DNA from: a virus
IMG/VR virus record: IMGVR_UViG_3300009085_000053
Coordinates: 1-37,035 of that record
Reading direction: 5' to 3' (one strand)
DNA: 37,035 nucleotides
How positions within the stretch are numbered: position 1 is the first letter of the stretch; the number at the start of each line of letters is the position of its first letter. A program made the position numbers and the translations under genes. The notes under the pieces are model-generated. The model had not been told where the DNA came from and did no database searches. It saw nothing but the letters and a program-made list of their open reading frames with translations. Below are positions 1 to 37,035 of the stretch, one piece after another.

Positions 1-78
1 ACGTTTTCACTAATAACAAATACCGCAACAACGGCAACGTATCAAGTGACTCATGTATACGAAGGAATAGAGGTTTAA
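1..78 (+). CDS. C-terminal end of an upstream gene (partial)
   Basis: Frame 1 is open from the window edge to a TAA at 76-78. It encodes the last 25 residues of a protein ending VTHVYEGIEV. The stop lies just before the ATG of the next gene, whose SD (GAGG) overlaps this coding end. Position before the lysis genes suggests the end of a tail or receptor-binding gene, but this is only inferred from order. Confidence 0.5.
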   Translation, partial: TFSLITNTATTATYQVTHVYEGIEV

Positions 79-79
79 T

Positions 80-586
80 ATGTTAACAGCACAAAATATA
101 ATAAGCCCTATTGACTATAAGGATTGCAAAAATGCCGACAGACACGGGCCTTTGCTAGAAAGGATTGTCACAAATTTGAATGACGCGTCTGCACGCGCTG
201 GAAAAGCAGAAGCGAAAGCAGGGCAGACAGACGAAAAGTTTGAAGTATTCAAAGCAAAAATTGACGGAAAGTTTGAATTAATAAATGAACGTATTGACAC
301 TATAGATAAAAAAGCAGAATCAGCACAGACGGCCGCGTCAGGGATTGCGACAACAAACGATTTGACAGAACAAAATAAAATACTAGTCGACGCTATGATG
401 AAAATATTTACTGAAAAAGGAACGTCAAAACGTTCTTGGATTACCTTTGCCGGTATAATACTTGTTGCATTGATTGGTATAATTCCGCTAATTAGTGGTA
501 TATTTACAACAGCGAAAAACGACAAGACAGAACTGATTCTAAAGAAGATAGAAGCACTGGAGGTAAAGGTTGAACAAGACGGTTGA
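80..586 (+). CDS. Coiled-coil protein with C-terminal membrane segment (lysis region)
   Basis: A 168-residue protein. Residues ~25-110 are charged and heptad-like (KAEAKAGQTDEKFEVFKAKI, then a second helical stretch), consistent with a coiled coil. A single strong hydrophobic segment lies near residues 121-143 (WITFAGIILVALIGIIPLIS), followed by a short charged tail. This layout resembles XhlA/hemolysin-type accessory lysis proteins, but no diagnostic motif was seen. The start at 80 has a GAGG SD about 6 nt upstream. The 3' end overlaps the next gene by 17 nt, indicating coupling. A role beside the holin or endolysin is inferred from its neighbours. Confidence 0.75.
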   Translation: MLTAQNIISPIDYKDCKNADRHGPLLERIVTNLNDASARAGKAEAKAGQTDEKFEVFKAKIDGKFELINERIDTIDKKAESAQTAASGIATTNDLTEQNKILVDAMMKIFTEKGTSKRSWITFAGIILVALIGIIPLISGIFTTAKNDKTELILKKIEALEVKVEQDG

Positions 587-1205
587 TCAGTTATTGGAAG
601 ATATGAAAGAAGGAAAAAAAGAACGCGTTAAGAAATTCAAAGATTTAATAAAAACGATGTTGTTTAATTTACAAGATCCTGATTATGAAAAAATAAAGCC
701 AGGAACTTCGTATTATAACGGACATCCAGATTATTATCCTAATGGCGCGCTTATGACTTATTGTAACGTTTTCGTGTATTTATTCGCTCAAAGGTTGCTT
801 TATGTAATAGATTCATTACTTGGGATAGATGGAAGGGTTAACAGGCCAAGCGTATTTTATACACCAATTAATTTATTTCTAAAAAAATGTGAGGGTCAGG
901 ACGTAAGCGGTCGGATAGTTGAAGAGGTCAATTTTTTATACGCGCAGGAATTCGCATCGCGTGGCGGGCTTGTGATTGCTCTTGCCCCTGAAAAGTATAA
1001 TAAAACTGGTCAGCTTCTCGACGCTGGACACATGGCCTTAATTTACCCGCAGGATGTAATAGAGAATGACGAAAATAATATTATGATCGCAGGGGCAGGA
1101 AGCCGCGCAGTTTGGGGATTAAAATCAAATTATGATGCATTCATAAAATACGGTTATCATGTAAGGTACTTTCATATTTTAGAGATCCAGAAAAAAGGAG
1201 AATAA
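570..1205 (+). CDS. Putative endolysin, cysteine-peptidase (NlpC/P60/CHAP-like) type
   Basis: A 211-residue protein starting with TTG at 570. The start is supported by GGAGG about 6 nt upstream, inside the end of the previous gene. A Cys in TYCNVFVYLF (about residues 64-73) and a His in DAGHMALIYP (about residues 152-161) are followed by IAGAGSRAVW (about residues 173-182). This Cys...GH...AGA order is what papain-like peptidoglycan hydrolases and amidases show, including phage lysins with a TYCN motif. There is no signal peptide, so export would need a holin. The fold assignment comes from motif order only. Position among membrane lysis genes supports an endolysin role. Confidence 0.6.
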   Translation: MNKTVDQLLEDMKEGKKERVKKFKDLIKTMLFNLQDPDYEKIKPGTSYYNGHPDYYPNGALMTYCNVFVYLFAQRLLYVIDSLLGIDGRVNRPSVFYTPINLFLKKCEGQDVSGRIVEEVNFLYAQEFASRGGLVIALAPEKYNKTGQLLDAGHMALIYPQDVIENDENNIMIAGAGSRAVWGLKSNYDAFIKYGYHVRYFHILEIQKKGE

Positions 1206-1209
1206 GAAA

Positions 1210-2193
1210 ATGGAAAAAGGGAAAATTGTAAACAGGTATTTAGCAGAATTCAGGTCACTGTCAACACGCGCATTGGCAAAAAAAATCTACAAAGAAAACA
1301 GTTTGTATTTTAAAAATTCAGAAGAGGTCAGAGATTTTTTAAGATATAGAACCGGAAAAAAGGGGAGTAAATTGTTAAAGGTAGTAAGTCCAGAATTTTT
1401 ATCCGCAGACATGAAAGCAAAAAAATATAATTTGCCTGATCCAGTTGTAGAAGAGAATTACGAAATTTTAAAAATTGATGCAAAATGTGCTTTGATTTTT
1501 TCGGATGTACATATTCCTTTTCAAGATAATAATGCAATTACAATAATGTTTGATTACGCAAGAAAGTATAATCCTGATACTATTATAATTCTTGGTGATT
1601 TATTAGATTGCTTTGCAGAATCTTCCTTTTGTATCCAACCAGATTTGGTGAGAATGAAAGAGGAAATATTATTAGCAATCCAATTTTTGAAAACATTAAA
1701 AGACGCTTTTCCAAAATCGAAAATATATTATAAATTCGCGAACCATGAAAAAAGACACGATATGTACATTCAACAGAAAGCCCCTGAAATTTGGGGACTT
1801 GAGGGGCTTAGACTTGATTCTCTTTTAAAGCTTGCGGATATGGGAATAAATTATATTGCAGAAGATCGCATACTTGATTTGAATGGTTTGATTTTATTGC
1901 ATGGCCATGAGTATAAAAATGCAATTACATCGCCAGCGAATCCGGCTCGTTCTCTTTTTCTTCGTACAAAGTCAACAGCATTATGCGGGCACTATCATCA
2001 GGCGTCAGAGCATTCCGAACCGACAGTCAATGGTGAAATGATTTCAACATGGTCACTTGGATGCCTTTGTCAAATGCATCCTAAATATATGCCATTGAAT
2101 AAGTGGACACAGGGCTTTGCAATGTATTTTAAACATGACGACGGATTTTGGAATATAGAAAACAAAAAAATCATGTCGGGTCATGTAGTTTAA
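1210..2193 (+). CDS. Calcineurin-like metallophosphoesterase
   Basis: A 327-residue protein carrying the metallophosphoesterase signature in order: SDVH (~98-101), GDLLD (~126-130), NHE (~176-178, replacing the usual GNHE), HGHE (~229-232) and CGHYH (~257-261). These residues bind the two metal ions in this superfamily. The first ~70 residues contain a basic helical region (SLSTRALAKKIYKENSLYF) of the kind often found in front of phage phosphoesterases. The SD AAGGAG lies upstream of ATG 1210. The substrate cannot be told from sequence. Its place between lysin and holin suggests expression with the lysis operon rather than a lytic function. Confidence 0.88.
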   Translation: MEKGKIVNRYLAEFRSLSTRALAKKIYKENSLYFKNSEEVRDFLRYRTGKKGSKLLKVVSPEFLSADMKAKKYNLPDPVVEENYEILKIDAKCALIFSDVHIPFQDNNAITIMFDYARKYNPDTIIILGDLLDCFAESSFCIQPDLVRMKEEILLAIQFLKTLKDAFPKSKIYYKFANHEKRHDMYIQQKAPEIWGLEGLRLDSLLKLADMGINYIAEDRILDLNGLILLHGHEYKNAITSPANPARSLFLRTKSTALCGHYHQASEHSEPTVNGEMISTWSLGCLCQMHPKYMPLNKWTQGFAMYFKHDDGFWNIENKKIMSGHVV

Positions 2194-2207
2194 TAGGAGG
2201 CTATTTT

Positions 2208-2522
2208 ATGTTTAAAGATGCAAACGGAAAATTATCAATGACGAGAATTTTATCGTTGATAACTTGCTTGACTGGGCTTGCTTTGGCAATCATCGGCGGG
2301 ATAACTGGACAAAGTAATTCGATCGTAATTCTCGGTCTTGTAGCGATTGGATTTGCTGGAAAGGTAACGGGAGCCAAATTTGAGAATGGCGGGTTATCTT
2401 TGGAAACGGAAAGCGATGAAGAAAATACTAGTGTAGAACAACAGCATGGAGGGTCAGACCAGTGGGTTGACGGATCAGAGTCAGCAGATATGCCAAGCGA
2501 AAAAATCGGATTTGGTAAATGA
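2208..2522 (+). CDS. Holin-like small membrane protein
   Basis: A 104-residue protein. The start at 2208 is chosen because AGGAGG (2195-2200) sits 7 nt upstream; an in-frame ATG at 2148 lies inside the preceding gene and has no SD. Two hydrophobic segments at about residues 14-30 (LSLITCLTGLALAIIGG) and 37-53 (SIVILGLVAIGFAGKVT) are separated by a short polar turn, followed by a long acidic tail ending KIGFGK. This matches a class II holin topology. The TGA overlaps the ATG of the next frame (ATGA at 2519-2522). Confidence 0.65.
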   Translation: MFKDANGKLSMTRILSLITCLTGLALAIIGGITGQSNSIVILGLVAIGFAGKVTGAKFENGGLSLETESDEENTSVEQQHGGSDQWVDGSESADMPSEKIGFGK

Positions 2523-2905
2523 AAAATGAAAAAGAAATTCTTTACCTTTTTGGGATTATTCTTTTTTGCATTGTCGGCGGCTTCTGCCTTGGATACGCAA
2601 TCAATCAAGGAAACGTTAAACGAGGCCTTGCTGAAATTGAGCGAACAAAATTACTATATACAAGTATTGAAAGCCGACTTATTGAAAGCGAAAGAATCGC
2701 TGGAGAACTCCGATCAGAACTTGCAAGAAGCCGAGAAGAAAATAAAATTGCTCGAGACGCAATTGATCGAAGCGCAAGCGGAAGTGCAGAAATTGAAAGA
2801 CTCAATCTTGAGGCTAGAGAATTTATTGAAACAGCAATTAAACAGTTGGATTTTACCGTCGGTCATAAGTTTAGGCGCGGGCATAGGCATCGGAATATTG
2901 ATTGA
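2519..2905 (+). CDS. Inner-membrane spanin-like protein (frame A of an overlapping pair)
   Basis: A 128-residue protein with an N-terminal membrane segment (~7-28, ILYLFGIILFCIVGGFCLGY). It continues as a charged helix (RLIESERIAGELRSELARSR) and a basic end, the layout of an Rz-type i-spanin. The start codon overlaps the previous stop (ATGA), and a weak GGA lies 8 nt upstream. A second frame starting 7 nt downstream covers almost the same DNA in the +1 register. Frame A is supported by topology and coupling only. It could be a chance open frame over the other gene. Confidence 0.5.
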   Translation: MKNEKEILYLFGIILFCIVGGFCLGYAINQGNVKRGLAEIERTKLLYTSIESRLIESERIAGELRSELARSREENKIARDAIDRSASGSAEIERLNLEAREFIETAIKQLDFTVGHKFRRGHRHRNID

Positions 2906-2927
2906 CAAATTATTTTTTTCGCAGTAG
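2526..2927 (+). CDS. Signal-peptide, coiled-coil and C-terminal TM protein, spanin-like (frame B)
   Basis: A 133-residue protein. Residues 1-22 form a clean signal peptide (MKKKFFTFLGLFFFALSAAS) with a likely cleavage at ASA. A long Leu/Ile heptad region spans ~28-105 (KIKLLETQLIEAQAEVQKLK), and a C-terminal membrane anchor lies at ~108-130 (WILPSVISLGAGIGIGILID). No lipobox Cys is present, so it is not a classical o-spanin or u-spanin lipoprotein. It ends 45 bp before a strong terminator. It may span the periplasm by itself, or pair with the protein read in the overlapping frame. Confidence 0.65.
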   Translation: MKKKFFTFLGLFFFALSAASALDTQSIKETLNEALLKLSEQNYYIQVLKADLLKAKESLENSDQNLQEAEKKIKLLETQLIEAQAEVQKLKDSILRLENLLKQQLNSWILPSVISLGAGIGIGILIDKLFFSQ

Positions 2928-2971
2928 ATTTCTCTCACTCTCCGGTTTTGTATCTTGTTTTCTTGCCATGA

Positions 2972-2999
2972 ACCGCCCATTGCACAGGGCGGTTTTTTT
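2972..2999 (+). terminator. Rho-independent terminator of the lysis operon
   Basis: A perfect 7-bp GC-rich stem (ACCGCCC 2972-2978 with GGGCGGT 2987-2993) encloses an 8-nt loop and is followed directly by a run of seven T (2993-2999). It closes the transcription unit that ends with the spanin-like genes. Confidence 0.93.
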
Positions 3000-3279
3000 A
3001 TCCATAAACGTTCAAAACGGCCTATTTTTAAAGCTTTTTATCAAGATGTATTAATCTCAAAACAAGCAAATAAACGCAATACAGACGATCCTAGAGGGCT
3101 TTTGGAGCGGTTTATTCTTATATTATGCCAGTAAATGCAAACTACTTAACAGGCGTATAGTAGTTTATGATAAATATAATAAAAAAAGATAAAATATATT
3201 ATAATATACTAGAAAAGGAAACCAAAGTATATTATATTATAAATATAAGCAATCAAGCAAAGATTGTAAAGGGGATCAA
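3000..3279 (+). promoter_or_regulatory. Intergenic control region with promoter A and upstream inverted repeat
   Basis: No gene is visible here. Promoter A has a -35 TAGAAA (3210-3215), a 17-nt spacer and a -10 TATATT (3233-3238), giving a start near 3245. An inverted repeat lies upstream, with arms AAACTACT (3139-3146) and AGTAGTTT (3159-3166). Within it, TACTTAACAGGCGT (3143-3156) recurs with one mismatch at 12602-12615, at nearly the same distance from another promoter. A small CAATC/GATTG stem in the 5' leader precedes the SD of the 3280 gene. Confidence 0.7.
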
Positions 3280-3672
3280 ATGAGTTACAAATTCGAAGGA
3301 ACAAATTACGACAGCAACCTAACAAAACAGGACATTGCAAAGATGGCAAGACGGTACGTTAAAAAACAGTATCCTACTTGCAAGTTTTCTATTAGATCAA
3401 AACAGAATTCTATTTATATTTCTTTAGTCGAAGCTGATTTTTTTGTAGTCGAAAATGAAAAACTTTTTGGTGGTAAGGAATTACAGATAAATCAATATTA
3501 TCTTGAAGAGGCTCCTATATCGGATGAAGCAAAAAAAATGTTTTCTGATATAAAATATTTTTTAAACAATTACAATTTTGACGATTCGGACAGCCAGACA
3601 GATTATTTTCATACAAATTTTTATAGTCATTATTCAGTCGGAAGTTGGGAAAAAGGATTTATACAAAAATAA
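3280..3672 (+). CDS. LPD29-like domain protein
   Basis: A 130-residue protein, first gene after promoter A, with SD AAAGGGGA 6 nt before ATG 3280. The C-terminal part (~97-127, with SDSQTDYFHTNFY and VGSWEKGF) fits the 'large polyvalent protein-associated domain 29' pattern seen in phage and plasmid anti-defence proteins. The N-terminal part (LTKQDIAKMARRYVKKQYP) is a helical element also typical of that family. The function is unknown. Early promoter position suggests expression soon after infection. Confidence 0.7.
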   Translation: MSYKFEGTNYDSNLTKQDIAKMARRYVKKQYPTCKFSIRSKQNSIYISLVEADFFVVENEKLFGGKELQINQYYLEEAPISDEAKKMFSDIKYFLNNYNFDDSDSQTDYFHTNFYSHYSVGSWEKGFIQK

Positions 3673-3680
3673 GATAAGTG

Positions 3681-3694
3681 TCCGCAGGTGCGGA
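3681..3694 (+). terminator. Short hairpin between the first and second genes of the promoter A unit (possible attenuator)
   Basis: TCCGC and GCGGA pair around a 4-nt AGGT loop, followed by TATCTTTTAAAGGGAG, so the hairpin abuts the SD of the next gene. A similar GC hairpin is found at the matching place in the promoter C unit (12914-12927). It is too weak for full termination and more likely gives partial attenuation or an RNA end. Confidence 0.4.
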
Positions 3695-3718
3695 TATCTT
3701 TTAAAGGGAGAACTTGAA

Positions 3719-3922
3719 ATGAAAGCAGGAGACAAAGTCAACACAATGCTTGGAAGTGGAAAGTTAGTAAAAAGAGATAGCGAAATAAAAGGATCAATTT
3801 TATATTTCAATTGGTGTGTAAAAATGGATGACGATTCAAAACTGTCCGATTTTCTAAAAGAATTAAATAGGAAAGAAGGATTGTACTTTTTAGAGAAGGA
3901 GCTTCAATTATGGAAATCATAA
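3719..3922 (+). CDS. Small hypothetical protein
   Basis: A 67-residue protein. The start at 3719 is chosen for its SD (AAAGGGAG ~8 nt upstream); the frame is open further upstream, but that part overlaps the previous gene out of frame. The sequence MKAGDKVNTMLGSGKLVKRD suggests a small beta-strand N terminus, with an acidic helical C terminus. It overlaps the next start by 13 nt. No family was recognised. Confidence 0.65.
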   Translation: MKAGDKVNTMLGSGKLVKRDSEIKGSILYFNWCVKMDDDSKLSDFLKELNRKEGLYFLEKELQLWKS

Positions 3923-4692
3923 TCCGCCAAACAATCGAAGATATTTATAAATTAAAATTAAAAATGCTTGAGACAATAAACACGGTCAGAGAAATAGATC
4001 GGCAGGAATGGCCGAGGGACGAACTTGACGCTTTTTTCCCTTGGCATATTAGCTGGCACACTGGATTCCACGGAGATAATGGAGACGAAAAATTCGTTGA
4101 CAAAGTGTGTTGGTCAAGGATTGTTCTTCTATGCCAGCTTGAAAAATATATGCTTTGTACTGAATACGCAAAAATGCAGAAGGATATTGAGGACGGGAAA
4201 ACTCCCGTTTTCAACATCGAGAATGCAAAAGGTTGGGTTGCCGGTCTTATTGGACTTATAGAGGAAAATATAAAATTAATGTGTAAAAGAGTTTATCAGG
4301 AATTAATTTGTCAAACATATTCAACAGAAAAAACATGGAAAGCAGAAAAGAAAAAAAGAAATAATAATGGAGTTGATAAATTCTTTATATTATCTACTCA
4401 CGATTATTCTAGAATATTCGCCTATTGGAATTCGAGGCCGACCATAACGGACGACCTAGAAAAGGTTTGCTACATTCTCGACGGGAAAACAATACCGGAA
4501 AAAACGCTTATTGAAAAGGCAAGAGTGGAGCAGATTGACGAAATCCAAAACGATTATTTTACTGTTCGGTTTTGCAAGAACGGAAATACTCATTACAAAA
4601 TTGAACAGGAAACACTTAGAAGATTGAATCTTATCGGGCCGGATGGAAACACGATAGGCGAAAAAATTAAAATCAAGATTGTAGAGAGGTGA
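3910..4692 (+). CDS. DUF4942-like protein
   Basis: A 260-residue soluble protein with SD GAAGGAG ~8 nt upstream, overlapping the preceding gene by 13 nt. A helical N-terminal region leads to a central WKAEKKKRNNNGVDKFF segment and a C-terminal region with YWNSRPTITDDLEKVCYILD and NDYFTVRFCKNGNTHYKI. That pattern is found in DUF4942-type proteins, common in phages and mobile elements, sometimes beside a methylase domain. No methylase motif is present here. The function is unknown. Confidence 0.6.
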   Translation: MEIIIRQTIEDIYKLKLKMLETINTVREIDRQEWPRDELDAFFPWHISWHTGFHGDNGDEKFVDKVCWSRIVLLCQLEKYMLCTEYAKMQKDIEDGKTPVFNIENAKGWVAGLIGLIEENIKLMCKRVYQELICQTYSTEKTWKAEKKKRNNNGVDKFFILSTHDYSRIFAYWNSRPTITDDLEKVCYILDGKTIPEKTLIEKARVEQIDEIQNDYFTVRFCKNGNTHYKIEQETLRRLNLIGPDGNTIGEKIKIKIVER

Positions 4693-4695
4693 GAA

Positions 4696-4935
4696 ATGAA
4701 ATACGAAACAGCGACAAAAAAGGTTGTCCAGTATTATCGGGAACGAATACCAAAATTTAAATTTTTAAATGTAGAGTTTACAGACAGCGGAAGGTTTGCT
4801 ATTATTAAAAATGGTCAAGAGGTTTGCGAGGGATCATTGACCGCGTATTTGACAATAGTAAACGGCATGAGTAGAGAAGAGGCCGGAAACGAAATCCGGC
4901 AAAGGTATGAAGAAATCTTAAAGGGAGGCAATTAA
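4696..4935 (+). CDS. Small hypothetical protein
   Basis: A 79-residue protein with SD GAGAGGTGAG just upstream, 3 nt after the previous stop. It reads as alpha/beta (KKVVQYYRERIPKFKFLNVE, GRFAIIKNGQEVCEGSLTAY, REEAGNEIRQRYEEILKGG). No known motif was found. It lies in a chain of coupled small early genes. Confidence 0.75.
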   Translation: MKYETATKKVVQYYRERIPKFKFLNVEFTDSGRFAIIKNGQEVCEGSLTAYLTIVNGMSREEAGNEIRQRYEEILKGGN

Positions 4936-5109
4936 ATGGACAATGTAGAAAAGCAATTTGCGCGGTACATGGGGAATGATGAGGACTCGGCTAAATGGTG
5001 TCAGCTAAGGTATCCCATAGAATGGGAGGCGTTTAAGGCCGGATATCATGAAGCTTTAGTGAAAGCGACAGAATTAGTAAGTGGAATCACCGATAGGGTA
5101 AAATTATGA
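4936..5109 (+). CDS. Small hypothetical protein
   Basis: A 57-residue ORF starting at ATG 4936, directly after the previous stop, with SD GGGAGG ~9 nt upstream. It begins MDNVEKQFARYMGNDEDSAK and includes IEWEAFKAGYHEAL, the 'FxAGY' helical motif repeated in many small phage proteins. Its stop overlaps the next start (ATGA at 5106-5109). Confidence 0.65.
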   Translation: MDNVEKQFARYMGNDEDSAKWCQLRYPIEWEAFKAGYHEALVKATELVSGITDRVKL

Positions 5110-5222
5110 ACATAATCAAAATAATCTGCATGGCAATTTTTATTGCTTCGGTTTTGGCATTGACCGGAGCGACATTCAGCGGACTATTATTTACACGGAG
5201 GCAAAAACATGGAAGGAAATAA
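5106..5222 (+). CDS. Single-TM mini-protein
   Basis: A 38-residue ORF that starts on the previous stop (ATGA). One hydrophobic segment (~3-28, IIKIICMAIFIASVLALTGA) is followed by a basic end (FTRRQKHGRK), so the tail would stay cytoplasmic. The end overlaps the next gene by 14 nt. It may be real given perfect packing of the gap, but it is short. Confidence 0.5.
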   Translation: MNIIKIICMAIFIASVLALTGATFSGLLFTRRQKHGRK

Positions 5223-5559
5223 ATTTGATTTTGAAGAGTATTCGAGAGGGGACTTTGACTTTTACTTGACCGGACATATCACGGAAAATCCAGATTATAA
5301 AGAAGACTTTGCAAGGTCAGAAGAGTATTTAAAAAGCCAAGGTTATACAGTCTTCAATCCGGCGCGGGCTAGTGACGACGAAAATATCAAAAGACTTGCC
5401 GATACAATGGAGCCGGAAGAACGCTGGAATTTTTATATGTCAAAAGTTACTCCAATGATTTACAGATCAAAAAATCTTTATATCGTAAATACAAAAATGA
5501 TCGAGACTTACAGCAGGGGAATGATAGTCGAAAAGCTAATGTTTGACTATAAAAAATAA
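5209..5559 (+). CDS. DUF4406-like protein (nucleoside 2-deoxyribosyltransferase fold)
   Basis: A 116-residue protein with SD GGAGG ~8 nt upstream. It shows the DUF4406 pattern: DFYLTGHI near residue 17, a Phe-led helix, GYTVFNPARA (~46-55), an ERWNFYMSKV helix and a closing YSRGMIVEKLM. Related folds act on nucleosides or nucleotides, so a nucleotide-salvage or hypermodification role is possible. The active residues cannot be confirmed. Confidence 0.75.
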   Translation: MEGNKFDFEEYSRGDFDFYLTGHITENPDYKEDFARSEEYLKSQGYTVFNPARASDDENIKRLADTMEPEERWNFYMSKVTPMIYRSKNLYIVNTKMIETYSRGMIVEKLMFDYKK

Positions 5560-5565
5560 TATAAT

Positions 5566-5596
5566 ACTAGACACGTTCTAGTGTTTATGTTATATT
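5566..5596 (+). promoter_or_regulatory. Promoter B with overlapping palindrome
   Basis: The -35 TAGACA (5568-5573), 17-nt spacer and -10 TATATT (5591-5596) match promoters A and C. A perfect inverted repeat ACTAGA-cacgt-TCTAGT (5566-5582) covers the -35 element and could be an operator. It drives the recombination cassette starting at 5627. Confidence 0.7.
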
Positions 5597-5626
5597 ATAA
5601 ACAGCTATTTAAAAGGGAGACAAATT

Positions 5627-6271
5627 ATGGGAATACCAGTACTGATTATCGGAGAAAGCGGACGCGGAAAAACTACGTCACTCCGATCAATGAACCCTGA
5701 AACGACGGGAATCATTGCCGCTATTGACAAACCTTTGCCGTTTAAGTCTAAACTTCCAAAGCCTTTTGTTTGTGATGACTATTCGGTCATCATGCAAGCA
5801 TTACACAAGGTAAAAGCAAAAAACATCATTCTTGATGATGTCCAGTATCTTATGGCAAACGAATTCATGAGACGCGCGAAGGAAAAAGGTTTTGAAAAAT
5901 TTCTGGATATTGGCCTTAATTTCTGGAACCTTATCAACGAAGTGAAAAAACTTCCCGACGATGTAATTGTCTATATGTTAGGACATACAGAAGAAGTTGA
6001 CGGAAGAACAAAATTCAAAACCATCGGGAAAATGCTTGACGAAAAAATCACATTAGAGGGAATGTTTACAATCGTATTGAAATCAATCATGGCAGATGGA
6101 AATTTTTACTTTTCAACAAAAAATTCTGGACAGGACACTGTGAAAAGCCCTATTGATATGTTTGCCGAGGCATACATTCCGAACGATATGGCAATCGTTG
6201 AAAAAGCAATTCGCGATTATTACAATATTCAGATTGTAAAGGATGGAAAAAATGACAAGTCAATCATCTAA
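5627..6271 (+). CDS. Sak4-like ATP-binding recombination protein
   Basis: A 214-residue RecA-fold ATPase. The Walker A motif is GESGRGKT (9-16) and the Walker B motif is NIILDDVQ (~66-73). A sensor-like MLGHTEE follows near residue 116. The family (AAA_24/Sak4) supplies single-strand annealing or loading in phage recombination, usually beside an exonuclease and an SSB. Both neighbours are present here. The SD AAAGGGAG lies 8-9 nt upstream of the ATG. It is the first gene after promoter B. Confidence 0.85.
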   Translation: MGIPVLIIGESGRGKTTSLRSMNPETTGIIAAIDKPLPFKSKLPKPFVCDDYSVIMQALHKVKAKNIILDDVQYLMANEFMRRAKEKGFEKFLDIGLNFWNLINEVKKLPDDVIVYMLGHTEEVDGRTKFKTIGKMLDEKITLEGMFTIVLKSIMADGNFYFSTKNSGQDTVKSPIDMFAEAYIPNDMAIVEKAIRDYYNIQIVKDGKNDKSII

Positions 6272-7607
6272 TAAAACATCTGTTTCCAGAATTGCCGCCT
6301 ATATCTGCAAAAAAAACTTTGATGGTGTAGACCAGAAGGTTTTGGAAGAAGCAGGAAGACGAGGGAATGAAATCCATGCAGATATCGAAAACGGAACATT
6401 CCGAACAGAAGAAGGAAAATTTGCCGAAAAATATCTTGCAGGGAGAACGCCGAAAAGAGAGTGTCAGATTGAACCAATCGAGAGAGGAGAATTGACCATC
6501 ACGGGGAGATTCGATGCATTTTTGCAGGATGATCGGGAACTGATTGATTATAAATCCGAGGCGATTGCAGATTTAAAATACTGGATAATCCAATTAAATC
6601 TGTACGCCTACGGATTGGGAGGAGCGGACAAATTGACGGTAATTCACGTTCCGAAATCTGGAAATTACAAAGTCATTTCCGTACCAAAGTTATCAGGTGA
6701 ACAGATTGAAAAAATCATTTATGCCTTTGCAAACAAAGAAGAACTGCCAGATAATTTTTGGGACTTCCTTGGATTAGTAACACAAGCGGAAGAAATCAAT
6801 CTTGACTTAGTGGTTTATTCTCACGATATTGGACAGATAGAAACGAACGTTGACGAAATCGTTAAGCAGATTGAAGAAAAGCTGAAATCCTACGTTCCAG
6901 AAAATTACAGTCCAGAAAACATCGGACTGGCCGCAAAGGATCGGGCGGCCTTAAACAAGTCGGAGAAGGCTTTGATTGAAAGAAGGAAAGCCCTTGAAGA
7001 AAAGCACAATGAACCGCTAAAAAATACTTTCGACAAAATAAAATTCGCGCAGGACTTAATCAAGAAAGCGTCATTGGCATTGGATAAGGTAGTCAAGGCA
7101 GTCGAAGAAAAAGAAAAAGCGGATATCAGGAAAGACCTAGAAGATTATTTCACACAAACCGGCTTTGCTCTTGTCAGCTTTGAAAAGATTTTTAAGCAAT
7201 CTTGGCTAAACAAGACAGCAAAGCGCAAGGAAACGAAAGCCGAGATTGATGCGATCATTAAAAAAATTAATCTAGATATCGAATTGCATGACAGATTAAA
7301 TGAGCCAGATGCAAAGGTCTTTTACCTACAGACACTTGACATTGACTCTGCTTTAAAAAAGGCCGATGAAATTAAAAAAGCGCGCGAGGTATTGGAGCAG
7401 GCACAAGCAAAAAAACCCGATCCAGTTGTTGAAAAAGTTGAGGTTGTTGTAGAAAAAATTCCAGTTCCCTTTGTCGTTGACAAAGAAGAAATAAAACAGG
7501 GAGAAGAAATTTTAACGAGGAGGGTTGAAATCAAGGGAACAGAAAAGCAATTAATAGATTTATCGATTTATTTGGATTCCGTCGGGATCGAATGGAATAA
7601 AATTTAA
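6252..7607 (+). CDS. PD-(D/E)XK exonuclease fused to a DUF1351-like domain
   Basis: About 451 residues. The N-terminal ~150 residues carry GRRGNEIHADIE, then GRFDAFLQDDRELIDYKSE (the D...DYK core) and WIIQLNLYAYG (QxxxY), the order seen in RecB/Cas4-like phage exonucleases. From ~200 on, the protein shows the DUF1351 pattern: long charged helices with KDRAALNKSEKALIERRKAL. A Pro/Val/Lys hinge near 385-405 precedes a short C-terminal domain. The start at 6252 follows AAGGA; ATG 6243 is an alternative. It overlaps the Sak4-like gene by 20 nt. The nuclease-DUF1351 fusion joins two cassette parts that are often separate genes. Confidence 0.8.
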   Translation: MTSQSSNKTSVSRIAAYICKKNFDGVDQKVLEEAGRRGNEIHADIENGTFRTEEGKFAEKYLAGRTPKRECQIEPIERGELTITGRFDAFLQDDRELIDYKSEAIADLKYWIIQLNLYAYGLGGADKLTVIHVPKSGNYKVISVPKLSGEQIEKIIYAFANKEELPDNFWDFLGLVTQAEEINLDLVVYSHDIGQIETNVDEIVKQIEEKLKSYVPENYSPENIGLAAKDRAALNKSEKALIERRKALEEKHNEPLKNTFDKIKFAQDLIKKASLALDKVVKAVEEKEKADIRKDLEDYFTQTGFALVSFEKIFKQSWLNKTAKRKETKAEIDAIIKKINLDIELHDRLNEPDAKVFYLQTLDIDSALKKADEIKKAREVLEQAQAKKPDPVVEKVEVVVEKIPVPFVVDKEEIKQGEEILTRRVEIKGTEKQLIDLSIYLDSVGIEWNKI

Positions 7608-7621
7608 AGGGAGAAAAAAAT

Positions 7622-8158
7622 ATGCAGAATGCGAATTTTTTCGGAGATGGATATATTCCGTCAGAGTATAAAACAGGAATGGTATTATTTGAAAATGGGG
7701 ATTATGATTTGATAATATCCCATTGCGAAGATAAACTTTCTCAAAATAATAATCCAATGCGAGTTATTACTTTTAAAGTGCGCGGGGTGGAAGGCGCTGA
7801 GATTAGTTATTACATGGTTCAGAATGAATATTTTAATTCCAATGCAACAAAATTCTTTGATACATTTGGAATTCAATACGGAGACTTTGCAATTATTCAT
7901 TGGGTCGGAAAGACTGGACGAAGCCATGTAGAGCAGGAAGAGTATACAAAGCAGGACGGGAATACGGGAAAGTCAATGAAAGTGAAATACTTTATTCCTA
8001 AAACAAGCCCACAACCCGCAGGAGCCGCGCCGAATGTAGTAAGACAGCAACCAGCACAAAGCCCTGCACAGTACGCACAACCAAAGCCAGCACAACAGCA
8101 ATATAGACAGGCACAACCAACACAAGCCCCGTTCGAAGATGATTTACCGGTATTTTAA
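7622..8158 (+). CDS. ssb: Single-stranded DNA-binding protein (DUF669/SSB-like)
   Basis: A 178-residue protein. Residues 1-~125 are a beta-rich OB-like domain (GDYDLIISHCEDKLSQNNNP, MRVITFKVRGVEGAEI). This is followed by a low-complexity Gln/Pro/Ala tail (~130-168) and an acidic tip ending FEDDLPVF. A flexible tail with a terminal DD-hydrophobic tip is the hallmark of SSB proteins, used to recruit partners. The SD AAAGGGAG is upstream. It sits directly after the Sak4/exonuclease pair, as expected for a recombination module. Confidence 0.85.
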   Translation: MQNANFFGDGYIPSEYKTGMVLFENGDYDLIISHCEDKLSQNNNPMRVITFKVRGVEGAEISYYMVQNEYFNSNATKFFDTFGIQYGDFAIIHWVGKTGRSHVEQEEYTKQDGNTGKSMKVKYFIPKTSPQPAGAAPNVVRQQPAQSPAQYAQPKPAQQQYRQAQPTQAPFEDDLPVF

Positions 8159-8170
8159 AGGATAAAGAAA

Positions 8171-8794
8171 ATGAGGTTTCAAACTATTTACGATCCAGAA
8201 TTATATGCAAGGTTTGAAATTAAGGCAGAGGACAAAATAGTCCTCTTGCCTTATCCTTTAAACGCAAAAGAAAGAATCGCTAAGTTTTTTTTATCAGTTA
8301 TCGAAAAAAACAAAGTGAATGCAGAAAAGAAAAAAGACCCTGTAACCCTTGACGTGCGGATCGAGGTATCAGACAAAAGGAGCCTTGACGCGAATGCCTT
8401 GATGTGGTCGATATATAATATTCAGGTGTATTACATGAATATTGAATTGAAGCAGATCAAGCAGATAACAAAAAATGATTTGTATGATAAAGACATGGAA
8501 GACTATGCGCCTAAACACTGGATAAAATGCCAACCAGAATCAAGGGAATTTTTCAGGCAAGTATTGACAGAAGAAAAAGGAAAGATCAAAAAGGAAATTG
8601 AAAAAGACGGCCATGTATATTTTCAAGTGTGGGAAACTTCATCATATTGGAATACAAAAAGAATGGCCGAATTCATTGATTTAAAATTGAATGAACTAGA
8701 GCAAGCAGGGATAACAAGGCTTGAGGACGGAAACCTTGACAAGGTATTTTTAGACTTTGAAAAATGGAGGCATGAAAATGCGGCGGATTGTTAA
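8171..8794 (+). CDS. NinB-like recombination protein
   Basis: A 207-residue protein. The segment SDKRSLDANALMWSIYNIQ (~67-85) matches the 'KRSLxxNAxxW' signature of NinB/Orf-type and related phage recombination proteins. A later SSYWNTKRMAEFIDLKLNEL followed by GITRL matches the C-terminal 'SxYxTxxMxxxI...L...GI' pattern. Such proteins bind single-stranded DNA and modulate recombination initiation. The position after SSB supports this. The end overlaps the next gene. Confidence 0.7.
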   Translation: MRFQTIYDPELYARFEIKAEDKIVLLPYPLNAKERIAKFFLSVIEKNKVNAEKKKDPVTLDVRIEVSDKRSLDANALMWSIYNIQVYYMNIELKQIKQITKNDLYDKDMEDYAPKHWIKCQPESREFFRQVLTEEKGKIKKEIEKDGHVYFQVWETSSYWNTKRMAEFIDLKLNELEQAGITRLEDGNLDKVFLDFEKWRHENAADC

Positions 8795-8954
8795 AAATAA
8801 TGTGGACGGATCAAAAGAAGTGCTTCGAGTGATTGTAGGACAGGCACAAGGGCTTGAAATCAGGCTTTTGACAGATTGTGGAGCTAAGAAAGGGGATAAA
8901 ATCAGATTGACACAGTATCCTGATGGGTCTGGAAAGTGGGAGAAGGAAGAATAA
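8778..8954 (+). CDS. Small hypothetical protein
   Basis: A 58-residue protein. The start at 8778 is chosen because GGAGG (8766-8770) is 7 nt upstream; ATG 8772 and TTG 8757 are also in frame. It is basic and beta-like (MRRIVKNNVDGSKEVLRVIV, GLEIRLLTDCGAKKGDKIRL), and might be a small OB or SH3-like fold. It closes the promoter B operon. Confidence 0.6.
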   Translation: MRRIVKNNVDGSKEVLRVIVGQAQGLEIRLLTDCGAKKGDKIRLTQYPDGSGKWEKEE

Positions 8955-8959
8955 AATAC

Positions 8960-8988
8960 TAGACTATATTAAAAAAAGGTAGTAAATT
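8960..8988 (+). promoter_or_regulatory. Promoter E upstream of the structured RNA
   Basis: TAGACT (8960-8965), a 17-nt spacer and TAAATT (8983-8988) follow the geometry of promoters A-C, with a weaker -10. The expected start falls at about 8995, exactly at the first base of stem 1 of the structured RNA. Confidence 0.5.
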
Positions 8989-8994
8989 AATTAT

Positions 8995-9111
8995 GTTATC
9001 AGTTGCCATGGAGTCACGCCCTGTGGGAACTGATAACAAAAAATGAAAGACTTTGTTTTTTTTATCCGGCGTGAACTCGAAAGAGTGGGTAAAAAAGCAA
9101 AGTCTTTTTTT
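8995..9111 (+). ncRNA. Structured leader RNA / small RNA with loop-bulge pseudoknot and terminator
   Basis: Stem 1 pairs GTTATCAGTT (8995-9004) with AACTGATAAC (9028-9037), extended by CCATG (9006-9010) with TGTGG (9022-9026, two G-U pairs). Stem 2 pairs AAAGACTTTG (9046-9055) with CAAAGTCTTT (9098-9107), continues through a T-rich/A-rich helix and ATCC/GGGT, then has a 7-nt bulge GGCGTGA (9068-9074), and closes with ACTC-GAAA-GAGT (9075-9086), a GNRA tetraloop. The stem 1 loop holds TCACGCC (9014-9020), the exact reverse complement of the bulge, so a 7-bp tertiary pseudoknot can form. Stem 2 leads into seven T (9105-9111), like a terminator. It may be an attenuating leader for the KilAC gene or a free small RNA. 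No known family was recognised. Confidence 0.75.
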
Positions 9112-9131
9112 ATTTTAACAGGAGGAAAAAT

Positions 9132-9554
9132 ATGGATGGTAAAGAAACAAGAGATTTACTTTCAAGGATATCTTCATTACTGGAAGAATCACAAAAAACG
9201 ATTGAGGAGTATGATAAGGAAATCAAAAGCCTTGTAAAAGAAAATCAAGAATTAGTAGAAAGTCAAAAAACATGGAATTTAATCGAGCAAAATGATAATT
9301 GGTTTGATTTTAAAGAAGTTGCAAAATTAATAAATATTAAAGGATTTGGAAGAAATAAAATTCTTGAGTTATTAAGAATGCATCAAATTTTTGATTCAAA
9401 TAATCAGCCTTATCAAAAAAATTGCACTAATGGATATTTCAAAATCACGCTTAAATATGTAGAATCATTAGACACATTCGTTTCAGTTCCTCTTTCTTCT
9501 AAAAAAGGAATTGACTTTATTGTAAAAATTATTGAGGAGGCAATACATGAATAA
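9132..9554 (+). CDS. KilAC-domain (antirepressor-like) protein
   Basis: A 140-residue protein with SD AGGAGG ~6 nt upstream. An N-terminal coiled coil (~8-50) leads to a C-terminal KilAC domain: WFDFKEVAKLINIKGFGRNK, ILELLRMHQIF, QPYQKNCTNGYFKI and SSKKGIDFIVKII. KilAC domains bind DNA and occur in phage antirepressors. The usual N-terminal Bro or Rha domain is missing, replaced by the coiled coil. The gene is directly downstream of the structured RNA, so its expression may depend on read-through of that element. Confidence 0.82.
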   Translation: MDGKETRDLLSRISSLLEESQKTIEEYDKEIKSLVKENQELVESQKTWNLIEQNDNWFDFKEVAKLINIKGFGRNKILELLRMHQIFDSNNQPYQKNCTNGYFKITLKYVESLDTFVSVPLSSKKGIDFIVKIIEEAIHE

Positions 9555-10308
9555 TTATCCCAAAGTTTCAACGGATGACGCCGCAAAAGAAGTTGAAAGA
9601 TTGCACAATGGAATTGAAGAAAAACTTAAAACAAGCGTTTCTGATGCAGTTAGAATCGGAGAAATTCTTACAACAATAAAAGAAAAGATAGGACATGGAC
9701 AATATGAAAAGTGGGTAAAGGAAAATGTTAATTTCAATACAGTAACGGCGTGGCGTTATATGAAATTATATTCATACGGTAAATCTTTAACAGCTAAAGA
9801 TTTACCGGAAGCCTATAAGCAGATGGAAACTTTCGAGGCGCAGGAAAAACAAAGTGAATATAAAAAAGCAATGATAAGAGTATGCGAATACAAAAAGACT
9901 GGGAAAAAGCCAGAAGGATGGAGAAAAAATACAGATGATAAACTTTATACAGAAGAAATCGAAAGAGAAAAAAGAATAAATGAAGCCGCACAAAAAGGTG
10001 AAAAATATAAAAAAGAATTTGAAGAAAAACAAGATAGAGAAAAAATATCAAGAGATGAAAGAAATTCAAGGCTTGACGGATTTATGGACACATTAAAAAA
10101 TGGGATAGAGAAAGAAAAAGAAAAAATAGAATTTGTAAAAAAAATAGGGTTATCCGGAAACAATGCATCTCATGGTTTTAATGAAATTCTGATAAATTAT
10201 TTACAAACATTACACAATGACAGCGAATGCATAGAGGCTTGTCATAACATAATCAAGATATGTAAAGGCTTTGTAAACGATTTACAGAAAAAATCAGTAG
10301 GGAAATAA
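9547..10308 (+). CDS. DUF3102-like protein
   Basis: A 253-residue, highly helical, charged protein. The start at 9547 has GAGGAGG ~6 nt upstream and overlaps the previous stop by 8 nt; an in-frame TTG at 9532 is not needed. Residues ~40-75 (IGEILTTIKEKIGHGQYEKW then NTVTAWRYMKLY) match the DUF3102 core, where a GxFxxW segment is followed by an HTH-like helix. This suggests DNA binding, and the neighbours point to replication or regulation. Confidence 0.72.
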   Translation: MNNYPKVSTDDAAKEVERLHNGIEEKLKTSVSDAVRIGEILTTIKEKIGHGQYEKWVKENVNFNTVTAWRYMKLYSYGKSLTAKDLPEAYKQMETFEAQEKQSEYKKAMIRVCEYKKTGKKPEGWRKNTDDKLYTEEIEREKRINEAAQKGEKYKKEFEEKQDREKISRDERNSRLDGFMDTLKNGIEKEKEKIEFVKKIGLSGNNASHGFNEILINYLQTLHNDSECIEACHNIIKICKGFVNDLQKKSVGK

Positions 10309-10319
10309 GAGAGGAAAAA

Positions 10320-11249
10320 ATGGCAACAAATAGATATATTAGTACTTCATTTTGGGATGACGAATGGATTCAAACATTAGACCCGTCAGAAAAATTATTA
10401 TATCTTTACTACATGACAAACCCTTTGACAAATATTGCAGGAATTTACAAAGTTACACAAAGAAGGGTTTCGTTTGATACCGGATTCACAAATGACACTA
10501 TTGGTCACATAATGGCAAAATTCGAGAAAGCAGGAAAGGTCTTTCGCTTTCAGGAATGGGTAATATTGCCGAATTGGACAAAATACCAAAAAGTAGGCGA
10601 AAAGGATAACAACAGAAAAGGAATAGATGCTATTTTAAAGGTAATTCCTGATAATATATATGAATACGCAATAAAAAGCGGTTATAAATATCAATTTTTG
10701 GAAGACCTTGGAAGGCCCTTACAAGGGGGTTCGACGACCTTGAACTATCTTAATCTTAATCTTAATCTTAATTCTAATCTTAATTTATGTAATGCCGATC
10801 AAAGATCGTCACAATCCGAAGAAGTAGAAAACTCAAAGATCGAAGGAATCTGCCGAGGGAGTGAAGTTCTTCTTGTTGACCACTCTCCGGAGATTGAAGA
10901 AACCACACCTGCCCGCCGGTTGCCCGTTCCAGAGGATAGTCTGCCGGTTGCCTTGAAACCCAAAAAAGAAAACTGGTACAAAAACGAGAATAATGCACGG
11001 GCTTTTAAATACATAAAGGAGTATATTACAGACTACGATCCTAACTACTACTTTGGTGATATTGAAAAAAGCACTATCAAGAATTTGGTCAATCGGTTAA
11101 GGGTGGAAGATAAAGAGGGCAACAAAGTTTTTGACCATGAGTATTTTGCGGAGAAGTGGGAGAATTACACGAAGCCTAGTTTTTGGATGGATCGAGGATG
11201 CAAGAACATAATGTCATTTTATAAAAATATTAATCGCATACCGGTATAG
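10320..11249 (+). CDS. Phage replication initiator / replisome-organizer-like protein
   Basis: A 309-residue protein. The N-terminal part (MATNRYISTSFWDDEWIQTL, then SEKLLYLYYMTNP and GIYKVTQRRVSFDTGF) is the winged-helix type start found in phage DnaD-like or replisome-organizer proteins. A Leu-Asn repeat (~142-156) forms the hinge and is encoded by a DNA hexamer repeat. A helical domain follows (~245-309, FAEKWENYTKPSFWMDRGCK). It lies directly before a DnaB-type helicase, so helicase loading at the origin is the likely role. Confidence 0.75.
   Translation: MATNRYISTSFWDDEWIQTLDPSEKLLYLYYMTNPLTNIAGIYKVTQRRVSFDTGFTNDTIGHIMAKFEKAGKVFRFQEWVILPNWTKYQKVGEKDNNRKGIDAILKVIPDNIYEYAIKSGYKYQFLEDLGRPLQGGSTTLNYLNLNLNLNSNLNLCNADQRSSQSEEVENSKIEGICRGSEVLLVDHSPEIEETTPARRLPVPEDSLPVALKPKKENWYKNENNARAFKYIKEYITDYDPNYYFGDIEKSTIKNLVNRLRVEDKEGNKVFDHEYFAEKWENYTKPSFWMDRGCKNIMSFYKNINRIPV
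10747..10782 (+). repeat. Hexanucleotide (ATCTTA) direct repeat in the replication gene
   Basis: Six consecutive hexamers: four ATCTTA, one ATTCTA, then ATCTTA. They are in frame and encode a Leu-Asn run. Iterons inside initiator genes are known phage origins (lambda O), so this could be an origin element or simply a linker-coding repeat. Confidence 0.85.
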
Positions 11250-11270
11250 ACAAAACAAAAGGGGAGACGG

Positions 11271-12569
11271 ATGAACGAATTTGAAAGGAATGTGATTGGG
11301 ACTATAATCGGAGCAGAAGGAAAAACGGATATTATCGACGACTCCGGTTTAGTTCCAGAAATGTTTTCAACGATTGACGGAAGAAATATTTATAACCTGA
11401 TTATAGAAATGCATCGAGAAAATATTATTCCGACATTAGCGCAGTTATTCGACAAAAACAAAGAATTGACTTTGAAGTATAATGATGTAACAAACGCTTC
11501 TAATTTTTTACTTGTAAAAGATTCTATCCGTAAAATTAAAGATGGTTATAAATACCGATGCATAAAAAAGATTGAAAGCGTAGTCAAGGATACTACACCG
11601 CACAATCTTGAAGATTCAAAGATTGAGATTATGTCAATCATTGACCAGTCGGATGACGTTAATTTTAGAAACGATATTGTGAATATTTCGACTAGAGATT
11701 CTTTTGTAAGCTATGTCGAAAAAGTCGAGGCAAGATACAAGAAGGGCGGGAAGGTTGACGGCGTTGATATTAAATTCCCGATTATGAAAGAATATTTCAA
11801 TGAGTGGTCAAAAGGAAATATATATTACATAGGGGGAAGGCCGTCAGATGGGAAATCAACACTTGCGATGAATGTGGCAATGCAATCACTTGAGCAGGGA
11901 TATAAAGTCGGATTTATTTCTTTGGAATCTGGACGGGAAGAGATTTTAAATCGCATCGTTTCACACGTCGGAGGCATCGAGGTTGGAAGGTTAAAAACCG
12001 GAATGCTAGGGATCAAAGATTTTGCGGCATTGCAGGATGTTGGCGAGGTTTTGACAAAAGACGGAAAGTTTATGATTTACGATAAACCGAGAGCAACTAT
12101 CACGGATATTATTTCGGCTATGAAATTAATGGTTAGACGGCATAAGGTTGATATAATTTTTATTGACTATATTCAAATTATTAGATGCCCAAAGTATCGA
12201 ACAAAGGTCGAAGAGGTTGGACACGTTTCACAAGTTTTAAAAGAAATGGCAAGACTTTTAAATATTCCAGTGATTGCACTGGCACAATTAAAAAGAGATA
12301 TTGACGTAGGACGTATGCCGAACCTTGGCGACTTCCAATGGTCAAGCCAGCTAGAGCAAGATATGGATGGCGGGATGCTTATTTGGAACACGAATCAAAA
12401 TCGATCAGAACCACATAATGATGACTATTATATTTTATACGCAAAGAACAGGGACGGGAAAACCGGCTGGGGTCGGATGCGATATAGCAAAGCTATGATG
12501 ACTTTTGAGGAGCATTATCAACAAGTTCCACCGCCTGAAAAGCGAAAAGGATATCATAAGAGCTTTTAA
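11271..12569 (+). CDS. Replicative DNA helicase, DnaB family
   Basis: A 432-residue protein. The N-terminal helical domain (~1-100) is of DnaB type (MNEFERNVIGTIIGAEGKTD, DGRNIYNLIIEMH). The RecA-like domain has Walker A GGRPSDGKST (~188-197), a VGFISLESG strand, Walker B VDIIFIDYIQ (~294-303), IPVIALAQLKRDID and a C-terminal AKNRDGKTG element. It unwinds the fork during phage replication. It is last in the operon after the initiator. Confidence 0.93.
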   Translation: MNEFERNVIGTIIGAEGKTDIIDDSGLVPEMFSTIDGRNIYNLIIEMHRENIIPTLAQLFDKNKELTLKYNDVTNASNFLLVKDSIRKIKDGYKYRCIKKIESVVKDTTPHNLEDSKIEIMSIIDQSDDVNFRNDIVNISTRDSFVSYVEKVEARYKKGGKVDGVDIKFPIMKEYFNEWSKGNIYYIGGRPSDGKSTLAMNVAMQSLEQGYKVGFISLESGREEILNRIVSHVGGIEVGRLKTGMLGIKDFAALQDVGEVLTKDGKFMIYDKPRATITDIISAMKLMVRRHKVDIIFIDYIQIIRCPKYRTKVEEVGHVSQVLKEMARLLNIPVIALAQLKRDIDVGRMPNLGDFQWSSQLEQDMDGGMLIWNTNQNRSEPHNDDYYILYAKNRDGKTGWGRMRYSKAMMTFEEHYQQVPPPEKRKGYHKSF

Positions 12570-12601
12570 GCCATGAAAGTAAAATAAGGAAATCAATAAT
12601 A

Positions 12602-12699
12602 TACTTAACAAGCGTTAAGTAAAATAAGGATAAAAAATGGTAAAAATATAATATAATATTAAAATAATTCTAGACAAGAAACAGATTTTATATTATATT
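12602..12699 (+). promoter_or_regulatory. Promoter C with upstream inverted repeat
   Basis: The -35 TAGACA (12671-12676), 17-nt spacer and -10 TATATT (12694-12699) are followed by a start near 12706. Upstream, ACTTAAC-aagc-GTTAAGT (12603-12620) is a perfect 7-bp inverted repeat. It contains TACTTAACAAGCGT (12602-12615), which differs by one base from the motif at 3143-3156 and lies 55 nt before the -35, against 53 nt at promoter A. Confidence 0.7.
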
Positions 12700-12739
12700 A
12701 TATACATAAGGTGCTTGAGAGAGTGCCAAAGGGGACAAG

Positions 12740-12904
12740 ATGAAAGATTACGTTGATTACATGATTGAAAATAAATCAGCAATGGCGAGAGCAAAACATA
12801 TCCAGAAAAAAATCGTATTAATCAATGAAATTTATAAAAAGCTTGGATGCAGATTGTCAAAAGATTTATCAATAAAAGAATTAAAAGGAATTTTAAATCA
12901 ATAA
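12740..12904 (+). CDS. Small hypothetical protein
   Basis: A 54-residue basic helical protein starting MKDYVDYMIENKSAMARAKH, with SD AAAGGGGA 6 nt upstream. It is the first gene after promoter C. A GGTGCT/AGTGCC stem in the leader sits just before its SD. No family was recognised. Confidence 0.7.
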   Translation: MKDYVDYMIENKSAMARAKHIQKKIVLINEIYKKLGCRLSKDLSIKELKGILNQ

Positions 12905-12913
12905 TAAATAATT

Positions 12914-12927
12914 CCCGCAGACGCGGG
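12914..12927 (+). terminator. Hairpin with T run after the first promoter C gene (possible attenuator)
   Basis: CCCGC (12914-12918) pairs with GCGGG (12923-12927) around AGAC, then CTTTTT. It sits between the first and second genes, exactly as the hairpin at 3681-3694 does in the promoter A unit. Confidence 0.5.
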
Positions 12928-12947
12928 CTTTTTAAAAGGGGAGTTTT

Positions 12948-13148
12948 ATGAGTTATACAAATGAATTTGTTTTTGAGAATGTAAAAGAATCTTACAAAAA
13001 ATCTGAAAAGTTTTGTTCAAAAATGACGAAAGCCGAAAAGGTAAATTTCCAGAGAAAAGTTTGCTTTGCGTTTTTTTCTGAACTTTATGGAAGCGTGACA
13101 GTAAAGCAATTATGCGACGCGATGGAAAAATACGAGGCACAAGGATGA
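12948..13148 (+). CDS. Small hypothetical protein
   Basis: A 66-residue protein with SD AAGGGGAG upstream. It is helical and basic (VKESYKKSEKFCSKMTKAEK, SVTVKQLCDAMEKYEAQG). Its end overlaps the next start (ATGA). The function is not recognised. Confidence 0.7.
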   Translation: MSYTNEFVFENVKESYKKSEKFCSKMTKAEKVNFQRKVCFAFFSELYGSVTVKQLCDAMEKYEAQG

Positions 13149-13378
13149 AAACAACAATTAACCCTCGCGGGCTTGGCAGTTTTGAAATAGAGGTTGACTA
13201 CGATATTGACACGCCTACAAGTTGCATCGAAGATAGTTTGATAATTACATATCAAGGCGTAGACATTACCGGCTTTATACAGGATGACAAGTATAATGAA
13301 TTGGTGCAGGAAGTTAATCAAATGTTATGGGATATCCGCGAAGGATATAAGCCTTTGGCATTTTATGAGGGGGAATAG
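13145..13378 (+). CDS. Small hypothetical protein
   Basis: A 77-residue protein. The start at 13145 is on the previous stop (ATGA), with GAGG ~9 nt upstream; the frame is open upstream, but only inside the previous gene. Predicted beta strands (LGSFEIEVDYDID, DSLIITYQGVDITGFI) precede a helix (YNELVQEVNQMLWDIRE). No motif was found. Confidence 0.7.
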   Translation: MKTTINPRGLGSFEIEVDYDIDTPTSCIEDSLIITYQGVDITGFIQDDKYNELVQEVNQMLWDIREGYKPLAFYEGE

Positions 13379-13531
13379 ATGGAAAAAAATAATAACGACA
13401 TTATGATTCCCGCAATAGTAATTATAGGGTTTTGTATATTTTTTGGTAAGTGCATGGCCGAACAAAACAGAGTCGGGAATAATTATGAAAACGCTAAACA
13501 CTATTCTGCAAACGAAGGAAGGACAAAATGA
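13379..13531 (+). CDS. Single-TM mini-protein
   Basis: A 50-residue ORF that starts at the base after the previous stop. A hydrophobic segment at ~9-24 (MIPAIVIIGFCIFFGK) is followed by a polar tail (MAEQNRVGNNYENAKHYSAN). Its TGA overlaps the next ATG. SD GAGGGGG is 6 nt upstream. Likely a small membrane protein. Confidence 0.6.
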   Translation: MEKNNNDIMIPAIVIIGFCIFFGKCMAEQNRVGNNYENAKHYSANEGRTK

Positions 13532-14019
13532 AAATACACGAGGCTGGTATTACTTTTATTCAAGCGACAAAAGCCTTGGGACAATTTGCTAATTTATTTA
13601 TAAGGAAGGACAAAATGAGCGAAAAGAAAATCTGCGATACTTGCAAACATTGCAGTGAGACGAAAACTTGGTGTAATCACTACGATTATGAAGTTGACTA
13701 CGATCATACTTGTATTGCTTGGGAAGGCATTATGCTTGAGCCAGTGAGGATGACGGAAAAAGAGCTTATCACGAAGTACGAGGATTATCCAGACAGTCTA
13801 AGCAATTATGGTAATTTCAAACAAGGCTTTATCCTTGCCGGTGGCCAGATCATCGAGGAGCCGAAAAACTTGCCTTGCGTGAATTGTGGTAGTGACCCGT
13901 TAAAAACAGTTGAGGGGAATAATCTTTATTGCTCTAATGGGAAAGGCAACTGTTTTCTATTTGGCGTTTTGATTCCGGTAGAAGTTTGGAACGATCCAAG
14001 CAAGCGAGGCGGGAAATGA
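13528..14019 (+). CDS. Double zinc-ribbon protein, Lar-like C terminus
   Basis: A 163-residue protein. The first ribbon is CDTCKHC...CNHYDYEVDYDHTC (~36-60). A second region, CVNCGSDPLKTVEGNNLYC then VLIPVEVWND (~118-155), resembles restriction-alleviation (Lar-family) zinc ribbons, which end in a similar EAWN motif. Two starts have an identical 17-nt RBS/start sequence (13515-13531 and 13602-13618). The internal ATG at 13615 would give a 134-residue protein beginning MSEKKICDTC, which may be the native start. Anti-restriction activity is an inference. Confidence 0.65.
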   Translation: MKIHEAGITFIQATKALGQFANLFIRKDKMSEKKICDTCKHCSETKTWCNHYDYEVDYDHTCIAWEGIMLEPVRMTEKELITKYEDYPDSLSNYGNFKQGFILAGGQIIEEPKNLPCVNCGSDPLKTVEGNNLYCSNGKGNCFLFGVLIPVEVWNDPSKRGGK

Positions 14020-14369
14020 CGTGTCATATATGTAATGGTAAGGGCTGGTATCATGAATATTTAGATTCTACCGGAAACAGTTCTGTGAAAGTAAATTGTA
14101 AAAATTGCGACGCAACAGGATACGCCGACCCGCCCGCCATCCATTACGATTTCAAGCCGATGGAGTGGGAGTATGACGAGGGATATAAATGCTATTCAAG
14201 CGATAAATTATACTATGTAATATATCAAACAGAAACAAACTGTTTTTCTTTATGGCTATCATCTGATGAGGGATGGGAGAATACGTATCCATCTTTAGAC
14301 GAAGCCAAGGCCGCAGCAGAAAAGCACCGTCAAGGGCTTATCGAAAAACTAGGAGGGGTAAGAGTATGA
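14016..14369 (+). CDS. DnaJ-type zinc-finger small protein
   Basis: A 117-residue protein starting on the previous stop (ATGA). It has a CHICNGKGWYHEY...CKNCDATGYADP pair (~3-35), the CxxCxGxG zinc-finger layout of the DnaJ central domain, without a J domain. The rest is Trp/Tyr-rich (MEWEYDEGYKCYSSDKLYYV) and ends in a helix. The function is unknown. Confidence 0.7.
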   Translation: MTCHICNGKGWYHEYLDSTGNSSVKVNCKNCDATGYADPPAIHYDFKPMEWEYDEGYKCYSSDKLYYVIYQTETNCFSLWLSSDEGWENTYPSLDEAKAAAEKHRQGLIEKLGGVRV

Positions 14370-14521
14370 CAAAAATGCATGAATGTCGAAAATGTAAGAA
14401 TAATTTGTCTTTACCAGATCGTATAGCAATATGTAAATTTCTTTATTCACAGATTCGCACAGGTGGGCTTTGTCAGTATTACAAATATAAACCGTTCTGG
14501 TTTTGGAGGTTGCCGAAATGA
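14366..14521 (+). CDS. Small Cys-rich protein
   Basis: A 51-residue protein with start 14366 (ATGA overlap) and SD GGAGGGG upstream. ECRKCKNNLSLPDRIAICKF and LCQYY provide four Cys (positions 7, 10, 23 and 40), a probable metal site. The end is aromatic and basic. No family was recognised. Confidence 0.65.
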   Translation: MTKMHECRKCKNNLSLPDRIAICKFLYSQIRTGGLCQYYKYKPFWFWRLPK

Positions 14522-14820
14522 AAACAGTAGATGAAGCGTTTGAAGAATATGACGAAGTAAGGAGCGAGGATTACGGGAAGACGTATTATGATCGAGTTGA
14601 TGCGCGGGCAGACTTTGAAGCAGGATTTTCTGCGGGCCAAAAAACATTATCGCCAGAAGTGCGGGAAGTACTAAGGCAATCTTTAACAATACTAATTAGT
14701 TTTAAATGTTTTAATAATGACGATTGGACTGGCACGTCACTTTTTCAGACTAGACTAAGAGAAGCTGATGTCGAAGTTTTAAAAATTAATATCAAAAAAC
14801 TACTGGAGGCCGATCAATGA
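14518..14820 (+). CDS. Small hypothetical protein
   Basis: A 100-residue protein. The start at 14518 follows GGAGG (8 nt) and overlaps the previous stop. The N-terminal half (DEAFEEYDEVRSEDYGKTYY, RADFEAGFSAGQK) has the 'FEAGFSAGQK' helix common in small phage proteins. Acidic and helical. The function is unknown. Confidence 0.7.
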   Translation: MKTVDEAFEEYDEVRSEDYGKTYYDRVDARADFEAGFSAGQKTLSPEVREVLRQSLTILISFKCFNNDDWTGTSLFQTRLREADVEVLKINIKKLLEADQ

Positions 14821-15062
14821 AAAAGACTCTGATTTGTTTTGTCGTCATGCTATTTATTAGTTGTGCTATGCCAAAATATAAAGTAGGCATGATTAAGCCT
14901 GACGGAAGTGTTGATACGTATTTCACCGAAGGGTATGGCGATATGTACTATGTCGTACAAAAACATAGCGATGGGACTATATACATAATGGGGCATAATA
15001 ACCACTGGCGGTTTAAAATTGGTGAATATGTCGGGTGGAACATTGAAAGGATAAAAGAATGA
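14817..15062 (+). CDS. Small lipoprotein
   Basis: An 81-residue protein. The signal MKKTLICFVVMLFIS is followed by Cys16 (LFIS-C), a lipobox, so it is probably anchored in a membrane after processing. The mature part is beta-rich (KYKVGMIKPDGSVDTYF, MYYVVQKHSDGTIYIMGH). Early-region lipoproteins in phages can act in superinfection exclusion; that is speculative here. ATGA overlap on both sides. Confidence 0.72.
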   Translation: MKKTLICFVVMLFISCAMPKYKVGMIKPDGSVDTYFTEGYGDMYYVVQKHSDGTIYIMGHNNHWRFKIGEYVGWNIERIKE

Positions 15063-15160
15063 GTAAATCCTTAATCATCTCCCTAGTTTTATCAGGGCTT
15101 TTATGTTGTGTGCCTTTTGTTTATTGTGCGGTTGTGTGTTGGAAGGAGGGAAGGAAATGA
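15059..15160 (+). CDS. Single-TM mini-protein
   Basis: A 33-residue ORF (MSKSLIISLVLSGLLCCVPF...) with one hydrophobic segment and a basic end (CWKEGRK). It fits tightly between neighbours with ATGA overlaps. Short and Cys-rich, so treat with caution. Confidence 0.45.
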   Translation: MSKSLIISLVLSGLLCCVPFVYCAVVCWKEGRK

Positions 15161-15297
15161 GCGCCGAATTAGCTGATAGGTTTTATAAAATATTATTGCA
15201 ATGGGTTACTGAATGCAAGGTGAAAGTCAGCTGTGAAACCGTTCAAAAACTTGTCACTAAACTTATTGAGGACGCAAAACAAAATGAAACGCCTTGA
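15157..15297 (+). CDS. Small hypothetical protein
   Basis: A 46-residue protein (MSAELADRFYKILLQWVTEC...). The start at 15157 is preceded by GGAAGGAGGGAAGG, a very strong SD. Helical. The frame is open upstream but overlaps the mini-membrane protein. Its end overlaps the next gene by 14 nt. Confidence 0.55.
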   Translation: MSAELADRFYKILLQWVTECKVKVSCETVQKLVTKLIEDAKQNETP

Positions 15298-15520
15298 ATA
15301 TTGCAAAACTTGCGGGCGGTTAATGGACGATAACCACGTCATGACGCAGGGGATAGCAAAAACGTCTGTTGCGTTTATATGGGCGGTTTTTGGGCTTGTA
15401 GTTGGGCTTGCTATCGGGCTTGTGTTTTGTTTCTGCGCTTCGGGAAAAATCGCGTATGATGCAAGAGCGGATCAATACCAGATGGATAGAGAAATATTTT
15501 ATAAGGAGTGGAGTAAATGA
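15284..15520 (+). CDS. Membrane protein with N-terminal Cys pair
   Basis: A 78-residue protein. CKTCGRLM (~7-14) is a possible zinc knuckle. A single TM segment lies at ~27-50 (AFIWAVFGLVVGLAIGLVFC). The tail is cytoplasmic or external and charged (ADQYQMDREIFYKEWSK). The start at 15284 is the first well-placed ATG; the frame opens at 15233 inside the previous gene. Ends with an ATGA overlap. Confidence 0.6.
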   Translation: MKRLEYCKTCGRLMDDNHVMTQGIAKTSVAFIWAVFGLVVGLAIGLVFCFCASGKIAYDARADQYQMDREIFYKEWSK

Positions 15521-15864
15521 AAACACAAGAGGAGCTATTGCAAGACATTTTAAATCTTAAAAAAGAAAATCCAGAGTTAGAGATACACTTTTGCATTAGC
15601 TGCGAAGAAATGACAGACGAATATGGATGGGTTAAACAAAAAATATCAAGGGTAGAGATTGACCCATGGTTTGAGGCTGATGAAAGGATAATGACCGATA
15701 AAGATGAAATCTTAGAATATTTTGAGAATGAACTTATAGAACGGTTTGAGGATGAGTTTTATGGTAGTGATATTGATGAGGATTCCATTACAGAACAAGC
15801 ACAAGAAAGATATGACCGAGAAGTCATCAAGGCCATTTGTGTTTATACTGATTTTGATTTGTGA
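15517..15864 (+). CDS. Acidic hypothetical protein
   Basis: A 115-residue, strongly acidic protein with SD AAGGAG upstream. Two segments stand out: ELEIHFCISCEEMTDEYGWV and RFEDEFYGSDIDEDSITEQA. Highly acidic small early phage proteins are often DNA mimics or inhibitors; this is only a possibility. No family was recognised. Confidence 0.72.
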   Translation: MKTQEELLQDILNLKKENPELEIHFCISCEEMTDEYGWVKQKISRVEIDPWFEADERIMTDKDEILEYFENELIERFEDEFYGSDIDEDSITEQAQERYDREVIKAICVYTDFDL

Positions 15865-15886
15865 TATTTTATAAGGAGGCTACGAA

Positions 15887-16174
15887 ATGAAAAAGATGAC
15901 GGATGAAGAAAAGATCCATTTAAGTAACAGGCATAGAGGATATGAGAGTAGTTATTCAAATGGGAAAGAGCGCGGGATAGAGCTTGCTTGTGATTACTAC
16001 GACACCCAAATTGACGCACAGGCTAAGACGATGGAGGAGTTGAAACAACTACTAAAAGATTCATGGCAATGTATTTTTGAGTTACAGCATCAAGTAAAAA
16101 CAAAACCTTCTACAAGTGAGCTTTTGAATAAAATAAGCGCCGTTGTTTATGCCGGTGGAGTGATAAAAGAATGA
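15887..16174 (+). CDS. Small hypothetical protein
   Basis: A 95-residue protein with AGGAGG ~8 nt upstream. Helical: YSNGKERGIELACDYYDTQI, then AKTMEELKQLLKDSWQCIFE. Its leader shares the 15-mer ATATTTTATAAGGAG with the leader of the preceding gene. Ends with an ATGA overlap. Confidence 0.68.
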   Translation: MKKMTDEEKIHLSNRHRGYESSYSNGKERGIELACDYYDTQIDAQAKTMEELKQLLKDSWQCIFELQHQVKTKPSTSELLNKISAVVYAGGVIKE

Positions 16175-16368
16175 AAATAAATAGATTTAGCGTAATAAGC
16201 GAAGAATATGAAAATAAAAATGGAGAGTGTTGTTTATATAATGATGTCGAAAAAGCCATCAAAGAAGCGATTGAGAAGGTGAAAGAAAAATCATGGGAAG
16301 ATTGGGATCTTAATTTTTGTATTGAGGCAAAAGACGTCATTGAAATATTAGAGGGGGTAATAAAATGA
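16171..16368 (+). CDS. Small hypothetical protein
   Basis: A 65-residue protein, helical (DVEKAIKEAIEKVKEKSWED, FCIEAKDVIEILEGVIK). The start is on the previous stop. No family was recognised. Confidence 0.65.
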   Translation: MKINRFSVISEEYENKNGECCLYNDVEKAIKEAIEKVKEKSWEDWDLNFCIEAKDVIEILEGVIK

Positions 16369-16583
16369 GAAAACAAATTATAGACTTACAGCCAGCAGTT
16401 TTTGAAGAAGGAGATTTAATAAGAAAATATATCGGAATTCAATTTAAACCTATCAATAAAAAACTAGATATTGATGGAAACTATTTTATTGCGGTACGAA
16501 AAGCAGACGGATTTGATTATTGTATTAGTGTCGATTCTTTTATTGAATTCATAAAAAACAAGATTAATAAGAAGGGAGAATAA
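16365..16583 (+). CDS. Small hypothetical protein
   Basis: A 72-residue protein with GAGGGGG upstream and an ATGA overlap with the previous gene. Beta-rich (YIGIQFKPINKKLDIDGNYF, ADGFDYCISVDSFIEFIKN). The function is unknown. Confidence 0.68.
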   Translation: MRKQIIDLQPAVFEEGDLIRKYIGIQFKPINKKLDIDGNYFIAVRKADGFDYCISVDSFIEFIKNKINKKGE

Positions 16584-16584
16584 A

Positions 16585-16740
16585 ATGAAGTCACACAAGG
16601 AATGCAATCATAAAGCTAAAAAAATATTATCACTTTCTAAACAATATATTCACGAATATTGTCCAGAATGTGGATGGCATAAATATCAAAATATTGAATA
16701 TACAAAAGAAAAATGGTTCGAAAAATATATTAAGGAGTAG
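16585..16740 (+). CDS. Small zinc-ribbon-like protein
   Basis: A 51-residue ORF (MKSHKECNHKAKKILSLSKQ...) with SD AAGGGAG 8 nt upstream. Cys7, His9 and CPEC (26-29) could form a zinc site. It is very basic. It ends 3 nt before the dNMP kinase. Confidence 0.6.
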   Translation: MKSHKECNHKAKKILSLSKQYIHEYCPECGWHKYQNIEYTKEKWFEKYIKE

Positions 16741-16743
16741 AAT

Positions 16744-17379
16744 ATGATAATCCTAGTCTGCGGGAAAAAGCAAGTTGGAAAAGATACGTTTTTTAATATT
16801 ATGGATATAGCGTATCCAGAAAAATATACAAGAATGAAATTTGCAAAACATATTTATGATGCAGCCGAGGTTGTTTTCGGCTATAAAATAACCGAAGAAA
16901 ATAAGGAACGCGTTGATAACTTACTAGGAATAACGCCTAGAAAGTGGATGCAGGAACACGGCGATATGATGAAGCGGTTATGTGGTAAAGATATTTTTCC
17001 GTCTATACTTGTTGAAAATACAATATCTAAAAATATCATCGTTACGGACTGCCGTTTTCAAGAAGAAATTGATTATTTAAAAGTGGCGTATGGGTCGGAA
17101 GTTGTTTCTATTAAAATCAATAGACCTGCACAAATATCAATAGATGAGCATATAAGCGAAAAACTAGATATTAAAACAGATTATATTATTGACAATAATT
17201 CAGACATGAATACTTATATACAAAAAGTAAAAGAATTAATGTGCAAAATAGAATTCGACATGGAATTATATTATACATTGAAAAATGCATTAATAAAAAT
17301 GAAAGCAATAAAAGAAAACACTGAACCAATAGAAATGAAGCCAAGAATAACGGAATACAGACCAGTTGGGAAAAAATAA
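16744..17379 (+). CDS. Deoxynucleoside monophosphate kinase
   Basis: A 211-residue protein. The P-loop is GKKQVGKDT (7-15) and IIVTDCRFQEEIDYLK (~99-114) is the conserved 'TDxRFxxE' element of phage dNMP kinases (T4 gp1 type). RKWMQEHGDMM is a helix typical of the lid region. It would phosphorylate dNMPs to supply phage DNA synthesis. The C-terminal ~40 residues are charged and extended. SD TAAGGAG upstream. Confidence 0.82.
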   Translation: MIILVCGKKQVGKDTFFNIMDIAYPEKYTRMKFAKHIYDAAEVVFGYKITEENKERVDNLLGITPRKWMQEHGDMMKRLCGKDIFPSILVENTISKNIIVTDCRFQEEIDYLKVAYGSEVVSIKINRPAQISIDEHISEKLDIKTDYIIDNNSDMNTYIQKVKELMCKIEFDMELYYTLKNALIKMKAIKENTEPIEMKPRITEYRPVGKK

Positions 17380-17382
17380 TTC

Positions 17383-17411
17383 TCGACAAAGAAAATAATT
17401 TGTAGTATACT
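17383..17411 (+). promoter_or_regulatory. Promoter D
   Basis: The -35 TCGACA (17383-17388), exactly 17 nt of spacer and -10 TATACT (17406-17411) lead to a start near 17418, only ~12 nt before ATG 17430. The SD AAAGGGAG lies inside this short leader. It drives the nuclease/methylase/ligase block. Confidence 0.65.
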
Positions 17412-17429
17412 TGATGAGAAAGGGAGAAA

Positions 17430-17774
17430 ATGAAAAAGAATAAATATAATGCAGTCAAAGTCGAAATTGATGGAATGAAATTCGACTCTAAGAAAGAAGC
17501 GGCAAGGTATTCAGAGCTTGTATTAATACAAAGGGCCGGAAAAATATCATTCCTTGAAAGACAAGTGCCGTTTGTATTGCAAGATAAATTTGAATATCAA
17601 GGAGAAAAAATCCGTGAAATAAAATATATAGCTGATTTCACATACATTGAAGACGGAAAGAAAATAATTGAGGACGTAAAAAGCTGGATCACACAAAAGC
17701 GGCCAGATTATAAAATAAAAGTTAAGCTATTGATGAAACGCTATCCGACTTATATTTTCAGGGAAACATTATGA
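17430..17774 (+). CDS. DUF1064 nuclease-like protein (PD-(D/E)XK fold)
   Basis: A 114-residue protein matching DUF1064 along its length: NKYNAVKVEIDGMKFDSKKE, then AGKISFLERQVPFVL, IKYIADFTYI and IIEDVKSW. The D...E-D-x-K pattern fits a Holliday-junction resolvase-like active site. The family is common in phage replication/recombination modules. Ends on the next start. Confidence 0.85.
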   Translation: MKKNKYNAVKVEIDGMKFDSKKEAARYSELVLIQRAGKISFLERQVPFVLQDKFEYQGEKIREIKYIADFTYIEDGKKIIEDVKSWITQKRPDYKIKVKLLMKRYPTYIFRETL

Positions 17775-18085
17775 CAGATCGAGAAAAAGAGGATATCCGC
17801 GAAATGAGGCTAGAAATATTCAGACAACGAGGATGGATTTGCGAGGTATGCGGAAAACATTTATTAGATCAGGGAAGTACTCCACAATTAGCGCACAAAA
17901 TACCAAAGACAAAATATAATTTGGTTATGTACGGAAAGGAAATAATTCACCATAGATTAAACCTTGTGGCGGTTTGTTCATTAAAATGCAATTCATCTGT
18001 TTTAATCGGGAGTAATACACTACCAGCTTTAGAGCTTATCGAGAAAATAAAAGAAGAACTAAAAAGGGAAAAAAATGGAAGCTAA
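17771..18085 (+). CDS. HNH-endonuclease-like protein
   Basis: A 104-residue protein. CEVCGKHL (~28-35) and C...C in VCSLKCN (~74-80) are zinc ligands, with LAHKIP (~43-48), HHRLNLVAVC and a final N providing an HNH-type core. It may be a resolvase- or homing-type nuclease. The third motif residue is uncertain. It overlaps the next gene by 11 nt. Confidence 0.68.
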   Translation: MTDREKEDIREMRLEIFRQRGWICEVCGKHLLDQGSTPQLAHKIPKTKYNLVMYGKEIIHHRLNLVAVCSLKCNSSVLIGSNTLPALELIEKIKEELKREKNGS

Positions 18086-18482
18086 AAAGATTCGAGGACG
18101 GGTTGTCCCGTATTGCTTATTAAATTATAAAAAGAAAATTGATGTAAACGAATGGGAATACGATTACGGAGCTTGGAACGATTGCTCTATTCCAAAGGAT
18201 CAAAGAAAGAAATTTTACGATAGAGCTTCTTTTGATTTGGCTCTAAGTATTTACGATAAATTATTAAGAGGTTACAGAGTAAAGGCAAAAGACTTAATCG
18301 TCAGAACGCAATACGGAAAAGACAGCATGGCATTATTTGACCAGATGACTATGAACTTTCCAGAGATATATCAAGAAAAAGGAAATATCTGTTTAAACTG
18401 GCATATTAAAAAAGAAAGGGAATACAAGTCATACAAAGAACATTATTCCTATGTGCCGTGGAGGCTCAGTTATGAATTGTAA
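18075..18482 (+). CDS. Hypothetical protein
   Basis: A 135-residue basic, aromatic-rich protein with SD AAAGGGA upstream. Notable segments are KIDVNEWEYDYGAWNDCSIP and ASFDLALSIYDKLLRGYRVK. No family was recognised. It overlaps the following small gene by 11 nt. Confidence 0.7.
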   Translation: MEAKKIRGRVVPYCLLNYKKKIDVNEWEYDYGAWNDCSIPKDQRKKFYDRASFDLALSIYDKLLRGYRVKAKDLIVRTQYGKDSMALFDQMTMNFPEIYQEKGNICLNWHIKKEREYKSYKEHYSYVPWRLSYEL

Positions 18483-18645
18483 ATGCGGGTCGAATGTGGT
18501 ACTTATGGAAAAAATAAAGCAGGGAGTTTATACACAAAAATGTTTTGACTGCGGTGCAGGGCTTAAAATATTATATCTTGACGATAATAAGGTTGAGACA
18601 CAAAACCCGATGAAAAGAGAAGAAAATCCAGAGGTAAAAAGATGA
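18472..18645 (+). CDS. Small zinc-ribbon protein
   Basis: A 57-residue protein. The start at 18472 follows GGAGG (7 nt). CKCG (~3-6) and CFDCG (~23-27) form a two-CxxC ribbon. The rest is polar. The function is unknown; it is likely DNA- or RNA-binding. Confidence 0.65.
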   Translation: MNCKCGSNVVLMEKIKQGVYTQKCFDCGAGLKILYLDDNKVETQNPMKREENPEVKR

Positions 18646-19241
18646 GTGGTAAAAATTATTCTTGTGCGAATACCGGAAAAAGAAATGAGCATGATTTTTA
18701 CCAGACTCCGTATAAATTGACAAAAGCATTAATATATAATGCGAATTTAAAACTTGATAAAAAATATATTGATCCGGCTTGTGGAAATAAAGCAATCATT
18801 AGAGAATTACATTTCCATGAATTCGACGTTTTTGGAAGTGATAAATATTTTGGCAATAAAAAAAGGGATTACCTAATTGATGAATATTATAATAATATAG
18901 TGAATAACAAAATAAAATATGCGGTAATAACGAACCCGCCGTATTCAGGAACAAATAAAGAAGACTTTGTAAAAAGAACTATTTTTGATTTAGGAATTGA
19001 AGGATATTTTTTATTGCCTCTTGGATTCTTGCAAGGACAGAAACGGTATAATTCTGGAATTTATAATCACTTAAAAACTGTTTATATATTTACAAGAATG
19101 CCGATGTTAGAAAAAGAAGTAAGGGCAGATGGAAAATTCAAGACAGGAATGCAAGCTATAGCATGGTTTCACTTTGTTCCGGAAGTAGTACAGGACGGGA
19201 CAAGAATAAAACATATTTCATGTGAAGGCATGACGGTATGA
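18642..19241 (+). CDS. DNA N6-adenine methyltransferase
   Basis: A 199-residue protein. IDPACGNKAIIRELHFH (~45-61) is a SAM-binding motif I variant, and ITNPPYSG (~98-105) is the NPPY catalytic motif of adenine N6 methylases. There is no separate target-recognition domain, so the enzyme is compact. It may mark phage DNA against restriction. ATGA overlap with the next gene. Confidence 0.82.
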   Translation: MSGKNYSCANTGKRNEHDFYQTPYKLTKALIYNANLKLDKKYIDPACGNKAIIRELHFHEFDVFGSDKYFGNKKRDYLIDEYYNNIVNNKIKYAVITNPPYSGTNKEDFVKRTIFDLGIEGYFLLPLGFLQGQKRYNSGIYNHLKTVYIFTRMPMLEKEVRADGKFKTGMQAIAWFHFVPEVVQDGTRIKHISCEGMTV

Positions 19242-20128
19242 AAAAAAATCTTTCAATCGCTATGATATTGATCGGATCATTTTTGGAAGTCTATTATTAT
19301 ACTTTCAGATTTACAGCGGACGGCATTCCGTGGTGGTTGGGAATAATCATAGGCGCAGGGCTTAATCTGCTTTTGATGCTTTTAGTGTATTGGAAGAAAA
19401 ACAGTCTTATGATTATTTTCCTGATTGCTTATTCTGTTATCAGTACCAGTGCAGGACAGACTTTTTCGATCATCGAGAAGCAAAAAAGCGAGATCGAGGC
19501 AAAGGTAAGTCCGGAGAAAAAGCGGATAGAAAAAGAGATTGAACTTTTACAAGAAGAGCGGGCGGGATTATCTGGCCAGATATCAGGCACAATTAAAACT
19601 CTTGAAGATCGTTACGAGTGGCAAAATACACTAGGGAAAGCGGAAAAGAGGATTGAAGAAATAGAAGGCCAGATTAAAACATATAATAAAAGTATTGAGG
19701 ACTTAACAAAAGGACAGACGATAACAGAAAATAATATTTACACTTTTTACGAAAGCCTTTTAAAAGGAATAATTGGAAAGGATTTTTTAAAGTTTATTTT
19801 TCATACAATTTTATCGGTATTCATTGCACTAATGGCTCCGACTGGGATAAAAATAATGATGTCAGGGCAGGAAGAAAAACCGGCAGAGCTGAAATCAATG
19901 GACTTTAAAACATGGGTTGAATTAGCATACTACGGGGAATCAAGGGGACGGCCGAAAGTACCGAATGAAAATATAATGCGGGAATATTTTAATATCAGGG
20001 GAATAACGTTCGATAGCGCAAAGAGTAAAAAATACTTTGACAAAGCGGTCGAGTTAGGATATATTGACAGTAACGGAAACCATATTGTAAAATATGAGGA
20101 AGTAAAAGGGAAAGGAAATGCAGTATAA
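19238..20128 (+). CDS. Multi-TM protein with coiled coil
   Basis: A 296-residue protein. Hydrophobic segments lie at ~5-22, ~32-52, ~56-72 and ~185-207 (FLKFIFHTILSVFIALMAPT). A long charged coiled coil spans ~82-165 (EKKRIEKEIELLQEERAGLS, KAEKRIEEIEGQIKTYNKSI). The C terminus (~215-290) is a soluble domain. The function is unknown; possibly a membrane effector in early infection. It overlaps the RNA ligase gene by 11 nt. Confidence 0.75.
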   Translation: MKKNLSIAMILIGSFLEVYYYTFRFTADGIPWWLGIIIGAGLNLLLMLLVYWKKNSLMIIFLIAYSVISTSAGQTFSIIEKQKSEIEAKVSPEKKRIEKEIELLQEERAGLSGQISGTIKTLEDRYEWQNTLGKAEKRIEEIEGQIKTYNKSIEDLTKGQTITENNIYTFYESLLKGIIGKDFLKFIFHTILSVFIALMAPTGIKIMMSGQEEKPAELKSMDFKTWVELAYYGESRGRPKVPNENIMREYFNIRGITFDSAKSKKYFDKAVELGYIDSNGNHIVKYEEVKGKGNAV

Positions 20129-21008
20129 AAAATATCAGCATATCGAAAAGCTAGAAAGCCAAAACGTAAGAGGAATTCTTGACGGACATTGTTTTGTATT
20201 CCCAAAAATTGACGGGACGAATGGGAGCTTATGGCTTGGTGGCGATGGGGAAATCAAGGCCGGAAGCAGAAACAGGGAACTAACAGAAGAGCAGGACAAC
20301 GGGAATTTCTATAAGGCTATGAAAGACGATCCGAAGTTTAAGGCATTTTTTAAGGATCATCCGGCAATCAGGCTATTTGGAGAATGGCTTATTCCGCACA
20401 GCTTGAAAACGTACAGGGAAGACGCTTGGAGAAAATTCTATGTTTTTGATGTAGAGCTGGCCGATGAGCTTATGAGCTTCGAGGACTATTCAGAGCTTCT
20501 TGACCAGTACGAAATAAATTATATCTATCCGATATGTGAGACGATATTACCCGAAAAAAGAAACCTTCTAAGATATCTGGAATCAACTACCTATTTGATT
20601 AAGGATGGAGAAGGCACAGGCGAGGGGATAGTTATTAAAAACTATGATTACCGGAACAAAGACGGGAAGCAGATTTGGGCGAAGATCGTGAAAAACGAAT
20701 TTAAAGAACAAAACAAAAAGGCCTTTGGAGTACAGACGGCAAAGACGCAGACAACGGCAGAGCGGGAAATAGTCGAGAAATACTGTACACAATCCCTTAT
20801 CGAGAAGGAATACGCTAAAATAAACCTTGAAAAAGGCGGATGGGAATCAAAGTATATACCGATGTTGCTAGGGAAGGTATACAACAGCATGATAACAGAC
20901 TCTATGTGGGAAATCCTCAAAGACTGGAAACATCCCACGATCGACTTTAAAGAGCTTCAAAGGTTTATTAATATCAAGATCAAAGAAATCAAAAGCGAGG
21001 TGTTTTGA
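20118..21008 (+). CDS. RNA ligase (nucleotidyltransferase)
   Basis: A 296-residue protein. Motif I is FPKIDGTNG with Lys30 as the AMP acceptor. SRNRE (~51-55), FGEWLIP, FYVFDV (~108-113, motif III/IIIa), GEGIVIKNYDY (motif IV) and WAKIVKNEFKE (motif V) follow in order. This fits the Rnl2-like family. It may repair tRNA or other RNA cut by host nucleases. No polynucleotide kinase gene is seen in the window. SD AAAGGAAA upstream. Confidence 0.85.
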   Translation: MQYKKYQHIEKLESQNVRGILDGHCFVFPKIDGTNGSLWLGGDGEIKAGSRNRELTEEQDNGNFYKAMKDDPKFKAFFKDHPAIRLFGEWLIPHSLKTYREDAWRKFYVFDVELADELMSFEDYSELLDQYEINYIYPICETILPEKRNLLRYLESTTYLIKDGEGTGEGIVIKNYDYRNKDGKQIWAKIVKNEFKEQNKKAFGVQTAKTQTTAEREIVEKYCTQSLIEKEYAKINLEKGGWESKYIPMLLGKVYNSMITDSMWEILKDWKHPTIDFKELQRFINIKIKEIKSEVF

Positions 21009-21226
21009 TGAACAATAACGAGGGAATCAAAAAGGCAGGGGATAATAACGTAAAAGAATGGAAACAGGCCATGAGGCGGGCAATGTTCTCAAAAAGAATG
21101 AGAGAGATTACAGCTCATTACAGAAAAAGCAATTACCTAACAAGCCCTTCTGCCCTGTTTAAAATGATTATGAAGAAAACAAGGAAATCCTTAAAAAAAG
21201 ATAAAAGATATAATGCTTATTGTTAA
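21008..21226 (+). CDS. Small basic hypothetical protein
   Basis: A 72-residue protein, strongly basic (VKEWKQAMRRAMFSKRMREI, KMIMKKTRKSLKKDKRYNAY). ATG 21008 overlaps the TGA of the ligase gene by one base. It probably binds nucleic acid. No family was recognised. Confidence 0.65.
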   Translation: MNNNEGIKKAGDNNVKEWKQAMRRAMFSKRMREITAHYRKSNYLTSPSALFKMIMKKTRKSLKKDKRYNAYC

Positions 21227-21246
21227 GGGAGAATAAAGAATAAAGA

Positions 21247-21489
21247 ATGAAAATACAAGATGCTATCAATGCAGAGATGACAAGAGATGAATTTGACAGT
21301 ATTGCATTGTATTTCTACTCCAAAGGGATGCAAATGGCGGCAACACTAATAAAAAACAATGCAGACGACTTTACAGAAGAAGAGGGTATTGCATTCGCTC
21401 GTGTCCAAAGTGGACGACTATGGGAAGCATTAGCAGAGACGGACCATGCCCGACAGAAAGTATTGCTTAAAGAATTGGAAATGATATAA
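21247..21489 (+). CDS. Small hypothetical protein
   Basis: An 80-residue helical protein (MKIQDAINAEMTRDEFDSIA, GMQMAATLIKNNADDFTEEE). AAGGGAG lies ~14 nt upstream. It is last before the packaging genes. The function is unknown. Confidence 0.65.
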   Translation: MKIQDAINAEMTRDEFDSIALYFYSKGMQMAATLIKNNADDFTEEEGIAFARVQSGRLWEALAETDHARQKVLLKELEMI

Positions 21490-21490
21490 T
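21463..21490 (+). promoter_or_regulatory. Possible late promoter before the terminase genes
   Basis: TATAAT (21485-21490) is a perfect -10. The best -35 is TTGCTT (21463-21468) at 16 nt. It differs from the TAGACA-N17-TATATT set and sits at the early/late boundary. Confidence 0.35.
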
Positions 21491-21527
21491 ATTTTAAGTA
21501 TAATTAAGGATTAAAAAAGGATAATGA

Positions 21528-21992
21528 ATGCCGAGTGAAGAAGGATACAAAAACTTAATACCAATTAAAAAAGGACAGAAAGCACCGGCAGGAGCAGGCA
21601 GAAAACCTTCACACTTAAAAAGATATTTAAAAGAAAACAATATAGGAACGGCAGACGTTCGCGCAATATTGGGCGGGATACTTGTAGATTGTAAATCTAT
21701 AGACGATATGAAAGCCAAGATTGCTGACCCTAATGTGCCGCCGATTATAAAGATTCCCTTGATATCTATGGTCAAGGAAATGTCGAACGGTAAGATGACG
21801 GCTTATCAATTTCTTATACAATACGGTTACGGTATGCCAAAGCAAGAGATTGAAACGAAGTCGACTATTGACGACGTGGCAAAGATGACACCGGAACAAC
21901 GGGCAGAAATGGAAAAGCAACTATTGTCACAGCTTGTAAAAGATAATAAGGAAACAATAAAGGGGTTATTGGATGCAGACGATACAGATTAA
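21528..21992 (+). CDS. terS: Terminase small subunit
   Basis: A 154-residue protein. The N-terminal KKGQKAPAGAGRKPSHLKRY is the 'GxxxPAGxGRK' start seen in many phage small terminases. A helical core follows, with PQQ-free helices and an acidic C terminus (RAEMEKQLLSQLVKDNKETI...). It would bind pac or cos DNA and load the large subunit. It overlaps the next gene by 20 nt. Confidence 0.72.
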   Translation: MPSEEGYKNLIPIKKGQKAPAGAGRKPSHLKRYLKENNIGTADVRAILGGILVDCKSIDDMKAKIADPNVPPIIKIPLISMVKEMSNGKMTAYQFLIQYGYGMPKQEIETKSTIDDVAKMTPEQRAEMEKQLLSQLVKDNKETIKGLLDADDTD

Positions 21993-23226
21993 ATGCCAAG
22001 GCGCAGGAGTTTTGTCACTAGCAGAACTGGACAATATACAAGGCGATTTAAAAAAGCTATCAAAAGAGAACCTTGAAAAGCTGAAAAAAAATATATTGTT
22101 AAACGGGTTTATAGCTCCAATTTTTATATGGAATAATGGAACTAGCAATTTTGTGCTTGACGGCAATCAAAGGACTACTGCATTAAAGTCATTAGAAGCC
22201 GATGGATATGAAATTCCATTGTTGCCGATTGATTATATCGACGCACAGGACGAAGCCGAAGCCCGCAGAATGCTTTTGAGCATTACAAGTCAGTATGGGG
22301 AATTTGACAAAGGCCAGCTTGATGAGTGGTTGAGTGGGATTGATGATGAGATGAAAGACTGTCTTTCGTTGATTGACAGTATAACGGACAGGGCAAAAGA
22401 AACAAAAAATGATGATGAAATAGAAGAGCCAAAAGAATCAATCTGTCAAACAGGACAGATTTGGAAGCTTGGGAGGCATAGGTTATTATGTGGTGACTCT
22501 GGAAAAGAGGAAAATATTATAAAATTATTTGAAGGAAAAAAACCATCCATAGTTTTTACAGACCCGCCATACGGTGTTTCCATAGGAGATAAAAACAGAT
22601 TTCTTGATGAATTTCAAGAATCAGGACGGGTAAAAACGAACATTGAAAACGACACAAAGACACCAGAAGAATTGAAAAAAATATTGACGCCCATATTTAG
22701 TCTTGCAAAAAAATATTGTTCTGATGATTGCACTTTTTTTATGACAGCTCCGCAAGGCGGCGAGCTTTGCATGATGATGATGATGATGATGGGCGACGCT
22801 GGGCTTCCGATCCGTCATGTTTTAATGTGGTACAAGAATTCTCCGACATTCAGTTTAGGGAGACTCGATTACGATTATCAGCATGAGCCAATTCTTTTAA
22901 CATGGGGAAAGAAACACAAACGGCCAATGAACGGAACGCATAAAACAAGCGTGTGGAAAGTTGACAAACCAAGATCGTCAAAAGAGCATCCAACGATGAA
23001 GCCTACAGAATTATATGAAAACGCATATCTGAATAATTCTGATAAAAATGACATCGTATACGAACCATTCGCAGGATCGGGGACAGCTTTTTTGGCTGCA
23101 GAAAAAACAGAGAGAACTTGTTATGGAGTAGAGCTCGATCCTCATTATTGCGATGTTATAATAAATAGATATAAAAAATGGTGTGATGAAAATAATATAC
23201 AAGCAGAAGTATCACTCATAGAATGA
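21973..23226 (+). CDS. ParB-like / DNA adenine methyltransferase fusion
   Basis: A 417-residue protein. Residues ~13-100 are a ParB N-terminal-type domain (FIAPIFIWNNGTSNFVLDGN, QRTTAL, DGNQR 63-67). After a linker comes a beta-class N6-adenine methylase: GDSGKEENIIKLF, catalytic TDPPYGV (~197-203), ATG-encoded run of seven Met (~267-273), then YEPFAGSGTAFLAAE (~356) and GVELDPHYCDVII for SAM. Fusions of this type often sit beside phage terminases. The ParB-like part may recognise the DNA or act as an NTP-binding regulator. ATGA overlap with the large terminase. Confidence 0.88.
   Translation: MQTIQIKCQGAGVLSLAELDNIQGDLKKLSKENLEKLKKNILLNGFIAPIFIWNNGTSNFVLDGNQRTTALKSLEADGYEIPLLPIDYIDAQDEAEARRMLLSITSQYGEFDKGQLDEWLSGIDDEMKDCLSLIDSITDRAKETKNDDEIEEPKESICQTGQIWKLGRHRLLCGDSGKEENIIKLFEGKKPSIVFTDPPYGVSIGDKNRFLDEFQESGRVKTNIENDTKTPEELKKILTPIFSLAKKYCSDDCTFFMTAPQGGELCMMMMMMMGDAGLPIRHVLMWYKNSPTFSLGRLDYDYQHEPILLTWGKKHKRPMNGTHKTSVWKVDKPRSSKEHPTMKPTELYENAYLNNSDKNDIVYEPFAGSGTAFLAAEKTERTCYGVELDPHYCDVIINRYKKWCDENNIQAEVSLIE
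22771..22791 (+). repeat. (ATG)7 trinucleotide repeat
   Basis: Seven perfect ATG units in frame, encoding a Met run between methylase motifs IV and I. Length change would add or remove Met without shifting the frame. Confidence 0.95.
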
Positions 23227-24512
23227 ACGTACTAGACCAATTAAAAAAAATACAAGATCAAAACAATTTAGAAAAAGTTATTCCAAAGCTTGAGAAATTC
23301 CGACAGCCCGCCAGATATAAATTAATAGAAGGCGGGCGAGGGTCGGCAAAGTCATGGTCGGCAGGAAGCATTATCACACAGAGAGGAAATTACGAAAAGA
23401 AAAAAATCCTTTGTTGTCGAGAAATACAAAAGAGTATTGACCAGTCGGTTCACGCATTACTTTCAAAAACAATTCAGCGGTTAGGATATAATGATTGGAT
23501 AATTCGGGATAATTGGATAGAGAACAAAACATCTGGAAGTCTAATAATATTTCAGGGCTTGCGAGATATTAGGGCGGCAACGAGTACAAAGTCTATTGAG
23601 GATGTTGATATATGCTGGGTTGAGGAAGCACATAGCGTAGTAAAAGAAAGTTGGGATATTTTAATACCTTCGATAAGGAATGCAGGGTCAGAGATTTGGG
23701 CAACATGGAACGCGACAAGTCTTTACGATCCGGTAAACGATTTAAAAAACAGGTCGGATTGTATTCATGAATTTGTGACGTACAGAGATAATCCTTATTT
23801 TAATGACGTATTGGAAAAAGAAAGGCTTTATGATTTGGAACATCGGCCTACAGATTACCAGCATATTTGGGAAGGGTTACCTAGAAACATTGGAGACAAT
23901 ACAGTTTTCAGTTTGTCGCAAATATCCGACGCGGTAACACGAAAGGTAGAGGACGACGGGGCTGAGGAATGCGGAGTTGACGTGGCAAGATATGGGAATG
24001 ACGAGACGGTAATGCGAAGACGCAAGGGAATGAAACATATTGCAGTTAAGAAAATGAGAAAAGCCGATACGATGGAAGTTGCTCATGCGATATGGGATTT
24101 TGTAGACCATAATAAGAAAATACCTATCAAAATTGACTCTGGATATAATCCCGGCGTTATTGACGTGCTTCGAGGATACGGCGCAAAAGTTGTCCCGATT
24201 GGATTTGGAGAAACAGCAAGCGATGAAGATTTATATACAAATACTATTTCTGAAATGTGGTTTACATTCCCGATCGAAGAGGCAGAAATACCGGATGAAC
24301 AGGAATTGAAATTGCAATTATCTACCCGTAAATATAAATACGATAATAAAGGCCGAAAAGTTATAGAATCAAAGGACGAGTATAAGGCAAGGACTAAAAA
24401 GAATTCACCGGATGACGCTGATTCATTTCTTTTATGTTACTATTCGGCAAAGAACGCAAGTTTTGACGATGATATCAAAGAAGCCATGAGAGCAAGGCGG
24501 TCGAGTAGGTAA
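23223..24512 (+). CDS. terL: Terminase large subunit
   Basis: A 429-residue protein. The Walker A motif is GGRGSAKS (37-44) and Walker B is VDICWVEEAH (128-137). The ATPase domain is followed by an RNase H-like nuclease: ECGVDVARYG (Asp253), PIKIDSGYNPG (Asp305) and a late SPDDADSFLL. It packages DNA by ATP-driven translocation and cleavage. The order small terminase, methylase, large terminase, portal is normal. Confidence 0.95.
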   Translation: MNVLDQLKKIQDQNNLEKVIPKLEKFRQPARYKLIEGGRGSAKSWSAGSIITQRGNYEKKKILCCREIQKSIDQSVHALLSKTIQRLGYNDWIIRDNWIENKTSGSLIIFQGLRDIRAATSTKSIEDVDICWVEEAHSVVKESWDILIPSIRNAGSEIWATWNATSLYDPVNDLKNRSDCIHEFVTYRDNPYFNDVLEKERLYDLEHRPTDYQHIWEGLPRNIGDNTVFSLSQISDAVTRKVEDDGAEECGVDVARYGNDETVMRRRKGMKHIAVKKMRKADTMEVAHAIWDFVDHNKKIPIKIDSGYNPGVIDVLRGYGAKVVPIGFGETASDEDLYTNTISEMWFTFPIEEAEIPDEQELKLQLSTRKYKYDNKGRKVIESKDEYKARTKKNSPDDADSFLLCYYSAKNASFDDDIKEAMRARRSSR

Positions 24513-24562
24513 TGACAAAATGACATATCTGTGATAATTTACAATTTAAGGCGGTAAAAAAA

Positions 24563-26026
24563 ATGGGATGGTTTAACGATTTATTAAATAGACACAAAGA
24601 AACAACTAATTCGGATATGACAAAACAGGATGTAAGATTAAGTAGGCGCAGGGATTACACTGGCGGAAAGGTTGCGAACACCGAAAGAATGAACGGCCTT
24701 TACTCAGGAAGCGACGCCAGAATGCAGTTTTCTTCTCCGTATTCAAATACGCCAATCGCCGTTCCTACTGCATTCGTAGGAATCCCGACGCCTATTACAG
24801 ACGACCCTGCAACGGTCGAAGCTTGCAAAACTATAGTTGATAAAATGCGGGACGAGTTTTCGATCATCGAGAGGTCAAAACTCCTTTATGGAACGCATTG
24901 GAGATTTCCGAAATACGATAGGCAAAAACAAACATTAGTTTGGGAAACTATACCAGATGACACGGTATGTTCGATTGAATTAGATATAAATACAGGCGAG
25001 ATTTTAGCCGTCAACACTTCCGAAGATATAAAGATTTTTGTAAATCCAACACAAACGGCGCAAGTCAAGAGAGAGCGCAGATTTACACGGGAAAGAATTG
25101 ATATTAAATATCAAGGGAAAGATGATGTCAATGCAGGGTTGCTTGACGTTTCGATTTCCAACCCGTTCAAGAATTTGCCGATACCATTCGGACATGACTG
25201 CCTAGAAAGTGAATGGCGCGGGATATCAGTATTTGGTCGGGTGTTTAGATTGCTAAAATCAACGCACGATATCAAAGAATCAAGGGAACAGATTCTCTCA
25301 CAGTTTAGGCCGAAGATGATCCAGACAGTTGCACAAGGCAAGGCCAAAGAATGGCTTGATAATAACGGATTTACGACAGATTGTTTGCCGGACCCGTTTC
25401 AGGATGACTTTTTTATCAATCAAGGATCGGAAACGACAGAGTATTGCAATCTACCAAATGGACTTACGGACCAGTACACGGCGGCAATCAAGGACAACAG
25501 ATCGGAGATTATAATCGGGTCAGGTATTCCAGAATTATTCTGGCCGCCGTTAGCAACAGGGAATCATGCGTCAACGGATGAACAAAGAAACCTTGCAATT
25601 CAGTATATTAAGGAATTAAGAAGAGAGAACGAACGGAGCTATGAGCTTTTGTTTAATGATTCCTTGAAAATCCTTGGCTATCTTGATTTCAAAACATATA
25701 AGCCGGTCAAGATTGCTTGGAATAATTTATCAATGCTTTCAATGGAAGCACGCGTCAGAATCCTTGACACTTTTACAACGGCGGCGACAAAGATTATCGG
25801 GAGCGCGATCCTTGGCAGAGAAGAGCTTCTGTACTTTGTTAAAGAATTTTTTCCGGATATCCCGATCAAGGATTTGGCGCAGTTTAAAAAGGGGCAATAC
25901 GATATGGCAAAACTCGCAAGCCTTTTGAAAACAGATTTTATGTCTGGATTAGATAGCAACGAATTCACACCAGCAGAGGATCAGGGAGACGATCAAGAAG
26001 ATAAAGATTTAGAAGACGAGGTTTAA
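24563..26026 (+). CDS. Portal protein
   Basis: A 487-residue protein (MGWFNDLLNRHKETTNSDMT...) placed between the large terminase and the minor head protein. ESREQILSQFRPKMIQTVAQ and IIIGSGIPELFWPPLATG, with a long helical C-terminal part and an acidic end (DDQEDKDLEDEV), fit an SPP1/HK97-like portal. No unique motif exists for this class, so order and length weigh most. SD AAGGCGG upstream. Confidence 0.82.
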   Translation: MGWFNDLLNRHKETTNSDMTKQDVRLSRRRDYTGGKVANTERMNGLYSGSDARMQFSSPYSNTPIAVPTAFVGIPTPITDDPATVEACKTIVDKMRDEFSIIERSKLLYGTHWRFPKYDRQKQTLVWETIPDDTVCSIELDINTGEILAVNTSEDIKIFVNPTQTAQVKRERRFTRERIDIKYQGKDDVNAGLLDVSISNPFKNLPIPFGHDCLESEWRGISVFGRVFRLLKSTHDIKESREQILSQFRPKMIQTVAQGKAKEWLDNNGFTTDCLPDPFQDDFFINQGSETTEYCNLPNGLTDQYTAAIKDNRSEIIIGSGIPELFWPPLATGNHASTDEQRNLAIQYIKELRRENERSYELLFNDSLKILGYLDFKTYKPVKIAWNNLSMLSMEARVRILDTFTTAATKIIGSAILGREELLYFVKEFFPDIPIKDLAQFKKGQYDMAKLASLLKTDFMSGLDSNEFTPAEDQGDDQEDKDLEDEV

Positions 26027-26029
26027 AAC

Positions 26030-27982
26030 ATGGGATCAAAGGGAATGACTCCGAAAGAATACCGCGCAATCTTTACTGGATTACGCAAGACAATGGGAAC
26101 TCTTACAGAAATTCAGAGGAAAAACCTTTTAAGAATTTATCAAGAAGCGGCAAAAGAAGCAGGGACAACACTTGCCAGTATTGCAGACCGTGGCGTCAGT
26201 ATTGAGAAACTACAGCTCGAAGCAATGACGGAACTTTTAAAAAAAAGCGCGCAGATGGTAGCCGACGGAACGAATAAAGTAACTTTATCATTATTGAAAG
26301 ATGGATTTTCAAAGATAGGCGGAGCGCAACAGGATTTATTTAGCACGATAGCGGACAGGGCAGGATTAAAAATCAGCGGACTCGATACAATGACGATGGC
26401 AATCAATAACAGACTGATAGCCGCGACAGTAAATAGGACTTATGCCGACGGGTACACGTATTCGCAAAAGGTTTGGGGACAATTCGATGCGAATGGCCGG
26501 CCGATCGGAGTATATGGGGATTGGGTAAACAAGATAAAAAATATTTATAACCTTGGAGCGGCACAAGGGATTGATCCGGTACAGATTGCTCGAGACTTAG
26601 AAAAATATGTCACGTCAACAGACGGGAAACAATTCTTTACAGAGGGACGATGGGGAAAGCTTGTAGCAGGAACAGAAGATTATATCCGCAGGATAGGAAC
26701 AACAGGACCGGATTATCGGGCAATGAGAATTGTCCGCTCTGAAATGTATTCAAGTTTACAAACTGCGGCGATTGAATTCGGGCGTAGCAATGTCGGCTCT
26801 ACCGGCATGTACCGATGGGTTATGCAGGATGGTCGAGACGATTGGGGGTGTGAATGTGAGGAGTACGATGGACAATTATACAAAGAGGAAGATGTGCCTA
26901 GTTATCCTCATCCAAATTGTCACACGGCGGGAACGCTAGTTTTAACAAGTAAAGGAAATAAAAAAATACAAGATTTAAAAGTCGGTGAATATGTTATAAC
27001 AAAAGATAAGCAGATTAATAGAATATGCGGATTTTATGAAACAAAATATAAAGGGATTATCTTTATTTTTAAAACAGAAAGCGGCAAAGAAGTAAGAGTT
27101 ACTCCAGAACATAAGCTATTTGTTAACGGTGATTTTATTACCGCGGATAGAATTCAGCTTGGAGATTATTTCCAGAAGATACGATCCAACACAAAACCCT
27201 TCTCTTTTGTCAAAGCGGAATCGAAGCAATTCCCATTTTTTAGAAGAAAGAAACTTACTTTTTTTAGTATCAGCAATGGATTTTCTCGGACTGGTATGCC
27301 AATTTCCACCATCGACTTCGACGGCCAGACATTCGTCAGGGAAGGCAATATCGATATTGAATATGTCGAAAGCAAAATTTGGGATTGGCTTTTCTCCAAT
27401 AAAGGAAAGAGCGTCAAACATAATCTTTTCATTTTCGGATCGGACAGTATTGTTATAAAACTTGGCTCTTTTAACTTTTTCAAATTTTGGCATCTTTCTT
27501 CCGGTAACGGCGGCGTGACAGGCGGAAGTCGAAGGCTTGAAGCCGTTAAGATAAGCCCGTCTAATTCCTTCCTTTGCATCTGGAATATCATATCCGGCAG
27601 AAAGAAGGCGTCTGTTAATAACATTCCTAGAGACGCCAAAACATTCGGCTATTCTTTTAACAGAAAAACATTTTTCGCAAAAAAGGTTTTGAAGAATCGC
27701 GGAATCAATGTTGATTTTTCTACTCATAATGATAAAATAATAAGCATAGAAACAGAATATGTCAATGAAAGTGTTTATAACATCAGGGTTGAGAATGATG
27801 AAACATATTTTGCAAACAGTATCCTTTCACATAATTGTGGATGTACAATCGTTCCGGAAATAATGAACATGGACGACTTTGTCCAAATGATGAAAGATTA
27901 TAAAGACGGAATCGACACTCCTGATTCAAGAAAAATGGATGTGTGGGCAAGTAAGGAAGGATTGACTATTGTGCAATCGTAG
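26030..27982 (+). CDS. MuF/SPP1 gp7-like minor head protein interrupted by an intein
   Basis: A 650-residue precursor. Residues 1-296 and 603-650 are the extein; the 306-residue intein (297-602) is removed to leave a 344-residue head protein. The extein ends in the family motif DGRDDWGCECEEYDG...PSYPHPN, joined to CGCTIVPE. In the family this is the conserved HPNCRC element, so the intein sits at the most conserved site. The gene follows the portal, as is usual. The last extein part (MDDFVQMMKDYKDGIDTPDS) is soluble. Its only SD is a GAGG ~10 nt upstream. A terminator follows at 27999. Confidence 0.9.
   Translation: MGSKGMTPKEYRAIFTGLRKTMGTLTEIQRKNLLRIYQEAAKEAGTTLASIADRGVSIEKLQLEAMTELLKKSAQMVADGTNKVTLSLLKDGFSKIGGAQQDLFSTIADRAGLKISGLDTMTMAINNRLIAATVNRTYADGYTYSQKVWGQFDANGRPIGVYGDWVNKIKNIYNLGAAQGIDPVQIARDLEKYVTSTDGKQFFTEGRWGKLVAGTEDYIRRIGTTGPDYRAMRIVRSEMYSSLQTAAIEFGRSNVGSTGMYRWVMQDGRDDWGCECEEYDGQLYKEEDVPSYPHPNCHTAGTLVLTSKGNKKIQDLKVGEYVITKDKQINRICGFYETKYKGIIFIFKTESGKEVRVTPEHKLFVNGDFITADRIQLGDYFQKIRSNTKPFSFVKAESKQFPFFRRKKLTFFSISNGFSRTGMPISTIDFDGQTFVREGNIDIEYVESKIWDWLFSNKGKSVKHNLFIFGSDSIVIKLGSFNFFKFWHLSSGNGGVTGGSRRLEAVKISPSNSFLCIWNIISGRKKASVNNIPRDAKTFGYSFNRKTFFAKKVLKNRGINVDFSTHNDKIISIETEYVNESVYNIRVENDETYFANSILSHNCGCTIVPEIMNMDDFVQMMKDYKDGIDTPDSRKMDVWASKEGLTIVQS
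27116..27727 (-). CDS. Antisense homing endonuclease (Vsr/DUF559-like, EDxHD type) inside the intein
   Basis: A 203-residue ORF on the minus strand. An N-terminal HTH (~22-44, SVKRIAECFGVSRNVINRRL) is followed by an endonuclease core: Glu98/100 (SENEKIMFDAL), Asp126 (FNIDIAFP), Glu137-V-Asp139-GGNW-His144 and Asp153 (SIADTKK), then WELLRFRF. This E...D...E-x-D...H...D order is that of Vsr-fold/EDxHD homing enzymes. Its codons are in exact register with the sense codons. None of its 13 Leu is TTA/CTA and none of its 17 Ser is TCA, since each would put a stop in the sense frame; in the 570-1205 gene 11 of 21 Leu are TTA/CTA. It has no SD, and a promoter ends 9 nt before its ATG. It is the only credible minus-strand gene here. 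Confidence 0.8.
   Translation of the reverse strand: MSRKINIDSAILQNLFCEKCFSVKRIAECFGVSRNVINRRLLSAGYDIPDAKEGIRRAYLNGFKPSTSACHAAVTGRKMPKFEKVKRAKFYNNTVRSENEKIMFDALSFIGEKPIPNFAFDIFNIDIAFPDECLAVEVDGGNWHTSPRKSIADTKKSKFLSSKKWELLRFRFDKREGFCVGSYLLEIISKLNSIRGNKITVNK
27737..27765 (-). promoter_or_regulatory. Antisense promoter for the embedded endonuclease
   Basis: On the minus strand: TTGACA (complement of 27760-27765), a 17-nt spacer, and TATTAT (complement of 27737-27742), 11 of 12 matches to consensus. The ATG at 27725-27727 begins 9 nt after the -10, so the transcript would be leaderless or carry 2-3 nt. It lies within intein block F/linker coding DNA on the other strand. Confidence 0.7.
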
Positions 27983-27998
27983 ACTATATTGCGAATGT

Positions 27999-28043
27999 GG
28001 ACAGCGCGGCGGGTTCCTTCCCTTTCCTGCCCCTGTCCTTTTT
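27999..28043 (+). terminator. Rho-independent terminator after the minor head gene
   Basis: GGACAG (27999-28004) pairs with CTGTCC (28033-28038), and GGCGGG (28008-28013) with CCTGCC (28026-28031, one G-U). A 3-nt and a 1-nt bulge separate the two stems, and TTTTT (28039-28043) follows. A consensus TTGACA (28047-28052) lies just downstream, but no good -10 accompanies it. Confidence 0.7.
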
Positions 28044-28080
28044 CTATTGACAAAGAAAACAAAAGTGATAAGGTGGAGAA

Positions 28081-29340
28081 ATGGAAAAGAATAAAATTGG
28101 TTACGAAGTTTTAAAATATCATAATGCAAAAGTAAACATTCCGAAAGAAGATGAAATTCCTACCTTGTCAAAAATAGAAAATTTACCGGTATTCATGGAA
28201 GACAAAGAACCTTACTATAAAATCGAGGCTATCGACTTTCCTGCAAATGGTACTGGCGGGATTTACACAAAGTCTTTTTTTAAATCTTACATTAATAAAT
28301 TAAAAGAAAGACCTTTCGCAGGATCAAAGCGCGGGCATGAATTTCTGTCAAGGCCGAACACGGACTTTTACACAATCGGCGGGATGATTCAAGAAAATAA
28401 TGATGGAGAAAGCGGGACAGCTTTTTTAAAAATCTATATCCCTCAAAAACTTGATTCTGATAATTATGGATTTATTAATGACGCAAAAGCAGGGATCGTA
28501 AATTTTTCTCTTGTCACATTACCAAAAAGCATTAAGAAACGGGACAAAGACGGGAAAGAAAATACTTATTTCACAGCGTCAGAAGGTTATGAAAGAAACG
28601 ATGCTGTAGAATATGGAACCGGAGCGATGGCTCAAATGGTTAATAGTAGCAATCAAGAGGACTTTGAAAGCTTAAAAGCTATGATCCATGCCGGAAAGTA
28701 TGATGCAAAAAACAAACTAGATGGTGAAATCGTTCAGGGCGGGCTTGTAATTCGTTCCACCTTGAGACAAAAAGTCTCATGTGCTAACGGAGAAAATAAA
28801 AGCGAGTACGCTGAATTGATTTCATTAATTGATAAGACAGAGAACAGCAGGAGGAAAATAGTGAACAAAGAAGAATTATTTGAAACACTTTCGAATCTTT
28901 ATAAGAACGGCCAGACTAACGCAGGTGAAATTCTCACTTCCGTAGGAATCGCCGATAAACTTAGAAATGAGAAGGACATCGAAAATGCCGCGACTATCAA
29001 AAAACTGGTTGACTCTTTTGGTGCAGATTATCTTGAGACGATTGAGAAAGTCAAAGCCGAGAATGAAGCCAATGTTGATTACGCCGTAAAAAATGCCATC
29101 GCCGTAGTAGTCGGATCGGAGACTGTAAAAAATGCTAAGGGCGATTCGGTAGAGAACCTTGAATTTTCCAGAGCTTATGAGCTTTGCAAAAATCTCAAGG
29201 GTGATGAATTAAAATCGGCAGTTGAAAAACTTCCCGAGGATAAATTCATTAAACTTATCCGCGAAAATAAAGCAGATATCACTTCGCCTGTCAACGTAAT
29301 CAAAGACAGCGAAAAGAAAAGCGAAACAAAAGAATACTAG
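28081..29340 (+). CDS. Capsid maturation protease with scaffold domain
   Basis: A 419-residue protein. The N-terminal protease part has ERPFAGSKRGHEFLSRPNTD (His86) and GIVNFSLVTLP (Ser143), the His/Ser arrangement of phage assemblin-like prohead proteases. The C-terminal ~160 residues are acidic and helical, like a scaffold. An internal AGGAGG (28849-28854) precedes an in-frame GTG at 28861. SD GGTGGAG upstream of ATG 28081. Confidence 0.78.
   Translation: MEKNKIGYEVLKYHNAKVNIPKEDEIPTLSKIENLPVFMEDKEPYYKIEAIDFPANGTGGIYTKSFFKSYINKLKERPFAGSKRGHEFLSRPNTDFYTIGGMIQENNDGESGTAFLKIYIPQKLDSDNYGFINDAKAGIVNFSLVTLPKSIKKRDKDGKENTYFTASEGYERNDAVEYGTGAMAQMVNSSNQEDFESLKAMIHAGKYDAKNKLDGEIVQGGLVIRSTLRQKVSCANGENKSEYAELISLIDKTENSRRKIVNKEELFETLSNLYKNGQTNAGEILTSVGIADKLRNEKDIENAATIKKLVDSFGADYLETIEKVKAENEANVDYAVKNAIAVVVGSETVKNAKGDSVENLEFSRAYELCKNLKGDELKSAVEKLPEDKFIKLIRENKADITSPVNVIKDSEKKSETKEY
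28861..29340 (+). CDS. Nested scaffolding protein (internal start of the protease gene)
   Basis: A 159-residue product from GTG 28861, with a perfect AGGAGG 6 nt upstream. It is in frame with codon 261 of the protease gene. It begins MNKEELFETLSNLYKNGQTN and ends with a charged tail (ADITSPVNVIKDSEKKSETK). Nested scaffolds made this way are known in lambda (C/Nu3). It would guide shell assembly and be digested by the protease. Confidence 0.72.
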   Translation: MNKEELFETLSNLYKNGQTNAGEILTSVGIADKLRNEKDIENAATIKKLVDSFGADYLETIEKVKAENEANVDYAVKNAIAVVVGSETVKNAKGDSVENLEFSRAYELCKNLKGDELKSAVEKLPEDKFIKLIRENKADITSPVNVIKDSEKKSETKEY

Positions 29341-29349
29341 GAGGAAAGA

Positions 29350-29826
29350 ATGGCCGCACTTTGTTATATTGAAAAAGAAGACAAGCCAAGAGTTAGAAAA
29401 ATGACTAACAATTCCGGTGCCGCAGTTGTTGACGGCGAATTTGCATTGCTTGGAAAACTTCCTGCAGTAGCAAACGGAGCAATCGGATCGGGAGCAATCG
29501 GGGACTTCACAGTCGGAGGTATTAGAATTCAGGCCAATGACTTTGTAACATCCGAGGATACGTTCAATACGCTTAATGCCCCTGTTTATTGGGAAGGTAC
29601 TGGAAAACTTTTTTCAGACACAAGAACAGCTGGTTATTATGAAGTCGGACAGGTTGCAATAGTAAAAACAGGCGGGATTGTAATGATCGACTTGTACGAT
29701 GTTGCATTAGTTGTTCCGCAGGTTTCTGGACTTGTTGATGTTGAAATCACCAATCTCGCAGACAATAACATCTTGAAATATGATGCCGCTGGCGGAGTAT
29801 TCCAGAATGAAGCTGATGCGACTTAA
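29350..29826 (+). CDS. Capsid cement/decoration-like protein (DUF2190-like)
   Basis: A 158-residue, beta-rich protein with AGGAGG upstream. VRKMTNNSGAAVVDGEFALL and YYEVGQVAIVKTGGIVMIDL match the DUF2190 capsid-cement pattern. It precedes the major capsid gene, as decoration proteins do. Certainty is moderate. Confidence 0.65.
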   Translation: MAALCYIEKEDKPRVRKMTNNSGAAVVDGEFALLGKLPAVANGAIGSGAIGDFTVGGIRIQANDFVTSEDTFNTLNAPVYWEGTGKLFSDTRTAGYYEVGQVAIVKTGGIVMIDLYDVALVVPQVSGLVDVEITNLADNNILKYDAAGGVFQNEADAT

Positions 29827-29841
29827 TAAGGAGTAAGAGAA

Positions 29842-31051
29842 ATGGCTGAAATTTTAACCGCTGAAAAGCTGGTAGAAAAAAACAATAGAGTAGGCGAAAT
29901 GCGGGACGCTATTGTATGCAAATTCAAAAGAAGATATTTTGAAAAAAGAAAAACCAGATGTAATTTATTCCGAAGAATACAAAGTCGGAGAAGGTAAATG
30001 GCATAATAGCGCAGGGCAAAGAAATCTTTATAAAGAAATGAAAGCCCTGCAGGGAAAAATCGAAGACGAAAATAAAAAAGGTAACAGCGCAAGCGCGCCT
30101 GATGTTTCAGCTTTGATTGCAAAACTGTATATCGACGTTCAGAGATATTCAGACGACCTTGCCGACTATACTCCTCAGTTTTTCAATGTAATTTCTAGAC
30201 CAGACTTGCAGGAAATCAATTACCTTAGAGACTTGATTCCTTACGTCGGGCAGGAAGACGAAATCGTCGGGAATAATGACACTGTTCCATTGATTCAGCA
30301 GATGACAGCTTCAACAGAAACAGTGACGCTTGCTATTCGTGGTTTTGGTTGGAAAGGATCGTTGAAAAATACTCTTTTCAATTCTTTGCACAATATGCAG
30401 AGAGTCAATCAGGCCGCCGCTCGTATCATGGCAGACGAAAAGAACAAGCAGTCGATCGGTGCTATCGTTGCCCCTACTTATCACGGCAATTATTCACAGG
30501 CCGCCGATGCTACAAGTGGAGCGACTTACGACGAAAAACTTTATAACACCTTGAGAAAGGCTTATAAAAAACTTGGAACTTTCACGCATCCTTTGACCGG
30601 TATCACATTAGCACAGCTTGGAGCATACACAAGCGGAGTAAAAATCCTTTGTGCTCCTAGCGATTCATGGTCGATTGCACGAGTTGTAAATGGCGAATTA
30701 ACAAAGAGCGCAAATTCAAACACAATCGGTTCGCCGCTCCCTATTTCCGCAATCATTCCCTATGGTGGCGGTATTCAGAACGGTTTGACCTACGGTTTAA
30801 AAACTCTTGCCTATACAGGAGTGGCCGCCGGTTATGCTTACATGATCCTGCCTTTGGATTTGGGCGCGTTCGCTGCAACAAAGGTTGAGGGTCAGATGGA
30901 ATTATCTGTTGCTGATCCTCTTGCACTTTCCGCAGAGGTCAAGTCATGGTACAGAGCAACAGGAACAAACACCACTTGGATGTTGAGCGGAGCGGCTTCT
31001 GGATCAGGCGGTTGTCTGGTTTGTAAAATCGCATTGCCGGCAGATAGCTAG
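29842..31051 (+). CDS. Major capsid protein with apparent +1 frameshift near the N terminus
   Basis: The frame with ATG 29842 (SD AAGGAG) encodes MAEILTAEKLVEKNNRVGEM then RDAI and stops at 29995. The next frame (+1) is blocked upstream by TAG 29891-29893 and runs open to 31051, encoding YANSKEDILKKEKPDVIYSE onward. Skipping G29914 joins them as RDAI-YANSKEDI. The main body (~370 residues) has the features of an HK97-fold capsid protein, and the gene lies between cement and connector genes. The shift must fall between 29894 and 29994. A TTG at 29912 is the only upstream start in the second frame and has no good SD. Indel, assembly error or recoding are all possible. Confidence 0.8.
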
Positions 31052-31066
31052 TAGAGAGGAATAAAA

Positions 31067-31537
31067 ATGGCAGAAGTTTGGGAAACGCTTAAATCGGTTA
31101 GAATAAAACTAAATGATCCTTTCGAGGTTATCAATTTAAACCATGTAGCCAACTTCGCGGCGTTACCGGCTTCTGCTATTTCTCAAACAGCTTACAGAAC
31201 AGATGACACCGGAGAGTACTATGTACAATCCGGTGCTTATTATATTAAAAAAGATTTGACGATATCAGACGAACTTTTGAATTCGATGATTGGTACTTAT
31301 GGGGAATATGGAGCTATACAAAGAGCAATACCTATTTTGATTTCAAAAACGTTAAGGGAAATGCAGGTTGCAAGATTACAGAATGGATCGGAGTCTATTG
31401 AGTATCAAACATTAAGGGACGTACTAGATTTTTATCGATCCTTAAAAGAGCTTTACAAAGACGAAGGGTTGCAGGAAGAGGCATACGGTACAGGGCGGTC
31501 GATCAGAACTAAGCGGCCAATTATAGGGGCTTACTAA
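31067..31537 (+). CDS. Putative head-tail connector/adaptor
   Basis: A 156-residue protein, helical in its second half (LLNSMIGTYGEYGAIQRAIP, ISKTLREMQVARLQNGSESI, LRDVLDFYRSLKELYKDEG). Position directly after the major capsid fits a connector. No strict motif. SD GAGAGGA upstream, one-base overlap with the next gene (TAATG). Confidence 0.55.
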   Translation: MAEVWETLKSVRIKLNDPFEVINLNHVANFAALPASAISQTAYRTDDTGEYYVQSGAYYIKKDLTISDELLNSMIGTYGEYGAIQRAIPILISKTLREMQVARLQNGSESIEYQTLRDVLDFYRSLKELYKDEGLQEEAYGTGRSIRTKRPIIGAY

Positions 31538-31908
31538 TGGCATTGGGTAATTATGATTTATTTATCAATAGGAATGTTGATTATAATAAAAAGTTTACTT
31601 ATTACGATCCCGACGGAGTAACTCCGATAAATTTAACCGGCTATAGTTTTCAAGGTCAGATTAAAGTAAACCCGAAGTCTATTGCATTAATTGACATTGA
31701 CATTTCCATACCTACACCGGCAAATGGTGAAATATTTATAAACGTTGAAAGAGCACTAGCAGAAACTTTATTGGAAACAGGATGCAATAGCAAAGTAAAT
31801 TATTATGAGTATGATATCATTGTCACATATCCAAATACAGAAATGGAAGTATTTTTAGAGGGAAAAGTATTTGTTAAAGATGGAGTGACAGAATGGCAAT
31901 CACCGTAA
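31537..31908 (+). CDS. Beta-rich structural protein (adaptor-like)
   Basis: A 123-residue protein (DGVTPINLTGYSFQGQIKVN, YYEYDIIVTYPNTEMEVFLE), similar in style to small beta-sandwich N-terminal domains of phage surface proteins. It overlaps the next gene by 16 nt, so the two are probably partners. Function by context only. Confidence 0.6.
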   Translation: MALGNYDLFINRNVDYNKKFTYYDPDGVTPINLTGYSFQGQIKVNPKSIALIDIDISIPTPANGEIFINVERALAETLLETGCNSKVNYYEYDIIVTYPNTEMEVFLEGKVFVKDGVTEWQSP

Positions 31909-33245
31909 ACGAAATAAATAATAAAATCATAGCAGACGGCGACAGTGTGAAAATCATTGCTATTGCAGAGCAAGGGCCAGCAGGTGTCAGCGTTGGAATT
32001 GATGAATTGACAATAGATTTAAATTCCGAAAATGACGCTGAAATAAAAGGATTCGAATCGGCCGCAGATAATACCGTTATTCATAAGCGTTCTGGATTAA
32101 TTGCATTCGTTGATCAAAACGAAGCAAAAGTATATATCGATTTCACAACAGGCGTTGGAGTATCGCCGCAGGCCAGAAGATTATGGTGGAACGATAGCGA
32201 CCAAACGCTTAACCTTGGAATAAGTACAGATGTAACTTTACAACTCGGGCAAGAAATGCACATGCGAGCAAGAAACGTCGGCGCAGATGTGCTTGTAAAT
32301 GGCGATATTGTTTATATTTCTGGAAGCACTGGATCAATTCCTAATGTTCAAAAAGCCATTGCTTCGAACTATTCGCAATCTATAGAAGTTATTGCGATGG
32401 TAACAGAAACGTCGATCGCGGTAAATGGTTTTGGTATAATTTCAACAATGGGCCTTGTTCGTGGATTAAATACAAGTACATTAGATGAGGGTGGATTAGT
32501 TTATTTATCAGCGGCGACAGCTGGGAAATATACGGAAACAAAACCAGCGTATCCAAATAATCCAGTAGCCGCCGGTTATTGTATTTATAAACATAATACA
32601 AACGGTATTATATTATTTTTTCCTAAATTCTTTTCGAATAAATTCGGAGACATTACCGGCGGGAATTATTCAGGTTTTAATGATAGCGGAAGAATGGTGA
32701 TGGTTGGCGATGCTAAAGGATGGCGCGATGAACTGAACGACATATCCAAAGTTCAGAATTCAGGATCTGGATTTTCTGTTAATCCTATAGAATGTTGTGT
32801 TGATGTTATTCAAGCCGCTAACTTATCGGATTATCTATATCAGAATATTCAATTAAACCATGACAGGGATTTAACTGCAAATATTTTTCCGCATATGCAT
32901 TTCTGGCAGACGCAAAATCTATTGCCGAATTTTTTACTAGATTATAGATGGCAAAAAAAGAACGGTGCAAAAGTAACAGATTGGACAAGAATTCCTCTAA
33001 ATACTTTGCTAGAAACTTATACATCAGGAACGTTAAATCAAATAGCGACGACAGAGTCAGGGATTGCTGTACCGGTTGGAACTGACATATCCGATATAGT
33101 GCAATTCAGATTTTACAGAGATTACGGAAACGCAAGCGGACTATTCGCCGGCATTACTCCACATAGTGGAACGATGAGCCTTTTAAGTTTTGACGTTCAT
33201 ATTAAATTTGATTCTTTAGGATCAGCAACACAGGGCACAAAATGA
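31893..33245 (+). CDS. Large virion protein, possible head fiber
   Basis: A 450-residue protein. The N-terminal half has repeated beta elements (RRLWWNDSDQTLNLGISTDV, NVGADVLVNGDIVYISGSTG) typical of phage structural proteins. The C-terminal ~200 residues form a different, aromatic-rich domain (NIFPHMHFWQTQNLLPNFLL, LFAGITPHSGTMSLLSFDVH). A GPAG tetrapeptide occurs at ~27-30. Placement between capsid and neck genes suggests a head-surface fiber or appendage. The receptor or binding target is unknown. Confidence 0.65.
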   Translation: MAITVNEINNKIIADGDSVKIIAIAEQGPAGVSVGIDELTIDLNSENDAEIKGFESAADNTVIHKRSGLIAFVDQNEAKVYIDFTTGVGVSPQARRLWWNDSDQTLNLGISTDVTLQLGQEMHMRARNVGADVLVNGDIVYISGSTGSIPNVQKAIASNYSQSIEVIAMVTETSIAVNGFGIISTMGLVRGLNTSTLDEGGLVYLSAATAGKYTETKPAYPNNPVAAGYCIYKHNTNGIILFFPKFFSNKFGDITGGNYSGFNDSGRMVMVGDAKGWRDELNDISKVQNSGSGFSVNPIECCVDVIQAANLSDYLYQNIQLNHDRDLTANIFPHMHFWQTQNLLPNFLLDYRWQKKNGAKVTDWTRIPLNTLLETYTSGTLNQIATTESGIAVPVGTDISDIVQFRFYRDYGNASGLFAGITPHSGTMSLLSFDVHIKFDSLGSATQGTK

Positions 33246-33625
33246 ATGTAACAAATAATTTTAGAAAAATATTAGACACAATGATTGCGGTCAACCCATC
33301 GACTATAGAAAAATATGTTTATAAATTAAAGGATGACGGATTTGGTGGGACTATTACGGATCACACAATAAGCCCTGATATCGTATCAGAAAAGGTACGA
33401 TTTGTAAAAGGCGGCGACAATCTTGATGGAATTAGAACCGGAGCAATCGGCTTTACATTACCGATCGGTGAATATGTTTTAATGAAACACGATACCGTCA
33501 TAACGCTCGAGGACGAAATTGTTGATATATGTTCCGGCAATAAATACCGTGTCGGAGCAATGGAAAGTCTCACGATTGGTAGCCAGATATGGGCTAAAAG
33601 GGCAAAGGTTGAAAAAATAAAATGA
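33242..33625 (+). CDS. Head-closure/stopper-like protein
   Basis: A 127-residue protein. ISPDIVSEKVRFVKGGDNLD and GEYVLMKHDTVITLEDEIVD are consistent with the beta-rich head-closure family. Context is between head and tail genes. The family assignment is tentative. ATGA overlap at both ends. Confidence 0.55.
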   Translation: MNVTNNFRKILDTMIAVNPSTIEKYVYKLKDDGFGGTITDHTISPDIVSEKVRFVKGGDNLDGIRTGAIGFTLPIGEYVLMKHDTVITLEDEIVDICSGNKYRVGAMESLTIGSQIWAKRAKVEKIK

Positions 33626-33801
33626 AAAAAGAAGGGATGTTACCACCAAGAGATGGAGAACACGCGGACAGAATAAAGGGTGCTTTGATTGGTGTAAATT
33701 TTCAGGGAGTACAATATTTTTTATCAATACCAGAGGCGACAAGATTAATTTCTGAAATGTCGATTCAATTAAATATAATCATGAAGGGTCTTGATGTCTG
33801 A
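33622..33801 (+). CDS. Small hypothetical protein
   Basis: A 59-residue ORF (MKKEGMLPPRDGEHADRIKG...) with ATGA overlap upstream and an 8-nt overlap downstream. No SD stronger than TTGAAAAAA is seen, so translation is likely coupled. A conserved-looking alpha/beta sequence. The function is unknown. Confidence 0.6.
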   Translation: MKKEGMLPPRDGEHADRIKGALIGVNFQGVQYFLSIPEATRLISEMSIQLNIIMKGLDV

Positions 33802-34174
33802 TTCAATGCATGCGGATATCTTGCAAGCTCAAAACGGGATTTATGTAATTTATCAGAAAAGAAAATTAATGATTGAAGCAATTTGCCGTCAATTCGCGGC
33901 AATGGCTTTAAATAAATTCCTTGCAGAGCAACCAAATGAACAACTAAAAAAAGGTTTTTGGACAAATAGAACTTTAACGGCAAGGAATACCGTATTTGCA
34001 GGAACAGAGGCCGAGGATTTATTCGTCGGTTTTTTTTTAGCTCATGGCGTAGAATATGGAATAAAGCTAGAGATTGGAAATGACAGAAGATTTGAAGCAT
34101 TACGACCAATAATCTATTCCTTTTACGATCAATTTGTGTCAGTATTAAACGAGGTGTTCGGAGATGATAAGTAA
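33794..34174 (+). CDS. HK97 gp10-like neck protein
   Basis: A 126-residue protein. RTLTARNTVFAGTEAEDLFV then VEYGIKLEIGNDRRFEALRP fits the 'YxxxLExGxxRRFxALRPII' pattern of HK97 gp10-like minor structural proteins. ATG 33794 lies inside the previous gene; TTG 33791 is also in frame. Confidence 0.68.
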   Translation: MSDSMHADILQAQNGIYVIYQKRKLMIEAICRQFAAMALNKFLAEQPNEQLKKGFWTNRTLTARNTVFAGTEAEDLFVGFFLAHGVEYGIKLEIGNDRRFEALRPIIYSFYDQFVSVLNEVFGDDK

Positions 34175-34520
34175 AATTGTGGCAAAATTAAAGACCGGAT
34201 CAATCAAAAAAGTATTTCCATTCGGAATGCTTGACACATATCCAGACCCGCCTTATGTAGTAGTAAGGCCAGAAGCCGTCCCAAATGTCGGGAGACGATA
34301 CAGAATCATAGCCCACTTTTTACCTTGCCATATTATTGATTTAGAGGATTACACTTTTAATGAAGTATCAGTTCTTCTTGAAGACTTCGAAGCAACAGAC
34401 CGTCACGGGAATAATGTCAAACTACTTGATGAGGAAAGTTATACTGATATAATTGCTGACAATGATGATAAAACCATAAGCATGGAACGATCGTATTATA
34501 CGCCGTCCCGATTACACTAG
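34164..34520 (+). CDS. Tail completion/terminator-like protein
   Basis: A 118-residue protein (PFGMLDTYPDPPYVVVRPEA, RIIAHFLPCHIIDLEDYTF, MERSYYTPSRLH), alpha/beta. Located just before the tail tube gene, as tail terminators are. It overlaps the previous gene by 11 nt. Confidence 0.6.
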   Translation: MISKIVAKLKTGSIKKVFPFGMLDTYPDPPYVVVRPEAVPNVGRRYRIIAHFLPCHIIDLEDYTFNEVSVLLEDFEATDRHGNNVKLLDEESYTDIIADNDDKTISMERSYYTPSRLH

Positions 34521-34532
34521 GAGGTAAATTTT

Positions 34533-35471
34533 ATGGCTATGCAGAATTTGAAAACTAGATTTGCAACAGAAGGATTTCGGGCAATGCGATTGAACCCCGA
34601 CGGAACTATACCGGCAGCATCGCGCTTTCTTGGATTTACTGGAACAGTTGACCTATCTGCAATTCTTGATGTTGGAGACGCGGCTGATTTGACAGTAAAA
34701 ATCGACAGCACTGCAGAAGATACCAACACGGTAGACTTCACGGACGCAGTAGACAAAGCGGCGGTAACAGTTGCCGAGGCCGTGGCCGCTTTGACGACTG
34801 CCGCATTTACCGGAATAACTTGGAGCCTTGACACGGCAACGGGAAGACTAAAAGGTGTTTCAGCGACGGGAACTTATGTGCAGGTTTACGGAGAACTTGC
34901 GGCCGCTCTTGATTTCGGTCAGGGGTTGGATCATGGCGGAGAAGGTTTGGTATTTGTAAAATCTTTTGACGACCTTACAAAGTCAATCGGATTACCTAAA
35001 AATATCAAGGCCAAAGAAGAAATTGACGTTGAAGGCGCACAGGGGACAGTTACGAGAATGGTCATTTCCGCAAAACTGCAGGGGATGTCTCCTGTTATCG
35101 CAACCAAAAATAAGTCTTACGATATGCTTGAAATGATTCAGGGCGGAACATACAACAGAACAAACAACACTTACGACCCACCACTGTCAAGCAGAACGCA
35201 GTCACCAAGATTTTTTGTTGAAGTTTATTCCCCGCTTTACAGTCAGGGCGTAAGCAAGATGGAAGATTTAACCCATTACGAAAAATTGCTTATTCGTTCT
35301 TGCATTGGAATGGAAGGCGATGTACCTATCGAAGCGAAGGCATGGGCAAACTATTCTTTCAATCTTGAAGCCACAGAGTATGTAAATGAATCTTCTGTAA
35401 CGCTTCCGGCTTGGCAGGAAAGTCAGTTAACACTTGCGAACTTCGAGGCGTTGAACGTTGAAACTGTTTAA
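34533..35471 (+). CDS. Major tail (tube) protein
   Basis: A 312-residue protein with SD AGGAGG upstream. Its Thr/Ala/Asp-rich first third (ADLTVKIDSTAEDTNTVDFT) is an insertion-like or Ig-like surface part. The core (KEEIDVEGAQGTVTRMVISA, EATEYVNESSVTLPAWQESQ) fits tail-tube proteins. Order before the chaperone and tape measure is diagnostic. Confidence 0.75.
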   Translation: MAMQNLKTRFATEGFRAMRLNPDGTIPAASRFLGFTGTVDLSAILDVGDAADLTVKIDSTAEDTNTVDFTDAVDKAAVTVAEAVAALTTAAFTGITWSLDTATGRLKGVSATGTYVQVYGELAAALDFGQGLDHGGEGLVFVKSFDDLTKSIGLPKNIKAKEEIDVEGAQGTVTRMVISAKLQGMSPVIATKNKSYDMLEMIQGGTYNRTNNTYDPPLSSRTQSPRFFVEVYSPLYSQGVSKMEDLTHYEKLLIRSCIGMEGDVPIEAKAWANYSFNLEATEYVNESSVTLPAWQESQLTLANFEALNVETV

Positions 35472-36222
35472 GAGGACAATCGAAAAAGCCGTCAATCAAG
35501 AAATTGAGAGACGGCTTTCAGAAATTCCGAATAACCGCCCGCCTTCCGGATATAATCCGATTGAACATATTCGGGGCGGGCTTTTTCATTGGGTGCTAGT
35601 GCCATTTAATAATCAGGGAGTTTGGTGTCAATTAAGATGCCTTAACGCAACGGAACTTGAAGCTTGCGGAAGTGTTACATTGATTTCACTTTCAAAAGAT
35701 ACTACAAGACCGGCGATGGAAAAATTAATTGCGATGCGGAATATTCAAGAAGAGCTTTGTAAACAGGCAATGAATAATCCGACTTTTGATGAAGTAGTAA
35801 AATTAGTTGAAAAAGATGACAATGTATATTCAAGAACGAAAAAACAATTGGATGAAATAGAAAAAATTGATATTAGTGGATTGACAACTGTACAAAAAAA
35901 AGAAATTGAAGAAAGAATTTTAAGATTAAGATATAAGACAGCATATATTTTACCGGAAGATGCCTTCGGCTTTATAACATCATGGGCATTAGGCGGCGAT
36001 GTTTCAGATATTAAAAAAATCACTAGGGATCAGCTATTGACAGCGGCAATATTAGCAGAGCGGAATAAAAATAGTCCGTCGGATAATATAAAAGGGTTTT
36101 TTACAGATAGAGATAAAGCAGACATTGATAAAACATCATGGACTGTTTATAGCGAATACACAGAAATGCAGAGAGTTGAAAAGTCGTCAAAGGGAATTTC
36201 TTGGGTCGGCGGAGGAAAGTAA
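35458..36222 (+). CDS. Putative tail assembly chaperone
   Basis: A 254-residue protein starting at TTG 35458, inside the end of the tail gene, with GAGG ~9 nt upstream. Helical (RRLSEIPNNRPPSGYNPIEH, IEERILRLRYKTAYILPEDA). Its slot between tube and tape measure is that of the chaperone. No slippery G/GT pair was identified. Confidence 0.6.
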   Translation: MKLFKRTIEKAVNQEIERRLSEIPNNRPPSGYNPIEHIRGGLFHWVLVPFNNQGVWCQLRCLNATELEACGSVTLISLSKDTTRPAMEKLIAMRNIQEELCKQAMNNPTFDEVVKLVEKDDNVYSRTKKQLDEIEKIDISGLTTVQKKEIEERILRLRYKTAYILPEDAFGFITSWALGGDVSDIKKITRDQLLTAAILAERNKNSPSDNIKGFFTDRDKADIDKTSWTVYSEYTEMQRVEKSSKGISWVGGGK

Positions 36223-37035
36223 ATGGCAGTAGATAACGGGACGATTTATACAGCCATTCGTGTTAAGCTCGATCAATTAGACGCGGACGTTGCACAATAT
36301 AATAAAAGATTATCTGAGATGGAAGCAAAGTCAAAAAAATCTTTTGACGTGATGAAGATGGCGGGACAAGCCTTTGCTTTTGCATTCGGTTTTTCGATTA
36401 ATGATATCGCGGGAAAGCTCAAAGATGCATTAATTGATATGGCCTTGTCGTTCGATAGAGCGAATGAGATTATCGGTAAATCAACAGGCGCGACAGGCGA
36501 TGCATTAAGGGAATTGAATGACGTATTTACTGACGTTTTAGCCGCTGGCGTTGAACAATCATCTGATGAAATTGCGTCGGCTCTTGGAGAAATAAATACA
36601 CGCTTGGATTTAACCGGTGGAGCATTAAAAAATGCTACGGTACAGATTGCAAGTTTCGCCGATGTCACAAATACAAATGCCAAGGAAGCAGTTGTCGGAG
36701 TATCTCAAGTTATGAGCCGGTGGAATATCCAGACCGTAAACATGGGAGTGACTCTTGATAAATTAGCTCTTGCTGCTCAAAAGTCAGGAATTTCCGTTAC
36801 AAGCTTAATGAGTACACTATCAAGTCAGGCCGCACAATTAAAAGGGGCTAACTATACTTTTGATGAGTCAGTTGCTTTGCTTGCCAATTTTGAGAAAGCT
36901 GGAGTAAAAACAGACACTGTTATCATGGCAATGAACAAAGCCATAAGCGAAATGTCAAAGGGTGGAAGAGACGCAAAGAAAGAAATACAGCAAGTCTTTG
37001 ATGCAATTAAAAATGCAAGTGATCCGATACAAGCA
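36223..37035 (+). CDS. Tape measure protein, N-terminal part (runs off the window)
   Basis: The frame starting ATG 36223 (SD GGAGG) is open to the window edge for 271 residues. A coiled-coil start (LDQLDADVAQYNKRLSEMEA) leads to a region with ASFADVTNTNAKEAVVGVSQ and QKSGISVTSLMSTLSSQAAQ, the N-terminal pattern of phage tape measure proteins. The 3' end is outside this window. Confidence 0.88.
   Translation, partial: MAVDNGTIYTAIRVKLDQLDADVAQYNKRLSEMEAKSKKSFDVMKMAGQAFAFAFGFSINDIAGKLKDALIDMALSFDRANEIIGKSTGATGDALRELNDVFTDVLAAGVEQSSDEIASALGEINTRLDLTGGALKNATVQIASFADVTNTNAKEAVVGVSQVMSRWNIQTVNMGVTLDKLALAAQKSGISVTSLMSTLSSQAAQLKGANYTFDESVALLANFEKAGVKTDTVIMAMNKAISEMSKGGRDAKKEIQQVFDAIKNASDPIQA

Follow-up and report, generated by a model that had tools for sequence, protein, structure and literature searches.

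A predicted pseudoknotted RNA with a terminator-like hairpin ahead of the replication operon of an uncultivated phage

Between the early genes of an uncultivated phage (those for a Sak4 annealing protein and for DUF1351, SSB-like and NinB-like proteins) and its KilAC-DUF3102-DnaD-DnaB genes lies a 117-nt element, 8995-9111 on the + strand, in which inspection of the sequence found two long hairpins, a GAAA tetraloop and a complementarity between loop 1 and a bulge in hairpin 2. The question it raises is whether such an arrangement is a real RNA and, if so, what it does in this position. The window, that is the whole stretch of DNA analysed, comprises 37,035 nt of an IMG/VR virus record (IMGVR_UViG_3300009085_000053, positions 1 to 37,035), and the contig is incomplete. 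Strongly structured phage RNAs without a database relative still await description, and this element is small and self-contained, which makes it testable with few constructs. If the reading favoured below is true it would represent a compact RNA-only metering of phage replication genes and would add a new role for pseudoknots within terminators.

Hairpin 1 (8995-9037, +) was predicted by folding to comprise P1 of 10 bp (8995-9004/9028-9037) and P1b of 6 bp (9006-9011/9021-9026) with one G.G mismatch; it folds by itself at -21.5 kcal/mol and begins at the predicted transcription start. Its 9-nt loop, AGUCACGCC (9012-9020), contains UCACGCC (9014-9020, +), the 5' strand of the candidate pseudoknot. 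An A-rich linker that is single-stranded in the fold, AAAAAAUG (9038-9045, +), connects it to hairpin 2 (9046-9107, +; inverted repeat I1), a terminator-like structure of -23.7 kcal/mol with a 21-bp stem (9046-9067/9087-9107), one bulged U, a 7-nt bulge and the cap ACUC-GAAA-GAGU. The bulge, GGCGUGA (9068-9074, +), is evident in the sequence, emerged from a pseudoknot search and would be the 3' strand. At the foot of hairpin 2 stands a U tract (9105-9111, +) of seven U, then A and UUUU, which is the presumed termination site. The two long stems, the GAAA tetraloop and the U tract after stem 2 reported in the initial annotation were all recovered, and its statement that TCACGCC in loop 1 is the exact reverse complement of the GGCGTGA bulge can be read directly from the sequence. 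Two reading frames of 12 codons (9008-9046) and 64 codons (9043-9237) overlap as ATGA in the RNA; leader-peptide attenuation was set aside, both frames being buried in stems and devoid of a ribosome-binding site.

The minimum free energy of 8995-9111 (+) was -48.6 kcal/mol (z -7.2), with none of 200 shuffles equally stable, as against -33.7 kcal/mol (z -4.6) for the reverse complement. The + strand RNA is the more stable because four G-U pairs form only in it, and this difference argues for a + strand RNA over a DNA-level palindrome, which was set aside on the same ground. When a 117-nt frame was slid along both strands of the window and GC content was regressed out, the element also ranked first in excess stability. 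The second most over-stable stretch, 35465-35610, has two hairpins, the second then CTTTTT, inside an overlapping reading frame (35458-36222).

Statistics on the pseudoknot itself point the same way. When all 7-bp pseudoknots outside the secondary structure were searched without bias, UCACGCC/GGCGUGA was the best helix, with a net energy of -9.4 kcal/mol that includes opening costs but no 3D penalties, and none of 200 shuffles came near this value (the best gave -5.1). Steric strain may add a cost beyond the computed energy, since the 7-bp helix spans a bulge that faces no nucleotide. Given the hairpins, a perfect 7-bp Watson-Crick match between loop and bulge has a probability of ~2.6e-4; shuffling the actual letters of loop and bulge gives 1.6e-3. 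A hairpin with a loop complementary to the bulge of a U-tract hairpin occurred once in the window and in 0/746 dinucleotide-shuffled windows, the thresholds of this descriptor having been picked after the element was seen and placed below its own values. The low chance that the initial annotation had assigned to the nested complementarities is borne out by these figures, and the statistics of this single sequence give good support to a real pseudoknotted + strand RNA that starts at a promoter.

The start of this RNA would depend on promoter E (8955-8988, +), which is of the ATACTAGAC type and has sister copies at three other places in the phage, 3210, 5568 and 12671. The four promoters with this unusual extended -35 span 3202-3238, 5560-5596, 8952-8988 and 12663-12699, share a 17-nt spacer and in three cases have TATATT; the intergenic regions before 3280, 5627, 9132 and 12740 have ATACTAGACA-N17-TATATT or a close variant in common. 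Promoter E consists of AATACTAGACT, an extended -35 (TAGACT at 8960-8965), the 17-nt spacer and a -10-like TAAATT (8983-8988), and it ends ~7 nt before stem 1. Scored with a matrix from the other three sites (leave-one-out) it ranked 6th among 73,970 positions; the higher ranks went to the three training sites, a shifted copy and a site at 17383. Since ~7 nt is the usual spacing after a -10 element, transcription would start near 8995. The proposal that the start falls on the first base of stem 1 is therefore plausible; the -35 element, AATACTAGAC, fits the three sister promoters perfectly and the spacing fits, but the -10 is degenerate. From the -10 to the start codon there are 31-41 nt at the three sister promoters compared to 143 nt at promoter E, because the RNA fills the extra length. 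A scan of viral contigs with the promoter pattern returned 19 matches, all of them in unrelated phages, and no RNA homologue; the extended -35 ATACTAGACA motif is likewise present in unrelated viral contigs.

Downstream, the U tract is separated by 20 nt from the start codon of an ANT/KilAC-domain gene (9132-9554, +; PF03374, 31.4 bits with a cut-off of 25.3; phrog_130), the first gene after the RNA, and the ribosome-binding site of this gene starts 8 nt past the U tract. In a fold of the longer leader its Shine-Dalgarno sequence AGGAGG and spacer (9120-9131, +) are outside hairpin 2. The rest of the operon (9547-12569, +) follows with gaps of at most 21 nt and consists of the DUF3102 gene and genes for a DnaD-like loader and a DnaB-like helicase. 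Between the U tract and KilAC 20 nt is too short to hold a promoter. With promoter E upstream of the terminator-like hairpin and none that fits downstream, the operon would therefore be reached from promoter E only via read-through, and it is chiefly this need that favours a leader terminator over a plain terminator at the end of an operon. The latter explanation treats the loop-bulge match as incidental and the element as no more than an intrinsic terminator, stabilised by a hairpin on its 5' side, at which the upstream early operon (5627-8954) stops. It has in its favour that a hairpin and U tract are present, that such hairpins are common and that a single sequence is involved, but promoter E precedes the terminator instead of following it and a 7-bp match is improbable by chance, with no counterpart in the shuffled windows, so that this explanation is rather unlikely. 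A second, small terminator-like hairpin (CCCGCAGACGCGGG CTTTTT, 12914-12935) immediately precedes the ribosome-binding site of the gene at 12948, and the order terminator then ribosome-binding site therefore occurs twice in the phage. Within the DnaD-like gene there are about six copies of the hexamer ATCTTA (10747-10784), a possible replication origin.

The element is best read as the 5' leader of the replication operon and as a non-coding RNA gene alike, and the mechanism put forward, tentatively, as a real possibility is a pseudoknot-locked leader terminator that releases a 117-nt RNA and leaks into the replication operon. Transcription would begin at promoter E near 8995 and hairpin 1 would fold first, after which its loop UCACGCC would capture GGCGUGA as the 5' arm of hairpin 2 emerges. 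The loop-bulge pairing appears compatible with hairpin 2 and would lock the element into a compact pseudoknot; hairpin 2 would halt most polymerases at the U tract (9105-9111), freeing a stable RNA of ~117 nt, and a minority of polymerases would read through to give the KilAC-DUF3102-DnaD-DnaB mRNA. Replication-gene expression would in this way be metered by the element, and the leak could change in either direction if another partner competed for loop or bulge. The stems, the promoter motif, the U tract and the gene order are present in the DNA and the preference for the pseudoknot is thermodynamic; the start site, termination, leak, released RNA and any regulation are what we infer from them.

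Hairpin 2 with its seven U has the form of an intrinsic terminator, a stable hairpin followed directly by a U tract, and a simple terminator scanner missed it because the stem is long and bulged. Termination may be inefficient because the base of hairpin 2 is A/U-rich. A search for an antiterminator alternative gave nothing convincing, with only a weak early hairpin (~-2.8 kcal/mol) in competition. Among the functions listed in the initial annotation, an attenuator or a terminated small RNA fits, the promoter standing before the terminator and the ribosome-binding site just beyond the U tract, whereas a sensor found no Rfam family and a put-like element has only position and two hairpins in common with this RNA.

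It is possible, if doubtful, that the unit exists for the 117-nt RNA itself, which would act in trans, in its folded form, on a protein or RNA of the host or the phage, the read-through into KilAC being incidental. The full anatomy of a small-RNA gene (promoter, hairpin from +1, terminator) and the compact fold with its GAAA tetraloop are consistent with this; against it, the operon behind the element lacks another nearby promoter, so that the position in cis matters, and no target was found within the phage. With the pseudoknot formed nearly all bases are paired and few are free for other RNAs, and a duplex scan of RNA segments against phage ribosome-binding sites yielded no better match than random phage windows. 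The RNA therefore seems to be a folded object rather than an antisense seed, and an antisense small RNA to phage genes was set aside, no gene start being a better target than random. The leaky leader terminator could also represent a type of phage regulatory RNA not described before: the loop of an upstream hairpin would dock into the bulge of an intrinsic terminator hairpin, and the resulting pseudoknot, which a phage or host factor could open, would set termination before the replication operon. This suggestion is made with considerable reserve.

Phage leader terminators coupled with a small RNA are known; here such an arrangement would go with a convincing structure, no relatives and a putative function. 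In the IsrK-orf45-anrP leader of the Salmonella prophage Gifsy-1 a phage promoter, a small RNA and a leaky Rho-independent terminator come before an anti-repressor gene, and IsrK, of 77 nt, opens its own mRNA for translation (PMC4825925). The succession of phage promoter, short structured RNA, terminator and anti-repressor gene is alike, the match here being in sequence anatomy alone, but there is no sequence relation, the ribosome-binding site looks accessible and no IsrK-like target pairing was seen. Processing of an untranslated leader that controls replication genes yields the P4 CI RNA, which acts as an antisense RNA (PMC4825925). Again a structured RNA occupies the leader of a replication operon and complementary segments, here UCACGCC/GGCGUGA, lie within one leader, but in this phage the stop has the look of an intrinsic one and nothing observed points to action in trans. 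The P1/P7 C4 antisense RNA (Rfam RF01695) is a structured RNA upstream of an antirepressor gene (PMC12197685; PMC2864571) and resembles the present RNA in preceding a gene with an antirepressor domain; it differs in that the RNA here has no complement to AGGAGG, the duplex scan was not above control and RF01695 was not matched. That a released RNA of the P4 CI or C4 type pairs in trans via UCACGCC with the same leader, causing termination or blocking the antirepressor gene, is very improbable: the location before an antirepressor-domain gene and replication genes would suit it, as would a loop complementary to another part of the leader, like that of P4 CI RNA to seqA and seqC (PMC4825925), but the KilAC ribosome-binding site finds no complementarity and no integrase or repressor was recognised in the window, which comes from an incomplete contig.

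The HMP-PP (thiS) riboswitch has a terminator-embedded aptamer in which the pseudoknot excludes the terminator (PMC6478431). Pseudoknot potential is built into an intrinsic terminator hairpin in this phage as well, but pseudoknot and terminator can coexist, no metabolic gene is present and Rfam gave no match. The put RNA of HK022 (putL) consists of two stem-loops, ~70 nt in all, immediately downstream of an early promoter (PMC9378689) and acts as a cis antiterminator, the nascent RNA binding RNA polymerase so that later terminators are passed. Two hairpins from the predicted start of an early operon transcript are what the present RNA shares with it, but at 117 nt it is longer, ends in a U tract of its own, has another fold with a pseudoknot in place of the put triplex and shows no homology or Rfam relation, so that put-like action is highly unlikely. 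The put RNA of HK022 is not known to have a U tract, and it renders RNA polymerase resistant to terminators by way of the beta' zinc-binding domain. A type III toxin-antitoxin RNA (ToxI), characterised by pseudoknotted repeats in tandem and a ToxN gene, was also rejected, there being no tandem repeats and the downstream gene being ANT/KilAC and not ToxN. None of IsrK, P4 CI, C4, HMP-PP and put is a family match.

Relatives were sought by several routes. A covariance search of the window with Rfam 15 gave no match at gathering score, the best sub-threshold score being 23.7 bits with a cut-off of 83; the comparison with known families that had been suggested, put RNAs and ribozymes included, matched none, the sensor and ribozyme readings found no support and a ribozyme was set aside. 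DNA similarity in phages and plasmids revealed no RNA homologue; a match to a Listeria contig covered 31 nt only and was without the structure. Protein relatives of KilAC, DnaB, Sak4, DUF3102 and the product of 24563-26026 in viral contigs, and of Sak4 in genomes, led to no RNA homologue either, and the DUF3102 protein had no matching record in the phage collection. A pattern of the pseudoknot plus GAAA gave 37 matches in viral contigs, about the chance expectation, and all but one lacked the two hairpins, the exception being a GC-rich coding-type stretch; a pattern for stem 1 gave 49, none with a matching hairpin 2. The search with a single-sequence covariance model covered 78 loci, 46 virus records and 10 host genomes, together with three phylum-level samples (299, 344 and 296 genomes); it found no homologue in the 46 related virus records or the ~950 bacterial genomes, of phyla that may not be the host's and in collections from which near-identical records may be absent. 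Its sole match, L286 at 31.8 bits, was a plain hairpin pair without loop motif or bulge.

The phage relatives are distant, with up to ~60 percent identity for Sak4 and less for other proteins. KilAC-DUF3102 is a conserved gene pair, which recurs in the distant phages L084 (3351-4500), L234 (1016-2182) and L235 (3474-4747). No such RNA accompanies the pair in these three, and no comparable leader was seen at the KilAC-domain genes of seven related records. The association of the RNA with KilAC is thus not conserved and the KilAC gene is probably incidental, because relatives keep the pair without the RNA. This 37-kb phage contig also carries an RNA ligase gene (20118-21008), 44% identical to a gene of Cellulophaga phage phi19:3, a possible sign of RNA repair that counters host nucleases.

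Follow-up and report, generated by a model that had tools for sequence, protein, structure and literature searches.

The window analysed here, that is the whole stretch of 37,035 nucleotides of viral DNA, very likely carries a mobile intein together with a homing endonuclease that is expressed separately, from the strand antisense to it. More broadly, two-strand inteins, in which opposite strands of one DNA segment encode the intein and the homing endonuclease that belongs to it, are likely to represent a previously unrecognised class of mobile element, diversified across phages of several bacterial phyla and across several insertion sites, and including a second branch in which the nuclease is overprinted with the splicing domain under dual constraint. 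In the proposed mechanism, the plus strand would encode an intein that splices in cis, with a long and probably unstructured linker between its two Hint halves, and the minus strand of this linker would be a separate gene for a homing endonuclease made of a helix-turn-helix (HTH) region and an EDxHD (Vsr-like) domain. Upon co-infection, we infer that the separately expressed nuclease would cut an intein-free MuF allele near the HPN^C codons; repair would then copy intein and nuclease together, and the intein would splice out, so that the head protein stays functional. What can be read directly from the sequences are both frames, the homology and predicted fold of the nuclease, selection on the antisense frame, the empty alleles, the recent spread of relatives and the decay of some nucleases.

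The features of the locus are collected in Table 1. An earlier note on this DNA had placed an antisense nuclease gene within the intein linker, and the coordinates, phase and motifs that it gave for the intein and the minus-strand ORF proved correct: the sense ORF is open throughout and the codons of the minus-strand ORF are the exact complement of the sense linker codons (codon-complementary phase). The intein boundaries, set by alignment to 10 relatives, give the junctions HPN/C...SHN/CGC (slashes marking the boundaries), and the NCBIfam models intein_Nterm and intein_Cterm both match. The window intein presents the nucleophile Cys1, the block B TxxH motif, block F, the terminal His-Asn and the +1 Cys, and C1, T62, H65, H305 and N306 are invariant among 11 aligned intein sequences. 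In-frame insertion is evident in relatives, whose intein-free homologues join precisely at the insertion site. The MuF protein of the window phage itself has a single weak match in GenBank. No sense-strand nuclease was found in the intein polypeptide by Pfam and PHROG searches, and a group I intron was rejected as there was no Rfam match at the locus at E values up to 1.

Table 1. Features of the two-strand intein locus (positions in the window)
Feature	Position	Strand	Evidence or remark
Host gene: MuF-like phage head morphogenesis protein	26030..27982	+	Open frame, 650 codons/aa; PHROG head morphogenesis E=6.6e-22
N-extein	26030-26917	+	MuF host gene before the intein
C-extein	27836-27982	+	MuF host gene after the intein
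Intein, 306 residues, Cys1 ... SHN, +1 Cys	26918..27835	+	At HPN^C site of MuF protein; Pfam Intein_splicing E=1e-16
N-terminal splicing part, blocks A and B	26918..27115	+	AlphaFold pLDDT about 84-94, residues 1-90
Block B TxxH = TPEH	27101-27112	+	T62 and H65 invariant
C-terminal splicing part: block F VYNIRVENDETYFAN, block G ILSHN	27773..27835	+	Alignment; pLDDT 89-94; NCBIfam intein_Cterm
Antisense homing endonuclease gene, 203 codons and TAG stop	27116..27727	-	PF18741 E=2.5e-7; DUF559 0.004; wholly inside intein
Nuclease stop TAG	27116..27118	-	Complement of sense CTA (Leu), two codons after block B His
Helix-turn-helix region, nuclease residues 9-43	27599..27703	-	Three helices in model
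Catalytic domain, nuclease residues 98-171	27215..27436	-	Alignment of 12; Foldseek
Candidate promoter TTGACA-17-TATTAT	27737..27765	-	11/12 consensus matches; -10 box ends 9 nt before nuclease ATG

The minus-strand protein is supported by both profile and fold as a predicted homologue of the EDxHD/Vsr-like homing endonucleases. The EDxHD/Vsr-type nuclease claimed for it is borne out by the PF18741 and DUF559 profiles and by a fold match to I-Bth0305I, and the profile search that had been proposed as a check did return matches. PF18741 (MTES_1575) and DUF559 match 12/12 family members, with a best value of 1e-14; the window nuclease scores 31.1 bits with PF18741, below the curated cut-off of 38.2, and at least one homologue, that of contig L010, scores 51.9 bits, above it. 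The HTH region is weak in the window protein itself; the best values among the 12 members are 8.5e-5 for HTH_23 and 7.4e-6 for Sigma70_r4. In the 12-sequence alignment, E100, D126, E137-VDGGNW-H144 (including D139) and D153 are invariant; the assignment of E100, D126, H144 and D153 to the letters of the EDxHD motif is our own. The sense-strand complement of the catalytic motif reads MPISTIDFDG. A phmmer search of PDB with the nuclease returned nothing useful, but comparison of folds succeeded: the best PDB match of the AlphaFold model, which includes an N-terminal helical DNA-binding region, is 3r3p, the catalytic domain of I-Bth0305I (Foldseek, E=6.8e-4, TM 0.74 by target length). The stop codon of the gene overlaps the codons that follow the block B TxxH motif, as had been noticed.

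Structure prediction of both products, also suggested earlier, separates the two reading directions. The Hint fold is confidently modelled at both ends of the sense product. Residues 91-262 of the sense linker have a pLDDT below 50, mostly 22-42 (sense product modelled from its own alignment), compared with 85 for the nuclease model; because of this difference, the same stretch of DNA probably specifies a tether without fixed structure when read in the sense direction, and a folded enzyme when read from the other strand.

The arrangement is not confined to the window. About 27 intact independent loci carry an antisense nuclease in an intein, always in the same phase; the earlier note, in describing a single locus, understated what is a widespread family, in one branch of which almost all of the splicing domain is overlapped by the nuclease gene. 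When the nuclease alone served as query, 11 viral contigs were recovered, and in 10/11 it is antisense and in the same phase, within an intein in the HPxC motif of a MuF gene with an open sense frame. In the eleventh, L010 (4911-5489), a free-standing nuclease lies just downstream of a portal-MuF fusion gene, on the opposite strand, and may be a source of the intein nucleases or a sister to them. Searches with the boundaries of MuF inteins added L055, L056, L057, L059 and L067-L069, with the HTH part not found in L057. The whole MuF-intein protein had found no relative among viral contigs; alignments of the N-terminal intein part worked instead. Similarly, the window nuclease matched no GenBank phage and no plasmid, and more distant family members were needed as queries. 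In particular, the nuclease of L067 matches 106 GenBank phage records, which represent a more divergent second branch. Representatives were examined from Jerseyvirus, two Gordonia groups, Klebsiella Jedunavirus, Idiomarina and Rctr197k, and all of them have an intein with the nuclease gene on its antisense strand. The phages carrying these elements include those of Salmonella (Jerseyvirus), E. coli (Kagunavirus), Gordonia, Klebsiella and Idiomarina, together with uncultured phages. A genome scan with the window-type alignment gave no match, whereas a second-branch alignment gave L091, a Massilioclostridium contig whose MuF gene has the same antisense arrangement, and L092; an alignment of all second-branch nucleases was too divergent for scanning.

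There are at least 3 insertion sites for inteins with an antisense nuclease. In Kagunavirus fEg-Eco06 the intein is at a different MuF site, before CRARDGM, and in Rctr197k the intein interrupts a dCMP deaminase gene (Pfam 5e-11) and not MuF. The Rctr197k product APU88838.1 (L074:616-1968), annotated as 'putative head morphogenesis protein', is this intein-interrupted dCMP deaminase, and its annotation was probably carried over from intein similarity. In the tree of nucleases, the second branch forms one clade (97/99) and the window groups with six close relatives (100/97); the tree leaves a single versus multiple origin of the arrangement unsettled. The second-branch nucleases (L070-L077) keep the E, D, E core, lose the Asp at D139 and often lose the His, so that their catalytic chemistry may differ. 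A distant relative in Leptolyngbya phage Lbo-JY46 (L075:2474-3298) is free-standing, between tRNA genes.

Evidence for mobility, namely empty alleles and recent spread, comes from relatives rather than from the window phage, as do the dN/dS values given below. There are 386 GenBank records that match the Jerseyvirus gene, and in 58 of them the match extends over at least 80% of the query with its intein; most Jerseyvirus records have no intein. The Jerseyvirus empty alleles examined join at HPNC/RS, with a variant motif there in SP124, and the empty alleles of relatives read HPHC/QC or HPNC/RST at the junction. In Jerseyvirus, pS is 0.33-0.43 in the exteins and 0.05-0.12 in long segments of the intein; LSPA1 and CTH7 are 69% identical in the N-extein and 98% in the intein. 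In Kagunavirus, the inteins are 99.7-99.9% identical to one another; that of KMB36 is 99.7-99.8% identical to those of BEU35 and fEg-Eco06, on exteins that are 89-90% identical. Young inteins on diverged exteins are the pattern given by recent homing into diverged backgrounds. As a side observation, Escherichia phage BEU33 (L094:740-800, a record marked unverified) is without the intein, and one Thr codon is missing from the insertion site as well; the N-exteins of BEU33 and of the intein-carrying BEU35 are 99.4% identical, and the former could represent imprecise intein loss.

Against its own reading, the earlier note would have counted missing homologues, a missing nuclease fold, or a broken nuclease in an intact intein. 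Homologues and a predicted nuclease fold exist, whereas broken nucleases within intact, open inteins do occur, in L025 and L092. The former has an open intein and a nuclease with an internal stop and the changes E137 to Q and D126 to N; the latter (L092:3345-4754, a Thiotrichales MAG contig) has a shortened intein with a shrunken antisense nuclease. Both belong to a small minority and fit the normal decay of homing endonucleases. L092 is also an apparent intermediate toward a mini-intein, and a mini-intein without a nuclease, with an HPNC motif like that of MuF inteins, is found in L058:3501-3896.

It is conceivable, if unlikely, that the antisense nuclease is real but no longer drives the intein, which would be fixed or spread passively, and that it persists because it serves some different function, for example in recombination or in the exclusion of competing phages. 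Marker exclusion by phage homing endonucleases, for which T4 SegG is cited in a passage of PMC2988022, would agree with this, as would the second branch, which is without canonical catalytic residues and yet under purifying selection (Jerseyvirus). However, Jerseyvirus and Kagunavirus show both presence-absence polymorphism and inteins younger than the exteins around them, as expected of active homing, and window-type members have kept their catalytic residues.

Within the preferred reading, an intein with its homing endonuclease on the other strand, the linker must stay translatable, and the nuclease gene avoids TTA, CTA and TCA for this reason, as they would create stop codons in the sense frame. 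The absence of these codons had been noticed earlier and is highly significant: none occurs among the 13 Leu and 17 Ser codons of the window nuclease, against a usage in the rest of the window of 42% of Leu for TTA/CTA and 30% of Ser for TCA. When calculated from the codon usage of each contig, the P value of avoidance is 1.9e-6 for the window, 2.8e-8 for L004 and 4.7e-6 for Idiomarina. All three codons are absent from 11/11 window-type nuclease genes and from 6/6 second-branch genes tested, with summed log10 P of -25 and -19, respectively, values that treat the loci as independent and are thus overstated. Singly, most G+C-rich window-type members are non-significant (L006-L009 and L011, P 0.06-0.35). 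In the contig, 0/63 other 200-codon windows are free of these codons. Such avoidance bears on the possibility that the two halves act as a split intein, the C-half being made separately and the sense readthrough being incidental, as a variant of fractured genes. Although EDxHD/Vsr-like nucleases are known to lie between split-intein halves in phages, this is very improbable: no intact locus has an interrupted sense frame, and codons that would create a stop are avoided even in genomes that use them often, for which a split intein would have no need. A split intein or fractured gene was accordingly rejected, the host gene not being broken into two ORFs.

Selection on the two frames was evaluated at the codon level, as the earlier note had proposed, and the nuclease frame is under purifying selection in relatives. 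Across 11 window-type loci, the variability at sense positions 1/2/3 follows the usual pattern in both splicing parts (N-terminal 0.48/0.37/0.71, C-terminal 0.41/0.35/0.67) but is 0.64/0.40/0.52 in the linker, where the most variable is sense position 1, that is nuclease position 3. Codon periodicity flips strand inside the linker. Among nine Jerseyvirus alleles, dN/dS over the body of the nuclease is 0.17 (0.09-0.25) when its own antisense frame is used and 0.89 (0.55-1.44) for the sense frame; as a control, the same antisense phase in Jerseyvirus exteins gives 1.13 and 1.81. At the nuclease end that lies over blocks A and B of the Hint domain, there are signs of constraint on either frame, with values of 0.21 for sense and 0.41 for antisense, although the intervals are wide. 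When codons were shuffled in a nuclease-synonymous way, sense-linker identity was 0.203 versus 0.247 observed, which is not proof of sense selection, since relatedness alone raises identity. That coding bias in the sense linker should have produced the antisense ORF as a side effect, with an accidental resemblance to nucleases, is scarcely credible: long antisense ORFs are common in G+C-rich phage genes, several relatives among them, but the window is A+T-rich, so that such an ORF is unlikely there, and the profile and fold matches, the catalytic residues conserved in 12 sequences, the codon-position flip and dN/dS that favour only the antisense frame, and the predicted disorder of the sense linker all stand against it, a chance antisense ORF having been rejected as already refuted by the dN/dS contrast.

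Expression of the nuclease would depend on its own antisense promoter or ribosome site. The candidate promoter of the window is the sole minus-strand site that good in its 37 kb, and it would give an almost leaderless mRNA. A weaker promoter-like pair is found at the same -38 position and offset in L002-L005. As a class, promoter-like sites are not significantly enriched (5 found vs 3.7 expected), and for this reason the candidate is to be taken as suggestive. In the second branch, the His codon of block F (GHVYNL) is complementary to the start codon of the nuclease, and in most loci GAGGT, a putative ribosome site about 8-12 nt upstream, is the complement of the Asn-Leu codons of block F. The nuclease gene of this branch thus begins within block F; in Jerseyvirus it runs as far as intein codon 2, where its stop is found.

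The system can be compared with several known ones. Members of the EDxHD homing endonucleases are known from group I introns or as free-standing genes. Those of the I-Bth0305I type share with the window nuclease the catalytic fold (3r3p), the combination of DNA-binding and nuclease domains and the phage setting, whereas the window gene is antisense within an intein and overlaps Hint codons. Fractured phage genes, in which split inteins flank a free-standing Vsr-like endonuclease gene, were reportedly described by Dassa et al. in 2009. They have in common with the window the nuclease superfamily, the phage genes and a nuclease gene inside an intein, but their host gene is two ORFs, whereas that of the window remains a single open frame, since the antisense gene contains no codon that would create a stop in the sense direction; the two-strand arrangement may be the unsplit counterpart of fractured genes.

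Natural inteins have been reviewed as three layouts: full-length with an in-frame nuclease, mini and split (PMC7765530). Bifunctional inteins (e.g. LAGLIDADG) resemble the window intein in the Hint domain, insertion into a conserved motif, nuclease-driven homing and empty alleles; in these, however, the nuclease domain and the splicing domain belong to one polypeptide (PMC3943268, PMC7765530), while in the window it is a separate opposite-strand protein and the sense linker is predicted to be disordered. Antisense homing endonuclease genes are present in nuclear rDNA group I introns of Didymium (PMC9548176), where the homing gene is likewise on the strand opposite to the spliced host gene. There, the antisense gene lies in non-coding sequence, as the host element is an RNA intron, whereas in the window the same DNA is also translated as intein. 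The same elements in related phages have been recognised as inteins, both in Kagunavirus records of a 'minor head protein with inserted intein' and in Jerseyvirus, for which an intein in the capsid morphogenesis protein is noted in a section of PMC8425127 that reports no antisense nuclease for it. In agreement with the view of the earlier note that the arrangement is undescribed, no description of an antisense nuclease inside an intein was found in the open-access literature searched; an earlier report in subscription papers is possible.

If true, this would represent a fourth natural intein layout, in which the nuclease is separate from the splicing polypeptide and yet part of one DNA unit. 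It would also plausibly connect whole inteins with split ones and with homing genes that stand free. The nuclease genes are almost always missing from annotation in the phage records examined, being unannotated in GenBank or, in one record (PK2), a hypothetical protein. The family would offer dozens of natural overlapping antisense gene pairs, with close relatives at hand for measuring dual selection, and matched intein-plus and intein-minus E. coli phages exist, thus making both homing and the effect of antisense coding directly testable.

Follow-up and report, generated by a model that had tools for sequence, protein, structure and literature searches.

The window, meaning here the whole 37,035-nucleotide stretch of viral DNA that was analysed (IMG/VR virus record IMGVR_UViG_3300009085_000053), carries on its + strand a phage head morphogenesis gene that contains an intein. 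A predicted nuclease gene lies wholly within this intein on the opposite strand, preceded by candidate promoter boxes. The features are listed below.

26030..27982, + strand: phage head morphogenesis (gp7/MuF-type) gene with the intein (open reading frame; phrog_1657, 6.6e-22)
26918..27835, + strand: intein of 306 amino acids, Cys1 to His-Asn, then Cys+1 (PF14890, 1.1e-16; boundaries from a pattern and a seven-sequence alignment)
27116..27727, − strand: 203-amino-acid nuclease with an N-terminal HTH and an EDxHD/Vsr-like (MTES_1575/DUF559) catalytic domain (PF18741, 3r3p, frame conservation)
27725..27727, − strand: nuclease start codon ATG, opposite intein His270 (CAT)
27728..27730, − strand: predicted 3-nt leader AUU, with the predicted +1 at the A at 27730, 7 nt past the -10
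27737..27742, − strand: candidate -10 hexamer TATTAT, opposite intein Ile-Ile codons (Ile-Val, reading TACAAT, in seven relatives)
27760..27765, − strand: candidate -35 hexamer TTGACA, opposite intein Tyr-Val-Asn codons, with a counterpart at the same offset in 7/7 close relatives

The window and seven IMG/VR relatives (L001, L002, L003, L004, L019, L028 and L047) form a clade of eight, in which L001/L003 and L028/L047 are close pairs. Further scans of viral contigs gave no new member, so the number stays at eight. The intein alignment and the frame comparison cover seven of the eight, L019 having been missed by the boundary pattern. A Hint splicing domain stands in frame in the head protein, and Cys1, the C-terminal His-Asn and Cys+1 are invariant in 7/7 sequences. 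By domain and residues the insert is an intein, and splicing is predicted. The PF14890 match and the boundary pattern and alignment bear out the initial annotation, which had placed the promoter inside intein-coding DNA. The joined exteins (HPN/CGC junction) align through the junction with the head morphogenesis protein of Clostridioides phage phiCD27, which has no intein, and an intein-less allele at the same site therefore exists, represented by this one distant homologue. The structure model of the intein, built on the seven-sequence alignment, is confident only at residues ~1-87 and 270-294, which lie outside the antisense overlap, and its pLDDT is below 50 over residues 88-269. His270, opposite the nuclease start codon, is invariant in the same alignment. 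Elsewhere in the window, a DNA methylase with a GmrSD_N/ParB-like N-terminal match (21973-23226) lies just ahead of the large terminase gene; matches to the terminase gave no host assignment for the phage.

The antisense product is predicted to be an EDxHD (Vsr-like) homing-type nuclease by its fold and its conserved acidic and histidine residues. Its match to PF18741 (2.5e-7) is below the curated cut-off, which the nucleases of L001, L047 and L024 exceed, and its profile matches 3r3p (I-Bth0305I) at 5.4e-7. The structure model (pLDDT 88.7) also has 3r3p as its top Foldseek match (9.1e-4), and the residues D126, E137, G141, W143, H144 and W165 are invariant in 22/22 nucleases. On average, pairs of sequences are 55.5% identical when the overlap is read antisense and 33.9% identical when it is read sense (7 sequences, 201 shared codons); in the flanking intein parts, sense-frame identity among the 7 is 44% and 58%. 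The third codon positions of the antisense frame diverge most in 21/21 pairs. This pattern of substitutions indicates that the gene under selection in the overlap is the antisense frame. Reading the overlap as a nuclease domain in the sense frame was rejected, as intein residues 88-269 are modelled with low confidence and the sense frame is less conserved. No terminator-like site for an antisense transcript was found in the stretch that separates the 3' end of the nuclease gene from the intein start. A tblastn search of phages with the nuclease gave weak matches only, and nuclease-profile searches of genome contigs returned 101 and 92 candidate stretches with no confirmed relative.

On the minus strand, TTGACA is followed by a 17-nt spacer, TATTAT, the 9 nt TTTATCATT and the ATG, which gives 11/12 matches to the consensus and agrees letter for letter with the site first described. 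The accompanying claim that this site surpasses the + strand promoters of the window was wrong, because three + strand sites (11281, 20037 and 20064) also score 11/12. Across the whole window and both strands, 6 sites reach at least 11/12 with spacers of 16-18 nt, where a first-order Markov model predicts 1.7 (sd 1.2). For any given start, a site of at least 11/12 whose -10 lies 5-12 nt upstream would arise by chance with a probability of ~6e-4. Two overlapping 11/12 promoter-like sites on the + strand (20037-20093) lie just 5' of an RNA ligase gene (20118-21008). The matrix used for scoring is one for E. coli, which may not be the phage's host.

Within the intein's final 140-150 nt, the top matrix site with a spacer of 17 falls on the same codons in 8/8 members of the clade, its -10 standing at C+1 minus 99 nt. 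The boxes are TTGACA-TATTAT in the window, TTTACT-TACAAT in L001 and L003, TTGAAA-TACAAT in L002, TTGACC-TACAAT in L004, TTGAAT-TACAAT in L019 and TTGTAA-TACAAT in L028 and L047. By match count with spacers of 16-18, L003 has other sites at 9/12, one of which has an 18-nt spacer and adjoins the start codon. The -10 codons are Ile ATT and Val GTA in all seven relatives. The start codon stands 9 nt from the -10 in 7/8 and 6 nt from it in L019. An A occupies the position 7 nt past the -10 in 8/8; in L019 this is the A of AUG itself. The start codon of the nuclease is ATG in 7/8 and GTG in 1/8.

In the window alone, synonymous recoding of the intein yields an equally good promoter in 11% of cases (codon-null P=0.11), so that the promoter is, on its own, largely dictated by the intein amino acids, which nearly explain it. 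What raises the site above the protein explanation is its conservation across the relatives. The codon-null P values are.11 for the window,.064 for L001,.031 for L002,.24 for L003,.015 for L004,.040 for L019,.028 for L028 and.021 for L047. Combined over all eight, they give a Stouffer Z of 4.7, or 3.9 when each close pair is represented by its weaker member, values that overstate independence because the eight members share ancestry. Since this inflates combined sums, the motif was also permuted on the same data, and the observed value was reached by 5/1500 permuted consensus motifs (.0033) and 3/1500 random motifs (.0020). The promoter offset ranks first of 194, with a conditional Z of 5.5 and a mean score of 11.4 against 3.9 for the next. 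Sigma70-like hexamers at 16-18 nt spacing thus appear to be conserved beyond coding need across the clade. Comparing the -35 and -10 in related inteins, the check proposed in the initial annotation, accordingly gave a positive result in 8/8 members, with a codon choice that favours the promoter.

Signals for translation were compared by a Shine-Dalgarno criterion of at least 4 nt matching AAGGAGGTG, applied to 38 hand-picked + strand gene starts. Such a match precedes 33/38 of these starts and is absent upstream of the nuclease ATG, as had been noted from the sequence. No convincing Shine-Dalgarno sequence was found in the clade, where the ATG of L003 is preceded by a weak AGGT match. The leader predicted from the sequence is 3 nt in 7/8 members and 0 nt in L019, and the start region is weakly structured. 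Among other relatives, an SD-like match stands in place of the boxes in L006, L007, L013, L051, L053, L054 and L056. L006 and L007 have GGAG or GGAGG ahead of the ATG. In the "HVYNL" family, GAGGT occurs 7 nt before the ATG in 5/8 members (L013, L051, L053, L054 and L056) and is absent in L014, L052 and L055. In this family (HVYNL or HVFNL), the nuclease ATG lies opposite His and the Asn-Leu-Glu (or Gln) codons supply GAGGT; therefore, the intein block doubles as a Shine-Dalgarno sequence. L013 (Vibrio phage 1.113.A) and L014 (Edwardsiella phage MSW-3) are cultured phages, and the antisense nuclease ORF of their head genes is unannotated in the records.

A control set was assembled by scanning with the C-terminal 50 residues of the intein and taking the best 80 of 260 confirmed relatives; loci were sorted into classes by searching their ORFs with nuclease profiles. 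In all, 103 loci entered scoring, 7 were unscorable (L048, L049, L067, L077, L078, L114 and L122) and 9 duplicates were removed, leaving 87. In this set, whose scan part is the best 80 of 260, an antisense site of at least 10 bits is present in 13/27 inteins with an antisense nuclease, in 0/49 without a nuclease and in 0/11 with a same-strand one. The resulting 0/60 without an antisense nuclease includes L050, scored at the wrong place (NQT, not the intein end), and becomes 0/59 without it. Below 55% GC, such sites occur in 10/13 inteins with an antisense nuclease vs 0/46 (scan part again the best 80 of 260). In a same-strand group (L064, L065, L066, L073, L076, L085, L086, L093, L099 and L127), nuclease ORFs overlap or abut the C-terminal part of the intein, a layout that resembles split inteins or fractured genes.

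Outside the clade, and with the scan part likewise limited to the best 80 of 260, 5/19 inteins with an antisense nuclease reach at least 10 bits; the comparison of scores is not significant (Mann-Whitney P=0.10), and that of codon-null P values is significant (8e-4). These sites belong to L104 and L109, which are mutual close relatives, L092, L011/L024 and L106. L104/L109 have TTGACT-17-TATAAT (11/12) shortly ahead of the ATG in a different protein context. L092 combines TTGACT-17-TACACT with an SD-like GGAGG ahead of the ATG, and L011/L024 read TTGACA-17-TATCAC-6-ATG. L106 has its site away from the start and also carries an SD-like AGGAG. The antisense ORF of L104/L109 is a Cys-rich (zinc-finger-like) DUF559 nuclease, with a DUF559 match in L104. 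Most GC-rich relatives with an intact antisense ORF are without the boxes. Loss of the boxes in relatives that retain the ORF had been named in advance as evidence against the promoter: no such loss is seen in the clade, where 8/8 keep them, but at greater distance such evidence does appear in part, the boxes being lost, though often with another start signal present instead.

These observations point to a regulatory arrangement in which a sigma70-type promoter in the C-terminal codons of the intein probably drives a nuclease mRNA with a 3-nt leader or none, independently of the head gene. The promoter would be written in the Ile-Val/Ile and Tyr-Val-Asn codons that immediately precede the C-terminal block of the intein, and host sigma70 RNA polymerase would transcribe the antisense gene from it. 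Transcription would start at the A at about 27730, 7 nt past the -10, leaving a 3-nt leader (none in L019). Because the predicted leader is so short, translation would begin at a near-terminal AUG, essentially leaderless and independent of a Shine-Dalgarno sequence. Synthesis of the nuclease would then be separate from that of the late head protein and would probably precede it, and the enzyme may cleave head genes that lack the intein, with the result that the intein is copied into them.

The boxes might instead be a by-product of the intein's conserved Ile-Val-Ser strand and an AT-rich genome, and a longer antisense RNA might then be the source of the nuclease, if it is made to any extent. 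The codon-null P of 0.11 in the window agrees with such an origin, as do the -10 bases A2, A5 and T6, which are set by the Ile-Val/Ile codons, and the many antisense nuclease genes elsewhere that are without such boxes. However, codon choice across the clade favours a promoter, and nearby conserved codons vary, the Val of VYN being GTT, GTG, GTC or GTA. The antisense gene is, moreover, under selection, and the 60 control inteins that lack an antisense nuclease all score below 10 bits (scan part the best 80 of 260), which makes a by-product origin improbable. Still more doubtful is the possibility that the conserved codons form a predicted operator for the nuclease's own HTH, overlapping or replacing the promoter. 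Autoregulation of this kind would suit the N-terminal HTH and has a parallel in T4, where I-TevI autorepression at its late promoter is described in PMC2988022, but the conserved bases fit a -35 and a -10 set 17 nt apart, and the wobble bases of the -10 are the most constant.

A different doubt concerns translation, for the promoter could be real and the start not leaderless. Starts might be variable, or a longer unstructured leader from upstream antisense RNA might supply most of the protein; related families do start through a Shine-Dalgarno sequence, and minus-strand 10/12 sites occur downstream at 29054, 31268 and 31826. Against this stand the distance from the -10 to the start (9 nt in 7/8, 6 nt in 1/8), the A at +7 in 8/8 and the lack of a convincing Shine-Dalgarno sequence in the clade, so that this version is unlikely, though it deserves more weight than the two preceding ones. 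The promoter with a leaderless or nearly leaderless mRNA is the preferred reading.

Of the known systems, I-Bth0305I ranks first among solved structures for the fold of the catalytic domain and also matches that domain significantly in sequence. The I-Bth0305I gene lies on the sense strand. Unlike that intron-associated enzyme, the nuclease described here is antisense inside an intein, and its cleavage is predicted. I-Bth0305I and EDxHD enzymes have been described as phage homing enzymes in PMC3943268. Antisense homing endonuclease genes are reported, in PMC9548176 and PMC2585584, from nuclear rDNA group I introns, namely I-DsqI of Didymium squamulosum, Dir.S956-2 and Porphyra; an antisense promoter of their own has been proposed there, and antisense interference raised as an issue. 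The present gene shares with them an orientation opposite to both the splicing element and the host gene. In contrast to these eukaryotic RNA introns, whose enzymes are of the His-Cys type and for which transcription by pol II has been proposed, the element here is a phage protein intein with an EDxHD-like enzyme, and the candidate bacterial promoter itself lies within intein-coding DNA. In the methylase insertion of phage ShiLan, an out-of-frame hidden HNH endonuclease has no detectable ribosome-binding site and leaderless initiation has been proposed; PMC11855218 treats the way it is translated as a question, and its text contains 0 instances of the word "promoter". Both systems hide an endonuclease within an in-frame insertion, in a reading frame that overlaps it, whereas that of ShiLan is on the same strand and has no splicing domain. 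The T4 intron endonucleases I-TevI, I-TevII and I-TevIII have their own middle or late promoters, according to PMC2988022. A dedicated promoter, here a predicted one, uncouples the nuclease from the host gene in both cases, but the T4 genes are intron-encoded, lie on the strand of the host gene, have a ribosome-binding site and have their promoters outside splicing-domain coding DNA. No report of an antisense nuclease gene within an intein was found in the literature searched, which took in a minority of subscription journals.

Inteins normally carry their homing endonuclease as a domain translated together with the host protein, and the timing of the endonuclease is for that reason tied to the host gene. 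Here, the nuclease lies on the other strand, with its own predicted start signals in the codons of the splicing domain, and would be uncoupled from the head gene. Both PMC11855218 and PMC9548176 ask how endonuclease genes that are hidden or antisense come to be expressed, and this locus offers a concrete candidate answer at the level of sequence. The annotated head genes of Vibrio phage 1.113.A and Edwardsiella phage MSW-3 bear unannotated antisense nuclease ORFs. On balance, the comparisons lean towards a broad class of phage inteins that would be two-strand mobile elements, with the splicing domain in the sense strand, the homing nuclease in the antisense strand and its signals in the codons of the C-terminal block, a promoter in the clade, L104/L109, L092 and L011 and a Shine-Dalgarno sequence in others. 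If this two-strand reading is true, a late structural gene carries a selfish gene that is expressed independently of it, and probably early.
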